Made by a program: the position numbers and the translations under genes. DNA of 64,000 nt, from assembly GCF_000016525.1 (NCBI RefSeq), contig NC_009515.1:1018501-1082500 (forward strand). The letters run 5' to 3'. The notes below the pieces were generated by a model. That model did no database searches. It was not told where the DNA came from and saw nothing but the letters and a program-made list of their open reading frames with translations. The stretch's first letter is position 1, and each line of letters starts with the position of its first letter. Positions 1-64,000 of the stretch are shown piece after piece. The stretch comes from Methanobrevibacter smithii ATCC 35061 (lineage in GTDB: Archaea > Methanobacteriota > Methanobacteria > Methanobacteriales > Methanobacteriaceae).

Positions 1-2
1 AA

Positions 3-509
3 GATATTACAGTAAATGGAATTGTAGATGAATTTTGGGAAAAAGTCTACAACAAACGTATGAAAGATTCCAGTTTAACCATGGACGAATTCAAATGGTA
101 CGAAAACAGAAAAGGAAACAGAGGAACAATAAACGGAACTTTATTTGATATTTTATGCACTAAAAATTATGATGAAATTAGCGGCGAATGGGGAGATACT
201 GTTTATGAACCATTAGGAATCGCTCAAATAGAATGTGATATTGTAAGTGCACTTGGCGCATTTGATAATCCTTCATTATACACCATTGAAAACTTAAAAA
301 TACTTGATGGAGTTGAAGCACCAATATCTGAAGTTGTTTCATTTACCCACACATATGCAGGAGAAGTTATTGACGGCGAACATGTCGTAGCTAAAGGAAA
401 AGTCGAAAAAGTCATTAGTGAAGGTAAAAAAGATTCCTACAGACTTGTTATTGGAACTACCAGAGAATCCATGGACGAATATGTTAAACTCAAAGAAAGT
501 CCTGCATGA
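3..509 (+). CDS. C-terminal part of an unidentified conserved protein (possibly nucleotidyltransferase-like)
   Basis: The frame is open from the first full codon at position 3, so this is the last 168 residues of a gene that starts before the window; the ATG at 60 is internal. The visible part is soluble, acidic and rich in beta-strand-like segments, with a conserved-looking stretch around VYEPLGIAQIECDIVSALG and a C-terminal domain ending in YRLVIGTTRE. It resembles the tail of archaeal proteins annotated as predicted nucleotidyltransferases, but no catalytic motif lies in the visible part, so this is a weak guess. It stops at TGA and is followed by a clear terminator, so it is the last gene of its unit. 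Confidence 0.6.
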   Translation, partial: DITVNGIVDEFWEKVYNKRMKDSSLTMDEFKWYENRKGNRGTINGTLFDILCTKNYDEISGEWGDTVYEPLGIAQIECDIVSALGAFDNPSLYTIENLKILDGVEAPISEVVSFTHTYAGEVIDGEHVVAKGKVEKVISEGKKDSYRLVIGTTRESMDEYVKLKESPA

Positions 510-521
510 TAAAATTGTTTT

Positions 522-555
522 AATAGCTAAATATTATTAGCTATTCTCTTTTTTT
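522..555 (+). terminator. Hairpin plus T-run terminator
   Basis: A perfect 9-bp inverted repeat AATAGCTAA / TTAGCTATT (522-530 and 537-545) with a 6-nt loop is followed by seven T residues at 549-555, just after the stop codon at 509. Archaeal termination depends mainly on the U-tract; the hairpin may add to it. Confidence 0.75.
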
Positions 556-648
556 ACTTATTTTTAAATAATTTAAGACATTTATAACCTCTTATTATTT
601 ATATTATCTAATTCTAATCAATAATATCGATTTTAAAGAGGTTAAAAA

Positions 649-1443
649 ATGATAAATATATCATCTATAAAAATGTATATGTACTGCCCAATGAAATTAT
701 ATCTAAAAACACATGTTGATATTTCTCAAAATGACGAATATCAATTATATAATGAAATTAAAAATCTCAAAATAGATATTCAGGATTTATTGCAGAAAAA
801 TATGCGCAAACTAAATAAAACTATGAATTTAAATGAAATAGAAACTGCTTTAGGTCAAAATATAGCTGCATACACCGAAAATAATATCGACACCATAAAG
901 AATTTGAAATTAGGAATTACACAAGAGCAGACAGACGAAATAGTAGATGAAACTTATTTTAACATAAAAATATTGGCTCTCAAAGCCAAAAAGGCCATGA
1001 ATATTCTGGACAAGGACGGAATGGAAATTGTCGAAATGTTTTTTCCAAATTGTATGTATTCATACCTAATGAAAGACAAACACCTTGATTTAGTAGGAAT
1101 ATGTGACAAAATAGAAATTATTGATGGAAAATATTATCCGATAAGTTTTAAAAGTTCAAAACCACCACTTAAAGGAACATGGGACGGTGATGCAATAGAA
1201 CTAGCTGCAAATGCCATCTTAATTGAAGAAGAATTTGACACCGAAGTTTTTGTAGGATTTGTAAAATATTCAAAAATAGACGATAAACGACCGGTAATTA
1301 TGGATATGAATCTTAGAAAAGGACTGTTTAGTGTATTGAATGAAGTTAAAGAAATCATAATTAATAAAAAAATTCCAAAAGTAAAAATAAATGAAAAAAA
1401 GTGTAGAAACTGCGAATATTATGCAATTTGTACAAAAGATTAA
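649..1443 (+). CDS. Stand-alone Cas4-like / RecB-type iron-sulfur protein
   Basis: 264 residues matching the Cas4 (DUF83) architecture. There is one cysteine near the N terminus (C13 in [10 protein letters not shown]) and three near the C terminus (C252, C255, C261 in [10 protein letters not shown]), the 3+1 pattern that binds a [4Fe-4S] cluster. Between them lies a PD-(D/E)XK-like core with D153 (GICDKIEI) and K168. The residue that should be the catalytic glutamate two positions before the lysine is serine (PISFKSS, S166), so nuclease activity is doubtful. Family members act on DNA ends or in CRISPR spacer acquisition, but I see no CRISPR repeat or other cas gene here. It is monocistronic and converges on ehbQ, overlapping its end by 4 nt. 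Confidence 0.75.
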
Positions 1444-2099
1444 TATTTAATATTCCCATGAAGCTTTTTAATGTCAAAGACTGCAGTATCAGCTATTGCC
1501 ATTACAGCAAGCACTCCCGCCTGTACAGGATCAGTTATAATTAAATCTGCATGCTCCGTAACACTTCCAGGCATATTTAAGGAAATTACAATTACTCCTT
1601 TTTCCTTTTTTATTTTTTTAACAGCTTCAGATATTTCTCCACCCATTAAAGAACCTGCCAATACCAAAACATGCGCTCTTGGAAGTCTTGATACTGCATC
1701 AGTAGCTTCAGCTATATTCTCTTCACCAACAATAGGAAGCGTATCCACACTAATACGTTCTCCACGAATATTATGCCTGTCAGCTTCAGTGATTGCACCT
1801 AAAGCTACTTGAGATACCTGTGCTCCACCACCAACAATAATAATACGTTTTCCATAAATATTTGATTGTGAAGAATGAATTTCTACAGATTTAACTTCTT
1901 TAAGAGATTCCAAATCAGCTATTAATGAATCAATATCTTCCACATGTTCAAGTTCCAAATCTATTGTACCCACATTATTTTTTTCAATAAAAAGGTGAGT
2001 ATAGCTAATATTAACTTCATGTGCAACTATAATTGAAGTAATATCATCCAATACTCCTTTTTTTTCGTCAGATTTAATGGTTAAACTATAATTTTCCAT
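1440..2099 (-). CDS. ehbQ: EhbQ, ACT-domain protein ending the Ehb operon
   Basis: 219 residues. Residues 1-75 form an ACT domain ([20 protein letters not shown], then alternating strands), a fold that usually binds amino acids or other small ligands. The rest is a Rossmann-like domain ([18 protein letters not shown], later [17 protein letters not shown]) that fits the archaeal DUF5612 family. It is the seventeenth and last gene of a run whose order matches ehbA-ehbQ, separated from ehbP by one base, which is why I use the Q letter. It has no membrane segment or Fe-S ligand pattern, so a regulatory rather than catalytic role is likely (inference). Its 3' end overlaps the Cas4-like gene on the other strand by 4 nt. 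Confidence 0.75.
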
Positions 2100-2100
2100 T

Positions 2101-2355
2101 TTAATTCCTTATTTTATCTAATTCAGCATGTGCTCTTTTCCACATTTTTAAATAATTATCCTCTTTTGATACAGGAATTACTTCCAGGCCTAACTCCCTA
2201 TGCTCTTCAATCCAGCTTTCATCAAAAACCGGAATTTCAATTTTAATAGGTTCAGAGGTTTTATTTATAACTATAAGATTCCTATAAGGAAACTGTGTTT
2301 CTACAATATATCCCCCAAGACTTACCATATGTTTTGGCTGCATTACAAATTTCAA
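2101..2355 (-). CDS. ehbP: EhbP, small hydrophilic Ehb subunit
   Basis: 84 residues, soluble, with no cysteine motif and no membrane span. Assigned by position between ehbO and ehbQ. The start is TTG at 2355, because an excellent ribosome-binding site (GAGGTGAT) ends a few bases before it and no upstream ATG exists; the next in-frame ATG is five codons in. The protein carries [18 protein letters not shown], which looks like a beta-sandwich edge. Function unknown; known only as a conserved member of Ehb operons. Confidence 0.75.
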
Positions 2356-2364
2356 ATAATCACC

Positions 2365-3363
2365 TCATAATACTCCAATTACAATAGCTAATACTCCAAG
2401 CAAAGATGTTCCAACAATAGTTGGCAATAATTGTCTGTTTGTAAATACCGGAGTGAATGCTGAAAAAATACCCATCATAAATACAAATATTAAAGCTACA
2501 ACAATATTAACCAAAATTCCCCATGAAAATATATTTGGAGGTATTCCAATAAATAATACTGAAAACAGAGCACCAAGTACAAACATCAGAAATCCTCTAG
2601 TAACAAATACAACAGACCTATATTTGGCAGCATATTCCATATACGGACCTTCAATTACATCAGATTTTGCTTTAATAATTGAAAATGGATATTCATTTAA
2701 CAGAATCATGTATCCCATGAAAAACACAATTGCTGCAATAGCACCTGATACAGTAAATAAAAACGGCCCGTTAGCCTGCTGATATTGAATTATATCCTGA
2801 AGGAAAATACTTCCACAGTATGTTATAGGTGCAAATACTGCCAAATACAATGGGAATGAACCATAAGTAATCATCCTTAAAGATCTTCTTGCACTTATAT
2901 CTTCCATAAAAGACCTTGTAGTATTTGTATGTGCTGCTCCTTTAGCCAAATCAGGAAACGGCATCCTGACAGACATTACGGACTTGGATAATGCCCCCAT
3001 CAGTACATAACATATTTCTTCAACTTTTAATAAACCTACAACAGCTATTAAACTAGCTAATGCAGGAACATAAAATGCCTGAGGAGTTAAAGCAACCAAT
3101 ATACACAATACTGCCATAAAACATATAATCGGCAATGCCTTATACAATTTTGGAAGAGGTGAAACCACATCAACATTTTTCTTAAATGCAAATTTAATTG
3201 GAGCCATGATTCCAGGAGAAGTTACTGGCGGTCCGATCCTTTGTTGAATTCTAGCATGAACATATTTTCGCTCAATACCTGGCAAAAATGTACTTACAAT
3301 AAAACAAACAATTACTGTAGCAATTACTGCCAAAATAGAAAACATAATAGTATTTTGCATCAT
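2365..3363 (-). CDS. ehbO: EhbO, NuoH-like membrane subunit of hydrogenase B
   Basis: 332 residues with about eight hydrophobic spans. It has the hallmark of the complex I NuoH / hydrogenase HycD family: a cytoplasmic loop after the first helix containing [15 protein letters not shown], and the loop with [10 protein letters not shown]. In complex I and group 4 hydrogenases this subunit couples the hydrophilic [NiFe] module to the membrane ion path. It lies directly after ehbN with a 4-nt gap, in the same transcript. The final third ([20 protein letters not shown]) is less conserved. Confidence is high for the family and for the subunit letter by synteny. Confidence 0.9.
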
Positions 3364-3367
3364 AATT

Positions 3368-4495
3368 TTATCTCCTAATTATCTCGATTGCTCTGTCAGT
3401 ACAGGTAAAACACGGATCACACTGTACAATACACAACTGCGCATCAGTTATTTGATCACCGATACATGCATATTGCATTGCACCTATATTTGCCATAGAA
3501 GGTGTCCTGATAATAGAATGTCTGACTCTTCCGCTTTCTAAAGCATATGAATGATATAATGTTCCCCTTGGAACTTCAATACGGCTTTCAATAATATCTG
3601 TGTCTTTCATTTCCCAATCATGAGTTACAACCGGACCTTCAGGCAAGTTTTTAACAGCCTGACGAATGATTTTTATTGATTCAAATGATTCTAATGCCCT
3701 CATCATCAAATTAGATTTAACATCTCCATCTTCCTGAGTTATAATATTAAAATCAAACGGATCATATTCACTCATTGTTGTTCTTAAATCATATACCACA
3801 CCAGTAGCTCTTAAAGACGGGCCGGAAACATCTAATTTAATAGCCTGTTTTTGAGGAAGTACACCTATTCCGGTAATCCTTGACATCAATATTGAATCAG
3901 AAGTAAATCTGTTTACAAAGTCAGTTAAGCCTTCTTCCAGTGCATCCATATCATTAGCTAATCTTTCAAGTCTTTTAGAATCCAGCTCACATCTTGGCCT
4001 AACACCACCAATAACAGAACAACCATACTGAACCCTGTTACCTCCAATCATGTTTAGAAGTTCCATTACTATTTCCCTAAGATAGAAAACTCTCATTGAA
4101 AAGGTTTCATGAGCTAAAACTTCACAACCATGAGCCAAATATAGGAAATGACTATGTAATCTTTCTAATTCCCCAACAATTATCCTAATATAACTTGCCC
4201 TTTCCGGAATTTCAATATCCAAACCCAATTCCGCAGTCCTTACAGAATTCCAAACATGAGCATTAGAACAGATTCCACATATTTTTTCAGTTAACGCATT
4301 GGCTTTTTCAACAGGGAGTCCTTCCATGATTCTTTCTACACCCCTATGGTTAACACCAATAGTTATTTCAGCTTCTTGTACAATTTCATCTTCTACAAAA
4401 AGCCTTACTCTGTATGGCTCCAATGCAGCAGGGTGAACTGTACCCATAGGAATTTCTGTTTCTATAATTTTACTATTCGGTATTTTTTCATCCAT
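3368..4495 (-). CDS. ehbN: EhbN, [NiFe] hydrogenase large subunit
   Basis: 375 residues, homologous to NuoD and to large subunits of group 4 membrane hydrogenases. Both nickel-binding pairs are present: L1 as [13 protein letters not shown] around residue 70, and L2 as CDPCFTC close to the C terminus. The protein ends 10 residues after the last cysteine, so little or no C-terminal peptide would be removed in maturation. It carries the H2-activating site of the complex, which in this lineage reduces ferredoxin for CO2-assimilating oxidoreductases at the expense of the ion gradient. The HypF encoded at 38212 would help build its Ni-Fe cofactor. Confidence 0.95.
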
Positions 4496-4513
4496 TTTTT
4501 TAAACTCCCCTTT

Positions 4514-4960
4514 TTAATCTGCATCCAGTAATTTTGGTAAAATTGATACAACACCAGATAAAACATCCTGAGGCCTTACAGCACAGCCAGGAACTTTTGC
4601 ATCTACTGGTATAATGTTTTCAACAGGCCCTTCAATTTCTTCAGAAGGAATATCTCCATGAATATTCTTATAAACTCCACCCATTAAAGCACAGCTTCCA
4701 GCAGCTACTACCAATTTAGGTTCAGGGATAGCCTTATAAATTTCTTCCAACGGTTTTCTGTTTAATTTGGTTACAGGACCTGTAACTACTAAAACATCAG
4801 CTTCACGAGGATTCCATGTTAAGAAAACCTTATACTGTTCAGCATCGAATCTAGGTGATAATACAGAGTTAACAATCTCAATATCGCACCCATTACATCC
4901 ACCAGTATAAACCAACATCAGATGTATTGCTCTTGCTCTTGAAAATGATTTAATTCCCAT
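4514..4960 (-). CDS. ehbM: EhbM, [NiFe] hydrogenase small subunit
   Basis: 148 residues, NuoB-type small subunit. Cluster ligands are visible: [12 protein letters not shown] near residue 20, [14 protein letters not shown] near residue 90 and KVPGCAVRP near residue 120, together the four cysteines of one proximal [4Fe-4S] cluster. This passes electrons between EhbN and the ferredoxin subunits EhbL/EhbK. It sits between ehbL and ehbN, the usual small-then-large order. The length is that of the group 4 family, which lacks the extra Fe-S domain of group 1 small subunits. Confidence 0.95.
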
Positions 4961-4970
4961 ATAATCCCCC

Positions 4971-5456
4971 TTAATCCTCTCTATTTTTTAATATTGTTTT
5001 ATCTGAAAGATACTGTGAAATAACTTTTAATTTATCATCAGATATTTTAACTGGCTGATTAATAAGTTCTGAAACATCCACTTCCTGATTTCCAACAGTA
5101 TTTGGATGGATAGTTCCTTTTTCACCATATAATAAAAATACAGGGCAGAAATCATGACAATAATAACATACCACACATTTTAGCGAATTTAATTCAGGAA
5201 CTTCTGTTTTTGTCCAGCTGTCAGTCAATTTTACCGGAGATGCTAATTTCTTCATTTCAATAGCATTGGTTGGACAAACATTGGCACAGCCTCCACAACC
5301 AATACAGGCATCTTCATCTACTTTTTTTGCCGGTTTAACAGAAAGTGTACTTATCTGTTTTCGCATTTCCATGTCAGTAACTCTATCTGCTGCGAAAAAT
5401 ATTCTTTTAAAGTTAGTGAATGCTCCTTCCAGTGCTATTTTAAGCATGTTTCTCAT
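4971..5456 (-). CDS. ehbL: EhbL, 2[4Fe-4S] ferredoxin subunit
   Basis: 161 residues. Two cluster motifs are present: [12 protein letters not shown] around residue 50 and [12 protein letters not shown] around residue 95, similar to NuoI/MbhN-type electron-relay subunits. The N-terminal 40 residues ([17 protein letters not shown]) form an amphipathic helix that could dock it to the membrane part. The ATG follows directly on the stop codon of ehbK, so the two ferredoxin genes are translationally coupled. The C-terminal 50 residues are charged and of unknown role. Confidence 0.92.
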
Positions 5457-6872
5457 TTAGATCTCCTCTATAGAATCTTTAAAATTTCTCTCAAACATAA
5501 ATGCATTTGCAGGACAGGCGTTTTTACATGCTCCACAATATTTACATTTGTCTTCATCTACTTCAAATTTGCCATTATTTTTATTAATTGCATCATATGG
5601 ACAAATATCATAACACAAACCACAGTGCATACATAATTGCTGTTCAATGAAACAGAATCCATCAACAATCTCTTTTTTATGCATAGTAGTTCTTGGAATT
5701 GCATTAACTGGACAGTACACACCACAGTTTTCACATAAAATACATTTATCTAAATCAACAGAGATTGTTCCTCTATGTAGAGTAATAGCTTCCTTAGGAC
5801 ATACTTCACAACATATTCCACATGAAATACATTCATCAGTTATTGATCCATCCCAAGTAGCTACTTTAAACAACCTTGCATCATTTTCACAGACTTTAAC
5901 ACAGTTTCCACAGGATACGCAAAATCCGGCAAGTGTGTTTTGTTCTTCGCCAGTTATTTCATTAACAAGAAGCATTTCATCATCTTCTTTTAATGTAGCT
6001 ACCGGACAAGAATCAATAGCTATTTTATGTGCTTTTGGTATATTTTCTCCAATATCTTCTGTTGGATCATATCTTAATTTTGAATCTTCATATCTCAAAG
6101 AATCATTTTCAGACAAACTAGCGCATAATCCGCAATTAATACAAGAGATAATTGAACCTTCCGGTTTTTGATTAATATGATTTACATTTATTTTAAACTT
6201 CCCAATAGATATTGCATTATGAGGACATGCTTTCAAACAATTTAAACAAAGTGTACATGTGCTTTTATTAACAATGTGGTTTTTATTCATTGCACCATTA
6301 GGACAGACATCACTACAAAGTCCACAATCACTGCAAATACCTTCATCCCTATCTAAAGTTACCTGGATTGTACCTGTCGGACAGTACTTTTCACATCTTC
6401 CACAATAAATACACCTGTCATAATCTGTTGTGAAATAGCTTCTGGTTACCTCTGTTGTTTCACTAGGCTTATGAGGTACTCCTTTATATGTTGGTAATGC
6501 ATTGCTTAAAGATTTTATAAACTCCAACTGTTTTTCTTCAGTTAATCTAAAGCTGTCAATCCTGGAATTTGATGGGCAAGCTTCTTCACAAACTCCGCAA
6601 CGTGAACAAATACCATAAACAATCCCATCTTCAATTTTAATATTATCTATAGGGCAGTTATACATACACATCCCACAGCCGCTGCATTTGGCTCTGTCTA
6701 CAACATAACCCCCATAGCTATTAATGAATATTGCATTACTTGGACAATTTTTATAACATAAACCACAAGTAAGGCAACTTAAAGCTTTTCCATTAATTAA
6801 ACGAATAGCTTTTGTAGGACACTGTTTAATACATTCCCCTTTTCCATCACATGTATTAGTTGATACAAACAT
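5457..6872 (-). CDS. ehbK: EhbK, polyferredoxin
   Basis: 471 residues, almost entirely tandem ferredoxin modules. I count about thirteen C-x2-C-x2-C-type motifs, most completed by x3-CP, from residue 8 to near residue 455. Two are irregular: the first is CDGKGECIKQCP with five residues between the first cysteines, and the one near residue 255 (CINCGLC) is followed by SLS instead of a nearby fourth cysteine, with the closing SCPV about 40 residues later. It would act as an electron wire between the hydrogenase module and ferredoxin-dependent enzymes. It sits between ehbJ and ehbL. Confidence 0.93.
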   Translation of the reverse strand: MFVSTNTCDGKGECIKQCPTKAIRLINGKALSCLTCGLCYKNCPSNAIFINSYGGYVVDRAKCSGCGMCMYNCPIDNIKIEDGIVYGICSRCGVCEEACPSNSRIDSFRLTEEKQLEFIKSLSNALPTYKGVPHKPSETTEVTRSYFTTDYDRCIYCGRCEKYCPTGTIQVTLDRDEGICSDCGLCSDVCPNGAMNKNHIVNKSTCTLCLNCLKACPHNAISIGKFKINVNHINQKPEGSIISCINCGLCASLSENDSLRYEDSKLRYDPTEDIGENIPKAHKIAIDSCPVATLKEDDEMLLVNEITGEEQNTLAGFCVSCGNCVKVCENDARLFKVATWDGSITDECISCGICCEVCPKEAITLHRGTISVDLDKCILCENCGVYCPVNAIPRTTMHKKEIVDGFCFIEQQLCMHCGLCYDICPYDAINKNNGKFEVDEDKCKYCGACKNACPANAFMFERNFKDSIEEI

Positions 6873-6882
6873 TATAAACCCC

Positions 6883-7131
6883 TCAATCTCCTCTTCCGAA
6901 TAATAATTTACCTACAAAAATACCAATTAATGCAAAGAAAAATCCTGAAGCTATTGGCATATCTGTGTAAAATGGAAACGGACCTAATTGCCATGCAGAA
7001 ACTAAACCTACAATGAAAATTATTACAAATGATGCTAAAGTGAACTGTGTATCCATAGATTTAGTTTTAATTTGAGAACCTATAAGAACTCCAAATAAAA
7101 ATCCAAATATTATCGCTCCTAAATTTAACAT
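6883..7131 (-). CDS. ehbJ: EhbJ, small membrane subunit
   Basis: 82 residues with about three hydrophobic spans (LGAIIFGFLFGVLIG at the N terminus, then two more). A glycine-rich end (KLLFGRGD) faces the cytoplasm by the positive-inside rule. There is no recognisable catalytic motif; assigned by position between ehbI and ehbK. Such small subunits of group 4 hydrogenases are thought to support the ion-translocating module. Confidence 0.8.
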   Translation of the reverse strand: MLNLGAIIFGFLFGVLIGSQIKTKSMDTQFTLASFVIIFIVGLVSAWQLGPFPFYTDMPIASGFFFALIGIFVGKLLFGRGD

Positions 7132-7140
7132 ATGTTCACC

Positions 7141-7614
7141 TCAGTTTTCCTCTTCAAATTTTTTAAATCCCATGAAAGCTATAACAATTGCACTTAAACC
7201 AACAAACACTTTTAATCCAACAACTATATTTAAATACGGGACTATTCCTGCATTTGTTACATCAGGATAATGGAAAATTGTTCTTACAAATCCTGGAACT
7301 ACTCCTGAAAGATCTGTTCCTACATTATACAAGAAAGCACCTGCAAAGAATAAACCTACAAGACCAAGACCAATATAAACCAAAATTCCGAAACTTTCTA
7401 CAATATCTACAAAATTATGAGAAAAATTTATTGGGGATTTATCTAATCCATACACCAAAATACATAGAATAACACCTGCAGTAATCATAGCTCCACCTTG
7501 GAAACCACCTCCAGGAGTTATATGTCCTCCCAAAATAGTCATTATTCCCATACATGATACAAAAATTGCAATAGGTAAAGCTATCAACTTTAAAATCACA
7601 CTATTCTGACTCAT
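7141..7614 (-). CDS. ehbI: EhbI, MnhB/MrpB-like membrane subunit
   Basis: 157 residues with four hydrophobic spans. It shows the MnhB family signature GGHITPGGGFQGGAMI around residues 28-45, found in Mrp Na+/H+ antiporters and Mbh/Mbx hydrogenases. This suggests a role in the ion-pumping module. It overlaps the upstream ehbH by 4 nt, an ATGA-type junction that implies coupled translation. Confidence 0.88.
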   Translation of the reverse strand: MSQNSVILKLIALPIAIFVSCMGIMTILGGHITPGGGFQGGAMITAGVILCILVYGLDKSPINFSHNFVDIVESFGILVYIGLGLVGLFFAGAFLYNVGTDLSGVVPGFVRTIFHYPDVTNAGIVPYLNIVVGLKVFVGLSAIVIAFMGFKKFEEEN

Positions 7615-7889
7615 TCTTCTTTACCCCCTAATCTTCCTCTACCAAATACAAGTAAAACAACTAAACCTGCAGTCAGTAATATAATAGACTCACCTAAGGT
7701 ATCATAACCTCTAAAATCAAAAATTACAACAGTAATTAAGTTTGGAGATATGCTGGTACCTAAAGCATTGTAAATATTACTTACACCAGGAACAATGACT
7801 TTATTTAAGTTAAATAATGCATCAAATAAAGATATAGAAAATAATACAGCCACTACTGATGCAACTAAAGTTTTAATACTGTTAGACAA
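7611..7889 (-). CDS. ehbH: EhbH, MbhE-like membrane subunit
   Basis: 92 residues from a TTG start at 7889, chosen because GGGTGG lies five bases before it; a longer frame reaches TTG at 7919 but has no binding site. The start overlaps the stop codon of ehbG. The region IFDFRGYDTLGESIILL near residues 55-72 is the signature of the C-terminal part of MnhA and of the MbhE subunit of membrane hydrogenases. Two membrane spans flank it. It belongs to the antiporter-like module together with ehbA-G and ehbI. Confidence 0.85.
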   Translation of the reverse strand: MSNSIKTLVASVVAVLFSISLFDALFNLNKVIVPGVSNIYNALGTSISPNLITVVIFDFRGYDTLGESIILLTAGLVVLLVFGRGRLGGKEE

Positions 7890-8217
7890 GGTTACCACCC
7901 CAGTAAACAAATACCACAACTATTCCCAGCACCATTACTGCATAAAATATCATTTTATCCAATGAATCATCCTGCTCTATTTTAAATTTAGGAATTAATG
8001 GCATATTCTTTATTAAAACAACAAGAACAATCAAAGTAACAAGCCCTGAAAGCAATATATGAACATGTCTCAATAATAAACATGTCAACACTAATGAAAC
8101 AATCAATAATATTTCAGATGTAATACTTCCAGAAACATCTGCATTAGTTACAGGACCTGGAGAAAAGAATTTTCTAAAATCCTTTACAACATTGAAAATT
8201 TGATCATAAAGTTTCAT
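7882..8217 (-). CDS. ehbG: EhbG, small membrane subunit
   Basis: 111 residues. A hydrophilic N-terminal 30 residues (YDQIFNVVKDFRKFFSPGP) precedes three hydrophobic spans. Assigned by position. It overlaps ehbF upstream by 4 nt and ehbH downstream by 8 nt, so the three are probably translationally coupled. No motif points to a function beyond membership of the hydrogenase complex. Confidence 0.8.
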   Translation of the reverse strand: MKLYDQIFNVVKDFRKFFSPGPVTNADVSGSITSEILLIVSLVLTCLLLRHVHILLSGLVTLIVLVVLIKNMPLIPKFKIEQDDSLDKMIFYAVMVLGIVVVFVYWGGNLV

Positions 8218-9671
8218 AAAATACCTCCTACAAACTCATAAATTCCATTTGTAACAAGACCTGGGCAAAGACCCAATATAATAATTAAAGCCAATAAAAC
8301 AACCATTGCAAATACTGCTGATTTAGGAACCTCCTTGTCAGGGACTTCCAAACCTTTTGGTTTTGGTCTTAAAAACATTCCATAGAATGTTTTAACAAAT
8401 ACAACAAATGTAGCTATACTTACTATAACCGCAAGAATGGATAATTCCGGATATCCGCAACTTAATGAAGCTTGAACAAGCATTAATTTACTTTGGAATC
8501 CGCTGAATGGAGGAACACCAGCCATTGCCAAACCACCAAATAAAAGCATTAAACCAACTTTCGGATGATAAGCAAGCAATCCTCCCAATTTACGGGTGTC
8601 TTCCTCTTTAGTTACATAAGCAATAAGTCCGAATCCTATAAATAATAATGCAGTAGTAATTATTTCATTAAGTGCCTGGAAAAGACCTGCAGTAATTGCA
8701 AATTGAGTTCCAAGACCAATACCTAAACCGATAAAACCAAGCTCACCAACTGCCAAATAACCAATCATTCTTCTGAAGTCTGTTTGAGTTAAAGCCAGTG
8801 AAACACCTAGAATCATAGCCAATACTGAAAACAAAACCAATAACAGTTCAAATATTGGCAATTCATGGAATATTCTAAACATTATCAATACAATTGAAAT
8901 CATTGAAATAACCGTAAATGTTTGAAGCAAAGCTGCACCATGAGGTTCTGCTTTACTGTACATTCCGGATTTTATAATATGGAACGGAGGCAAACCTGAA
9001 GCATATAACCATCCGAAGAATATTAAAGCAAATGACATTAAAAATACTGGGGAGGTATAACTTAAAGTTCCATTGTGAAGAGCCACAATTATATCAGAAA
9101 TGTTAATATTACCAGTACTTGCAAGTAAGAATCCGATTCCTAAAAGCATTATCGGACTTCCAATAGATCCTAAAATCATATATTTAAGAGCCATTTCATA
9201 ACTGTAATCCATAGGAGACGCAATTACAATACCTACTTGAACCAATGCAAGTATCTCAAAGAATACAAACATGTTAAATATATCATCAGTAAGCATTAAT
9301 GCAGTTACAGATGCTGTACCCATGAACAATAAGAACAAATACTGTCCGGATGCTTTTTTATATTTTGACAAGTAAATAAAAGCTACTAAAAATGTTATTA
9401 AACCTACTGCAGCTATGAATATCTGTTGCAGCATGTCAAAAGCATAAGTAATAGCCGGATGATAAATTACACCAGTTGCATTATCCAACATCGGAGTATA
9501 TCCTCCAAAGAAGTGCAATCCATAATTGGAAAGCAATGGAATAATCGGTAAACAGATAGCAACTACAAATGTTAATACTTTAATAGATTTATTAAATTTA
9601 GCAAAAGCATTTACAAGTATTGCACAAAGCATAGGAACTACTACCATAAGAGGAATCAAATAGTTACTCAT
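8214..9671 (-). CDS. ehbF: EhbF, antiporter-like NuoN/MrpD subunit
   Basis: 485 residues and about fourteen membrane spans, the size and pattern of the NuoL/M/N - MrpD proton-pumping family. The family core is evident in [18 protein letters not shown] (lysine-bearing helix), [10 protein letters not shown] and [19 protein letters not shown]. This is the probable ion channel whose gradient drives endergonic ferredoxin reduction by H2. It overlaps ehbE by 8 nt and ehbG by 4 nt. High confidence for family and position. Confidence 0.93.
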
Positions 9672-10050
9672 CGTATTCCTCCTGTTTAGATGTATCAGCC
9701 AACAGTACTTTTGTACTTAAAGTTCCGTATTTCTTGTAAATAACCATTACAATAGCCAACATTACAGCCAATGTACTTGCACCGATTACAATACTGGTAA
9801 GTACCAATCCAAAAGGCAATGGATAAGCAGAGTTTACAGCAAACCATGACGGAGACATTCCAGGCATCAAAATTGGAACTACTCCTCCAGGTTTGTATCC
9901 AATAGCTATAATAAATAAATTTGCACCTTCTTCAATGAAACTAATACCAATTATTTTCTTTACAATATTATCAATGAAAATAGCTGCAAAAAGACCAACA
10001 ACTACCAATGCTCCTGCAGTAAATAATGCTGCTAATTGCATATATGCCAT
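9664..10050 (-). CDS. ehbE: EhbE, NuoK/MrpC-like membrane subunit
   Basis: 128 residues with three membrane spans, as in NuoK and MrpC. The family hallmark is the second helix with conserved glutamate in [18 protein letters not shown], followed by a third helix. A short extramembrane segment ([17 protein letters not shown]) separates spans 2 and 3. It shares a single base with ehbD (stop/start overlap) and 8 nt with ehbF. It is part of the antiporter-like arm. Confidence 0.88.
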
Positions 10051-10298
10051 CAGGAACCATCCCTTTGTGTTTTCTTAACAGCCAATACTAAAAATACAGG
10101 AACAATAGCTGCACCAACAATAGCTTGTGTTAAAGCAACATCCGGAGCAAGTAAAAGTTGGAAAAGCACTGCAAGAGCACCACCAGAAAATCCTGTTAAA
10201 ATTGCTGCTTTTAACAAATCTTTTTGAATAAGAGCAAGAATCGCACTTAAAACTGTAATAATCATTAATATAATACTTAACATCTTATTCATCCTCAC
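10050..10298 (-). CDS. ehbD: EhbD, DUF4040/MbhD-like membrane subunit
   Basis: 82 residues with three helices. The middle region [18 protein letters not shown] and the [20 protein letters not shown] stretch are characteristic of the DUF4040 domain, found fused inside MnhA and as separate MbhD in membrane hydrogenases. The start codon lies inside ehbC (14-nt overlap). Its presence with ehbH shows that the MnhA C-terminal region is split over separate genes here. Confidence 0.87.
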
Positions 10299-10716
10299 TA
10301 ATCTCTAATGTAGAAATAGAAAATTTAATACTATCCTCATTACTCTCATCTGATTTATTTTCCATTTCTTTAACTTTATTTATATTATGAACAAACGGAT
10401 TTTCATCGTCTGAACTTTCAACTTCCACTTCTTTATTTTTTAAATTATTTACTTTATCTTCTGAGTTATAAAAAGCATTAGCTATTGCATGTGCTGTAAA
10501 TGGTGCTATAACTAAATAAATACCTGCTAAAAGATATTGTTGCAACCCAATCATTGCTATAATAAATGCAACATCAAAAACACCAACAATATGAATTCTT
10601 GCATAAATCAAATTATTCATATTTTTATCCAGGGTTAAAAATCCAATTGCAGATATTATCATTAAAATAGCTGAAATAATAAGAAGAATAGACTGAATCA
10701 ACTCAACTGCAAACAT
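10285..10716 (-). CDS. ehbC: EhbC, MnhG-like subunit with an acidic tail
   Basis: 143 residues. The first 87 form an MnhG/MrpG-type domain of three helices ([20 protein letters not shown], typical cytoplasmic loop). The last 55 or so are a hydrophilic, acidic tail ([16 protein letters not shown] and beyond) not needed for the MnhG fold. MrpG proteins are usually near 100 residues, so the tail is an addition, perhaps a docking segment for a soluble partner (inference). The start adjoins the ehbB stop. Confidence 0.85.
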
Positions 10717-10997
10717 TAGTCATCTCCCCCTTGTGTAACAGCAAAAGCAACAGTCCCTATAAATCCAAAAAGCACTAAAGCTAATGAAATATCTTTAAAG
10801 AATGATATGTCATACATATCCCCAACAACAAGTAAAGATAATGCAAAAGCTACAACTACAACAGAACTGCTTAAAAGCCCCATTGTTGTAGATTTATAAG
10901 CACTTGCCCTTAACGCAGCAAGCATCATTATCATTGATGCAATAACCACAAAATATTTTGAAATAAATAATATGTCCATTACTATCCCACTCAACAA
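10716..10997 (-). CDS. ehbB: EhbB, MnhF-like membrane subunit
   Basis: 93 residues with three helices and the MnhF-type short loop. Its last base overlaps ehbC. Placed second in the operon, as in Methanothermobacter Ehb. Small subunits of this kind in Mrp antiporters are needed for assembly and ion transport. No unusual residues are visible beyond a polar C-terminal end (TQGGDD). Confidence 0.83.
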   Translation of the reverse strand: MLSGIVMDILFISKYFVVIASMIMMLAALRASAYKSTTMGLLSSSVVVVAFALSLLVVGDMYDISFFKDISLALVLFGFIGTVAFAVTQGGDD

Positions 10998-11019
10998 TTA
11001 TTTAAACATATAAAGAAAA

Positions 11020-11334
11020 CTACTCTAACATCTTCTTTATATATGGTTCAAAAGGAATAATATCTTCCTTACTTCTTGGAGAAATAGCAGCTACTTTAAT
11101 AATGTTATTTTCAGAATCCAAATCAACTGACAAAGTTCCCGGAGTTAAAGAAATACTGTTAGCCAAAATTGTTTGAGAAACAGGTCTCTCTAAAACTGTC
11201 TCGATTTCTACAACTACAGGATCAATATTTTGTCTCATAATTCCATTAAACGCAACATCAAAGGTTGCTTTAAGTATTTCATAAATAAGGTCTAAGAAAT
11301 AAATAATCCCATAACCTAGTCTAGTTAAAAACAT
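11020..11334 (-). CDS. ehbA: EhbA, MnhE-like first subunit of the Ehb operon
   Basis: 104 residues. An N-terminal membrane segment (GYGIIYFLDLIYEILKATF) is followed by a soluble MnhE-type domain with ILANSISLTPGTLSVDLD, the family's most conserved stretch. It is the first of 17 same-strand genes. The ATG has GGAGC about eight bases upstream, and a TATA-like tract (TTTTATATTTTA on the minus strand near 11375-11386) lies further up, so the operon promoter is probably here. The 22-nt gap to ehbB is among the larger ones in an otherwise overlapping operon. Confidence 0.86.
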   Translation of the reverse strand: MFLTRLGYGIIYFLDLIYEILKATFDVAFNGIMRQNIDPVVVEIETVLERPVSQTILANSISLTPGTLSVDLDSENNIIKVAAISPRSKEDIIPFEPYIKKMLE

Positions 11335-11664
11335 TAAATAAGCTCCATTTCGTAGATTAAAAAGTCAAAATAATAAAATATAAAATTGACTACATAAACA
11401 ATTATTAATTATCATGATTATTTATTATAAATGTATGCATTTAAATTTGAAGCAATAAAAAATTATTCAAATTTAAGAAAGTAATTGATAAACAAAAATT
11501 AACTATAAATTTTTCCCAAATTATTTAAAAATAATTACAATTAATCTAAAAAATTTACATCACATGCATAATCACTTAAACAAATCATAAAGCTCATTTT
11601 TAAAATAGAAAGATTTAATAACAACAAATACAAAAATTTAGATACACCTAAAAAAGTGATGTAA
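11335..11664. promoter_or_regulatory. Divergent intergenic region between ehbA and the ACR3-like gene
   Basis: 330 bp without a gene and extremely A+T rich. The left part must hold the ehb operon promoter. At 11553-11563 and 11656-11666 there is an 11-bp perfect inverted repeat (ATTTACATCAC / GTGATGTAAAT) whose right arm covers the ribosome-binding site and the AT of the ATG of the ACR3-like gene. A small palindrome ATCATGAT lies near 11413. I see no tRNA or long hairpin. Confidence 0.45.
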
Positions 11665-12614
11665 ATGGAAATTTTAGAAAAAGCTGAACCGGCAATAATC
11701 TTTTTAGCCATTCTGTTAGGGCTTGGATTAAGTAACCTCCCTCTTTTAACATCCAATAGTGGATCTTTAATAACTTTATTTTTTTATGTTTAATGTTATA
11801 TGGGCTGTTTCTGGAAGTTCCGCTTAAAGATTTAAAAAATAGCTTTAAAAATGTTAAATTCACATCCGCAAGCCTAATAATTAACTTTATCTGGACACCG
11901 CTTCTAGGATATTTTCTGGGAGTTCTATTTTTAAAAGGAAATATAGATATCTTAATCGGGTTTTTTATGCTTATACTAACCCCATGTACTGATTGGTACT
12001 TAGTATTTACAAAAATGGCAAAAGGAAATTTAAATTTGAGTTTTTCAATACTTCCAATAAATTTAATACTTCAGATTGTATTACTGCCAATATATCTAAT
12101 AATCTTCTTTTCAACCAGCAATTCCATGAATTATTATGAATTAGCTTACTCAATTTTAATTGTTATTGTAATCCCCTTTATTTTAGCGCAGCTGACAAAA
12201 TACATCTTAAAAAACAAAACAAAAATAAATGAAAAAATAACCCAACTTTTTTCAAAGTATCAGACAATATTTCTAGCTATTGCAGTATTTGGAATATTCA
12301 ATAGCGAAGGAAGAATTGTTTTTAATAATTTAAACTCAATTTTACTAATATTCATTCCATTAATCTTGTTTTTTATCATAAATTTTATCTTAGATTTTAT
12401 AGTAGCTAAAAATATGAAATTTAATTATGAAAACTATACAAGTCTGACAATGACCACTTTAGCTCGAAATTCCCCATTAGCCCTAGCTATTGCAGTAAAT
12501 TCATTTCCTGAAAGTCAATTAATATTAATTGGACTGGTAATTGGACCTTTAATAGAATTACCAGTTTTATATGGAATATCAAAGCTATTATTAGCAATTA
12601 AAAAAAGATATTAA
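11665..12614 (+). pseudogene. ACR3/BASS-type transporter (arsenite efflux-like), frameshifted
   Basis: Two frames together make one 316-residue protein. The ATG at 11665 (after GTGATG) gives 42 residues, ending at TAA 11791. The rest continues in another frame to 12614. The break lies at a run of seven T (11779-11785); one extra T would join LITLFF to LCLMLYGLFLEVPLK and restore the frame. The protein has about nine to ten membrane spans and the ACR3-like stretches NFIWTPLLGYFLG and LTPCTDWYLVFTKMAKGN. It could be a real mutation, a sequencing error, slippage-based expression or phase variation. Substrate is uncertain: the arsenite/antimonite efflux and bile-acid-symporter families are related, and no ars regulator or reductase adjoins it. 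Confidence 0.7.
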
Positions 12615-12645
12615 AAGAAACTAATTTAATCAAATAAATCCCACA

Positions 12646-13362
12646 TTATGAAAAATAAATATTTGGAAAAAAGTATTGCATCAACATGATTATTTCAAAC
12701 CTTCTTAAATAAATAGCTAATATGAGCAAAAGTACTATAGATAAAGTTCCAAATTGTTTATGGGACTTTTTAGAAGATAATGGGGCGAATAACTTTATTC
12801 CGGAAGGACTGAATGAATCCAGAACAATATGACTTAATAATCCTAAAAACAATCCTACAGCTATTTCAACATAATTTACAGATAGTGTTCCAAATAAAAA
12901 TAAACTAATAAAAAATAATGGCAAGAATATTAAGAGCAGTTTCTTATTCAGAAATAAAAAGCTTAAAAGAGCTATCAGAATAGCCATAAACAAATAAGAT
13001 GTAGGAATTATTGTTATATCCATAAGAATTTCATAGGCCCAAATAAGTATTAAAGAAACTGTCGCAGTTAATGTAAGTACACCAAAAATAGAGTGAGTGA
13101 AACTTCTGTGCTGGGAAAAATAAAAGACAGTTCCTAAAAATACTATTATTAAACCTAAATAATAAGGCAATTTTAAGATATAAAGAGATATAAACACTAT
13201 CAATCCCAAAATAATCATCTTATAGACATTATCTTTTTTAAATTTATGATCAAAATCAGGAATATTAGCACCAATTACACTTAAGGCAATAATTAGAGGA
13301 TTATTAAAAAACATTAAAGCCAAAATCAATGCAAATATTGTGTGTCCTTTATATGAAGACAA
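12646..13362 (-). CDS. YdjM-like membrane-bound metal-dependent hydrolase (DUF457)
   Basis: 238 residues with about six to seven membrane spans. Putative metal ligands match the YdjM family: KGHTIFALI at the N terminus, GANIPDFDHKF near residue 35, QHRSFTHSIFG near residue 90 and LSHIVLDSFSPSGIKLFAP near residue 190. In other organisms members are inner-membrane proteins of unclear substrate, some linked to envelope maintenance. The start is TTG at 13362, supported by GGTGAT just upstream and no better ATG. It ends 31 bp from the ACR3-like gene on the opposite strand. Confidence 0.8.
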   Translation of the reverse strand: MSSYKGHTIFALILALMFFNNPLIIALSVIGANIPDFDHKFKKDNVYKMIILGLIVFISLYILKLPYYLGLIIVFLGTVFYFSQHRSFTHSIFGVLTLTATVSLILIWAYEILMDITIIPTSYLFMAILIALLSFLFLNKKLLLIFLPLFFISLFLFGTLSVNYVEIAVGLFLGLLSHIVLDSFSPSGIKLFAPLSSKKSHKQFGTLSIVLLLILAIYLRRFEIIMLMQYFFPNIYFS

Positions 13363-13488
13363 AAAATCACCTTAACTTTAAATTATAAGTTAATATTACA
13401 AATTAATAGCGATAGCATTTGAAAAGTATTTAAAAAAATAGTTTATTTGAAAATGAAAATAACAATCTAAATTAAAGGCACTGAATCA

Positions 13489-14241
13489 TTATTTTTTAAA
13501 AAAAATTCCAAAATAAGATAAAAAACTTTTCATTTGCATTAAAGATTTTTCATCACTGCCTTTTCCAACTAAAGCAAATGGAGATAAAACCTCACCAGTA
13601 ACTGCAGGAACTCCTTTTAAATTGCAAACATCTTCAACTGCTCCTTTGTAAATTTTTCCTGCAAATTCAAAGCTGATTACTTTACTCCCCATTTGTGCTG
13701 AAATATAATTGGCTATTAAACAGCTTTCTGGAGAAGGATTTCTGCTTGAAAATACTGATTCAAATCCAGGATTACTATTTTTAGCTGTTGAATGAAAATC
13801 ACCAACAAAATTAACATCCAACTCATCAATAGCCTGCATGATTAAATTACTTAATGAATTTTTAATATGTGCTGACCTGTTTAAATCTCTTGAATTTAAA
13901 GTTCTTTCATTATTCATAGTAGCTTTTGGAGCTGCAAATGGAATAATATAAACAGTATTCTCTAATTTAGTATTGATTAATTCATTTAATAACCTTAAAC
14001 TGGCCAATTGTGAAGGAAGCTCATTGCCATGAATTCCAGAAATCATTAAAATATTTACTCCACCACTTCCCAATTTAAATATAGGTGTTCCAAAAACAGC
14101 TTGTTCTAAAATAAATTGATTTAAATGAGTCAATTCTATTTTTTCAAAAAGATATTTATTTTTAGAGATGTAGCCCCCAGAATTGTTTGAAATAAAACTC
14201 ATTTTCAAACCGTTAAAATCATCAAGTACTTCAAAATTCAT
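13489..14241 (-). CDS. AstE/AspA-type zinc deacylase
   Basis: 250 residues of the succinylglutamate desuccinylase/aspartoacylase family (M14-related). Zinc-binding HGNE occurs in SGIHGNELPSQLASLR (near residue 75), with the third ligand in GDFHSTAKN (near residue 145) and the arginine pair in NSRDLNRS (near residue 125). These enzymes remove acyl groups from amino acids or short chains; the substrate cannot be told from sequence. The gene is divergent from the helicase, with about 65 bp between. The ATG has no ribosome-binding site, so the mRNA may be nearly leaderless. Confidence 0.8.
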   Translation of the reverse strand: MNFEVLDDFNGLKMSFISNNSGGYISKNKYLFEKIELTHLNQFILEQAVFGTPIFKLGSGGVNILMISGIHGNELPSQLASLRLLNELINTKLENTVYIIPFAAPKATMNNERTLNSRDLNRSAHIKNSLSNLIMQAIDELDVNFVGDFHSTAKNSNPGFESVFSSRNPSPESCLIANYISAQMGSKVISFEFAGKIYKGAVEDVCNLKGVPAVTGEVLSPFALVGKGSDEKSLMQMKSFLSYFGIFFKK

Positions 14242-14306
14242 TACTTAATATTTACTTTAAAACTTTTATTTATATTATGACACAAAGTATAATTTAAGGG
14301 ATAAAA

Positions 14307-16283
14307 TTGAAAAAATATATCAAACAGTTAATTAAGCTTATAAATTATGAAAGAGATGCCGAAATTGAATTAATGACTAATGAAATAAAAAATTTGTCTC
14401 CAAAGAAAAGAGAATCATTAGGAAGAGCCATCAATAAAGTAAAAGGAAAATATTTAGGAAAACAGTTGGGTTCTCAAATTGTACAGTTCGGAAGGTCTGA
14501 AAAAATCGAAACAGAAATCAGTGTTGGAGACATGGTTCTAATTAGTACAGGTTATCCTTTAAGAAGCGATTTAACAGGAACAGTTGTTGAAAAAGGTGCC
14601 AGATTTATTAAAGTAGCTTTTGAAAAATCAATTCCAAAATGGGCTCTTAAAAAGAAAGTCAGAATTGATTTATATGCAAATGATGTTACTTTCAGACGAA
14701 TGGAAGATAACCTACTGCATTTAAACACAAAAGGGAAAAATGCTCTTGAATACTCCTTGAAAAAAAGAGACCCTAAAGAAAACAAGAAAGAAAAATATAT
14801 TGATTTTATAGACAAATCCCTTAATGAGTCTCAAAAAAATGCTGTTAGAAATGCAGTAAATACTGAAAATTTCTTTTTAATACACGGTCCTTTTGGAACA
14901 GGAAAAACAAGAACATTAGTTGAGTTAATCCAACAGGAAGTAAGGCAGAACAATAAAGTCTTAGTTACAGCTGAAAGCAATAGTGCAGTTGATAACATAT
15001 TAGACAGACTATCCCAAAATAAAAAATTAAAAATTACAAGATTAGGCCATCCCCAAAGAGTTTCAAAAGAAAATATCACATATTCTCTGGCTTATAAAGC
15101 TGAAAATCATCAATTGACCGGTAAAATTAATAAAAATTACAAAAGGATAGAACAAATAAGCGAAACAAGAGACCGATTCACCAAACCAACTCCTCAATAT
15201 CGCAGAGGATTTAGTGATTCAGATATTCTTTATAATGCATCAAAAGGCAAAGGTGGACGTGGAATAAATTCTTCCAAAATGGAATCCATGGCTAACTGGC
15301 TTTTAGAAAATGAAAAAATTAGTGAAATTCATGACAAAATTAAAAAACTTGAAAATAAAATAGTTAAAGATATTATTAACAGCAGTGACATTATTTTATC
15401 AACCAACTCCACAGCAGCTATTGAAGAAATAGCCAGAACAAAGTTTAATGTGGTAATTGTAGATGAAGCTTCCCAGGCAACAATTCCAAGCATTTTAATT
15501 CCATTATCCAAGGCCAGAAGATTTATTCTTGCAGGTGATCATAAACAATTGCCCCCAACGATAATAAGTAAAAAAGCACATTTTCTTGAAAAAACCTTAT
15601 TTGAAGAGTTAATTAAAAAATATCCCAATAAAGCAAGTTTACTGAATGTTCAGTATAGAATGAATAGCTTTTTAATGAAGTTTCCAAATTCAGAATTTTA
15701 CAATGGCAATTTGAAAAGCGATTCCAGTGTTGATGATATAAATCTTGACGAAATTATTGATTCGGAAGAGTTGTCCCGTCTAAAAGAAAGTGATGTTGAA
15801 AAACAGCTGCACAACAATTTGAAACCTCTATTATTCATTGACACGTCTAATTTAAAAAACAATGAAGAAAAACATTTAAAAGATTCCAAATCCATTATCA
15901 ACCAGAGCGAAGCGGCCATTGCTACTTCAATAGCTAAATTTTACCTGGGAACTGGAATTAATCCAAAGGATATTGGAATTATAAGTCCCTATGCAGATCA
16001 AGTCAATTTAATCCAGGACAAAATCCCCATTGAAGTAAAAAGTGTAGACGGTTTTCAGGGCCGTGAAAAGGAAATTATAATCATTTCAACTGTAAGAAGT
16101 AATAAAAATGGAAATATTGGATTTTTAAAAGATTTAAGAAGACTTAATGTGGCAATTACCAGAGCTAAAAGAAAATTAATAGTAATTGGCAATAAAAATA
16201 CTTTAAAAGGAAATTCCACATACTCGAAATTAATTAAATTTTGTGCAAAAAATGATTTGTTGATAAATTTTAGGCATACCTAA
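14307..16283 (+). CDS. Superfamily 1 helicase of the Upf1/Dna2/IGHMBP2 type
   Basis: 658 residues. Helicase motifs appear in order: Q-like LNESQKNAVRNA, Walker A HGPFGTGKTRT (near residue 195), motif Ia TAESNSAVDNIL, Walker B VIVDEASQATIP (near 388), motif III LAGDHKQLPPT, motif IV LNVQYRMN, motif V VDGFQGREKEIIIIS and motif VI RRLNVAITRAKRKL. The N-terminal 150 residues include a small beta-barrel-like region (VGDMVLISTGYPL), as in archaeal relatives. It probably unwinds DNA or RNA in repair or RNA metabolism. The start is TTG at 14307, preceded by AAGGG at a proper distance. It ends where the promoter of the putative small RNA begins. Confidence 0.88.
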   Translation: MKKYIKQLIKLINYERDAEIELMTNEIKNLSPKKRESLGRAINKVKGKYLGKQLGSQIVQFGRSEKIETEISVGDMVLISTGYPLRSDLTGTVVEKGARFIKVAFEKSIPKWALKKKVRIDLYANDVTFRRMEDNLLHLNTKGKNALEYSLKKRDPKENKKEKYIDFIDKSLNESQKNAVRNAVNTENFFLIHGPFGTGKTRTLVELIQQEVRQNNKVLVTAESNSAVDNILDRLSQNKKLKITRLGHPQRVSKENITYSLAYKAENHQLTGKINKNYKRIEQISETRDRFTKPTPQYRRGFSDSDILYNASKGKGGRGINSSKMESMANWLLENEKISEIHDKIKKLENKIVKDIINSSDIILSTNSTAAIEEIARTKFNVVIVDEASQATIPSILIPLSKARRFILAGDHKQLPPTIISKKAHFLEKTLFEELIKKYPNKASLLNVQYRMNSFLMKFPNSEFYNGNLKSDSSVDDINLDEIIDSEELSRLKESDVEKQLHNNLKPLLFIDTSNLKNNEEKHLKDSKSIINQSEAAIATSIAKFYLGTGINPKDIGIISPYADQVNLIQDKIPIEVKSVDGFQGREKEIIIISTVRSNKNGNIGFLKDLRRLNVAITRAKRKLIVIGNKNTLKGNSTYSKLIKFCAKNDLLINFRHT

Positions 16284-16294
16284 ACTTTTATATA
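16280..16294 (+). promoter_or_regulatory. BRE/TATA promoter of the putative small RNA
   Basis: The sequence CTAAACT then TTTATATA (16287-16294) overlaps the helicase stop codon. The same TATA octamer stands before the tRNA genes at 31795-31802 and 32831-32838 (minus strand). A start site about 25 nt downstream would fall near 16317. No long open frame follows on this strand, so the promoter points to a non-coding RNA. Confidence 0.6.
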
Positions 16295-16316
16295 CCAGAA
16301 CATACCAAGTAAATAG

Positions 16317-16457
16317 TAGAGAGAAAAAGTACCAACATACTTTTGAATCTCTAACTCTTAATTGGGGGGATTTTTTCTTAAATGTAAAACCCATATAACT
16401 TTTCAACCTCAATTATAAGACCCCAATTAAGAGTTCTCTTCTGTCAAACTATTTTTT
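16317..16457 (+). ncRNA. Putative structured small RNA of about 140 nt
   Basis: From the predicted start near 16317 the transcript would contain a first hairpin in which AGAGAGAAAAAGTA can pair with TACTTTTGAATCTCT (to 16352). A long second stem follows: AACTCTTAATTGGGG at 16353-16367 is a perfect 15-bp inverted match to CCCCAATTAAGAGTT at 16421-16435, enclosing a 53-nt A+T-rich loop. A T-run at 16451-16456 would terminate it. I do not recognise it as SRP RNA, RNase P RNA or a C/D-box RNA. Alternatives are a bidirectional terminator shared with the minus-strand gene that ends at 16488, or a miniature mobile-element remnant. Confidence 0.5.
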
Positions 16458-16487
16458 ATTAAACTTAACAAAGAAATTATAATATTT

Positions 16488-17222
16488 TTATGAAATGCTT
16501 TCAAAACCTTTTGTAGTCAGTAATTTTACAAAAGAACCACTTGGAGACATTACAATATTTCCTTTAGAATATTCTTCTAGAGCTACCTTGGTCATTGTAC
16601 TTTTCTTAACTGGATCTTTAGAAGCTTCAGAAAGTGCTTTAACTAACACCATTACAGCATCACCCCTGGACATATTTCCAGTTATTCCATCATCCCTTCC
16701 ATGATATCCAGAGTAATTATCATTTTGTCTTACAATATCTGTTGCACCAAGATCCGTTTCAACCCCGTCAACTTTAAGTGGCCTAATTGAATCTATAATG
16801 GCATCCAATCCGTCATCATATATAATTACTACTGCATCAGCATGCATTCCAGTATTAGCTTCTACAATTTCCTTTGCATATTCCATACCCTGTTCCGGGC
16901 CATCCCACAGACAGTCATGAAGACGCATTGGCCCTTCAAGACCACCTAAAGCTTGTTTTGTAGGATGAGTCATTCCACCAGGATATACAGGAGTATAATT
17001 AGCTATAGTTCCATTTTCCAGTTTAACCATGTATGCCATATCTACACCACCACCAGGCTGTTCATCTTTGTCACTAGCCAGGACCAATATGTTTTTATCA
17101 CCTGAAGCCAGACTAGGACCTCCTAAAAAGAAACTTCCTACAAATGCAAATATCCCAATAATACATACAATAAGGATAAGTATAATCAGTTTTTTTCTTC
17201 TGTTCATATTCCCACATATCAA
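16488..17222 (-). CDS. Membrane-anchored extracytoplasmic protein, DUF4012-like
   Basis: 244 residues. One N-terminal membrane anchor (KLIILILIVCIIGIFAFVGS) is preceded by NRRKK, so the bulk lies outside the cell. The outer domain has KNILVLASDKDEQPGGGVDM and VYPGGMTHPTKQALGG, a pattern seen in methanogen proteins annotated as DUF4012 and distantly recalling LytR-CpsA-Psr domains that act on cell-wall polymers; that link is inference. Two starts are possible, ATG at 17222 or at 17207 (MNRRKK); the second has a GGGA just before it. It is monocistronic, with a long A+T-rich gap upstream. Confidence 0.65.
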   Translation of the reverse strand: MICGNMNRRKKLIILILIVCIIGIFAFVGSFFLGGPSLASGDKNILVLASDKDEQPGGGVDMAYMVKLENGTIANYTPVYPGGMTHPTKQALGGLEGPMRLHDCLWDGPEQGMEYAKEIVEANTGMHADAVVIIYDDGLDAIIDSIRPLKVDGVETDLGATDIVRQNDNYSGYHGRDDGITGNMSRGDAVMVLVKALSEASKDPVKKSTMTKVALEEYSKGNIVMSPSGSFVKLLTTKGFESIS

Positions 17223-17519
17223 ATATTTTTTTACATTTATTTTAACTTAATATAATAAATAATTTTTCTTTTCTTAAACATACTTTTTAATTAATGAAAC
17301 AATATAATAAGACACTTCCCACATTATTTAATTAAAAAAATCAAAATAATTTTCTAAAATGGAAAAAAATTAGATTTTAAAAATATAAAACAAATTTGCA
17401 ACAAACAAAGAAAAAATAAATTACAAAATTAACTGATAAATTAAAAACACTGATTTTAAATTAATATTAAATACTATTAAAAATAGAAATTAATTTATAA
17501 TATTTATTATGGTGATCAA
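17223..17519. promoter_or_regulatory. A+T-rich intergenic region upstream of argG
   Basis: About 297 bp without a gene between divergent units. A TATA-like TTTATAATA is near 17491-17499 and GGTGATC stands just before the argG ATG. I see no repeat, riboswitch or hairpin of note in the rest. Confidence 0.4.
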
Positions 17520-18695
17520 ATGGACAAAGTAGTTCTTGCATTCAGTGGTGGATTAGACACTTCTGTTTGTGTTAAATTATTAGAAGAAAAATATGATGTT
17601 GAAGTTATTACTGCATGTGTAGATGTAGGACAAGGCGATGAAGAAATAGCTAAAGCTGAAAAAATGGCAAAAGAAATAGGCGGCTATAAACACTACACTA
17701 TTGATGCTAAAGAAGAATTTGCAAATGAATACATAGCTAGAGGAATAAAAGCAAATGCAGAATATGAAGGATACCCATTAAGTACTGCACTTGCAAGACC
17801 TTTAATTGCTCAAAAAATTATCGATATTGCCAAAAAAGAAGGAGCAACAGCTATTGCACACGGATGTACTGGAAAAGGAAACGATCAATTCAGATTTGAA
17901 GCTGTTATTTTAGCTATGTCTGATTTAGATATTATTGCACCAATCAGAGAATTAAACTTAACAAGAACTGAAGAACAAGCTTATGCTGCTGAAAAAGGCA
18001 TCAAATTAAACTCTGATAAAATTTACAGTATTGATGAAAACATTTGGGGAAGATCCATTGAGGGGGATATTTTAGAAGATCCTGCAAATGAACCTCCTGA
18101 AGAAATTTATGCATGGACTGCTTCTGCTGAAGATGCACTTGACACCCCTCAAAAAGTATCTATTGAATTTGAAGAAGGTATCCCAGTAGCTATAAATGGA
18201 GAAATGATGCCCCTTATTGACATTATTAAAGAAGCTAATAAAATTGCTGGTGAAAATGGTATTGGTAGAGTAGATACTATTGAAAACAGAATGATCGGAC
18301 TTAAAAGTAGGGAAACCTATGAAGTTCCAGGTGCTAAATTACTGATTGCGGCTCACCAGGCATTAGAGGAATTAGTACTTACTACTGATGAATTAAGATT
18401 TGCAGAGTACATGAGTACACTTTATGCTGATTTAGTATACAGAGCATTATGGCAAGAACCTTTAAGAGAAGATATCGATCAAGCTATTGACCATATGCAA
18501 AGAAGAGTAAGTGGTGAAGTTACAATGAAACTCTTTAAAGGTTCCATTGCACCATTAACCAGAGAATCTCCTTTCAGCTTACACAGTATTGAACAAATTA
18601 CTTTTGAAGATAAAGAAACTGATCAAAGAGAAGTTGAAGGTATGATCAAATACCACGGTTTGCAGGCTGCAAACTATCAAAAACTTAACAGATAG
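17520..18695 (+). CDS. argG: Argininosuccinate synthase
   Basis: 391 residues, the usual length. It joins citrulline and aspartate with ATP to form argininosuccinate, the penultimate step of arginine synthesis, in the cytoplasm. The ATP-pyrophosphatase P-loop [12 protein letters not shown] is at residues 6-17. Other family stretches are [15 protein letters not shown] near residue 118 and the C-terminal [14 protein letters not shown]. The start has a good GGTGATC site. It is a single-gene unit with its own promoter and a strong hairpin terminator. Confidence 0.97.
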
Positions 18696-18725
18696 CTTAA
18701 ACAGCTATCTTAAATTACTTTTTTT
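18690..18725 (+). terminator. argG terminator
   Basis: Perfect 8-bp inverted repeat AGATAGCT / AGCTATCT (18690-18697, 18703-18710) overlapping the argG stop codon, followed by a run of T at 18718-18725. Confidence 0.75.
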
Positions 18726-18730
18726 AAAAA

Positions 18731-18768
18731 AAAATAAAAATTAGTTACTATCAACTAATAGCAACTAA
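18731..18768 (-). terminator. Aquaporin gene terminator, opposing that of argG
   Basis: On the minus strand TTAGTTGCTAT and ATAGTAACTAA (plus-strand arms 18758-18768 and 18741-18751) form an 11-bp stem with one mismatch that includes the stop codon. A T-rich tract follows. It faces the argG terminator, so the two genes have separate convergent terminators. Confidence 0.65.
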
Positions 18769-19544
18769 TTAAATGGTCCAGGTATTTCACAAACATCATT
18801 GTCTTTAGCCAGATAAGTATATACCAATGCTGCAGCAATAGCTCCTGCAATTGGACCTATTAAATAAATTGGGAAATATATCCAAAGATTTATTCCGCCA
18901 ACCAAATAATCCATCAAATAAGGAGCAAATGTACGTGCAGGATTTATAGAACCTCCAGTAAATGGTCCTAAAAAGATAATAACTGCAGTTACTGTAAAAC
19001 CAATAGATAAACCTGCAAAATTAGGAGTAGCTTTTTTATCAACAGCAACACCCATTATTACAAGCACTAAAAAGAAAGTTCCAATAAATTCCGCAAATAT
19101 TGTTTGTAAATAACTTACACCCATGCCAGGAGCAGTTGCACCTAAACCTCCAACAACTACTGAAGGCATTCCTAAACATAAAAATACTGCTAAACTTCCG
19201 AAACAAGCTCCGATTATCTGAGCTACAATATAATACACAGAATCTGCTAAAGAAATATTTTTACTAAGCAGCAATCCAATTGTAACTGCAGGATTTAAAT
19301 GAGCTCCTGAAATTCTTCCAAAAAGATAGATACAAACCATTACAGTTAAACCAAATGCCAGTGCAATAGCTATCCAATCTCCCAAACCGCCTAAAATTCC
19401 AATGCCCACATTATTTGGATTAACTGATTCTGATATCATCAATGTGATAACTGCAGAACCTGTTCCAAAAAATACTAAGAAAAATGTTCCAAGCAATTCA
19501 GCAATGAATTTTTTTCCAATACCGCATGGCGCCATATAACACAC
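18765..19544 (-). CDS. aqpM: Aquaporin of the MIP family (AqpM-like)
   Basis: 259 residues with six membrane spans and the two MIP half-helices: HLNPAVTIG near residue 82 and INPARTFAP near residue 205, both carrying NPA. The N terminus has ELLGTFFLVFFGTGSAV, the conserved first helix with glutamate. Family members conduct water, and AqpM of a related methanogen also passes glycerol and small gases (known). A long loop after helix 1 is typical of archaeal AqpM. The gene lies 5 bp downstream of the DUF2193 gene and is probably co-transcribed with it. Confidence 0.9.
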   Translation of the reverse strand: MCYMAPCGIGKKFIAELLGTFFLVFFGTGSAVITLMISESVNPNNVGIGILGGLGDWIAIALAFGLTVMVCIYLFGRISGAHLNPAVTIGLLLSKNISLADSVYYIVAQIIGACFGSLAVFLCLGMPSVVVGGLGATAPGMGVSYLQTIFAEFIGTFFLVLVIMGVAVDKKATPNFAGLSIGFTVTAVIIFLGPFTGGSINPARTFAPYLMDYLVGGINLWIYFPIYLIGPIAGAIAAALVYTYLAKDNDVCEIPGPFN

Positions 19545-19549
19545 CTACT

Positions 19550-21049
19550 TTATACTGCATCTTTCCACTGACAGAAATCATGTCTGAAATCAATTAATGA
19601 AGCAGACGCACAATTCTTACAACCTTTAACTGGAGATCCAGCATCTTCTTTATTAAGAGCCATGATATTTGTCATCATAGTTGCAGTTATTGGTTCACTG
19701 GTAAGCAAACAAGGATAATCTGCCAATCTCATTAAAGAAGAGAACCTTACAGAAATTGCACATGCCGGATATGCATACCTTTGAGGGTTCATAATCACTT
19801 CATTTTCTTCAACAGAATTTAAATTAACTTCAAAACCAGAAACTAATGGTTTTAATATACCTGATTCAGAAGCTCTTCCTTTTCTAGCTTTGTCTAAAAA
19901 TCCCCAACCTCTGTAAATCATGTCCATAAAGTCACAGTTGTGCAGCTCTGCAGCAGCACCTCTTGTTGGAAACTGCTGAACAAAATTATGGAAACGTTTA
20001 GTCAATAAATCAACAATCATAACTGCATTGAAACCGTCTAATTCAAGAATATACTCAGTTGCACATGCTGATGAACCAGTAGCAAGTGACAATACATCAA
20101 ATACGCTTTTAAAATTGTCTAAATTATCTCTTAATGATGTTTCAATAACATCTGTTGTAGCCTCAATAATTCCCATCGTCATGTCATCCTTACACATATT
20201 GAATGTTGACTGAGAAATATGATGAGCAATATCACCTACACAGTATGCAGGAACAGTTAAAATATTACCATAGTGGACATCATCTTCCATTGCTGCAATA
20301 ACTGTACTTCTCATTTTTTTCTTATAGGAATTCATATATTTTCTTACATCAAAAGAAGAGTGACCTGCATTATCCATAAGCTGGCCTTGGGCTTCAATTG
20401 GGTTTTTATATATGTTTTGTAACGTAGCTATTTCTTCACTAACTGCTTCGGCAGCTGTTGAACCGCCTTCCAAAGCATTAGCAAAAGCTTCCCCAACACC
20501 ATAAGAAGTATTCATACCCCATGATTTAGCAGCTAAAATAGCTTGCTTATGATTTTCAGGAATATCTGTTTCTAACAGTATTTGATTAACAACATTACTT
20601 GTACTTCCAGGAATTAAAGCAAAATCAACAACACATGTAGGACCATAAAAACCTCCATAACGTCTTATAACTTCTTTTCCAATTAATGCTTCACATGAAG
20701 CTATCTTATCTATAAATTTATCTAAGCTATCTGAAAAACCAGCATCTTCTTCAGTTAATATCTCAAGAACCGGAGGAGTTTGATAATGCTCAACAAAAGG
20801 ATCATCTTCAGGTATAACAGTATCTGTAAGACTGCACAATGTATCAAAATGTGTTTTAACAGAATTTACATGTAAATCAAACACACTTTGAGCCTGATTA
20901 TCAATAGCCTCCATTTTTGATGCTACTCTAACATAAGGTTCTGCATCTTTTATTTTAAAATCAGTCCCTCGTTTTTTCTTAATTGTGTCAATGTCGGCTC
21001 TTTGAGCAGCCATTGATTCATCAATCATTTTCTCAAATAACTCTCTCAT
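19550..21049 (-). CDS. DUF2193 protein of unknown function
   Basis: 499 residues from the ATG at 21049, chosen because GTGGAGTGG lies just upstream; a longer frame to 21091 adds 14 residues without a binding site. Soluble, with no signal or membrane span. It looks like a DUF2193 protein, known mainly from methanogens and some anaerobes and without established function. Cysteines are spread through the protein (SSACATEYIL, HNCDFMDM, YPACAISV) and the C terminus ends with KGCKNCASASLIDFRHDFCQ, a possible metal site. Strong charge and acidic helices dominate the first 150 residues. It forms a two-gene unit with the aquaporin. Confidence 0.75.
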   Translation of the reverse strand: MRELFEKMIDESMAAQRADIDTIKKKRGTDFKIKDAEPYVRVASKMEAIDNQAQSVFDLHVNSVKTHFDTLCSLTDTVIPEDDPFVEHYQTPPVLEILTEEDAGFSDSLDKFIDKIASCEALIGKEVIRRYGGFYGPTCVVDFALIPGSTSNVVNQILLETDIPENHKQAILAAKSWGMNTSYGVGEAFANALEGGSTAAEAVSEEIATLQNIYKNPIEAQGQLMDNAGHSSFDVRKYMNSYKKKMRSTVIAAMEDDVHYGNILTVPAYCVGDIAHHISQSTFNMCKDDMTMGIIEATTDVIETSLRDNLDNFKSVFDVLSLATGSSACATEYILELDGFNAVMIVDLLTKRFHNFVQQFPTRGAAAELHNCDFMDMIYRGWGFLDKARKGRASESGILKPLVSGFEVNLNSVEENEVIMNPQRYAYPACAISVRFSSLMRLADYPCLLTSEPITATMMTNIMALNKEDAGSPVKGCKNCASASLIDFRHDFCQWKDAV

Positions 21050-21169
21050 TTTAACCCACTCCACAGAAAAGTTGAATTTAAAATAATTCAACTTATTTAA
21101 TATATGTAATCTTTATAAATTATAAAATTAACTGAAAACTATATATTACATAGCAAATAATGCTATACT

Positions 21170-21892
21170 ATGAACAAAATAGAAAAACTGCAAGAGATTA
21201 TAGATGCTTCAGACAATATTGTATTTTTTGGAGGTGCAGGAGTATCAACTGAAAGTGGAATTCCTGATTTCAGAAGTGAATCCGGAATTTTTAAAAGCCT
21301 GGAAAAATATGGCGATACACCTGAGAGATTAGTTTCACATAGCTATTACTTAGAACATACGGATAAGTTTTTTAGCTATTATAAAGACTGTTTAATTTTT
21401 CCAGAAGCAGAGCCTAATCCTGCACATTATACTCTGGCCAGATTAGAAAAGGAAGGGAAATTAAAGGCAATAATTACACAAAATATTGATGGCCTACACC
21501 AGAAGGCAGGAAGCAAAAACGTATTGGAGCTTCACGGAATTGTTTATCGAAATTACTGTGAAATATGTAAAAAAAAATATGATCTGAACTTTATTTTAGA
21601 AAGTGAAGGTATCCCTCACTGTACCTGCGGAGGAATTATAAAACCTGATGTTGTTTTATACGAAGAAGCACTGGATATGAATATTTTAAATAAATCAGCC
21701 CAATACATTATGTCTGCAGATACTTTAATTGTTGGTGGAACATCACTTGTCGTATATCCTGCAGCAGGACTTATAAATTATTTCAAAGGCAAAAATTTAG
21801 TTTTAATTAACAAAAGCCAGACAGACTACGATAATCTAGCTACTTTAGTAATTAATGAGGCTATCAGAGAAACATTAGCTAAAATAAAGTAG
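21170..21892 (+). CDS. cobB: SIR2-family NAD-dependent protein deacylase
   Basis: 240 residues. Sirtuin motifs are present: FFGGAGVSTESGIPDFRS (residues 19-36), TQNIDGLHQKAGS (near 103), catalytic histidine in LELHGIVYRNYC, and a zinc site from CEIC and CTCG. This removes acyl groups from lysines using NAD; in archaea a known target is the chromatin protein Alba, but archaeal histones in this lineage could also be substrates (inference). The ATG lacks a ribosome-binding site, with a TATA-like tract near 21110. Divergent from the DUF2193 gene. Confidence 0.92.
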   Translation: MNKIEKLQEIIDASDNIVFFGGAGVSTESGIPDFRSESGIFKSLEKYGDTPERLVSHSYYLEHTDKFFSYYKDCLIFPEAEPNPAHYTLARLEKEGKLKAIITQNIDGLHQKAGSKNVLELHGIVYRNYCEICKKKYDLNFILESEGIPHCTCGGIIKPDVVLYEEALDMNILNKSAQYIMSADTLIVGGTSLVVYPAAGLINYFKGKNLVLINKSQTDYDNLATLVINEAIRETLAKIK

Positions 21893-21914
21893 AAAGTGCA
21901 GATTTTAACTACAC

Positions 21915-22569
21915 TCACATAATATACTGCTTAACAGGTTCTTGAGTAATATTAGCTAATAAGTCATCCAGATTTATAACTGGCTGAGTTCCATTTTGAG
22001 AGGTTGTAACTGTAAACATCATATCCCCATCAAAAAACATGAATAATACTACACTTTCATTAGAATTAGTTGAGTTTACCATAGATATTTCATAACCTGT
22101 AACATTAGAATGGGTTTTTTGAATCGCAGAAGATACATCTAAACCAGGAATATCTTCACTGAATTCTTCAGACATTAAAGAAGGAATATTAGCCCATTCT
22201 TCATCAAATTCTTCTTTAGTTACATCAATAGGAACTGCACTAATCATTATCTCCCCTGTTCCAGTAGATGTAAAATTATCAAAAAAGACATCTGTTGTAT
22301 ATCCCTCATCATCATAATATTCTTCATCAACATAATTTTCATCAATACTTACCATTTCCCTAATCTCATCATCAGTTAAGTTTCCATACATAAAAAGTTG
22401 AGTTCAACACAAAATCGGAAGGAATATTAAAACAAGCCCCTTCAACAATAGCAGAATTATACTCTTTTGATTCATAATCAGAAGAATTAACTAACATAAT
22501 TGCAGCCAATGCAACAATTAATATTACTACAACAATTCCAAGAACTATAATTATATTTTTCTTTTCCAT
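21915..22569 (-). pseudogene. Membrane-anchored exported protein, frameshifted
   Basis: Two overlapping frames make one protein of about 217 residues. The first (from ATG 22569, after GGTGA) encodes an N-terminal anchor (NIIIVLGIVVVILIVALAAI) and FNIPSDFVLNSTF, then runs into a stop. The second resumes with MYGNLTDDEIREMVSID and continues to 21915. The switch falls at a five-base run (22392-22396, T on the coding strand); one T fewer would fuse them. The outer domain is acidic and beta-rich; I do not recognise a family. The intact outer domain suggests a recent mutation, sequencing error or recoding rather than an old relic. Confidence 0.6.
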
Positions 22570-22634
22570 ATATATTCACCAAATTTTTTTAAAAAAAATA
22601 ATATAAAATAATATATCTATTACTGTAAAATATA

Positions 22635-23354
22635 TTATTTTCTACTTAAATCATAATCTAAAGACTTAGGAACTAATTCAATACCTTCAAGAGTATTATT
22701 GCATTTATAGACAAGTATTTCAACACCTGCATTTTCAGCTTCAACTAAAGTTTGGGAAAACTTAGGATCATTTTCCCAGTTAGGTCTGAAATCATTGCCT
22801 GCAGGATGCTGGATTAAGAAAAATACTACAGCACGATTTCCATCATTTTTAAGCTTAATTAATTCTTTTAAGTGTTTTGCTCCCCGTTCAGTTGGTGCAT
22901 CCGGAAATCTTGCCTCACCGTCAACTATTAAAGTTACTCCCTTAACCTCAATATAACAGCTGTCAACTAAAAACTCCATTCCGCAGCAGTCATCTTCCTG
23001 ATTAGCTAAGTATATATCAATTCTTGAATCATCAACCTGTTTTTCCCTTTGGTGATATGAATAACCCTGAAGCTCTTTTATTTTGCCATCTAATATTGCA
23101 TCATACACAATACTATTGGCTTCCTGCGAGTAAAGTGACACCAGCTCCCCTTTGTTTACAACAAAATGAAGAGTGAATCTGGTTTTTCTTTTCGGATTAT
23201 CAGAAGGTTTAAGATAAACTGCAGCACCATCAACCAAAAGCTCTTTACATCTTCCGGTATTAGGCACATGAGCTATTTCAATTTTTCCGTCAACTTCAAC
23301 TTCAGCTATGAATCTGTTAGGCCTGTTTTTAAAAATACCTTTAACATAATCCAT
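22635..23354 (-). CDS. sfsA: SfsA family protein (sugar fermentation stimulation / nuclease-like)
   Basis: 239 residues of typical SfsA length. The N-terminal OB-like domain contains RFIAEVEVDGKIEIAHVPNTGR and CKELLVDGAAVYLKPS. The C-terminal PD-(D/E)XK-like domain contains YIEVKGVTLIVDGEARFPDAPTE in part, with the ERGAKHLKEL motif. SfsA proteins bind DNA and some have nuclease activity; the physiological role is unsettled. The start lies one base after the stop of nnrDE, with AAGGGAT as binding site, so the two form an operon. Confidence 0.9.
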   Translation of the reverse strand: MDYVKGIFKNRPNRFIAEVEVDGKIEIAHVPNTGRCKELLVDGAAVYLKPSDNPKRKTRFTLHFVVNKGELVSLYSQEANSIVYDAILDGKIKELQGYSYHQREKQVDDSRIDIYLANQEDDCCGMEFLVDSCYIEVKGVTLIVDGEARFPDAPTERGAKHLKELIKLKNDGNRAVVFFLIQHPAGNDFRPNWENDPKFSQTLVEAENAGVEILVYKCNNTLEGIELVPKSLDYDLSRK

Positions 23355-23355
23355 A

Positions 23356-24888
23356 TTATCCCTTAATTACCTTTCCGATATGTGCAACTACATCTGTAGC
23401 TCCAAATCCATAACCTTTTTCCAGATATGCTTCATCTCCTGCAAGACCATTAATGAAAATAGCTAAAGTAGCTGCATCAAATGCATTCAAACCTTTAGAT
23501 AGTAATGAAGTAGCTATTCCCGCCAATGCATCACCTGTTCCTCCAACAGTCATTCCTGGATTTCCGGATTTATTAAGTTTAAATTTATTTTTCTGAATCA
23601 CCAAATCTATTGCACCTTTAACCACAACAGCACCGTTAATCTGTCTTACGACTTGCTGAAACTCTGAAATATTTTCATCAACTTCAGCAAAATCATAGCT
23701 GTCCAAATCTAATTTAATATCTTTGCCAAAAAATGACTTGAACTCAAAAATATGAGGAGTTAAAATTACATCATCCCTATTTTTAATAATTTGAGGTTTG
23801 ACCTGTTTTAGAGCATCTGCATCTAAAACTAATGGTTTTTTAATTTTACTGGCCAAAATATTTAACAGTTTTCCGGTTTCATTATTGATACCTGCTCCAG
23901 GACCTAATAAAACAGCATCAACCTTTTCAGCTATTTCCAAAATTTCTCCTGCATGTTCTGTAGTTAAGTAATCTCCTTTTAGCGAATTTACAATCAAATC
24001 AGGATGTGTTGAAATGGCCAAAGCTGCAGATTCCGGAGCTGCTACATATACCAAATCTGCTCCTGCACCAATAGCTGCAAGTCCTGCAATACTCGGAGCT
24101 CCTGAATACTCTTTACTGCCACCAACAATTAAAACTTTACCGTTATTTCCTTTGTGTGATTTTAAAGATCTTTTATTAAGTTTAATCATGTCCCCATAAT
24201 TTATAAAGTATTCTGCTTCAATCGGAATTCCTATATCGCAGGTTACAATTCCCCCAACTTTTTCTTCACCAGCCTTGTGAATTCCTGTTTTTACTTTATG
24301 AAAACTTACAGTATACTGGGGTTTAACTGCTACATCATGTATCTGGCCAGTTAACGGGTCAAGACCAGACGGAACATCAACACTAATTGTCAGGCCATTG
24401 GAAGTGTTTATAACTTCAATAGCTCTTTTAATGTTTTCTCTCAATTTACCATTAATGCCAGTTCCCAAAATTCCGTCTATAATGATAAACTCTGAAAAGC
24501 TGTCACTATTTGCTACTTCACAGTTATCAATATCTTCAATTGTATTTAGATTATGAACTGTCAAATGAGAAAAGCGAGGTTTCATGTTTTCAAGTATTTC
24601 ATAGTTAGTTTTAGCTTCAGCTGAATGAATTCCGTTTTTATCTTTTAACATATAAATATCAACATCATATCCTCTGTTTAAAAGATATCTTGCTGCTACA
24701 AAACCGTCTCCCCCATTTCCTCCCGATCCTGTGAAAATAATTATTTTAACAGGTTTTGAAAATGTATAAACAGCTATTTTTCCAACTTCTTCTGCGAGAG
24801 ATTTTCCTGCAGATTCCATTAAACAAAGTCTTGATAAACCTAAATATTCACAATTTAAATCTGTAACAGTCATATCTATAGGATCCAT
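23356..24888 (-). CDS. nnrDE: Bifunctional NAD(P)HX epimerase/dehydratase
   Basis: 510 residues. The N-terminal YjeF_N domain (NAD(P)HX epimerase) has FTGSGGNGGDGFVAARYLL near residue 55 and VDVPSGLDP near residue 155. The C-terminal ribokinase-like domain (ADP-dependent dehydratase) has KVLIVGGSKEYSGAPSIAGL and the catalytic NPGMTVGGTGDALAGI near residue 460. Together they repair hydrated NADH/NADPH. The start is ATG at 24888, with GGTGA at 24894-24898; a TTG at 24900 is less likely. Upstream lies a long hairpin-rich intergenic tract; downstream sfsA follows after 1 nt. Confidence 0.93.
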   Translation of the reverse strand: MDPIDMTVTDLNCEYLGLSRLCLMESAGKSLAEEVGKIAVYTFSKPVKIIIFTGSGGNGGDGFVAARYLLNRGYDVDIYMLKDKNGIHSAEAKTNYEILENMKPRFSHLTVHNLNTIEDIDNCEVANSDSFSEFIIIDGILGTGINGKLRENIKRAIEVINTSNGLTISVDVPSGLDPLTGQIHDVAVKPQYTVSFHKVKTGIHKAGEEKVGGIVTCDIGIPIEAEYFINYGDMIKLNKRSLKSHKGNNGKVLIVGGSKEYSGAPSIAGLAAIGAGADLVYVAAPESAALAISTHPDLIVNSLKGDYLTTEHAGEILEIAEKVDAVLLGPGAGINNETGKLLNILASKIKKPLVLDADALKQVKPQIIKNRDDVILTPHIFEFKSFFGKDIKLDLDSYDFAEVDENISEFQQVVRQINGAVVVKGAIDLVIQKNKFKLNKSGNPGMTVGGTGDALAGIATSLLSKGLNAFDAATLAIFINGLAGDEAYLEKGYGFGATDVVAHIGKVIKG

Positions 24889-25290
24889 AAAAATCACCAA
24901 TCAGATATACATTTAAAAATTGTATTTAATAATTCTTTTTAATTTTAAAATTTAAAAATAGAAGTAGTGCCCATATAAAAATGGACACATAACCAGTTTT
25001 AAAGTGTTAAAAGGTCAGATTATGGATTTTAACCAAATACAAAAAGTATGTCCAGCTAGTTAATACCTAACTGAACTCTTTTTGTATCACAAAAAACTAA
25101 CCCGAGAATTTGCATCAATATTCATACCACATATCTGCAAACACAGAGCATGCAATAACACCATTACATGCTCCAAAATATCTTATATCTCATGTTAAAT
25201 ATATAATTTCACTTGGATTTGAAAACAATATTTCAAAGTGAGAGCAATTTTTAAAAAACGAGTAAATATTCAAGAATAAGAAAATTAAAA
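24889..25290. other. Hairpin-rich intergenic tract between nnrDE and ftr
   Basis: About 400 bp without a convincing gene. Visible structure includes a hairpin GTGCCCAT/ATGGACAC (24967-24988), a perfect 10-bp inverted repeat ATACAAAAAG/CTTTTTGTAT (25037-25046, 25078-25087), GAGCATG/CATGCTC (25146-25152, 25167-25173), and a bulged stem of TCACTT/TTGAAA with TTTCAA/AGTGA (about 25209-25241). The minus strand also reads short protein-like pieces interrupted by stops. It could be an undescribed RNA, a decayed mobile element or long leader of nnrDE. Confidence 0.4.
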
Positions 25291-25322
25291 TAAAAAAAAT
25301 AGAAAAAAGGGATAATGCCCTT
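25291..25322 (-). terminator. ftr terminator
   Basis: On the minus strand AAGGG-CATTAT-CCCTT (25307-25322) overlaps the ftr stop codon and is followed by T6, then CTA and a longer T-tract. Confidence 0.7.
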
Positions 25323-26211
25323 AGAATAAATCTTGTAAGTTGATTTTGTAAGCTCCTAAGTTTCCACCGAAGTTACCAGCATCGATTTCTAATACTCCAG
25401 GAACATTACATGCTGCTTCAATACCTGCTTTCATTGCAGCACGTACTGATTCTTCATCAATACCATCAATAACGATTTCAAATACACCATTAGCATCTTC
25501 TCTGATGTCAGAATCAACTTTGTCTTTTAAAGTTACACACATTTTTTCGTTGGTAGATGCGTTTAAGAATTTGTAATTGTTACAACCTACTTTAGAACCT
25601 GAAGCAACCATACCTCCAGGGAAAGGAGTGATTACACCTTCAACAGCTGAAATAGCATCAACAGCAGCTTCAGCAGCCATTACACCAGCCATTTGATTTT
25701 CAGCTAAGATAAAGAAGTTTCCACCAGCTACACCAGCTTTGAAACCAAAAGTAGATTCTACTAAGAAATCACCAGACATAATTGGGATAGAATGCATTTT
25801 TCTACCGTCGATTTCTAATTCATCTTCAAATCCGTCACCGAAGAATTTTAATTTGAAACCAGTTTTGAGTTCTTCATCAGCGTCATCAAGAACATTGAAT
25901 GCTGCAGTAGTTGGTGCAGTTAAAATACACATACCTATTCTTTCAAGGAGTTCGTGGTCTAATTGTTTTTTAGATCCTTGACAGAGCATAATTACATAAC
26001 CTGGCCTTCCGTCAGGAGTTTCAGTTGGTGGTACGTAACAGTCAATACCTGCTTCTGCAGGACATCCAATAACAGAAGTTCCGTATCCAGTAGCTTCAGT
26101 AGCTGCAATTTTAGCTAATCTTTTAGTAGCTGCTGTAACTAAAATTCTAGTTACTTTAATTCCAAAACCTTCTGCATAATTATCTTTAATTTCTACGCCA
26201 TTAATTTCCAT
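25321..26211 (-). CDS. ftr: Formylmethanofuran:tetrahydromethanopterin formyltransferase
   Basis: 296 residues, the standard length. It transfers the formyl group from formylmethanofuran to tetrahydromethanopterin, the second step of methanogenesis from CO2, in the cytoplasm. Conserved stretches are [20 protein letters not shown] near residue 40, [20 protein letters not shown], and [20 protein letters not shown] near residue 200. Strong GGTGA site before the ATG and a hairpin terminator; single-gene unit. Codon choice is visibly more regular than in its neighbours, fitting a highly expressed gene. Confidence 0.97.
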
Positions 26212-26295
26212 ATTTTCACCAAATATTTTACAAAAAATTAATTTTTGCTATACTAAAAAATATAGAAAGTAAATAAAATAAAGTTTTCTATTTAA

Positions 26296-26303
26296 TTATT
26301 CCA
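26296..26303. repeat. Target-site duplication, left copy
   Basis: TTATTCCA here is repeated at 27662-27669 on the other side of the insertion sequence (both copies followed by G). The repeat spans the stop codon of the flippase-like gene. Confidence 0.75.
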
Positions 26304-26307
26304 GGCT

Positions 26308-26329
26308 CTTTCAAAAACTTGTGTGATTT
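26308..26329 (+). repeat. Left terminal inverted repeat of the insertion sequence
   Basis: 22 bp, perfect inverted match to 27636-27657; it overlaps the last codons of the transposase gene. Confidence 0.85.
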
Positions 26330-27528
26330 TTTTCTTTTTCATTGTTTAAATTCCAATAATTTAGTTTTAGCATGAATCTGGCTAGAAGTCCTTGTTCTAT
26401 TTTCATTGTTCTTTTTATGTGTTTTGGGAATACTTTTTGGAAGATATTTTCGATTTTATTGTTTGTTGATGGGATGTTCGTGTTTTCCAGGTGTGTCGTT
26501 AATTTTTTGAAGTAAGGAATGATGAATTTCCAAAGAATTTTGTTTGTGAACTTGTTTTTTGTATATTTTTTGTTTATTAATTCGTTTCTAAGTTCTTTAG
26601 CAGTATTTAAGTCTTTTGCATCCAATATTTTATAAATGTCCTGTTTTAAACAATTTAATATGTCTTTTTCGTCTTCAGATAATGGATTTTTGTCAAAGTA
26701 ATCTTTAAATCTTTTGTTTACTGCTTGTTTCACGTGAAATTTGCAGAAATGGTGTTTTACTTTTAATTTATCGATGGCTTCACGATATTCGTGTTTTAAG
26801 TCTGTGCCTATTGATATTTTTTTCTGATTTCTTAGAGATTCGTTTAAAAATTGATAAATGGTCTTAGAATCTTCTGATTCGACCAATTTGACGGAAACGA
26901 TAGTATTCAATTTAACGTCGAATAAGGCTAAAATATAGTTCCATTCACCATTAATTTTAACCCAAAGACTATCAAATAAGTAATATCCAGAATAAGTCCA
27001 ATTATCATAGTTAAATTGATAATTAGAGTTCAATAAGATGTTTTCAATGCTTTGATGTGAGATTTCAATGTTATGTTGTTGTTTTAAATCAAATCGTATT
27101 TTATGGAGCCCTGCTCCATAAATTTGATATAAATTCTCAATACATTCAATAACAGGCAATGTAATATTTGAATTAGAATAAACAAGAGATAATAAATCAG
27201 TATAAAAGACTTTACCGCATTTTATGCACTTATATTTTTGAATAGTGCAAATTTGTTCTCCAATTCTTAAAAAAATAAGTTTACGTTCATAAGTACCATT
27301 TTTAACAGCATTATGTGATTTACAAGATGGACAAATTGCAACTCTATTCTCAAAATGTATTTTACCTCTTTTTTCCAATCTGATAAGATTATTCTCAATA
27401 TTTTCGCAACCAAATCGAGAAAGATCATCAAATTGACGGAATTCAGAAAACTCAGGAACAAAATCGAAAAGTTTAAATTGTTTTGACTCCATAAATTCAT
27501 ATGGAGCTTTTATTTTGATACTAGACAT
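26311..27528 (-). CDS. DDE-type transposase
   Basis: 405 residues. An N-terminal zinc-ribbon has CPSCKSHNA and CIKCGKVFYTD (near residues 63-110), followed by a helix-turn-helix region (HNIEISHQSIENILL). The RNase H-like core offers candidate acidic residues: D in GYYLFDSLWVKI, D in ISIGTDLKHEYREA and E in STNNKIENIFQKV, with HFCKFHVKQAV between. The C-terminal lysine-rich part ends inside the left terminal repeat. The ATG has no ribosome-binding site; palindromic TTAATATATTAA copies upstream probably hold the promoter. The frame is intact, so the element may be active. Confidence 0.85.
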   Translation of the reverse strand: MSSIKIKAPYEFMESKQFKLFDFVPEFSEFRQFDDLSRFGCENIENNLIRLEKRGKIHFENRVAICPSCKSHNAVKNGTYERKLIFLRIGEQICTIQKYKCIKCGKVFYTDLLSLVYSNSNITLPVIECIENLYQIYGAGLHKIRFDLKQQHNIEISHQSIENILLNSNYQFNYDNWTYSGYYLFDSLWVKINGEWNYILALFDVKLNTIVSVKLVESEDSKTIYQFLNESLRNQKKISIGTDLKHEYREAIDKLKVKHHFCKFHVKQAVNKRFKDYFDKNPLSEDEKDILNCLKQDIYKILDAKDLNTAKELRNELINKKYTKNKFTNKILWKFIIPYFKKLTTHLENTNIPSTNNKIENIFQKVFPKHIKRTMKIEQGLLARFMLKLNYWNLNNEKEKNHTSF

Positions 27529-27635
27529 ATTAATATATTAGCTCCACTTAATATATTAATTTTACTGCTTTTAAATTAAAAATAAAGAAAAAATAGAACG
27601 AAAAAAATTCGTGACTCAAAAACTAGTGAAAATTC

Positions 27636-27657
27636 AAATCACACAAGTTTTTGAAAG
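27636..27657 (-). repeat. Right terminal inverted repeat of the insertion sequence
   Basis: 22 bp, perfect inverted match to 26308-26329; four bases remain to the inferred element end at 27661. Confidence 0.85.
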
Positions 27658-27661
27658 TGAC

Positions 27662-27669
27662 TTATTCCA
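27662..27669. repeat. Target-site duplication, right copy
   Basis: TTATTCCA, matching 26296-26303; its first three bases are the stop codon of the flippase-like gene on the minus strand. Confidence 0.75.
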
Positions 27670-28714
27670 GCAGTTCATCATCAGATTCATCATCGGATTT
27701 TGAACTTAATGAAATTTTATCAAGAACTGAAGAGCCATAATGAGGTAAAATCAGCATACCAATTACAGTAGCTAACCAGAATGAAATTAACCTTTCAATA
27801 ACAGTGGCAGCTGCACTTAATGAAGCAGATATTCCTGCTGTTGAGTAAAATAAAATCATTACTCCATCTACAGCTCCAAGTCCACCAGGTAACAGTGGAA
27901 TCATACCTATTAATGATGCCATAATAAATACTTCACCAATAATAATCGGACTTACATGAGCTCCAAATGCTAAAAACACAACATAAACCCTTAAAATCTC
28001 AAATATCCATATGATAAATGACAAAGGCAGAGCATAATGCAAAATCCTTTTATCAGAAATTACAAGTTTCATTGTATCCTGGAACCCGCCAATTACAGTG
28101 TGTACCTTTTGTTCCAATTCATCTGAATTTTTCTTATAAAATCTTCTAATTAATCCAATAATCCAATTATCAACCTTTTTACCGAATTTTGGATTTACAG
28201 ACATATATATAAGTAAAATTAAACAAGCCACAATAGCTATTACTGCAACAATCATCAATATTAAAATCCATAAATCCAGCTTAAAGTAGAAAGTGATTCC
28301 AATAATTGTCAAAATAGCCAAGAAAACAAATGGAAAAGTGTCTAAAGCTTTATCAGCTACAACAGTTGCAAAGGTCTCTTCCATCGGATATCCTTTATCT
28401 CTGGACAGGATATATGCCCTTACAGGTTCTCCACCACCTCTTCCAGCAGGAGTAATATTATTTGTAGCTAAACCAACCATAACAATAGGAAATAATTCCT
28501 TAATAGATATTTCAATACCATCCATCTTGTTAATGATTTGCCAACGCAAAGTGTATAAATAATAAGTAAAAACCTGAATTAAAACAGCTAATGCAATGAA
28601 CCACAAATTAGCTATTTTTAAAGCTCCTAATATATCACCTATCCCTACAAACCAGAGCATGACTCCCAAAATAAGAAAACTGATAAATAGAAATATTAAT
28701 GATTTATGTTTCAT
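27662..28714 (-). CDS. Flippase-like membrane protein (UPF0104 / MprF-N family)
   Basis: 350 residues with about eight membrane spans, of the lysylphosphatidylglycerol synthetase transmembrane / AglD-like family. Conserved stretches are NNITPAGRGGGEPVRAYIL (near residue 75) and LLPGGLGAVDGVMILFYS (near residue 285). Such proteins probably move lipid-linked intermediates across the membrane. The start is ATG at 28714; the TTG at 28726 is less likely. The stop codon is part of the target duplication of the neighbouring insertion sequence, so the protein is unaltered. Acidic C-terminal tail (KSDDESDDELLE). Confidence 0.85.
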   Translation of the reverse strand: MKHKSLIFLFISFLILGVMLWFVGIGDILGALKIANLWFIALAVLIQVFTYYLYTLRWQIINKMDGIEISIKELFPIVMVGLATNNITPAGRGGGEPVRAYILSRDKGYPMEETFATVVADKALDTFPFVFLAILTIIGITFYFKLDLWILILMIVAVIAIVACLILLIYMSVNPKFGKKVDNWIIGLIRRFYKKNSDELEQKVHTVIGGFQDTMKLVISDKRILHYALPLSFIIWIFEILRVYVVFLAFGAHVSPIIIGEVFIMASLIGMIPLLPGGLGAVDGVMILFYSTAGISASLSAAATVIERLISFWLATVIGMLILPHYGSSVLDKISLSSKSDDESDDELLE

Positions 28715-28796
28715 GATTTCACACAACTAATATAGAATATACTTATTTTAGATTTGCTAGTTAATATTTATATAGCTATTTATTCAAAAACATAAA

Positions 28797-30233
28797 ATGA
28801 TGAAATATATAACTAAAACAGATCTTTGCATAGTTACAAGATATTCCGGAGTAGTGATGATTTGTGTGGGATTAATGTGCTTATCCCCATTACTTATCGA
28901 TTTAATCTATTTCGAATTTAACTATAGCTGTTTTATTATTCCTGGAGTTTTTTCAGTTATTTTAGGATACATATGTATGAAAACTCTTGACAAATACTCC
29001 CGCAGCAAGATGAAACTGAAACACGGAATGATGATTTCATCAATTGCCTGGATGTGGGCATGTATTGTTGGAGGAGTCGTAATCTCACTTGCAACAGGAA
29101 CTGATTTTTTAAACGGTATTTTTGAAAGTACCTCAGCATTAACAGGTACCGGAATAACAATGTTTGATAATGTTGAAATATTGCCCCACAGCATATTATT
29201 TTTTAGAGCATTTGAACAATGGGTTGGAGGATTAGGAGTGGTAGTTATGGTAATCGGTGTTTTAACAAGACCAGGTACAGCAACTGCCAAATTATACCAA
29301 TCTGAAGCCCGTGAAGAACGCCTGAAACCAAGTGTTAAAACCACACTTAAAAAAACCATTGAAATTTACCTGATTTATACCATAGTTGGAATTATACTAT
29401 ATCATTTAGCCGGAATGCCGACTTTTGATTCTATTTGTAATACCTTTTGTATGATTGCAACCGGCGGAATGAGTGTTAAAAATGCAAATATCGGATATTA
29501 TCACAATGACCTGATTTATCTTATTTCAATTGTATTGATGATTTTAGGAGCTACAAGCTTTTTAGCACATTATAAAATTATCAAAACAAAAGGAAAATCA
29601 TTAATTCAGGATTTACAATTTAAAACATTAATCTGTATAATCACTTTTGTTACAATAATTCTTTATCTAGCATCTCATATTGTGCCGATTGACCTTTTAT
29701 TTACAGTTACCTCATCAATTACCACAACAGGAGCTAATGTCCAACTGGCTTCCACCATGGCAGGATGGCCATCATTTATATTAGTTATCCTGATGATTTT
29801 GATGTTAATGGGTGGTTCTAGCGGATCTACCGTAGGTGCAATTAAACTTTACAGAGTAATAACTTATGTTAAAGCTATTTACAGACACATAAAAGAAATC
29901 CTTTCACCAGACGGCAGAGTAATCCCTATTAAAATATCTGGAAGAAGAGTGTCCGAAAAAGAAATAGGAAAAACCGGGAACTTTATAACATTATACCTTG
30001 TCATCATTGCAATAACCTGGATTATATTTTGTTTTTATGGATATCCACCATTCGACAGTTTATTTAGTATAATATCCCTCCAAGGAAACAACGGATTGGA
30101 TATTGGAGTATTGAACAATACTCTTAATCCTGTTTTAAAAATAGTATCTGTTTTAAACATGTGGGTAGGAAGACTGGAAATTTATCCTGTGCTGGTCCTA
30201 TTCAGAGCTATTTTTGAAATATTTAAAAAATGA
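28797..30233 (+). CDS. trkH: TrkH-type potassium transporter membrane subunit
   Basis: 478 residues, about ten to twelve spans in four M1-P-M2 repeats. Filter-like loops are seen in [45 protein letters not shown] and [13 protein letters not shown], each with the filter glycine. [18 protein letters not shown] is the conserved stretch after the third pore. It takes up K+ together with the cytoplasmic TrkA encoded next. TATA-like TTTATATA near 28769 lies about 25 nt before the ATG, so the mRNA is probably leaderless. Confidence 0.93.
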
Positions 30234-30289
30234 AAATATTTATAATATTCAAAAATAAATTTAATGTATTACAAAGAGGGAGAATTGAA

Positions 30290-30940
30290 ATGTATATTAT
30301 AATAATGGGTGGAGGTCGTGTAGGCCTTAACCTTGCAAATTTATTAATAGAAGATGGACACGACATCACTTTAATTGAAAGTGACGAATCATTATGCTCA
30401 GAAGTAGCTGCAGAACTTGATGCACTTGTAATATGTGGAAATGGAACTAGTTCAAAATTATTAGAAGAAACCAATATTGAAGATGCAGACTTTTTCATAG
30501 CTACAACTGGAAATGATGAAGCAAACCTATTATCCTGTATTTTAGTTAAAAAATATAATGTTCCAACAATTATTGCCAGAGTAAGTAATCCTGACCACGA
30601 AGAAGCGTTTATGGAAGTCGGAATAGACAATGTAATCAGTCCGGAAGTTACAGCTGCAGGACTTTTAGAAAAACTTGTAACAAGACCTAATGTTGCAGAC
30701 CTAATTACACTTGGCGAAGGAGATGCTGAAATCTTCGATATGACCATAACCAATGACAAGGTTGTTGGAAAGAAAATGGGGGAAATATCACCAACAAAAG
30801 ATTACATTATAATTGCCACATATCAAAAAGGCAAACTGGTAATACCACAAACAGATAGCGTTATAAGGCGAGGCGAAAAAGTTACTGTTCTTGTAAAAAG
30901 AGGAGCATTTAAAAAAGTAGCTAAAAAATTAGAAAAATAA
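30290..30940 (+). CDS. trkA: TrkA potassium uptake regulator
   Basis: 216 residues from ATG 30290, chosen for the GGGAG site just before it; the frame extends upstream but without a start signal. The N-terminal Rossmann (RCK-N) domain has [17 protein letters not shown], acidic D/E at the end of strand 2 (ITLIESDE), and [15 protein letters not shown]. The C-terminal TrkA-C domain ([12 protein letters not shown] to the end) follows. It binds NAD(H) or ATP/ADP and gates TrkH. It begins about 57 bp after trkH ends, same operon. Confidence 0.93.
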
Positions 30941-30941
30941 T

Positions 30942-31550
30942 TTAAAAAAGAGAATAAGACATTTCAATACTCTTTTTCCCATTATTGTCAATCATCCCAT
31001 GACCAGGATAGATTGTTTTAACATCTAATTTTTTCAGTTTTTCTACAGATTTTTTCAAATCAGAAAAACTGCCTCCAATGTCAGTTCTGCCAACACCACC
31101 ATGACCAAATACTGTATCTCCACTAATTAGATTTTCACCATCCCACAAACAGATAGCTCCTTTAGAATGACCTGGAGTATGAATAACTTCAAAATCCTTT
31201 ATTTTATCCCCTTCTTCCAATTCAATATCCACTTTATGGCATTTAATTTCATGGCCAAAATGACTGGCTACAGTATCAGGATTATCATCTTCCATTAAAG
31301 CGATTGCATCAATTTTATGAATAGCTATTTTAGCATTAGGGAAAAAACAATTACCATTAACATGATCAAAATGACAGTGTGTGTTAACAATTAATTTAAT
31401 ATCTTCAGGATTGACATCATGTTCTTTAAGTTTAGAAAAAAGGTATTCTTTATTATCTCCGGCTCCAGTATCAACTAACATATCATCAATCAGATAACAG
31501 TTAGAATCTAAATTATAACCTGGAATCCATATAATATCTTTAGAATTCAT
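30942..31550 (-). CDS. MBL-fold metallo-hydrolase (glyoxalase II-like)
   Basis: 202 residues. Metal ligands follow the GloB pattern: NTHCHFDHVNGNC near residue 58, IHTPGHSKGAICLWD near residue 127, SGDTVFGHGGVGRTD near residue 148 and YPGHGMID near residue 187. Most likely a thioesterase or related hydrolase; the substrate is unknown and glutathione is not expected in this organism. Convergent with trkA, leaving 1 bp between stops. It is followed upstream by the tRNA-Trp gene on the same strand. Confidence 0.87.
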   Translation of the reverse strand: MNSKDIIWIPGYNLDSNCYLIDDMLVDTGAGDNKEYLFSKLKEHDVNPEDIKLIVNTHCHFDHVNGNCFFPNAKIAIHKIDAIALMEDDNPDTVASHFGHEIKCHKVDIELEEGDKIKDFEVIHTPGHSKGAICLWDGENLISGDTVFGHGGVGRTDIGGSFSDLKKSVEKLKKLDVKTIYPGHGMIDNNGKKSIEMSYSLF

Positions 31551-31598
31551 AAAAATAGTATTGAAATTATAATATTTAAAAATAGTTTTTTATAAAAA

Positions 31599-31747
31599 TG
31601 GGGTCACAGGGATTTGAACCCCGATCCTGGGATGTCTCTTGCCTCAGTACTCCAATTGATCATCACAACGGATACTGCTCAGTTACGCGTATATTTTCTT
31701 CAAAGACAACTGGAGTCCCAGATGATGCCAGGTTACACTATAACCCC
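31599..31747 (-). tRNA. tRNA-Trp (CCA) with a C/D-box intron
   Basis: Exon 1 spans 31747-31710 and exon 2 spans 31633-31599; acceptor arms GGGGTTA and TGACCCC pair, with TTCAAAT in the T loop. The intron of about 76 nt (31634-31709) interrupts the anticodon loop after CCAG. It has a degenerate box C (TTGAAGA), a D' CTGA, a C' GTGATGA and a D CTGA. The guide before box D (CAATTGGAGT) pairs with ACTCCAGTTG, placing C34 opposite the fifth base upstream of box D, which is the known 2'-O-methylation target in archaeal pre-tRNA-Trp. TGTCTTT/AAGAGACA closes the splice-site helix. Confidence 0.9.
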
Positions 31748-31794
31748 AACAGATATGTCATAATAACATACTATTATTAATATGATTTAATTAC

Positions 31795-31802
31795 TATATA
31801 AA
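31795..31802 (-). promoter_or_regulatory. TATA box of tRNA-Trp
   Basis: TTTATATA on the minus strand, preceded by ATAACA, about 48 bp from the tRNA 5' end. Leaves a short leader to be removed by RNase P. Confidence 0.6.
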
Positions 31803-31810
31803 TGTTATTA

Positions 31811-32218
31811 TCAAAATTTCATTTGCCTATCAATGCCGGTAATTTCATCAATTTCCAAAGCTTTTTCTAGGGCAAAATCTTTTTCAATTTTATAATTATC
31901 GCTTTTGGTACGTGGAGTTTTTTCAGGTTCTAAAAATAACCATTTTGTGTACTTAAATTTAACTCCAATATATGGTTTAGCACCGAATTTTTCAGAAAAC
32001 TCACATAATGCATCAATTTGAGGAAAATCTATGTAAATTTTATCTTTAGTTGTAGTTTTAACTTCAATAGCTAAATATAATTTACCGTTTCCTGCTACAA
32101 CATCAGGTAAAGGTTTTTTAGTTGCACCTCCAGAAGCTGGAGCTCTCATAGCTGCAAAATCTCTTTCCCAAAGTTTATGCACTAAATCTCTTTCTTCAGC
32201 AGACCCTTTTTTAGCCAT
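31811..32218 (-). CDS. hjc: Archaeal Holliday junction resolvase Hjc
   Basis: 135 residues from ATG 32218; the frame continues upstream into the tRNA-His gene, so the shorter start is right. The Hjc active site is visible: E9 in SAEERDLVHKLW, D39 in PLPDVVAG, and E52-x-K54 in LAIEVKTTT. The SGGATKKP loop precedes it. It cuts four-way DNA junctions during recombination repair, as a dimer. It lies between tRNA-Trp and tRNA-His on the same strand and may be read from the tRNA operon promoter. Confidence 0.94.
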   Translation of the reverse strand: MAKKGSAEERDLVHKLWERDFAAMRAPASGGATKKPLPDVVAGNGKLYLAIEVKTTTKDKIYIDFPQIDALCEFSEKFGAKPYIGVKFKYTKWLFLEPEKTPRTKSDNYKIEKDFALEKALEIDEITGIDRQMKF

Positions 32219-32251
32219 AGAAATAATCTCATAAAAAATAGTTTTTAATAA

Positions 32252-32327
32252 TGGGGCCGGGGCCGAGATTTGAACCCGAGTCACAGGATCCACAGTCCCG
32301 TAGGATGACCGCCTACCCTACCCCGGC
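32252..32327 (-). tRNA. tRNA-His (GTG)
   Basis: Anticodon loop CTGTGGA; acceptor GCCGGGG pairs with CCCCGGC, discriminator C73. CCA follows directly in the genome (32254-32252), unlike the other tRNAs here. The base before G1 is T, so the G-1 characteristic of tRNA-His is not encoded. Confidence 0.93.
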
Positions 32328-32354
32328 ATAAGAAATAAATAAAAAATTGTTAGA

Positions 32355-32438
32355 ATGCGGGAGCAGGGATTTGAACCCTGGTAGACCTGCGTCAACAGGT
32401 CCTAAGCCTGTCCCCTTTGGCCTCTCGGGCACCCCCGC
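32355..32438 (-). tRNA. tRNA-Leu (TAG)
   Basis: Class II tRNA with a long variable arm. Acceptor GCGGGGG/CTCCCGC, anticodon loop CTTAGGA giving TAG, T-loop TTCAAAT. No encoded CCA. Confidence 0.93.
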
Positions 32439-32488
32439 TTATACAAAAAGAAAGGATACATAGAAACCATTAAAAATCTTAACAAGTT

Positions 32489-32569
<81 letters not shown>

Positions 32570-32591
32570 AACAAATGACATAATTTAATTG

Positions 32592-32668
<77 letters not shown>

Positions 32669-32673
32669 AAAAG

Positions 32674-32746
<73 letters not shown>

Positions 32747-32830
32747 ATGTGAGTACCCACCAGTCTTAACCAAATAAACCCATTCAAATCAAAAGACTTC
32801 AAACAGTATTAATTAGTTTGATTTTCATAC

Positions 32831-32838
32831 TATATAAA
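32831..32838 (-). promoter_or_regulatory. TATA box of the tRNA operon
   Basis: TTTATATA on the minus strand, with an AAAACA BRE-like element upstream. The predicted start is near 32808, about 60 bp before tRNA-Asn. It probably drives Asn-Met-Glu-Leu-His and possibly hjc. Confidence 0.65.
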
Positions 32839-32874
32839 TGTTTTGATTAAATTACATCTAAATAAAATTAGAAG

Positions 32875-32911
32875 CAAACTATAATATAGTTTGGATAAAC
32901 TAATATATAAC
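32875..32911 (+). promoter_or_regulatory. Palindromic operator-like site and TATA box before the radical SAM gene
   Basis: CAAACTATA-A-TATAGTTTG (32875-32893) is a perfect 9+9 palindrome around one base. It stands just upstream of TAATATATAA (32901-32910), the likely TATA box. A repressor or activator there would overlap the BRE region. Confidence 0.5.
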
Positions 32912-32947
32912 TTTAACTATTAATATTAAAACAAACAATAAAGAATA

Positions 32948-33937
32948 ATGATTAAAATGGATTCTGACATATTTGATTTAATAAAAAAGGCAAATGAAAC
33001 CACACTAAAAAAACATGGTAATGAAATTAGTCTTGAAAGAGCAATATTCCTTTCCTGGTGGTGCGATAAAGGAGACTGTGCTTTTTGTTACATGTCTACT
33101 CAAAAAGATAAAATTAAAGACCCCACTAAAGCTAGACGTAATGTACACAATATATATGCTGAAGCAGAAATGTGTAAACGCCTAAATTGGAATATTGAAT
33201 TCCTTTCAGGCGGTTACAAGTCATTTACAACTGCAGAAATTAAAGAAATAGCAACCACCATCAAAAACATCACTGGAGACAGTGTTTGGTTAAATACAGG
33301 AATTACAGACGAGTTAGAAGAATATGGTTCAGAAATAAAAGGAATTACCGGAGCTGTTGAAGTAGCTAATCCTGAATTACATCAAAAAGTATGTCCAAGT
33401 AAATCATTAGATAAAATAAGCAATATGTTAGATGTAGCTGGAGATTTGGGATTCCAAAAAGCTATTACGGTGATTTTAGGCCTTGGAGAAACATTAGATG
33501 ATGTTGATTATTTAATTGATTATATTAAAGATCACAAAATTGACAGAGTAATATTCTACTCATTAAACTCACATAAAGAAACCGCATATGCAAACAGCTC
33601 ACAGCCAGCTTCACTTTATTATGCCCAGGTAGTGTCTAAAATCAGATTAACATTTCCGGACATTACAATAATATGCGGAACATGGATTGATAATCTGGCC
33701 AACATAGGTATTCTTATTTTAAGCGGAGCCAATGGAATAACCAAATTCCCATTATTTAAAATGTTTGGAACAAAATATGGAAAAAGAGTGGAAGAAGAAG
33801 TTAAATGGTCCGGACGTCAACTTAAAGGAACATTCACTGACAAAAAACAACTTGGAAATCCGGAAAGCAATGTTGATCCAGAACTAAATAAATTTATTAA
33901 AAGATATATAAAGGAATCTTTAAAAAACAAATATTAA
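32948..33937 (+). CDS. Radical SAM enzyme, BioB-like
   Basis: 329 residues. The Fe-S motif is CDKGDCAFC near residue 39, so C-x4-C-x2-C rather than the common C-x3-C-x2-C. FLSGGYKSF near residue 84 is the GGE-like SAM-binding motif, and ILGLGETLDD near residue 176 fits the conserved glycine-rich strand. It resembles biotin-synthase-related archaeal enzymes; the spacing is unusual, and HcgA-like cofactor enzymes also have altered spacing, but I cannot name the substrate. No ribosome-binding site at the ATG; a palindrome lies upstream. Its stop codon overlaps that of the convergent small gene. Confidence 0.75.
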   Translation: MIKMDSDIFDLIKKANETTLKKHGNEISLERAIFLSWWCDKGDCAFCYMSTQKDKIKDPTKARRNVHNIYAEAEMCKRLNWNIEFLSGGYKSFTTAEIKEIATTIKNITGDSVWLNTGITDELEEYGSEIKGITGAVEVANPELHQKVCPSKSLDKISNMLDVAGDLGFQKAITVILGLGETLDDVDYLIDYIKDHKIDRVIFYSLNSHKETAYANSSQPASLYYAQVVSKIRLTFPDITIICGTWIDNLANIGILILSGANGITKFPLFKMFGTKYGKRVEEEVKWSGRQLKGTFTDKKQLGNPESNVDPELNKFIKRYIKESLKNKY

Positions 33938-34266
33938 ATTTCCAATGTATTAGATTTTGTTTTAAATGAAACTCCATTAGCCCTATAAGTTAAAGAAGCA
34001 CCACCAAATGTAATTTTATCCGGAATTACTGCATCATCACCAAAATCCATTTTTAAACTTTCATCAGACGGAAGTTCTACATCAAAAATAATTGATTTGA
34101 CCTCACCATCTTCAAAGTTTCCAAAATCATGAGTATAACACTGGGATAGTGCCAATGCATTTTCTATTAATCCCCTAGTATTGTTTTCAACCATCCACTC
34201 AATAGTTACTTTATTGTCATTATCTTTTGACACTAATTTTTGTGTAAATAAAACTTCATCAGACAT
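33934..34266 (-). CDS. Small conserved hypothetical protein
   Basis: 110 residues from ATG 34266, preceded by GTGAT. Soluble and beta-rich, probably a single beta-sandwich: VLFTQKLVSKDNDNKVTIEW, then KSIIFDVELPSDESLKMDFG and KITFGGASLTYRANGVSF. One cysteine (ALSQCYTHDFG). No family recognised. Convergent with the radical SAM gene and divergent from gatB. Confidence 0.6.
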   Translation of the reverse strand: MSDEVLFTQKLVSKDNDNKVTIEWMVENNTRGLIENALALSQCYTHDFGNFEDGEVKSIIFDVELPSDESLKMDFGDDAVIPDKITFGGASLTYRANGVSFKTKSNTLEI

Positions 34267-34367
34267 AAAAATCACAAATATTTATTAATCTATTATTATA
34301 AATACTTATATAATATAAATCTATTTTGATTTTCCAAAAAATTGGAGGAATTATTATTAGTGTCAAT

Positions 34368-35720
34368 ATGATGTGTGGACTTGAAATCCACGTACAATTA
34401 GAAACTGAATCAAAATTATTTTGTGATTGTCCAACAAATTATAAGGAAGCACCAGCAAACTCAAACATCTGTCCAGTTTGTTTAAATCAACCAGGTGCTA
34501 AACCATATCCAACAAATGAAAAAGCAATTGAAAATGCATTAATGATTTCTTTAATGCTTAACTGTAAAATCGATAAAGGTTTCACCTACTTCATGAGAAA
34601 ACATTACGATTATCCTGATTTGCCTTCAGGATACCAAAGAACTTCAGTACCTATCGGTTACGAAGGAGAACTAAATGGAGTCAGAATCAGAGAAATCCAT
34701 ATGGAAGAAGACCCTGGCCAATACAAACCTGACAGAGGTACTGTTGATTTTAACCGTTCCGGAATTCCTTTAATTGAGATTGTTACAGAACCGGATATAA
34801 AATCTCCTGAAGAAGCAAGAACCTTCTTAAAAGAGCTCATCCGTGTATTGCAATATAGTGGAGGAGCTCGTGGAGAAGGTACTATGAGAGCTGATGTAAA
34901 CATCTCTATTGAAGGTGGAAACAGAGTAGAAATGAAAAACATCAACTCCATTAAAGGAGCTTACAAAGCATTGAAATTTGAACTTGTTAGACAGAAAAAC
35001 CTTATGAAAAGAGGAGTTGAAATCAAACAAGAAACACGTGCATACCTTGAATCTCAGATGATTACTGTAGGTATGAGGTTAAAAGAAGATGCTGATGATT
35101 ACAGATTCATTCCAGATCCTGATTTGCCACCAATGGAAATCTCCGATGCTCAAATTGAAAATGTTTTAGAAATAATGCCTGAAGCACCGCACAATAAAGT
35201 AAGAAGATTTACTGAAGAATATGGAATTGATGCAGAATCTGCTAAAGTGTTAACTTCAGAACTTGACCTGGCTATAGCTTATGAAGCAGTAGCTAAACAA
35301 GTGGATCCTAAATTTGCTTCAATGTGGATGAGAGATGAACTTAAAAGAGTATTATCCTATAACAAACTTGATTTTGCAGATAGCGGAATATTAGTTGAAG
35401 ATATTGTAGAACTTTTAGAAATGCTTCAAAATAAAGAAATAACCACCAAAGCAGGTCAAAGAATCATTGAACATATGCCAAACAATAAACAAACTCCAAA
35501 AGCAATAGCTGAAGAATTAGGTTTGCTTGGTGTTGTAAAAGATGATGAAGTGATAGCTGCAGTAAAACAGGCTATCGAAGAAAATCCAAAAGCTGTAAAT
35601 GATTACTTGGAAGGACAAAAATCTTCACTTAATTTCCTTGTCGGCCAAGTTATGAGATTAACAAGAGGAAAAGCAGACCCTGGAGAAACTGTTAAAATCT
35701 TAAAAGAAAACATAGAATAA
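34368..35720 (+). CDS. gatB: Asp/Glu-tRNA amidotransferase subunit B
   Basis: 450 residues from ATG 34368. GatB signatures are present: MCGLEIHVQLETESKLFC at the N terminus, RKHYDYPDLPSGYQRT near residue 80, EEDPGQYKPDRGTVDFNRSG near 118 and the C-terminal YqeY-like tail domain. With GatA and GatC it converts Asp-tRNA(Asn) or, in bacteria, Glu-tRNA(Gln), by kinase and amidotransfer steps. The ribosome-binding site GGAGG (34344-34348) is 19 nt before this ATG, too far; the in-frame codon at the right distance is ATT at 34356. The true start is therefore uncertain. Confidence 0.93.
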   Translation: MMCGLEIHVQLETESKLFCDCPTNYKEAPANSNICPVCLNQPGAKPYPTNEKAIENALMISLMLNCKIDKGFTYFMRKHYDYPDLPSGYQRTSVPIGYEGELNGVRIREIHMEEDPGQYKPDRGTVDFNRSGIPLIEIVTEPDIKSPEEARTFLKELIRVLQYSGGARGEGTMRADVNISIEGGNRVEMKNINSIKGAYKALKFELVRQKNLMKRGVEIKQETRAYLESQMITVGMRLKEDADDYRFIPDPDLPPMEISDAQIENVLEIMPEAPHNKVRRFTEEYGIDAESAKVLTSELDLAIAYEAVAKQVDPKFASMWMRDELKRVLSYNKLDFADSGILVEDIVELLEMLQNKEITTKAGQRIIEHMPNNKQTPKAIAEELGLLGVVKDDEVIAAVKQAIEENPKAVNDYLEGQKSSLNFLVGQVMRLTRGKADPGETVKILKENIE

Positions 35721-35735
35721 AATCGGAGGGAAACT

Positions 35736-36536
35736 ATGGCTAAAAGTAAATCGTTGGTCAAAGATTATATGACTAAAAATGTTGTTACAGTATCACCACA
35801 AACAACAACAGAAGAAGTTATTAAATTAATGAAAGAAAGCGATCACAATAGCTATCCAGTAGTAGAAAATAACAAACTAGTGGGAATGGTAACCTCTTTT
35901 GATATTGTAGTAAAAGACTGGGCAGACCATGTCTCAGAAATAATGAGTACAAAATTAGTAGTAGCTAATGAAAACTTAAGTATAAATGATGCTTCCAGAG
36001 TTATGTTCAGAAGAGGCATCTCACGAATGCCAGTCATAAACGAAAACGGCGAAATTGTAGGAATTATTACAAACACAGATATGGTTCGTTCACATATTGA
36101 ACGTTCCACCCCAAATAAAGTAGATTACTTTAAAAGTACTATGGACCAATTATATGGCATTAAAAGTACTTTAAAACATATGCAAGTTGACACTGATAAA
36201 ATAAGGCCTACTCAAGACAGAGTTTATGCTGACGAACTTGAAGGAAGAACATATGAGCTTAAAATGGGATTAGCTGAACCTGCAATTGTTGTTAAAACTG
36301 GAGACAGGTGGATATTGGTAGATGGACATCACAGAACAGTAGCTGCAAAACAATTAGGCTGCAAAACAATCGATGCATATGTTATTGATTTAGGCAAAGA
36401 TATCCGCTTAGGATTGGAAAAAACAGCAGATAAAGCAGGAATAAAAACATTCAATGATATTGAAATTATTGATGATGATAAACATCCATTAATAGCTATT
36501 ACAGAAAGTATACAAGACAACGAGAAAAGTGATTAA
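35736..36536 (+). CDS. Protein with two CBS domains and a ParB/Srx-like domain
   Basis: 266 residues. Residues 1-125 hold two CBS domains (VKDYMTKNVVTVSPQTTTEE and SEIMSTKLVVANENLSINDA), which bind adenosine ligands or SAM. Residues 150-230 form a ParB N-terminal-like domain with LVDGHHRTVAAKQLG, the GxHRxxA box of ParB/sulfiredoxin-type proteins. This pairing is known in methanogens as a putative regulator but its function is unknown to me. GGAGGG precedes the ATG. gatB lies 15 bp upstream and hisE starts directly after its stop, so all three may be one transcript. Confidence 0.8.
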   Translation: MAKSKSLVKDYMTKNVVTVSPQTTTEEVIKLMKESDHNSYPVVENNKLVGMVTSFDIVVKDWADHVSEIMSTKLVVANENLSINDASRVMFRRGISRMPVINENGEIVGIITNTDMVRSHIERSTPNKVDYFKSTMDQLYGIKSTLKHMQVDTDKIRPTQDRVYADELEGRTYELKMGLAEPAIVVKTGDRWILVDGHHRTVAAKQLGCKTIDAYVIDLGKDIRLGLEKTADKAGIKTFNDIEIIDDDKHPLIAITESIQDNEKSD

Positions 36537-36827
36537 ATGGCATCAGAGGAAATTATTAGAGAAGTTTATAAAGTTTTAGAAGAAAGAAGGGACAATCCTA
36601 TTGATTCCTACACCTCTAAAATAATGCAGGACAGTGACAAAAAAGCAGAAGATAAAATACTTGAAAAAGTAGCAGAAGAATGTGGTGAAGTATTGCTTGC
36701 TGCTAAAAATGATGAGAATTTAGTTTATGAATCTGTTGATTTAATATTCCACACTTTACTTATCCTTGTTTACAAAGGAATAGAAATAGATGAAATTTTT
36801 GAAGAATTTGCACGTAGAAGACATTGA
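36537..36827 (+). CDS. hisE: Phosphoribosyl-ATP pyrophosphatase
   Basis: 96 residues, the usual HisE size. It hydrolyses phosphoribosyl-ATP to phosphoribosyl-AMP, step two of histidine synthesis. Motifs are [13 protein letters not shown] near residue 20, [15 protein letters not shown] (metal-binding EExxE) near residue 42 and [13 protein letters not shown] near residue 63. No other his gene adjoins it. Its ATG directly follows the stop codon of the CBS-ParB gene, so it depends on that transcript. Confidence 0.94.
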
Positions 36828-36829
36828 AC

Positions 36830-37399
36830 TTATAATTTAAGTTCCATATTATGCATTCCGCGTTCAAAACTTCCTATTTTAACTCTTTTTTTATTGAATT
36901 CTTTAAATCCTATTCTTTCATATAATGATTTGGCTCCTGTGTTTCTGAAATCGGCATCAAGAGTTACTCTTTTTAGATTATTCCATTTAGCATATCCAAT
37001 TACATCATCCAAAACTTTACTGCCCAAACCTTTTCCCCTTTGGGATTCATCAATAGCTAATTCTGCAACATGAAAATCTCCTTTCTCCACATCGCATAAT
37101 ACAAAATAGTCTAAAATATCAACAATAAGCAATTTTAAACTGACCGTCTTTAAACTATGATAAAATGCAGGTTTTTTAGAAATCCAGAATATCAGCAAAC
37201 CAATAATATTATTATCATCATCTAAAATAACTTTGGTATCCTCAAGAGATTCCTCTTTTTTTAATTGCTTTTCAATTGTTGAAATAGCTTTATCAGAATT
37301 CTTAAACAGCAAGTCAAATGTTCTAAAATCAACGTCATAGATTAATTTAGCCACTTTTCTAGTGTCATGTTTGGATGCATCAAATGTTTCATAAATCAA
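36830..37399 (-). CDS. GNAT-family N-acetyltransferase
   Basis: 189 residues. The acetyl-CoA motif A is in LAIDESQRGKGLGSKVLDD near residue 125, followed by GAKSLYERIGFKEF. The N-terminal half (DASKHDTRKVAKLIYDVDF) is a lineage-specific part. The substrate cannot be named. The start is TTG at 37399, since no in-frame ATG lies near; it is 1 nt beyond the end of larB, so the two are co-transcribed. Confidence 0.83.
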   Translation of the reverse strand: MIYETFDASKHDTRKVAKLIYDVDFRTFDLLFKNSDKAISTIEKQLKKEESLEDTKVILDDDNNIIGLLIFWISKKPAFYHSLKTVSLKLLIVDILDYFVLCDVEKGDFHVAELAIDESQRGKGLGSKVLDDVIGYAKWNNLKRVTLDADFRNTGAKSLYERIGFKEFNKKRVKIGSFERGMHNMELKL

Positions 37400-37400
37400 T

Positions 37401-38162
37401 TTATCGACCTTTAATTATAGTTAGAGCAAATACTCCTGCACCGAACCCGTTATCAATGTTTACAACAGCTATCCCCGGAGCGCATGACTGAAGCATTGCG
37501 TTTAAAGCAACAACTCCCCCTTCACCTACACCATAACCTACAGATGTTGGAACGCCAATAACAGGAATATCAACTAAACCAGCTACAACAGAAGGCAGGG
37601 CCCCTTCCATTCCTGCACAAACAATTAATACTTCCACTCCCTCTTTAATCATGTGAGCTATTTGAGGGAACAGTCTATGAATTCCAGCTACGCCAATATC
37701 ATAAGAAGTTATTGCTTCACAGCCCCCTTCTTCAACTATTACACGTGCTTCTTCTGCAATATTTATATCTGATGTTCCCGCAGTTATGATACCCACCTTA
37801 CCTAAGGTTTTAGGAACTTCCCTGTTTCTGATTACCAATATCTGAGCTCTTTTATTATAGTCCAATTCAAATCCTTCCAAATCCAAATCATCTGCTAATT
37901 TTTCATATCTTTCTGAAGATAACTTGGTTACAATTAGATTTTCGGGATTTTCACTGGTGAAATAATTATTGATTATCAATAAAAGATCCCCGTAATCTTT
38001 ACTTGGAGAAAAAACCGCTTCTGGAAAACCTGTTCTTGAAGAGCGTGATTTGTCAAATTTAGCAACTTCATCAAATTCTAAAATAGTATCTGCCTTTAAA
38101 AGCCTCTCGCATTCCTCAATACTAATTTCTTCATTGATTAACTTTTCAAGAATTTCTCTCAT
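37401..38162 (-). CDS. larB: LarB-type nickel pincer cofactor carboxylase
   Basis: 253 residues. The C-terminal PurE-like domain has [17 protein letters not shown] (near 133), [12 protein letters not shown] (near 160), [16 protein letters not shown] (near 192) and [16 protein letters not shown]. The N-terminal 110 residues ([18 protein letters not shown]) are typical of LarB rather than PurE. LarB carboxylates and hydrolyses nicotinate adenine dinucleotide on the way to the nickel pincer nucleotide. LarC and LarE are not in this window, so the acceptor enzyme is unknown. Divergent from hypF, 49 bp apart. Confidence 0.88.
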
Positions 38163-38211
38163 ATTATCATAACTATTTTATACAATAATTATATTTAAAT
38201 ATATATTGACT

Positions 38212-40464
38212 ATGATGGCAAAAAAGATTTTAACTCAGGGAATTGTTCAGGGTGTAGGATTCAGACCTTATATTTACAGACTTGCAAAAGATTTGAATTT
38301 AAACGGATATGTAAGAAATTTAGGAAATGTAGTTGAAATAATCCTTGAGGGAGACAATATTGACTTATTTATTGACAGACTGCCTAAAGAATTGCCCCCG
38401 ATAGCTAAAATAGATTCTATGAAAACCGAAGACATAGCCAGAGAGGGTTTTGACGATTTTACAATAATTGAAAGTTCCGATGAGTTTTCAGGAGTATCTG
38501 TAATACCTCCGGACATAGCTATCTGCGACAGCTGTCTTGAAGAAATTAGAAATCCAAAAGACAGACGTTATAAGTATCCCTTTAATGCATGTACTGACTG
38601 CGGCCCAAGATTTACTGTTATTGACAGTGTTCCTTATGACAGAGTCAGAACTTCAATGGATGAATTTCCATTGTGCGACAGCTGTCTTGAAGAATATGGA
38701 GAACCTCTAAACAGACGTTACCATGGTGAAGCCATATGCTGCAGTGATTGCGGACCTCAAATGAAAATATACAAAGGTCCGGAAGAAATAAATAGCAACA
38801 ATCCTATTAAAGTAGCTGCAGATAAACTAAAGGAAGGTAAAATCATAGCCATTAAAGGAATAGGCGGAACACACTTAGTAGTTGATGCATATAATGACAA
38901 AGCCGTCAAAGAGTTAAGAAAACGATTAAACCGTCCAAATCAGGCTTTTGCAGTTATGAGTAAAGATCTAGACAGTGTTAAAGGTTATGCCAAATTAAGT
39001 AAAAAAGAAATTGCAACCATAACCTCCAACAAAAGACCCATTGTTGTTTTAAAGAAAAATGACAATTACAATTTCCCAGAGTCATTAGCTCCAGGTTTGC
39101 ACAATATCGGAGTCATGCTGCCTTACTCTCCAATGCATTACCTGCTTTTTGATGAAGGAGACATCGACACATATGTTATGACTTCAGCCAATACTCCTGG
39201 CGAACCTATGATGATTACAAATAAAGAAATTCTAAATTTAAATGGAATTTCTGATTATTCCCTAATCCATAACCGTAAAATTTTAAACAGATGCGATGAT
39301 TCAGTTATCCGATTTAGAAACGATACACTTTCATTTATTCGCAGATCAAGAGGCTACACTCCAGAACCATATAAAATCAATTATGATGTAAATGATTTGA
39401 ATGTACTTGCCTTAGGACCTGAACTTGATGTTACCTTTGCAATGGCTAAAGACCATATGATTTATACTTCACAGCATATTGGAAATACCAACAAATTAAA
39501 AACTTTAAAATTCATGAAAGAAGCTATTGAAAATATGAAAAGAATCACTAAAATAAACTATTTTGATGCAATTGCATGTGATTTGCACCCTCATTTCTTT
39601 ACAACAAAACTAGCTCATGAATTTAGTGATGAATTTGAATGTGATGTAATAGGTGTGCAGCACCATCATGCCCATAGTATTGCACTGGCTAATGATTATG
39701 GTATCGATGAAATGATTGTAATAGCATGTGACGGAGTAGGCTATGGAAGTGATGCTACAAGCTGGGGAGGAGAAATCCTATACACCAACATTACTGACTT
39801 TGAAAGATTAGGTCATCTGCAGGCCCATAAAATGCCCGGAGGAGATATGGCCACCAAACATCCTATAAGAATGCTTTTAAGTATTATAGATGATGAAGAT
39901 CTAATTAGCAAATATGTTGATTATTTCAAATACGGTGACACTGAAATTAAAAATATTTACAGACAATTGGAAGCCGGAATTAATGTTGGCCTTACAACAA
40001 GTACCGGAAGAGTATTGGACTCTGTTTCAGCAGCTCTGGAAATATGCAACACCAGAACATATGAAGGAGAATGTTCAATGAAATTGGAATCTGTTGCATA
40101 TTACTCCAAAAATGACATTGAAATTCCATTTGAAATTAAAGACAACATATTAAACACCCGTGAAATCCTTCGTGAAGTTGTCAGACTATATCAAAAAGGA
40201 GAAAATAAATCAGATATTGCAAATGCCGCTCAAAAGACAATAGCAAAAGGACTGTCCCAGATAGCTATTGAAAATGCAGATAAAAAAGGAGTCAATGTTA
40301 TTGGAGCTACAGGAGGAGTATTCTACAACGAAGCAATAACCGATACCTGTAAAAAGTACATTGAAGAAAACGGATACAATTTCATCCAGCATAAAAATAC
40401 CTGTGCCGGAGACGGTTCTGTTTCACTAGGCCAGGCCATTGTAGCTAAAACAAAACTTAATTAA
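38212..40464 (+). CDS. hypF: Carbamoyltransferase HypF, hydrogenase maturation
   Basis: 750 residues from ATG 38212 (a TTG at 38206 and ATG at 38215 are alternatives). Domains in order: acylphosphatase (TQGIVQGVGFRPYIYRLA), two zinc fingers (CDSCLEEI with CTDCGPRFT; CDSCLEEY with CSDCGPQ), a YrdC-like domain (AIKGIGGTHLVVDA to SRGYTPEPY), and a Kae1-like carbamoyltransferase domain (VQHHHAHSIALA, CDGVGYGSDATSWGGE). It makes the thiocarbamate precursor of the Fe-bound cyanide ligands of [NiFe] hydrogenases such as EhbN. The promoter overlaps that of larB; the mRNA is probably leaderless. Confidence 0.95.
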   Translation: MMAKKILTQGIVQGVGFRPYIYRLAKDLNLNGYVRNLGNVVEIILEGDNIDLFIDRLPKELPPIAKIDSMKTEDIAREGFDDFTIIESSDEFSGVSVIPPDIAICDSCLEEIRNPKDRRYKYPFNACTDCGPRFTVIDSVPYDRVRTSMDEFPLCDSCLEEYGEPLNRRYHGEAICCSDCGPQMKIYKGPEEINSNNPIKVAADKLKEGKIIAIKGIGGTHLVVDAYNDKAVKELRKRLNRPNQAFAVMSKDLDSVKGYAKLSKKEIATITSNKRPIVVLKKNDNYNFPESLAPGLHNIGVMLPYSPMHYLLFDEGDIDTYVMTSANTPGEPMMITNKEILNLNGISDYSLIHNRKILNRCDDSVIRFRNDTLSFIRRSRGYTPEPYKINYDVNDLNVLALGPELDVTFAMAKDHMIYTSQHIGNTNKLKTLKFMKEAIENMKRITKINYFDAIACDLHPHFFTTKLAHEFSDEFECDVIGVQHHHAHSIALANDYGIDEMIVIACDGVGYGSDATSWGGEILYTNITDFERLGHLQAHKMPGGDMATKHPIRMLLSIIDDEDLISKYVDYFKYGDTEIKNIYRQLEAGINVGLTTSTGRVLDSVSAALEICNTRTYEGECSMKLESVAYYSKNDIEIPFEIKDNILNTREILREVVRLYQKGENKSDIANAAQKTIAKGLSQIAIENADKKGVNVIGATGGVFYNEAITDTCKKYIEENGYNFIQHKNTCAGDGSVSLGQAIVAKTKLN

Positions 40465-40502
40465 AAAAATAAAAAAAAGAATAGATACAAACAACAGCTA
40501 AT

Positions 40503-41087
40503 TTATTTATTTTTAAGAGTTCGTTCCAAAATATATTCCGCTCTGTTTTTAAGATTTTCATATAATCTTATTTGATTCATAAGTTCTGAAATAGCTTCTG
40601 TTTGACCATTATCAATTCTTTTTTCAATATCCAATAATTTAGACCACTCATCACCAGAAGGCAATTGTGGTGTATTCAGCATATCCTCATTGAAGTTTAC
40701 ATTGAATGTATTCTTATTAATAGTAATATGAATATTAACTTCATGATCTAAATCATAATATTTACGCGGTCTACCTCTAAGAATCTTTTTATATGAAGAA
40801 CTTAATATTCCAATGTTTTCCATAGCCCTCAGGTGTTCTATAATTGCTTTTTGACCAATATTGAGTTCATTGGAAATTTCACTTACAAACATTGGTTCTT
40901 CCCTTAAGAGATTTATGATATCCCTTCTTGTTTTACAGCCCATTACATCAAGTATATCCTCTTTGTCAATCCCATAATCTGAATCTTCATAATTACCATT
41001 TATTTCAATGATTGATACAGTATTTGGATGTGGATTGACATTTTTAGATTTGTCCTTATTTTTTTCAAATTCGTTTGTATCTTTCAT
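40503..41087 (-). CDS. ArsR-like winged-helix regulator facing grpE
   Basis: 194 residues. The winged helix-turn-helix covers about residues 45-110 (DILDVMGCKTRRDIINLL, then FVSEISNELNIGQKAIIEHL and RGRPRKYYDL). The C-terminal half (MNQIRLYENLKNRAEYILER) is helical and may dimerise. It is divergent from grpE-dnaK-dnaJ, and its own TATA element lies between repeats that could be its operators. I infer autoregulation and control of the heat-shock genes, as for the archaeal Phr type, though it is not an obvious Phr orthologue. Confidence 0.8.
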   Translation of the reverse strand: MKDTNEFEKNKDKSKNVNPHPNTVSIIEINGNYEDSDYGIDKEDILDVMGCKTRRDIINLLREEPMFVSEISNELNIGQKAIIEHLRAMENIGILSSSYKKILRGRPRKYYDLDHEVNIHITINKNTFNVNFNEDMLNTPQLPSGDEWSKLLDIEKRIDNGQTEAISELMNQIRLYENLKNRAEYILERTLKNK

Positions 41088-41327
41088 AAATATAAATTAT
41101 ACCGAAACCTTTATATAACTTTTTGTTACTATAATAACATACGAGAAAGATAACTTTTTGTTACTTTAATATTTGGTACAAAAAACTCTTATTAATAACC
41201 CTTGTTTTTTGAACCATTTTCCTATATGTCCATAAATTCCAAAATATGCCAATATTAAGTATCAAAAATAAAAATTCTCTACACAAGGGTTATTTAAAGA
41301 GTTTTAAAAATTTGAAAAGGTGACTGA
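41088..41327. promoter_or_regulatory. Repeat-rich control region between the regulator and grpE
   Basis: 240 bp. TAACTTTTTGTTACT occurs twice in direct orientation (41116-41130 and 41151-41165), next to a minus-strand TATA near 41112. GGTACAAAAAAC (41175-41186) and GTTTTTTGAACC (41204-41215) form an inverted pair with one mismatch. AATAACCCTTGT (41194-41205) and ACAAGGGTTATT (41283-41294) form a perfect 12-bp pair that extends outward to about 21 bp with minor gaps (41184-41205, 41283-41303). TTATTTAAA in the right arm may be the grpE TATA box. GGTGA precedes the grpE ATG. Confidence 0.65.
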
Positions 41328-41885
41328 ATGGCTAATGACAAAAATGAAGACCAAAAAGAAGAAGAAACTAAAACTCTTCAGGAAAAATATGATGAACTTC
41401 TTGAAGAATTAGATTCTAAAAATAAAGAATTAGCTAAAATAAATGAAGACCTTGAAAAACAAAAAGAAGAAACTCAAGAGTATATTTCACTATCTCAAAG
41501 ACTTCAGGCTGATTTCGAAAACTTCAAAAAAATCAACGAGAAAAAAAGTAAAGATATCATCAAATTTGCCAATGAACCACTTATCAAAAATATCTTAGAC
41601 AGTTATGAAGATTTAGAAAGAGCACTTGAAAATTCTAAAACTGAAAAAGAATTAAGAGACGGTGTTGAATTAATATATTCTAAAATTAAAGATGTTTTAA
41701 CTAAAGAAGGTTTAGAAGAAATCCCTGCAAAAGGGGAAAAATTCGATCCATTTAAACATGAAGCACTTATGGTTGCAAATGATGAAAATGTGGAAAATGG
41801 ATATATTATTGATGAACTGATGAAAGGATATACCTTAAAAGGTAAAGTTATCAAATACTCTAAAGTTAGAGTCTGTAAAAAATAA
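41328..41885 (+). CDS. grpE: GrpE nucleotide-exchange factor
   Basis: 185 residues. A long acidic/basic coiled coil (residues 1-75) precedes the beta-wing domain with [20 protein letters not shown] and DPFKHEALM near residues 115-145, ending [11 protein letters not shown]. It releases ADP from DnaK. First gene of grpE-dnaK-dnaJ, 45 bp before dnaK. Preceded by the palindromic control region. Such bacterial-type Hsp70 sets in methanogens are thought to have come by transfer from bacteria (known view). Confidence 0.94.
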
Positions 41886-41930
41886 TGTTTATTAAATTAT
41901 TATACAATCAAAAAATAAAGGTGATTAATT

Positions 41931-43811
41931 ATGTCTGATACTAAAAAAGAAAAAATTATAGGTATTGATTTAGGAACAAGTAACTCTGCAGCATCTGTAC
42001 TTGTTGGAGGTAAACCAACTGTAGTACCATCTGCAGAAGGTGCAAGCCAATACGGTAAAGCATTCCCAAGTTATGTTGCATTTACTGATGACGGTCAAAT
42101 GTTAGTAGGAGAACCTGCTAGAAGACAAGCTGTAACCAACCCGGAAAACACTATCAGTGCAATCAAAAGAAGTATGGGAACTGATTACAAAGTTACAATC
42201 CACGGCAAACAATATTCACCACAAGAAATCTCTGCATTCATCTTGCAAAAAATTAAAAAAGATGCAGAATCTTTCTTAGATGAAAAAGTTGAAAAAGCTG
42301 TTATTACCGTACCTGCTTACTTTGACGACAACCAAAGGACTGCAACAAAAGATGCTGGAACTATTGCAGGATTAGATGTTGTAAGACTTGTAAACGAACC
42401 TACCGCTGCAAGTTTAGCTTATGGTATCGATAAACAGGAAGATGATGATGTAAATATCATGGTATACGATTTAGGTGGAGGTACCTTAGATGTAACCATC
42501 ATGGAATTCGGTGGAGGAATATTTGAAGTAAAATCCACTAGTGGGGACACCCAGTTAGGTGGTACCGATATGGATAATGTTCTTTTAAAATACTTATCTG
42601 ATGAATTCGAAAAAGAAAACGGAATTAACCTTATGGATGATGATCAAGCTGTACAAAGGTTAAGAGAAGCTGCTGAAAAAGCAAAAATCGAATTATCCAC
42701 TACCTTAACTACTGAAGTAAACTTACCATTCATTACAATGGGTAAAGACGGATCTCCTAAAAACTTAATCGTAAGTCTTACAAGAGCTAAATTAGAAGAA
42801 TTAGTAGATGACATTGTTAAAAAATCCGGAAAACCAATGCAACAAGCATTAGATGATGCTAAAATGAGCAAATCCGACATTGATAAAATCATTCTTGTTG
42901 GTGGACCTACCAGAATGCCAATTGTACAAAAATATGTAGAAAAATTCATCGGCAAAACAATCGAACGTGGTATTGACCCTATGGAATGTGTATCAATGGG
43001 AGCAGCTATCCAAGGTGGAGTATTAGCTGGAGAAATTAAAGATTTAGTTCTTTTAGACGTAACTCCATTATCATTAGGTATTGAAACCTTAGGTGGAGTA
43101 TCAACCACTTTAATTGAAAGGAACACAACAATCCCTACCAAAAAAAGCCAAATCTTCTCTACAGCTGCAGACAACCAACCATCTGTAGATATTAATGTTC
43201 TTCAAGGAGAAAGGAAAATGGCTGCAGACAACACCTCACTTGGAAGATTCCAACTTGTAGGTATCCCACCTGCACCAAGAGGAGTTCCTCAAATTGAAGT
43301 TACCTTTGATATTGATGCAAACGGTATAATCAATGTATCTGCAAAAGACAAAGGTACAGGTAAAGAACAAGCTATTACAATTACTTCTTCAACCAAATTA
43401 TCTGACGAAGAAATCGAACAAAAAATTAAAGAAGCTGAAATGAATGCTGAAGCAGATAAACAAAAACAAGAAGAAATTGAAGTTAGAAACAATGCAGATT
43501 CCTTAATTTACACATCCGAAAAAGCTTTAGAAGAATTAAAAGACAAAGTAAGTGACGATGAAAAAGAAAAAGTTGAAAAACTTGTTGGTGAATTAAGAGA
43601 TCTTGTAGCTGGCGATGACATTGCTGCTATTAAAGAAAAATCTGATGAATTATCTGAAGTAGTTCAAGGAATTAGTGCTAAAATCTATCAAGAAGCACAA
43701 GCTCAAGCTCAAGCACAACAACAAGCTGACCCAAATGCAGGTGCTCAATCTAATTCCTCAGATGATGATGACGGCACAATCGATGCAGATTACGAAGTAA
43801 AAGATGATTAG
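41931..43811 (+). CDS. dnaK: Hsp70 chaperone DnaK
   Basis: 626 residues. ATPase motifs: [19 protein letters not shown] (phosphate 1), [19 protein letters not shown] (phosphate 2) and [19 protein letters not shown] (adenosine). The interdomain linker is [19 protein letters not shown], followed by the substrate domain and a lid rich in charged helices. The tail is Gln/Ala-rich and ends DADYEVKDD. It works with GrpE and DnaJ in folding. Codon use is uniform as in highly expressed genes. GGTGATT precedes the ATG. Confidence 0.97.
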
Positions 43812-43955
43812 ATTAAATAATAATTGTTTTATTATTTCCAAGTAGGTTAGATAAAAATCAGAATCAATAAAAAAACTAGCTATCAGGAAAAACATAAAAC
43901 AAATTATTTATTCTATTTTCTTATTTTTTTTAAATAATACTTATAAGGTGACTAA
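43812..43955. promoter_or_regulatory. Intergenic spacer between dnaK and dnaJ
   Basis: 144 bp. AAATAATA and TATTATTT (about 43815-43838) can pair as a weak hairpin after dnaK. A T-rich tract and TTTAAATAAT near 43928 could be a TATA box for dnaJ. Nothing else recognised. Confidence 0.35.
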
Positions 43956-45104
43956 ATGGCAGAAAAGCGAGATTATTATGAAGTTCTTGGAGTTGACAAA
44001 AACGCTTCAGAAAAGGACATCAAAAAAGCTTATCGTAAACTAGCTATGAAATACCATCCAGACGTAAGTGAGGAAGAGGGAGCTGAAGAAAAATTTAAAG
44101 AAGTAAGTGAAGCTTATGCCGTCTTATCTGATGATGAAAAACGTCAAAGATATGATCAATTTGGTCATGCTGGTATGGATGGATTTAGTGCAGAAGATTT
44201 CTATCAAAATGTAAACTTCGAGGACATATTCCAGGGCTTCGACATAGGAAACATATTTGATATGTTCGGATTTGGAGGAGGTTCAAACAGAAGGGGCAGA
44301 CAAGCAGGACCTCAAAGAGGATCAGACATATACACCGAAGTCAAAATAACCTTAGAAGAAGCTTTTAATGGTGTAGAAAAAGAAGTTAAAATACGAAGAA
44401 GTAAAATCTGTCCAACATGTAACGGAAATAAATCAAAACCTGGTGTTGAACCAAAAACCTGTCCAACATGTAACGGAACAGGACAAGTAAAACAGGTAAG
44501 TAACACAATACTTGGTCAAATGATGAATGTAAGACCTTGTAGGGACTGTGGCGGTACAGGTAAAATCATTACTGACCCATGTGAAGAATGTCATGGAAAA
44601 GGTAATGTTAGGGAAAGTAAAACTATTAAAATTGAAATTCCTGCAGGTGTTGATGAAGGTGACCGTTTAAGAGTATCTGGCGAAGGTAACTGTGGAGACC
44701 AACCTGGATACGAAGGAGATCTTATAGCTAGTGTTCACATTAGCAGAAATAAAGAATTCCAACGTGAAGGAGACCACCTTTACTACGAACAGCAAATAAG
44801 TTTCCCACAGGCAGCACTGGGAGATGTAATTCAAATCCCAACTATTGAAGGGAAAACTGTTGAATTTAAAGTAACTCCCGGAACTCAAAGTGGAACTGTA
44901 TTTAAACTTAAAGATCAAGGAATGACTTCAGTAAGACATAAAGGTAGAGGAAATCTCTATGTTACTGTAAAAGTTGTTGTTCCTAAAAAATTAAACCACA
45001 AACAGAAAAAATTATTAAAAGAATTTGACGAAATAAGTGGAAATGAAATCCACCACGTTGAAAAAGGACTTTTTGACAAAGTCAAAGAAGTTATCAATAG
45101 TTAG
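43956..45104 (+). CDS. dnaJ: Co-chaperone DnaJ
   Basis: 382 residues. J domain at residues 4-70 with the HPD in [11 protein letters not shown], a Gly/Phe segment, then four zinc repeats ([31 protein letters not shown]) at about 150-215, and C-terminal substrate domains. It stimulates DnaK ATPase. It lies 144 bp after dnaK with TTTAAATAATACTTA before GGTGAC, so it may also have its own promoter. Confidence 0.96.
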
Positions 45105-45138
45105 TTAATTAATTTTAACTAATTATCACCTCTCTTTT
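45101..45138 (+). terminator. dnaJ terminator
   Basis: TTAGTTAA and TTAACTAA (45101-45108, 45115-45122) form a perfect 8-bp stem overlapping the stop codon, followed by a C/T-rich tract with T6. Confidence 0.55.
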
Positions 45139-45273
45139 TTCCTACAAAATTATTGAATTTGTAATCAATTAAATAATAATTTAAACTACTTTTTTAAAAA
45201 TTTATAATGATGATTTGATTATAATACTAGCTATTATAAAAAACTAGATATTTAAATTAAATAATGTATATGT
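45105..45273. other. Convergent gap between dnaJ and the first adhesin gene
   Basis: About 170 bp, very A+T rich, between two terminators. I see no gene, repeat or RNA in it. Confidence 0.4.
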
Positions 45274-45309
45274 AAAAAAAGAAAAAAGTAAGAGAATTAT
45301 GAATTCTCT
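45274..45309 (-). terminator. Terminator of adhesin-like gene 1
   Basis: AGAGAATT-ATG-AATTCTCT (45291-45309), a perfect 8-bp hairpin right after the stop codon, then two T-tracts on the minus strand. Nearly identical to 51254-51291. Confidence 0.8.
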
Positions 45310-48300
45310 TTAAGGACTGATTTTTATTGTGTTTCCAGTTTGGAAATCGTTCCAGTAGGAAGTTATAATGTATTCCCCGCTCATTAATCTGATTCCTAAG
45401 CTTGCAATACCGTCTTTATTAGTAACTTTGTGATAGAAGACACCGTTTACGTTAAATGATACGTTTTGGTTAGCTAATGGTTTACCTTGACCGTCTAAAG
45501 TTAAAGCAGTAAAGTTACTGCCGTCTAAATGTTTCATATTTAAATCCTTAGTTACTAAAGTTGGCAAGACACTGACTCTGTTTCCAATATCCAATCCGTC
45601 ATACATTGTTGTAATAGTGTAATTTCCTGGTCTTAAAGCAATTCCTAAGCTTGCAACACCATTTTTATCAGTAGTTTTAGTATAGAATACTCCGTTGATG
45701 TTAAAGGTTACATTCTTGTTTACTGCTAAAGATCCGTCTTTGTTGTAGACAGTTGCTTCAAATCTGGAAGCATTTAAGTAGTATTTGGTTAAATCGTTTT
45801 GCATGATTAATGATTTTACAGTTATGTTAAATCCTTTTTCTTCACCGGTTAACGGGTTGTAAGCTGTTAAAATGTAATTTCCAGGTCTTAACATAATACC
45901 TAAATCAGCTACCCCGTCTTTATCAGTCTTTTTGGTGTAGAAAACACCATGAATGTTAAATTTAACTTCAATGTTAGCCAGTGCTTTTCCTGTACTGTCA
46001 GTAAACTTAGCATAGAATCTGGTAGCATTCTGATACATTTTAACTAAATCTTTACTTATAATAGTCGGATTAATAGTTACAGTAATATTCTTACTTATTT
46101 TATTATACATATCTGAGCCATTATATGAAACAGTAGCCTGATAAACATTAGATACTAAGTTAAGTCCCATTGAAGCAGTACCATTAGCATCAGTTGTTTT
46201 AGCATAAGTTTGACCATTAATAGTAAAGTACACAGTAGCATTAGCTATAGGATTGCCTAAATAATCAGTTAAAACAGCAACCATTCTGGTACCGTCTTTG
46301 TAAATCATCACAATGTCAGAAATGTTTAAATTAACTTTTTTATTAATATCTACAGTGAAATTAGTCCTGATTACCTGTTTATCATAATTACTGTCTCCAG
46401 GATAAGTAACAGTCACATTATAGTTTCCTGCAGTTAAATCTTTAATGGTTAATTTTGCAGATCCATTAACAAGAACTATATTATAAACATTTTTATCCAC
46501 AGTTACAGTAATGTTTTCTTTAAGATCTTTAGGACCATTAACAGTAATTACAACATCTTCACCAGCTACACCCGCATCAATATCTACTTTTAAAGAGTCT
46601 TTAGCTTTATTAACAGTTAAAGTAGATGAATTTGTAGTTGGAACAATAACTTTTGAGTCATCGACAGAGTAAACTAAAGTGTATTTTCCAGCATTTAATT
46701 GTCCAATGACAAAACTAGCTACACCATTTTCATCAGTAACCATGTAATAAGTTTTACCATTAACTTTCAAGGTTACATTTATATTAGATAATAAATTGCC
46801 TTTAGTATCCCTTAAAGTAGCATTAGCTATTATAACTTCACCATAATCAAGAGAAATATCTTTAACATCAATAATTCCTTTTCCTAAAGAAGCACCACCA
46901 TTATAAGTTACACTCTGACCGTCAACAGTAGCAGAAATAGTATAATTACCTTCTTTTGCTTCAAAACCATTAACAACATTATTAGCTATTGTACCCTTAG
47001 TCATGCTTAAAGTAGCATTTGCTGCAGACATGTTGAAGTTACGTACTGGTAAAGAACCATTATAATCAGTAAAATTGGTTCCATTAAATACTTTGAAAGC
47101 TAAAACAGCATCCTGCAATAAACCTGTTTTGTTGGTAACATCTAAAGTTAAAACCAAATAATTATCTGGAGTAGCAATCTCTTTACTTAATTCAGTTATT
47201 ACACTATTATATCCAGATGAAAGACGTATAACTGCATTGTAATAAGTTGCATTATTGCTTCCCCACCAATTATTATCTAAATTAAGAGTTATATTAACAC
47301 CATTAACTTTACCAACTTTTACATCACCATAAATAACAGAATTTTTAATTATAATAGCATCATTTATAGTTGAGGAAGTAACCTCCACTAAATATTCAAC
47401 ATTATCAAAAATACATCCGTCAAATATTCTTGTAGAGTTAATTTTTTCATAAAATATATTTACAGATAGCAAATTGGAAAATGTTGAATTATATACATAA
47501 ATATCTTTAGGAGTTTGACTTCTACCTCCCCCAACAGTATTCCAACTGTTAAATCCGCCAAATACATAAGATCCCATAGTAGATGATCCATTTCCGTCAA
47601 CAGTTACATTATTAAAGACTATTTTTTCAGAACTTCCAAAACCAAGACAGGTTACAGATCTATCTCCCTGATAGATATTACTTGAATTAACAAGTTCCAA
47701 AGGAGTTTTTCCAGTTACTGAAATTTTAGTGTTTTCAAGAGTTATATTACCAATTTGACCTACATTAAAAGAAGCAATAACCCTATAATCTATGTTCAAA
47801 GAAGAAGCAGATATACTGTCAATAATCTGAGAATTATTCATGTATAAATTACCCTGATTTGCAATTGTTGAAGCTCTAGTTGCATGATTTGCTACAAAAG
47901 TTGTATTATCAATTGTTAAATAACCATCATTGTAAATTGCTCCACCAGCATATGCATTTTGACGTTTTACTGGGTCTGCATGACCATTATTAAAGAAATA
48001 TGAATTTTTAATAGTTAGAATACCTGCAGAGTTAATAGCTCCACCATAATTACCTTTTCCATTAATAAATTCCACTGTATCAATCAGTACATGAACATTT
48101 TTCTCAACATATAATGCAGATTGTGTATCTTTTCCAACTCTATTAATAGTCATATTAGCTATTTTAAGAGAACCTTTACCTTGTAAAGCTGTGATAAAGT
48201 ATTTGGCATCAGGATTAAAAATTATTGTTTTGTTTTCTCCATCACCAACAATTGAAATATCCGTATTTACCTGAATATCCAAATCAGCATTAAGATTTCC

Positions 48301-51135
48301 AGTATAAGTACCTTCCAATACATGAACAGTAACTGTCCTAGATTTAGATTGAGCATATTCTAATGCATTTTTAATGGTTTTAAACGGTTTAGCTAAAGAT
48401 CCATCTGCAGTACTGTCATTACCTTTAGCATCAGACACATAAACTGTGATATTATCTAAAATAGTATTAATTTTAACAGTTATAGTTCCATTTTTATATA
48501 TGTAATTTTTACCATTTGCATCATAAGTTCCGCTTAAACTATATTTACCGTCTTCAAATCCGACATAATTATAAGTAGCTATGCCATTAACTACATCAGC
48601 AATTCCTGCATAATTTCCATCAATTAAAAATGTAACAGTGTTTCCACTAATAACTGCTCCACTAGGATGTGTTACTTGTGCAGTTAATTTACCTGCTAAT
48701 TCTGCAACATTTAAATCATTGAAAGTAATTGTAAGTCCAGTTACATTTGCAACACCATTATTAGCAACAGGTGTGGAAATATAAATATCCTTACCTTCAG
48801 GAGCATTATTATTTTCAAATAAAGAATCATTAGAAATAGTTAAATCTGGAATATTGCTGGTTTTACCATTTGTTACAGAAAATAAATAAATAGCTCCACC
48901 CATAGTGTTAGCAGTGTTATCTTTAAAAGTAACATTGTTAAAGGTAGCTCCTGAAACAGTAGCTGCTCCACCATTAGCTCCGGAGTTATTTATAAATTTG
49001 ACATTTTCAAAAGTTGCAACAGGAACAAAACTGCTACTACTTATGTAAGCATATACAGCACCACCATCACCAGCAGCACGGTTGTTTATAAAAGTATCAT
49101 TTATAAATATTGTTTTTGCACCACCAGATACATAAACAGCTCCACCATTAGTTCCAGCATAATTTGAATCATAAATATTATTTATACTTATAATATTTTG
49201 GGCATAAACAGCTCCACCTTCAGCATTGCTATTTTTAGGATTAGTATTATTTATGAATTTAGAATTAGTAACAGTTAAATTGTTAGTTCCTCTTATAACT
49301 CCACCAAGAGTAGCACCTACATTATCTGCAAAATAGGAATTGTTTATTGTTGCATAACCTAACCACATATTTCCTTTATTGTTAATATAAGTTAAATTAT
49401 TAAATACTAATTTTGAGTTTTGAGTATCTATATCATATAATAAATTACTATTAGATGTGGAATTTTTAATAATACAATCATTCATAGTTAATGAAGATCC
49501 GTAAATTATTCCCCAATTCCAATTAACATTAGTTGCTTTTCCATTAGTAAATGTTAAATTAGTAAGAGATACATCTAATCCTTTATCAAAATAGAAGAAA
49601 TAATCTTTATCCTGACCATCAATAATTGTTTTACCATAATTTTCACCAATTAAATTTAAAACAGCTATTCTATTATATTTTAAATTAACATTGCCAGTAC
49701 CTAAATAAGTACCATCCATAATATGAATAGTAATGTTGATTGATTTATCTAATCCTGCAGTTATTGCATGATTAATTGTGTTGAACGGATTATTTTTACT
49801 TCCGTCACCAGTTGTATCATTACCCTTTGTAGAAACCCAGAATTCCGCAGGGGTTCTGTCAATATTGACAGTTAATGTAGCTGGATTGAAAGTATTATTT
49901 TCTCCATTATAATTACCGTTTATTTCATGTTTACCATTGTCAAATAATTTGGAAACAGAAACTGATGCAAAACCATTATCTGAACCACTTTCACCTACTT
50001 TCATACCATCTATATTAAATTCAATATTTCTAAGAGAAGCAATAGTATTTCCTGCATCATCAGTTATAGTTGCACTTAAAGTAAAAGTAGTTTTATCAGT
50101 GAATACATTATTAAATGTAATAACAGCATTCATAAAACCATTATTATAAATTAATCCCATTTTAGAAGAAGAATTTACAAATTTATTTTGTTTTAATATA
50201 TTATTCCCTTCTATATATATTACTCCATATTGAGCCCAATAACCAGTCTCTGTATTGGAATTAGTACAATTAATAAATACATTATTCATTATTTGACCAT
50301 TACCGCTGGAAATTTGAAGAGCCGCATCATTGTAATTACCAACAATATCTTTAAAAGTATTTCCAGTTATTTTAGCATTTTTAGAATTGGATATGTATAC
50401 AGATGCTCCGCAGGAATATCCTGTATTAGTAGCATTGTAAAAAGAAGAATTATCTATATAAACATTACCTTTATTGTTATTAAAACAAATGTCAGGACCC
50501 TGATTTGAAGCCTTGTTGTTTTTAAATACAGAATTAGTTACTTTTAAATCCATACCTTTAGAAACAATAGCTCCTTGGGAACCAGTTGCATAATTATTTT
50601 CAAATACACAATTATCAACAGTTAAGTTACCTCCACAATTAATCATACTTCCAGTACTAGCTTTTCCATTAATGAAAGAAATGTTTATCAAAGTTAAAGC
50701 AGTATCTCCACTAACAGATTTAAGAAATGAACTTACACTTTCACCATCAATAAATGTTTTATCATTCCCCTGACCAATAATAGTTAAAGAACCGCCATAT
50801 TTTTCATGAGCTAAACTAATACTTAAATCAGTATTATTATCTCCAGTGAATGTTCCTTTACTTAAATAAATAACAGCATTATCAGAAGCATTAACACTTG
50901 AAATACCTTTATTTATTGTAGCATAAGGACTATTTTGACTACCAGTATTTGAATCATCCCCAGTAGTATTCACATAAATCGTTTTATCATAACTTATCCC
51001 ATCATCTAAAACATGGGATGAAGCACTATCAACTGCTAACACATCAGCAGATGAATCTTCTTGTGCACTAACTGCACCAAGAGTTAAAATAGCTAGTAAT
51101 AACATACTAACCAACATCATTTTATTTAATTTCAT
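45310..51135 (-). CDS. Adhesin-like protein 1, beta-helix plus Ig-like repeats
   Basis: 1941 residues. A signal peptide (LLLAILTLGAVSAQE, cleavage near residue 24) is followed by three right-handed beta-helix modules, each opened by a GxDxxxGSxxxPFxTIxxA-like motif (near residues 58, 440 and 910), with Asn-ladder repeats. Ig-like linkers join them. From about residue 1390 there are tandem Ig-like domains with the FNINGVFYTKTTDKNGVASLG type core, ending NTIKISP. N-x-S/T sites are very frequent, so heavy glycosylation is likely. No C-terminal membrane anchor is seen. Probably a surface adhesin of this gut methanogen; attachment to the wall is unexplained. GGTGA precedes the ATG. Confidence 0.88.
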   Translation of the reverse strand: MKLNKMMLVSMLLLAILTLGAVSAQEDSSADVLAVDSASSHVLDDGISYDKTIYVNTTGDDSNTGSQNSPYATINKGISSVNASDNAVIYLSKGTFTGDNNTDLSISLAHEKYGGSLTIIGQGNDKTFIDGESVSSFLKSVSGDTALTLINISFINGKASTGSMINCGGNLTVDNCVFENNYATGSQGAIVSKGMDLKVTNSVFKNNKASNQGPDICFNNNKGNVYIDNSSFYNATNTGYSCGASVYISNSKNAKITGNTFKDIVGNYNDAALQISSGNGQIMNNVFINCTNSNTETGYWAQYGVIYIEGNNILKQNKFVNSSSKMGLIYNNGFMNAVITFNNVFTDKTTFTLSATITDDAGNTIASLRNIEFNIDGMKVGESGSDNGFASVSVSKLFDNGKHEINGNYNGENNTFNPATLTVNIDRTPAEFWVSTKGNDTTGDGSKNNPFNTINHAITAGLDKSINITIHIMDGTYLGTGNVNLKYNRIAVLNLIGENYGKTIIDGQDKDYFFYFDKGLDVSLTNLTFTNGKATNVNWNWGIIYGSSLTMNDCIIKNSTSNSNLLYDIDTQNSKLVFNNLTYINNKGNMWLGYATINNSYFADNVGATLGGVIRGTNNLTVTNSKFINNTNPKNSNAEGGAVYAQNIISINNIYDSNYAGTNGGAVYVSGGAKTIFINDTFINNRAAGDGGAVYAYISSSSFVPVATFENVKFINNSGANGGAATVSGATFNNVTFKDNTANTMGGAIYLFSVTNGKTSNIPDLTISNDSLFENNNAPEGKDIYISTPVANNGVANVTGLTITFNDLNVAELAGKLTAQVTHPSGAVISGNTVTFLIDGNYAGIADVVNGIATYNYVGFEDGKYSLSGTYDANGKNYIYKNGTITVKINTILDNITVYVSDAKGNDSTADGSLAKPFKTIKNALEYAQSKSRTVTVHVLEGTYTGNLNADLDIQVNTDISIVGDGENKTIIFNPDAKYFITALQGKGSLKIANMTINRVGKDTQSALYVEKNVHVLIDTVEFINGKGNYGGAINSAGILTIKNSYFFNNGHADPVKRQNAYAGGAIYNDGYLTIDNTTFVANHATRASTIANQGNLYMNNSQIIDSISASSLNIDYRVIASFNVGQIGNITLENTKISVTGKTPLELVNSSNIYQGDRSVTCLGFGSSEKIVFNNVTVDGNGSSTMGSYVFGGFNSWNTVGGGRSQTPKDIYVYNSTFSNLLSVNIFYEKINSTRIFDGCIFDNVEYLVEVTSSTINDAIIIKNSVIYGDVKVGKVNGVNITLNLDNNWWGSNNATYYNAVIRLSSGYNSVITELSKEIATPDNYLVLTLDVTNKTGLLQDAVLAFKVFNGTNFTDYNGSLPVRNFNMSAANATLSMTKGTIANNVVNGFEAKEGNYTISATVDGQSVTYNGGASLGKGIIDVKDISLDYGEVIIANATLRDTKGNLLSNINVTLKVNGKTYYMVTDENGVASFVIGQLNAGKYTLVYSVDDSKVIVPTTNSSTLTVNKAKDSLKVDIDAGVAGEDVVITVNGPKDLKENITVTVDKNVYNIVLVNGSAKLTIKDLTAGNYNVTVTYPGDSNYDKQVIRTNFTVDINKKVNLNISDIVMIYKDGTRMVAVLTDYLGNPIANATVYFTINGQTYAKTTDANGTASMGLNLVSNVYQATVSYNGSDMYNKISKNITVTINPTIISKDLVKMYQNATRFYAKFTDSTGKALANIEVKFNIHGVFYTKKTDKDGVADLGIMLRPGNYILTAYNPLTGEEKGFNITVKSLIMQNDLTKYYLNASRFEATVYNKDGSLAVNKNVTFNINGVFYTKTTDKNGVASLGIALRPGNYTITTMYDGLDIGNRVSVLPTLVTKDLNMKHLDGSNFTALTLDGQGKPLANQNVSFNVNGVFYHKVTNKDGIASLGIRLMSGEYIITSYWNDFQTGNTIKISP

Positions 51136-51205
51136 AAAATTTCACCAAAAAAATTTAAAATTATACTTAAAAAATATCAAGCATAATTAAAATATAAGTA
51201 TATTT
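51136..51205 (-). promoter_or_regulatory. Conserved 5' region of adhesin-like gene 1
   Basis: About 70 nt nearly identical to the region before adhesin-like gene 2 (57022-57091), including GGTGAAATTTT before the ATG and a TATA-like TTAAATATA further up. This suggests shared control. Confidence 0.55.
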
Positions 51206-51253
51206 AAAATAATATTTAAAATTTATTAAAATAAATTGCTTTTGAAATATGTT

Positions 51254-51291
51254 AAAAAAAGAAAAAAAAGTAAGAGAATTATGAATTCTCT
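51254..51291 (-). terminator. Terminator of adhesin-like gene 2
   Basis: AGAGAATT-ATG-AATTCTCT hairpin (51273-51291) and T-tracts, matching the one after gene 1. Confidence 0.8.
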
Positions 51292-54200
51292 TTAAGGACT
51301 TATTTTTATTGTGTTTCCTGTTTGGAAGTCATTCCAGTAGGAAGTTATGATGTATTCGCCACTCATTAATCTGATTCCTAAGCTTGCAATACCGTCTTTA
51401 TTAGTAACTTTGTGATAGAAAACACCATTTACGTTAAATGATACATTTTGGTTAGCTAATGGCTTACCTTGACCATCTAAAGTTAAAGCAGTAAAATTGC
51501 TGCCGTCTAAGTGTTTCATGGAGAGATCTTTTGTTACTAAAGTTGGCATGACAGTGACTTTGTTTCCAATGTCTAATCCATCATACATTGTTGTAATGAT
51601 ATAGTTTCCTGGTCTTAAAGCTATTCCTAAGCTTGCAACACCGTTTTTATCAGTGGTTTTAGTGTAGAATACACCGTTGATGTTAAAGGTTACATTCTTG
51701 TTTACTGCTAAAGATCCGTCTTTATTGTAGACAGTTGCTTCAAATCTGGAAGCATTTAAGTAATATTTGGTTAAGTCATTTTGCATGATTAATGATTTTA
51801 CGGTTATGTTAAATCCTTTTTCTTCACCGGTTAACGGGTTGTAAGCAGTTAAAATATAAGATCCCGGTCTTAACATAATACCCAAATCAGCTACACCGTC
51901 TTTATCAGTCTTTTTGGTGTAGAAAACACCATGAATGTTAAATTTAACTTCAGTGTTAGCTAATGCTTTTCCTGTGCTGTCAGTGAATTTAGCATAGAAT
52001 CTGGTAGCATTCTGATACATTTTAACCAAATCTTTACTTATAATAGTCGGATTAATAGTTACAGTAATATTCTTACTTATTTTATTATACATATCTGAAC
52101 CATTATATGAAACAGTAGCCTGATAAACATTAGATACTAAGTTAAGTCCCATTGAAGCAGTACCGTTAGCATCAGTTGTTTTAGCATAAGTTTGACCATT
52201 AATAGTAAAGTACACAGTTGCATTAGCTATAGGATTACCTAAATAATCAGTTAAAACAGCAACCATTCTGGTACCGTCTTTGTAAATCATCACAATGTCA
52301 GAAATGTTTAAATTAACTTTTTTATTAATATCTACAGTGAAATTAGTCCTGATTACTTGTTTTTCATAGTTTTTATCACCAGAATAAGTAACAGTCACAT
52401 TATAGTTTCCTGCAACTAAATCTTTAATGGTTAATTTTGCAGATCCATTAACAAGAACTACATTATAAGATTTGCCATTTACCAATACAGTTACATTGCC
52501 TGTTGCATCTTTAGGACCAACAACATTAATTACACTATCCTCACCAGCAACACTAGCATTAACATCTACTTTCAAGGAATCTTTAGCTTTATTAACAGTT
52601 AAAGTTGAAGAATTAGTTACATCAGAAATAACTTTACTGCCACTTACAGAGTAAACTAAAGTGTATTTTCCGGCATTTAACTGTCCAATTACAAAACTGA
52701 CAGTACCATTTTCATCAGTAACTAAAGTATAAGTTTTACCGTTGACTTTCAAGGTCACATTAACATTAGCTAATGGATTATCTTTAGCATCCATTAAAGT
52801 AGCATTAGCAATTACAACATCACCATAATCAGCAACAACATCATTAACTTCAATAATACCTTTACCAATACTTGCAACACCATTATAAGTTACACTCTGA
52901 CCGTCAACAGTAGCAGAAATAGTATAATTACCTTCTTTAGCTTCAAAACCATTAACAACATTATTAGCTATTGTACCATTAGCAATACTCAAAGTACCAT
53001 TAACCATAGACATATTGAAATTACGTAATGGTAAAGAACCATTATAATCAGTTAAATTAGTTCCATTAAAGACTTTAAATGCTAAAACAGCACCCTGCAA
53101 CAAACCGGTGTTATTAGTAACATCTAAAGTTAAAACCAACCATGTATCAGGAGTCATATTAACAAGGGTTCTGTTTGCATCAACAACAGTAAATACTGGT
53201 TGAGTATTGTTACCCCACCAATTGTTATTTAAATCAATGATTCCAGTAGTTGGACTGCCTAAATTAGTCCATGAAACAGCATTTGGATTTACAATATAAC
53301 AATTAGTAATGTTAAGTATGCCAAATGCATTAGTTGTTAAAACTTTACCTTTAATATCAATAATACAATTATTTAAAGATACATTACCAGATCTGTTTAA
53401 ATTAGGTCTAAAACCAACATTGTTAATGTTATTGATGTTTATAAAAGTACAATTATCAAATTTAATAATATTTTGCCAGTTATACTCTGCAGAAGAACCA
53501 TAATATGATCCAAATATATCTCCAGCAGCTATTGATTCATTGTATCTGAAAATACATCCATATGATTCAACTCTATTTAAACCAGCTAAATATATGTAAC
53601 CTTTTTTATTTTGAATATCTGTTCTTCCAGCATCAGTTGAAGTTCTTCCAAGGTCTTGAATTGTAGTATTAATTAAAGTTATACCAGCATCAATTCCTAC
53701 AATGTTTCCATAGTGAGATCCACTCCACCAGTAAGCTTCTTCAACTAATGAATTCTGTAAAGTCATGTCTTTAATTACAAAAATATTTGATCCCCTGTAT
53801 GCATAATTTGCAAAGAAGTAAGAATTATTAACTATTAAAGTACCATTGTTAGTTAATCCTCCACCATATGATGAAAAACCATTTCTTACAAATGAACAGT
53901 TGTTAATAATCATATTTCCAGAGTTTAATACTGCTCCCCCAAGAGTTCCTTTATTATTTTCAAAGTAAATATTATTTAAATGAACATTTGAACCTGGCAA
54001 AGCAATAATAGGAGAATGAATATTTTTTACATTTTGATATGGATATACTGCACTAGCATCTGCTTTAGAACCATTAACCATACTCATATTTTCAATAGTA
54101 ATTATATTACTGCCTTTAGCTATTGTAAAGAAATCATTAGTTTGATTACCGCATAAAATAGTTTTATTAACTCCAGCACCAGTAATTGTTACGCTTACAG

Positions 54201-57021
54201 TAGATGAAAGCTCAATATTTGTATTACCTTCACCTGAATAAATACCTTCCAAAACATGAATAAATAACACATAACTTTGAGAATATCCGTAGTTTAATGC
54301 TTTTTTAATTGTTTTAAATGGTTTAGCTAAGCTGCCATCACCATTTACATCATCACCTAATTTATCAGAAACATAAACAGTTACATTATTTTTTAATGGT
54401 TTTAAAGCTACTTTAACAGTTCCATTAATGATTTTATCACTTGCATCTGCAAATACATAATCACCAGACAAAGTATAAGTTCCATTTTTAAATCCAAGAT
54501 AATCTAGTGATGCAATACCATTAACAACCTCAGAAGTTCCCATATAAGTACCATTCAAATAGAACTTAACAGAACCTCCACCAATTACAGCACCAGAAAT
54601 ATGAGATACAGACATAGACACAGTATCTGCTAAAAATTGAGTAGTTAAATTATTGAAAGTTATAGTAAGATTAGTTAACTTAGCATCAACATATTGCTTA
54701 TTGTCAGAATGTTCTATGTAAATATCCTTACCATTAATTACAGCTGTGTTATCTTTGAAAATACAGCCAGTTAATGTAATATTAGAATCTACAGAATAAT
54801 AATCAGAAGTATGATGAGGAGCTAAGTAAATTGCACCACCATAATTTGCAGAATTGTTTATAAAAGTACAATCAACAATAGAACCCATAACAGTTTGAAT
54901 TGCTCCACCTTTATCACCAAAACAATCAATAAAAGTAGAATTAATCACATCACAAAGCATTTTATAATTATTATAAGTATTTGAAAATCCTATAAATGCA
55001 GTTCCATTATTTTTCTTGAAATAATCATTTTTAGATAAAATAAAAGAAAGTAATGAACCAGTGTTATTTATAAACTTATTATTAATAGAAATACCTTGCT
55101 GAGTAGCCCTAACTAAACCAAAATTATTTTCAAATACAGAATTAGTTATATTAATATAACCTCCTTCAAGGAAATAAAGATTATATGCATTATTTATTTT
55201 ATTATTAGCTAAATAAGATTTATCAATAGATGAAACACCAGTAATCATACCTGTATTATTGCAAAATGTCAAATTATCAATAGTAGAACTTCCATCTATA
55301 ATCTTACCACCATAAGTGTTAACATTGTCAGAAATTATACAATCTTCAATAACAGAAGGTGCATTAGTAGTTATTAATGAATATAATCCACTAATATATT
55401 TTGTTATTGAACCGTTTTTATAAGTTAAATTTTTTAATACGACATTTGTGTAACTACCAGTTTTTAAAAACCAATTTCTATTTTGACCATCAATTAATAC
55501 TTTATTATATCCTTCACCTACCAAAGTTAAGTTACCAAGGTTAGAAAAAGTTAAATTAGTATTATTAACTCCACTATAAGTTCCACTATTTATATGGATA
55601 GTTGGATATAAAGATTTTCCAAAACCGTAGTTTATAGCATAACCAATGGTTTTAAACGGATTAAGTTTAGAACCGTCACCAGTTAAATCATCACCATTTA
55701 CACCATCAACCCATAAATCAATAGGAGTTTGATCAATATTAACAGATAAAATACCCGGAGTCATAGAAACATTATTACTGCCCCAAGTACCATTAATAAC
55801 TAAATCACCATTAGGAACTAACTTAGTTAGAGATAAAACAGCTAAACCATTAGTAACTGCTGCTTGACCTACCTGTTCACCATTAATATAAAAAGTAACA
55901 CCATTATATGCCTGAGTTTGACCTGAAACATTGTTTCCATCTACATCAGTTACTCTACATGAAACTTTAAAAGTAGGAGAAGTTGTAGAATTATTTAAAA
56001 AAGTAATAATTACATTCATACTTCCACCATTAAATATTTGACCTTTACTTGCAGAAGTAGAATTAACAAAAGCATTACCTTTAACAAAATTCTTACCATT
56101 AATATTAATTACAGCACTACTTTGCCCTTTATTGTTACAGTTGATAAAAGTATTGTTTACAATAATACCATTTCCATTATATCCGGAATTAGCATATAAT
56201 GCAGCATCATATGCATTACCTGAAGTGGATATATTAACAAACCTATTATTCTTAATTATAGTACTATTATATACATTAATATATGCACCTGCACCAGTAC
56301 AATAAGTGCTTCTAGCAATAGAATTTTCAAATACACAATTCATAAGTTGTGCATTTTGCATACTACTTGCAAAAATTGATCCTCCATAACTATTAACACT
56401 ATTATTCCTAAAAATAGAATTAGTTACTTTAAAATCATTAGATTGTTGATAAATTGCACCACCATTATAACCTGTTGCATAATTATCCTCAAACAAACAA
56501 TTATCAATAGTTAAAACAGCATTACTTGTAATAGCACCACCAGTATTGGATTTACCATTAATAAATGCAATATTTTTAAAAACAATTATAGAATCCCCAC
56601 TCATTGACTTAAAAATAGGAGCCATCTGTTCCCCATCAATAAATGTCTTATCATATCCTCGACCAATAAAAGTCAAAGATCCATTATAATTTTTATGAGC
56701 CAAATTAATACTTAAATCAGTATTATTATCCCCAGTGAATGTTCCTTCACTTAAATAAATAACTGCATTATCAGAAGCATTGACACTTGAAATACCCTTA
56801 TTTATTGTAGCATAAGGACTAGTTTGACTACCAGAATTTGAATCATCACCAGTAGTATTCACATAAATCGTCTTATCATAACTTATCCCATCACCAACAT
56901 GAGATGAAGCACTATCAACTGCCAAAACATCAGCAGAAGAACCCTCCTGAGCACTAACAGCACCAAGAGTCAAAATAGCCAGTAATAAAATACCAACTAA
57001 CATCACTTTATTTAATCTCAT
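51292..57021 (-). CDS. Adhesin-like protein 2, paralogue of protein 1
   Basis: 1909 residues with the same plan as protein 1: near-identical signal peptide and first module start, three beta-helix modules (openings near residues 55, 440 and 905), and Ig-like repeats to the end. From KVNLNISDIVMIYKDGTRM to the C terminus, about 350 residues, I see only about seven differences from protein 1, whereas the middle is largely different. Thus it is a tandem duplicate with divergent ligand-exposing helices. No membrane anchor at the C terminus. Convergent repeats, promoter and terminator are shared with gene 1. Confidence 0.88.
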   Translation of the reverse strand: MRLNKVMLVGILLLAILTLGAVSAQEGSSADVLAVDSASSHVGDGISYDKTIYVNTTGDDSNSGSQTSPYATINKGISSVNASDNAVIYLSEGTFTGDNNTDLSINLAHKNYNGSLTFIGRGYDKTFIDGEQMAPIFKSMSGDSIIVFKNIAFINGKSNTGGAITSNAVLTIDNCLFEDNYATGYNGGAIYQQSNDFKVTNSIFRNNSVNSYGGSIFASSMQNAQLMNCVFENSIARSTYCTGAGAYINVYNSTIIKNNRFVNISTSGNAYDAALYANSGYNGNGIIVNNTFINCNNKGQSSAVININGKNFVKGNAFVNSTSASKGQIFNGGSMNVIITFLNNSTTSPTFKVSCRVTDVDGNNVSGQTQAYNGVTFYINGEQVGQAAVTNGLAVLSLTKLVPNGDLVINGTWGSNNVSMTPGILSVNIDQTPIDLWVDGVNGDDLTGDGSKLNPFKTIGYAINYGFGKSLYPTIHINSGTYSGVNNTNLTFSNLGNLTLVGEGYNKVLIDGQNRNWFLKTGSYTNVVLKNLTYKNGSITKYISGLYSLITTNAPSVIEDCIISDNVNTYGGKIIDGSSTIDNLTFCNNTGMITGVSSIDKSYLANNKINNAYNLYFLEGGYINITNSVFENNFGLVRATQQGISINNKFINNTGSLLSFILSKNDYFKKNNGTAFIGFSNTYNNYKMLCDVINSTFIDCFGDKGGAIQTVMGSIVDCTFINNSANYGGAIYLAPHHTSDYYSVDSNITLTGCIFKDNTAVINGKDIYIEHSDNKQYVDAKLTNLTITFNNLTTQFLADTVSMSVSHISGAVIGGGSVKFYLNGTYMGTSEVVNGIASLDYLGFKNGTYTLSGDYVFADASDKIINGTVKVALKPLKNNVTVYVSDKLGDDVNGDGSLAKPFKTIKKALNYGYSQSYVLFIHVLEGIYSGEGNTNIELSSTVSVTITGAGVNKTILCGNQTNDFFTIAKGSNIITIENMSMVNGSKADASAVYPYQNVKNIHSPIIALPGSNVHLNNIYFENNKGTLGGAVLNSGNMIINNCSFVRNGFSSYGGGLTNNGTLIVNNSYFFANYAYRGSNIFVIKDMTLQNSLVEEAYWWSGSHYGNIVGIDAGITLINTTIQDLGRTSTDAGRTDIQNKKGYIYLAGLNRVESYGCIFRYNESIAAGDIFGSYYGSSAEYNWQNIIKFDNCTFININNINNVGFRPNLNRSGNVSLNNCIIDIKGKVLTTNAFGILNITNCYIVNPNAVSWTNLGSPTTGIIDLNNNWWGNNTQPVFTVVDANRTLVNMTPDTWLVLTLDVTNNTGLLQGAVLAFKVFNGTNLTDYNGSLPLRNFNMSMVNGTLSIANGTIANNVVNGFEAKEGNYTISATVDGQSVTYNGVASIGKGIIEVNDVVADYGDVVIANATLMDAKDNPLANVNVTLKVNGKTYTLVTDENGTVSFVIGQLNAGKYTLVYSVSGSKVISDVTNSSTLTVNKAKDSLKVDVNASVAGEDSVINVVGPKDATGNVTVLVNGKSYNVVLVNGSAKLTIKDLVAGNYNVTVTYSGDKNYEKQVIRTNFTVDINKKVNLNISDIVMIYKDGTRMVAVLTDYLGNPIANATVYFTINGQTYAKTTDANGTASMGLNLVSNVYQATVSYNGSDMYNKISKNITVTINPTIISKDLVKMYQNATRFYAKFTDSTGKALANTEVKFNIHGVFYTKKTDKDGVADLGIMLRPGSYILTAYNPLTGEEKGFNITVKSLIMQNDLTKYYLNASRFEATVYNKDGSLAVNKNVTFNINGVFYTKTTDKNGVASLGIALRPGNYIITTMYDGLDIGNKVTVMPTLVTKDLSMKHLDGSNFTALTLDGQGKPLANQNVSFNVNGVFYHKVTNKDGIASLGIRLMSGEYIITSYWNDFQTGNTIKISP

Positions 57022-57091
57022 TAAAATTTCACCAAAAAAATTTAAAATTATACTTAAAAAACATCAAGTATAATTAAAAAATAACTATATT
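57022..57091 (-). promoter_or_regulatory. Conserved 5' region of adhesin-like gene 2
   Basis: Matches 51136-51205 with few changes, including the ribosome-binding site; probably the same regulation. Confidence 0.55.
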
Positions 57092-57120
57092 TAATCTCAT
57101 ATTTAATAGTTATCTTGAAA

Positions 57121-57166
57121 ATTAAAAAAATAATAAAATGTGAATAAATTATTATAATTTGTTCAC
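57121..57166 (-). terminator. Terminator of adhesin-like gene 3
   Basis: A 12-bp stem with one mismatch (57140-57151, 57155-57166) whose three-base loop is the stop codon, followed on the minus strand by a T-rich tract. Different sequence from the terminators of genes 1 and 2. Confidence 0.65.
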
Positions 57167-60100
57167 TAAAATAGTATTAGAAGTAGCATAACTACCATAG
57201 ACAGATGTAATAATGTATTTACCAGCCATCAAATTAATATTTAAGCTGGCAACACCATTAACATCAGTAATCTTGTTATAAAATACTCCATTAATGTTGA
57301 AAGTCACAGTCTCATTAGCTAATGCACGACCAGTACCGTCAACTAAACGAGCCTTAAACTGACTGCCATCCCTATAATTCATAGTCAGATCACTACCTTC
57401 CAAAGTAGGTAAAACAGTTACTTTTTTACCAACTTGAAGACCGTCAGGATGAATAGCTGTTAAAATATATTCCCCAGGATTTAAATTAATATTTAACTTA
57501 GCTACACCATCCCCACCAGTTTCACGAGTATATAAAACACCATTAATGTTAAACTTAACTTTAGCATTAGCTAATGGATTACCCTGACCGTCTAAAAATT
57601 TAGCATAGAACTGAGAGTCATTGCGATAATATTTGACCAAATCGTTAGCTTCTACTGTTGGCAGAACTGTAACATTAAATGACATTAATAAACCATCATA
57701 AGGATTATGTACTGTTAAAACATACTTTCCAGCCCATAATTTAATACCTAATGTAGCTATACCATCATCATTAGTTTTGCGAACATAGAATACACCATTA
57801 ATATTCATTGACACGTTAGTATTAGCTATTGGATTACCTGCACCATCAATTACTTTAACATGGAACTGAGACTCATTAAGATAATATTTAACCAGATTGT
57901 CCCCCAATATTGTCGGTAAAACTTTCACAATAGCTTTTGCAAATGCATTGTCTGATTCAGTAGGACCATAATATGCACATAACACTTCATATTCGCCAGG
58001 TCTAAGGTTAATATTCATAGTTGCCCAACCATTTTCATCAGTTGTGCGATTATAAGTTTTTCCATTAATAGTTATAGCTATTGTACGATTTACCAATGGA
58101 TTTGAATAGGAATCCAATAATTGTACATAAAATTGTGTTCCATTACGATAATTTTTAGTGCAGTTTAAGGCAAACAGATATGTTGAATTTCCTGAAACAA
58201 CCAAAGTAGTTTTTACAGATGATTTTTTATAGGTATCGTCACCGCCAAAAGTTGCCTTAATATCATAGAATCCGGGAGATAAAACAGTATCCAAAAATGC
58301 CTTACCTTCAGAATCTGTAATAGCATAATAACTTTGATTACCAACTGCAAATTTAATTTCCTTGCCTTTGATATATGTTCCGTTTTCATCAATTAAAACA
58401 ACATAGTAATTACTGCTACCACTTAATTCAGAATCTCCAGCAATTAAAACTGTTTTAGTAGTATTGCCTACAGACTCCACATTCACATAGTTAACTCCAT
58501 AACTTCCAAGATAGGAATTACTGCCTAAATAATAAGTGGAAATAATATATCTGCCATAATCTAAATCAAAGCTAAATATTACCTTACCATCTTTTGCAGT
58601 TACTCCTTTGTAAGATCCGACAAAATCACCATCAATTGTAGAAATATTAGCTAAAATAGTAGCATAATTAATAGGATTACCTAAAACATCACTTAAAACA
58701 ACAGTGAAATTCATAGACTCATTATCATAACCATTAACATCACCAGATTCAATGTTAGTAGAAGTCCTGTTAGAATCAACCACCAATATATAAGATGAAC
58801 CGGATGATGGAATATAATTTGGATTATCTATATGATAACTAATCAGATACTTACCAACACCAAGACTTAAGAGTAAACGAGCTACACCATCATTATTTGT
58901 AGTGGCTGTGTAGTTTGTTCCATTTATATCAATCATGATTTGCATATTTTTAACAGCTGCATTCCTGCTATCAAGTAGTTTTATCACATAATACTTAGCT
59001 TCACCAACATTCATAATAACGTCAGATGCAAGAATTGTAGTCGGCATACGATAAACAGACACGGTACTTGAATTTTTAGCAAACAAACCATAATATGGGT
59101 TAGTGTATTGGTAAGTAATATTATAAATACCAGGATTTAAAGTAATCTGCAAACGGCCATACCCATAAATGTCAGTAACAACATTGTAAGTTTGCTGCCA
59201 ATCACCGGAAGAAATTGTAACAGCAATATTCTTACCATACAAACTATATGCATTAGTATCATTGAAAGAAATTACAAAATACCTATTTTCACCATAATAC
59301 TGAACAAAATCACTTGCATTAATAGAAACCTGACCAGGTGCAGTTTGACTATCAACAACAATAGTAGCAGCACCAGTTGAATCAATATACCATATATCAC
59401 CATCAAAATCAAAAGTAGCTAAATAAGTACCTTCACCTTGAGCAATACGGAAAGTTACTTCTCCATTACCATCAGTTACACCAGTATAAGTTTTTAATAA
59501 AACTCCTTTGTACAGATTTAACTTTATAGTTGCATTAGTTACTCTGTGACCAAACATATCAGTTAAAACAACAGTATAAACACCATTTAATGGAATTTTA
59601 CTATAGTGGAAACCTGAAATAACTGTTAAAACCTTATTAACAGTAATAGTTCCACTGCCTTTTGCAGAACCGTAAACATCATCACCTGCATAGCTGGCAG
59701 TTATCTGATAAGTACCCGGAAGATAATTAATAGTTAATCTGGCTACTCCATCATCACCAGTTTGCAAAGTAAAAGTATCAGACAAATTGCCCTGAGTTAT
59801 AACAACCTTAATATACTCTCCTCTAATTAATGTACCGTGTTCATCCCTTAAAGTGATATTATACTCATTTCCAACACCATAGAAAACAACATCAGGCACT
59901 TCAATTGTTGAATTAACAGGACGGATTTCAACATAAGATACAGAAGAGCTTGGCAGATACCAGCCGTCACCTTTATACTCACATTTAATAGTATATTTTC
60001 CAACATCCAAACTTAATAGTGCATCAGCACGCCCAGTAGAATCAGTAGTAATAACAGCAGCCCTTGTTCCTCCTTTAGAATCAATAATAGTGATTGTTAT

Positions 60101-63100
60101 ACTTTGATTAACAATTCCTACCTGTCCATTTGTTAAAACTGCATAAAAATTAACATTTTTACCATAAAAAGTGTAATTATAACTAATCAAATAAGTAACA
60201 GATGGACTAATAGTAATCTGAGCAGATTTATTACACCCTTCAAAATAACCATTACCATCATAATAAACAGATATGTTATATACCCCTACAGGATAAGTCA
60301 ACTCAAACTTGGCATAGCCTTTTTCATCAGTTACTAAAGTGAAGTACTCTTTTTCACCATTTGGAGTTGTAATAACAACAGTTAAAGCCTGATTGAAAAT
60401 TCTATGACCGTTTACATTAATTAAAGTAATTTCATAATTATTATTGTTTCCATAAACTACTACATCATCCATTATTAACTGAGTGTTATTATTTCTAAGT
60501 GTTAAGTCTAAAAGTTGATTATCAATCCTTGCATAAACATTAAAGTCAGCAGTAGTTTCATTTTGAACAACATATGCATCAGCTTTATTATTTACAAGAG
60601 AAGTGTTAAGTGGAGATATTATTCCATAATCTGATGAGAAATAAACATCTCTAGTTGGAAGAACCTTATCCAAACTACTAATATTTCCATTATTATCAAT
60701 TAATTTATTTAAAGCAGCAATAATATGAGTGTTTGTAACAGCATCTAAAGACATGATTACCCAATTATCAAGAGTTAAAGATCCGATATGTACAAAAATC
60801 CTATTACCATCAGGTTTTTGATTAGAACCCCACCAGTTACTTGAATAATCAACTTCACCGTCATAAACAAAAATATCATTACCTCCGTAAGTAGCAGAAT
60901 TATTCAAAAATACAGAATAATGAACAATCTTAGTACCTGCAAGAGCACCACCATAAGCAGCTTTATTTTCAATAAAAACAGAATAATAAACTTCATTAGC
61001 AGTAGCTATTCCCCTATATGAATAGGTAGAATCCAGATTACCTATACCGGAATTGTCATTTTTATAGAAATAAGAATTATTGATTAAATCAGCACTTACA
61101 TAACAAACAGTATTGGAATCAAAGAAAGAATTATTTACAACAGCCCCTTCAATTAACCTACCATTATTTTTAATAAAAGAACAATTGTTTACTTCTCCAT
61201 GACAGGTTCCATAAACACTGCGTCCTAATCCAAGTCCTATGCGATTACTTGCATAATAATCACCAGGTATGAAATTATTCTCTACAAAAGAACAATTAGT
61301 AATGTATGCAAATACAGTACTTTTAGATAAATCCCCAACTATATTTTTACCTAATGAAGATGAAGAAGAATAAATAGTAGGATTTAAATTAACAATACCT
61401 ACAGTATTGCTTCTAAATACTGAATTGGAAATAGAAATATAATTCCAGACAGGGAAACAAACATTGTATGCTTCCATACCCCTATAAGTGTAAATATTGC
61501 TGCATTTTTCAGCAGATATATTATTAATAGTAATATTGGCTCCGCCTCTAATTAATGGACCTACAATGTTTTTAAAAGTGATGTTGTCCACATATACATT
61601 ACCGTTATTTTGAACACCATTACTTGTTGAAACAATACCAACAGAACGGATATCATAGAAATTGGAATTTAAAACTGTTAAATTTCCTCCTTTAACAATA
61701 ATCAATTCATTAGAATACTGTTTTAAATTAACTGTAAAATTTAAATTTTTAAGAGTCAAACTACCCCATTCTTTAACTATGAATATATTACGGTCATTTT
61801 CCCTACTTAAAATTACATTACCAACACCAACAACAGATAAATTTTTAACAATTTCCAAATTTGAATTCCAATTATTTGTATAAGTGCCGTTTAACAAATA
61901 AATAGTATTTCCATTTAATGCTTTAGCTATTGTATGATCCAAAGTTTTATAGGGATTATCATGACTTCCATCACCAAACCCGTTGTGTCCTGTTGGTGAA
62001 ACATACCAATCATAATCAGTTAATCCTGTACCGACAATAAGTCTTAATCTTTGAGAATTAATTACAGCATAAACAATTGAACTTTCATTATTGTTTCTTA
62101 AATAATTAGAAAATGTACCATTAACTAAAGTTCCACTACTATAATCAAATTTACCATTTTGAGACTCGAATTTAACACTCATTTGAGGAAGTAAAGAAGG
62201 ATTATCCAAATATTTCATGGAATCCCCATCAGTATATTTATTTAAAGTTGCCCTAAACTCCGCATTAGTACCTACTTTAATCGGAGACTCATCACATTCA
62301 AAAGTCATTACAACCCAATATTTAGTGTCTGATTTAACATACTTAAGAGAAGGTCCTTTATTTACCCCCCACCAATTATAATTTGCTGAAACATTATTTG
62401 CATAAGCACCATTACCATAAATTTCGCCTAATACCACAGAATAAGTTATATTAAGATTAGAATTAGCAATATTAATACTGCTATCAAAATATGATGATTT
62501 AATAGTTGCATCAGAATTAAATAGAGAAGACAAACCTGAATAACCGGAAGTTCTAAAGTACACATCACTTATATTAACTACAGAGTTTTCTGCTCTAAAA
62601 CCCGCATCAGCAGTTGTATTTTTAACTACCAATGTACCATTATTACATGCTAATTGCCCTACTTTTGAGTTAATAACAGTCATGGTAATGCTTTTAAAAA
62701 TATCAACATCAAAATTAGGGTTTGAAGAAATTCCAAAAGTTTGAGAATTATTCACAAATAAATTATGAAAATTATAAATTGCAGGATTCTTATTTGAATA
62801 GCTTATAATCAATTTACTATTAACAACACTACAGTCTCCCAAATTAAAAATCATATCCGCATAATTAGAACCAACACAATTAGAAAATTTAGAATCATAA
62901 ACTTTTAAGTCGCCTTCATTGTAAATAACTCCCATAAAAGAATTAATATTCTTAAATTCCACATTTGACAATGTTAAAAATCCTTTATTGTAAATAACAC
63001 CATAATAACTAGAATATTCAGTTGTTTTTCCATTGACAAAGTTAATATTTTCCAAAATTAATGATTTGGACTCGAAAATATTAAAAAATGTACTTTGTCC

Positions 63101-63496
63101 ATTACCATTAACTGTTACATTGCCCGTTAATGATTTAATTACCAAATTTTTATTTATTTCAATGTTTAAATCACCTGGACTGCTATAAATTCCATCCATA
63201 AGAATAACAGTAGAATTATCACTAGCCATATTAACTGCTTCACCAATTGAAGAATATGGTTTATCCTGACTACCATCAGGTACTATAGATAAATTTGCAG
63301 AAGGATTTACATAAACATTGTTATCCCCATTATCTCCAATAATAGAGTCTGTATCATAGTTATTTTCAACAATTACATTATCATCAACATTAGTACTGTT
63401 AAAATCATCACTAGCACTAGCTAAACTTATTGAAGACAATATAATCAAAAATAACATGAATATAAATGCATTCTTTTTAACAAAAATAATTAACAC
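57152..63496 (-). CDS. Adhesin-like protein 3, largest of the cluster
   Basis: Up to 2114 residues. The N terminus has KKNAFIFMLFLIILSSISLA, a signal peptide. Two beta-helix regions start near residues 70 (VPDGSQDKPYSSIGEAV) and 545 (DGSHDNPYKTLDHTI). After residue 1000 there are about ten Ig-like repeats (GDDTYKKSSV, FNINGVLYTRETGGDGVAKL and so on) ending in SNTILVNKL. It shares the terminal repeat type with proteins 1 and 2 but not their sequence. The GTG at 63496 lies inside the binding site AGAGGTG; the start at proper distance is ATT 63487, so the exact start is open. No C-terminal anchor. Confidence 0.85.
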   Translation of the reverse strand: MLIIFVKKNAFIFMLFLIILSSISLASASDDFNSTNVDDNVIVENNYDTDSIIGDNGDNNVYVNPSANLSIVPDGSQDKPYSSIGEAVNMASDNSTVILMDGIYSSPGDLNIEINKNLVIKSLTGNVTVNGNGQSTFFNIFESKSLILENINFVNGKTTEYSSYYGVIYNKGFLTLSNVEFKNINSFMGVIYNEGDLKVYDSKFSNCVGSNYADMIFNLGDCSVVNSKLIISYSNKNPAIYNFHNLFVNNSQTFGISSNPNFDVDIFKSITMTVINSKVGQLACNNGTLVVKNTTADAGFRAENSVVNISDVYFRTSGYSGLSSLFNSDATIKSSYFDSSINIANSNLNITYSVVLGEIYGNGAYANNVSANYNWWGVNKGPSLKYVKSDTKYWVVMTFECDESPIKVGTNAEFRATLNKYTDGDSMKYLDNPSLLPQMSVKFESQNGKFDYSSGTLVNGTFSNYLRNNNESSIVYAVINSQRLRLIVGTGLTDYDWYVSPTGHNGFGDGSHDNPYKTLDHTIAKALNGNTIYLLNGTYTNNWNSNLEIVKNLSVVGVGNVILSRENDRNIFIVKEWGSLTLKNLNFTVNLKQYSNELIIVKGGNLTVLNSNFYDIRSVGIVSTSNGVQNNGNVYVDNITFKNIVGPLIRGGANITINNISAEKCSNIYTYRGMEAYNVCFPVWNYISISNSVFRSNTVGIVNLNPTIYSSSSSLGKNIVGDLSKSTVFAYITNCSFVENNFIPGDYYASNRIGLGLGRSVYGTCHGEVNNCSFIKNNGRLIEGAVVNNSFFDSNTVCYVSADLINNSYFYKNDNSGIGNLDSTYSYRGIATANEVYYSVFIENKAAYGGALAGTKIVHYSVFLNNSATYGGNDIFVYDGEVDYSSNWWGSNQKPDGNRIFVHIGSLTLDNWVIMSLDAVTNTHIIAALNKLIDNNGNISSLDKVLPTRDVYFSSDYGIISPLNTSLVNNKADAYVVQNETTADFNVYARIDNQLLDLTLRNNNTQLIMDDVVVYGNNNNYEITLINVNGHRIFNQALTVVITTPNGEKEYFTLVTDEKGYAKFELTYPVGVYNISVYYDGNGYFEGCNKSAQITISPSVTYLISYNYTFYGKNVNFYAVLTNGQVGIVNQSITITIIDSKGGTRAAVITTDSTGRADALLSLDVGKYTIKCEYKGDGWYLPSSSVSYVEIRPVNSTIEVPDVVFYGVGNEYNITLRDEHGTLIRGEYIKVVITQGNLSDTFTLQTGDDGVARLTINYLPGTYQITASYAGDDVYGSAKGSGTITVNKVLTVISGFHYSKIPLNGVYTVVLTDMFGHRVTNATIKLNLYKGVLLKTYTGVTDGNGEVTFRIAQGEGTYLATFDFDGDIWYIDSTGAATIVVDSQTAPGQVSINASDFVQYYGENRYFVISFNDTNAYSLYGKNIAVTISSGDWQQTYNVVTDIYGYGRLQITLNPGIYNITYQYTNPYYGLFAKNSSTVSVYRMPTTILASDVIMNVGEAKYYVIKLLDSRNAAVKNMQIMIDINGTNYTATTNNDGVARLLLSLGVGKYLISYHIDNPNYIPSSGSSYILVVDSNRTSTNIESGDVNGYDNESMNFTVVLSDVLGNPINYATILANISTIDGDFVGSYKGVTAKDGKVIFSFDLDYGRYIISTYYLGSNSYLGSYGVNYVNVESVGNTTKTVLIAGDSELSGSSNYYVVLIDENGTYIKGKEIKFAVGNQSYYAITDSEGKAFLDTVLSPGFYDIKATFGGDDTYKKSSVKTTLVVSGNSTYLFALNCTKNYRNGTQFYVQLLDSYSNPLVNRTIAITINGKTYNRTTDENGWATMNINLRPGEYEVLCAYYGPTESDNAFAKAIVKVLPTILGDNLVKYYLNESQFHVKVIDGAGNPIANTNVSMNINGVFYVRKTNDDGIATLGIKLWAGKYVLTVHNPYDGLLMSFNVTVLPTVEANDLVKYYRNDSQFYAKFLDGQGNPLANAKVKFNINGVLYTRETGGDGVAKLNINLNPGEYILTAIHPDGLQVGKKVTVLPTLEGSDLTMNYRDGSQFKARLVDGTGRALANETVTFNINGVFYNKITDVNGVASLNINLMAGKYIITSVYGSYATSNTILVNKL

Positions 63497-63609
63497 CTCT
63501 TAATTAAATTATACTTGGTTATAAATCAACCATAATATTATTATTTTTAATAAAAAGAAGTATAAAAAACTTTCTAAAATATTAGAAAAAAGAAAAAAAG
63601 AAGGTTTAA
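63497..63609. promoter_or_regulatory. Spacer upstream of adhesin-like gene 3
   Basis: 113 bp, A+T rich. It holds the Shine-Dalgarno AGAGGTG (63494-63500) and, on the minus strand, T-rich DNA after the stop of the next gene. No shared 70-nt element like that of genes 1 and 2 is seen. Confidence 0.4.
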
Positions 63610-64000
63610 TTATTCATTTTCCCTATCTTTTCTGCGTTTATAACCTATAAACAGACAGATTATAAGAATAATGATTAAACCAATAAATGTAAATATTGTG
63701 TTTGGATTGTCTAATTGCTTAGTTACATCCTCTTCATCAATCTCATATGCTTTAACATCATCACTGCTGGAACTGGATGAACTAGACTCTCCAGCATCAG
63801 ATGAACTAGATCCGCCAGCACTAGCTGAAGAAGCTGCATTTGCAGTCAAACCTACAGTAAGTAAGTTTTCATTAGCATTACCACCATCTATTTGGCTTAA
63901 ACTATTAGCATTAGAACTGCCATTAACTCCCTGATTTGAAGTAGGATTTCCACCTTGAGCAGGTCCACCATTAGGACCATATTGGCCACCACCGCCAGGA
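63610..64000 (-). CDS. C-terminal end of a surface protein with membrane anchor (partial)
   Basis: The minus-strand frame is open from the window edge; the start lies beyond 64000 and the apparent start at 63849 is internal. About 129 residues are visible: a Gly/Pro/Asn-rich stretch (GGGGQYGPNGGPAQGGNPTS), then ASSASAGGSSSSDAG and a serine run, an acidic segment (AYEIDEEDVTKQLD), one membrane span (FTFIGLIIILIICLFIGY) and a basic tail (KRRKDRENE). This is the layout of a cell-surface protein with a flexible stalk and C-terminal anchor. It is followed by adhesin-like gene 3. Confidence 0.8.
   Translation of the reverse strand, partial: PGGGGQYGPNGGPAQGGNPTSNQGVNGSSNANSLSQIDGGNANENLLTVGLTANAASSASAGGSSSSDAGESSSSSSSSDDVKAYEIDEEDVTKQLDNPNTIFTFIGLIIILIICLFIGYKRRKDRENE

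Follow-up and report, generated by a model that had tools for sequence, protein, structure and literature searches.

What is transcribed from the promoter-like element at the end of a helicase gene in Methanobrevibacter smithii, where no reading frame follows? The window (the whole stretch of DNA that was analysed, 64,000 nt) belongs to a genome of 1,853,160 bases in one contig. Coordinates refer to the window, and features lie on the plus strand unless otherwise noted. The gene for a superfamily 1 helicase (AAA_11/AAA_12; 14307–16283) is followed by a TATA box, the octamer TTTATATA (16287–16294), and argG is located further downstream (17520–18695). A promoter at the helicase stop codon with no frame after it is what the first-pass annotation had described, and no plus-strand ORF of at least 30 aa starts within 16300–16480. 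The analysis below indicates that the region very probably encodes a conserved non-coding RNA controlled by an operator, although its transcription is inferred.

The predicted RNA

The predicted RNA extends from 16317 to 16457 (∼140 nt), where the 5′ end is inferred from the spacing to the TATA box and the extent is supported by the z score of the fold and by covariance model hits. The calculated folding energy is −32.4 kcal/mol, with z = −3.6 relative to shuffled sequences. Starting at the 5′ terminus the RNA forms a hairpin (16317–16353), in which 16317–16322 pair with 16348–16353 and 16325–16331 with 16338–16344; this folds in nearly all orthologs despite drift of the sequence. The strand then forms the 5′ arm of the main stem (AACTCTTAATTGGGG, 16353–16367), and returns as its 3′ arm (CCCCAATTAAGAGTT, 16421–16435). 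These arms are the 15-bp inverted repeat that had been reported as perfect, and on re-checking the match is exact. Between the arms is the conserved single-stranded loop CAACCUCAAUU, with the seed CAACCUCAAUUAU (16404–16416) that is the complement of the Shine–Dalgarno-like AAUUGAGGUUG. The loop is present as CAACCTCAA or CAACCUCAA in 46 of 51 loci, with a mean unpaired probability of 0.89. Following the stem there is a conserved single-stranded 3′ tail UUCUUCUG (16437–16445, UCUUCUGUC), found as UCUUCUGYC in 49 of the 51 loci with a mean unpaired probability of 0.88. The RNA terminates in a T-run, a putative archaeal terminator that is present in 48/51 loci. The run was correctly noticed earlier, but it occupies 16452–16457 and not 16451–16456, a difference of one base. 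The lengths of the orthologous RNAs are ∼93–144 nt, with a median of 130 nt.

The main stem is supported by compensatory changes among 49 sequences. In these, 96.6% of the cells of the 15-bp stem are paired, and 8 of the 15 pairs have changed on both sides. The number of stem cells changed on both sides is 34, compared with 4.5 in shuffled controls (none of 500 was as high), and the signal is lost when the partner strand is shifted by 1–3 columns. Absence of such covariation among relatives had been set in advance as grounds for abandoning the RNA. The compact RNA originally suggested, of ∼140 nt and having a promoter and T-run of its own, gains further support from its 51 orthologous loci (50 genomes), with transcription inferred; a discrete non-coding transcription unit with its own start and end is evident at the level of sequence only.

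The RNA had been called undescribed, and this holds insofar as no Rfam covariance model matched above the gathering score. A C/D or H/ACA guide RNA was considered and rejected, as inspection of the alignment revealed no conserved C/D boxes or 3′ ACA box, and there was no match to an Rfam guide RNA at the gathering score.

The operator and its regulon

The promoter had also been termed tRNA-grade, on the basis that the same octamer precedes two tRNA units. The octamer in fact precedes a single tRNA array, once (32831–32838, minus strand), and is not special in itself, with 11 occurrences in the window where 17.6 are expected. The promoter is present, but the label misses the point. What distinguishes the promoter is the conserved operator of an iron repressor, the 16-bp sequence TTTAGGCATACCTAAA, a perfect palindrome located at 16269–16284 (unstranded) directly 5′ of the TATA box, with half-sites TTTAGG and CCTAAA flanking CATA. 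This is the most informative part of the locus, and was overlooked in the first-pass annotation. The palindrome overlaps the helicase stop codon and the BRE position. It fits without mismatch the published IdeR/DtxR iron-repressor consensus TTAGGNNNNCCTAA, which structural work on IdeR gives as the minimal site for iron-dependent repressors of the IdeR/DtxR type (PMC8464063). Perfect half-sites are found near the TATA box in all 51 of the 51 intact orthologous loci (50 genomes), and across the orthologs the operator is located 1–2 bp before that box, a placement suited to blocking the promoter. Given the conserved operator, the promoter is probably regulated rather than housekeeping.

The genome contains eight perfect copies of the 16-mer, compared with ∼0.2 expected from base composition. 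These are located 5′ of feoA, feoB, an ABC transporter gene and the RNA studied here, in repeated units beside feoB and in the fdhD/P-type ATPase intergenic region; Pfam confirms FeoA, FeoB and FdhD at the operator-bearing genes. A single DtxR-type repressor is encoded, having the three-domain architecture of the iron type in Pfam (Fe_dep_repress, PF01325; Fe_dep_repr_C, PF02742; and FeoA), and an operator site with one mismatch lies 53 bp 5′ of this only dtxR gene. The operator is well supported, by its match to the consensus, its placement, the cognate regulator and the sites at iron-uptake genes; metal-dependent binding of the regulator is inferred. The metal is inferred to be iron because the operator keeps company with feoA, feoB and other genes of the regulon; manganese is not excluded.

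Some individual boxes deserve mention. The region that separates the divergent fdhD gene from a small ORF plus P-type ATPase contains two DtxR-type boxes (L055, 2911–2968), which connect the maturation of formate dehydrogenase with the metal regulon. A perfect box (L056, 2700–2715) is located 22 bp 5′ of the ABC transporter gene, with a gene for an AraC-family regulator adjacent; a role of the transporter in siderophore or metal uptake is possible. Within the window a box with one mismatch (TTTAGATACACCTAAA, 11637–11652) is found ∼140 bp 5′ of a membrane-protein ORF (11793–12614).

Proposed action and candidate targets

We consider it reasonably likely, while well short of assured, that the RNA is a DtxR-repressed trans-acting sRNA, induced by iron starvation, whose loop masks ribosome-binding sites. 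This reading is built upon what has been established, i.e. the operator, conservation, structure, synteny, single DtxR and regulon context; the transcription, iron response, trans-action and targets are inferred. When iron is plentiful, the metal-loaded repressor would occupy the TTAGGNNNNCCTAA palindrome over the BRE position and exclude TBP and TFB from the adjacent TATA box. Under iron scarcity it would be released, and the RNA would be made alongside feoA, feoB and further regulon members. Repression in the presence of metal, and release in its absence, is established DtxR biology, and the location of the operator over the BRE position leads us to infer the same here. The RNA would then fold into the 5′ hairpin and the long closed stem presenting single-stranded CAACCUCAAUU, followed by the single-stranded UUCUUCUG tail.

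The conserved unpaired seed is complementary to ribosome-binding sites; its unpaired CAACCUC can pair with Shine–Dalgarno sequences of the form GAGGUUG. Since the loop is complementary to the Shine–Dalgarno-like GAGGUUGA, a block of translation is the most likely mode of action. The mRNAs affected might be those for dispensable iron-rich proteins, with the fdhCAB operon and hdrA as candidates.

Candidate targets were ranked over 369 start regions, taken only from sampled stretches of the genome. The ribosome-binding region of fdhC, the first gene of fdhCAB, ranks second of 369 for pairing with the loop; the first is that of rrp41, which is not an iron protein. The ribosome-binding site of fdhC carries GAGGUUGA in 6/6 of the genomes first examined. 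However, the site (GAGGTTGA) occurs equally where the RNA is missing and in another genus, so that it may be conserved for reasons other than pairing, and fdhC as a proven target was rejected. Across most genomes of the genus the fdhC start region (L174 and L180) keeps the GAGGUUGA form with diverged flanks, irrespective of the RNA. The hdrA gene carries GGAGGTTGA or GGAGGUUGA in 6/11 genomes that have the RNA compared with 1/7 that lack it; this sample is small, and the case for hdrA is suggestive only. Fe–S genes are not significantly over-represented among the pairing candidates (P = 0.06), with shuffled seeds doing as well in 20% of cases (369 sampled genes), and a raw search for the seed complement TAATTGAGGTTGA gave no enrichment over control. 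The ribosome-binding sites of fdhC and hdrA fit the loop, but the identity of the targets is not settled.

The difficulty with targets bears upon an alternative that is unlikely but not dismissed, in which the DtxR-controlled structured RNA acts through binding of a protein or by another route (an RNA sponge, for example) and not by pairing with ribosome-binding sites. No target co-varies with the RNA, and conservation of the loop, the stem sequence and the tail exceeds the needs of short Shine–Dalgarno pairing. Yet the conserved unpaired segment contains the anti-Shine–Dalgarno-like CAACCUC, as in sRNAs that block translation (cf. the C-rich regions of IsrR; PMC9410917).

Distribution, other readings and known systems

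At E < 1e-6, BLAST detected the element in 26 of the 36 genus genomes sampled, and in no genome outside the genus. The covariance model found the RNA in 51 of 67 genus genomes, one of them degenerate (50/67 intact), together with a weak match in one genome of another genus. The operator counts given above are for 51 intact loci in 50 genomes, while the stem covariation is based upon 49 sequences. All the named relatives with the RNA are Methanobrevibacter. A diverged version occupies the corresponding position in two genomes of a second genus; the palindrome is perfect in one genome and has one altered half-site in the other. In both, the stem has been rewritten by compensatory changes (in one of them, CTCTCAATTGATG paired with CATCAATTGAGAG), and the UUCUUCUG tail is retained.

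One genome of the genus (G116) has a decayed copy of the RNA. Five near-complete genus genomes (G096, G010, G004, G114 and G106) lack both operator and RNA, and in these the helicase stop codon is closely followed by the TATA-like element of argG. The operator and the RNA are thus gained and lost together, as a single module, and absence of the RNA from several near-complete genomes indicates that it is dispensable and not essential.

The order helicase–RNA–argG is constant across the orthologs; nearly all have the same upstream neighbour, and in most relatives argG lies ∼250 bp downstream on the same strand. This arrangement could suggest a leader or attenuator of argG, i.e. an iron- or arginine-responsive 5′ region rather than an independent RNA. 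That is very improbable, and is already largely refuted. The RNA ends in a T-run and a separate TATA-like TTATAAATACTATTA then precedes argG, and it is exactly this promoter element that is kept in relatives lacking the RNA. Persistence of the argG promoter where the module is absent argues that the RNA is not its leader, and that argG is independent of the module. Moreover, argG is 0.8–1.25 kb away in M. smithii, L077 and L086, and in M. smithii it is located behind a gene on the opposite strand, an inserted DUF4012 gene (16488–17222, minus strand).

The DUF4012 gene next to the RNA is absent from most relatives. It and its paralogue (window 16488–17222; L054 6550–7266) adjoin the two predicted DtxR-boxed RNA loci of the genome.

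The inverted repeat, perfect over 15 bp in M. smithii, might instead be a DNA element without RNA function, such as the remnant of a mobile element or a recombination or invertible segment, but this is less credible again. G–U pairs are frequent in the stem (13 sequences have one at a single position), and these preserve an RNA stem yet break a DNA palindrome. The loop is oriented in the same way in all orthologs and the position of the element is the same genus-wide, and a search of the M. smithii genome found no second copy. The DNA palindrome or mobile element was rejected on the G–U pairs, the stem covariation and the lack of another copy. The least tenable reading, that the promoter leads to a small protein as DtxR-controlled promoters usually do, was rejected upon a survey of ortholog frames, there being no conserved reading frame within the RNA (the longest ATG frame is 0–33 aa, differing among orthologs, with none in 20/49) and a structural pattern of change.

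Two genomes of the genus (L264 and L258) have a different long hairpin between helicase and argG, with no DtxR box; the arms in L264 are CTTAATTAGGTGG with CCACCTAATTAAG. This hairpin may be a diverged relative that is controlled differently.

Bacteria have repeatedly arrived at small RNAs that are repressed by iron; among these, RyhB, PrrF and FsrA are Fur-controlled and dependent on bacterial chaperones. The archaeal RNA is a possible counterpart of such iron-rationing sRNAs, its iron response being inferred. It would share their functional class, that of an sRNA repressed by an iron repressor and lowering iron-using proteins, but they differ from it in the use of Fur and bacterial chaperones, and it has no Rfam match. 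Close parallels are with IsrR of Staphylococcus, which is Fur-repressed from an iron-repressor box at its promoter, and whose unpaired C-rich segments pair with Shine–Dalgarno sequences and block ribosome-binding sites; fdhA is one studied target (PMC9410917), just as fdhCAB is a candidate here. In contrast, the archaeal RNA has an archaeal promoter and DtxR in place of Fur, its targets are unproven, and no relation of sequence or synteny to IsrR was detected. MrsI of Mycobacterium tuberculosis is, as summarized in PMC9410917, an iron-sparing sRNA with predicted control by IdeR, a DtxR-family repressor, and without Hfq; it is bacterial, and no sequence relation was detected. The sRNA162 of Methanosarcina mazei is a trans-acting regulatory RNA of comparable kind in a methanogen, for which iron control is not described in the abstract (PMC3510493), and the RNA studied here matches no known family. 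If our reading is right the RNA works like IsrR or MrsI, yet belongs to no described RNA family. No described archaeal iron-repressed sRNA was found in the open literature, subscription papers being outside the search.

We put forward, tentatively and with the balance still somewhat against it, that Methanobrevibacter, including the main human gut methanogen, has an RNA-based iron-sparing system under a DtxR-type repressor, with an origin separate from that of the RyhB-type systems of bacteria, in which the single-copy RNA and multi-copy DtxR-boxed RNAs beside feoB would throttle iron-rich enzymes of methanogenesis, e.g. formate dehydrogenase and heterodisulfide reductase. If true, archaea reached the same wiring of iron repressor and sRNA with a DtxR-type repressor, and there would be a concrete way to approach the response to scarce iron in the dominant methanogen of the human gut, an organism that depends on Fe–S enzymes for its energy metabolism.

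The repeated units beside feoB comprise three tandem units of ∼300 bp between feoB and a DUF4012 gene (L054 5286–6200; G000 C1 about 563785–564700). Each has a DtxR box before a TATA box, with a second box ∼70 bp further on. Similar units, having hairpins and CU-rich loops, recur at several places per genome throughout the genus, including genomes that lack the RNA studied here. The L054 units have no Rfam match, and might belong to another family of small RNAs under iron control, one present in multiple copies. Located 3′ of the third unit is a Cys-rich ORF of 37 aa (MGVRPSCCETPKEETSKVKKNIKKVFNFFFGCCKNKK, L054 6210–6323) with a good Shine–Dalgarno sequence, a possible small metal-related protein.
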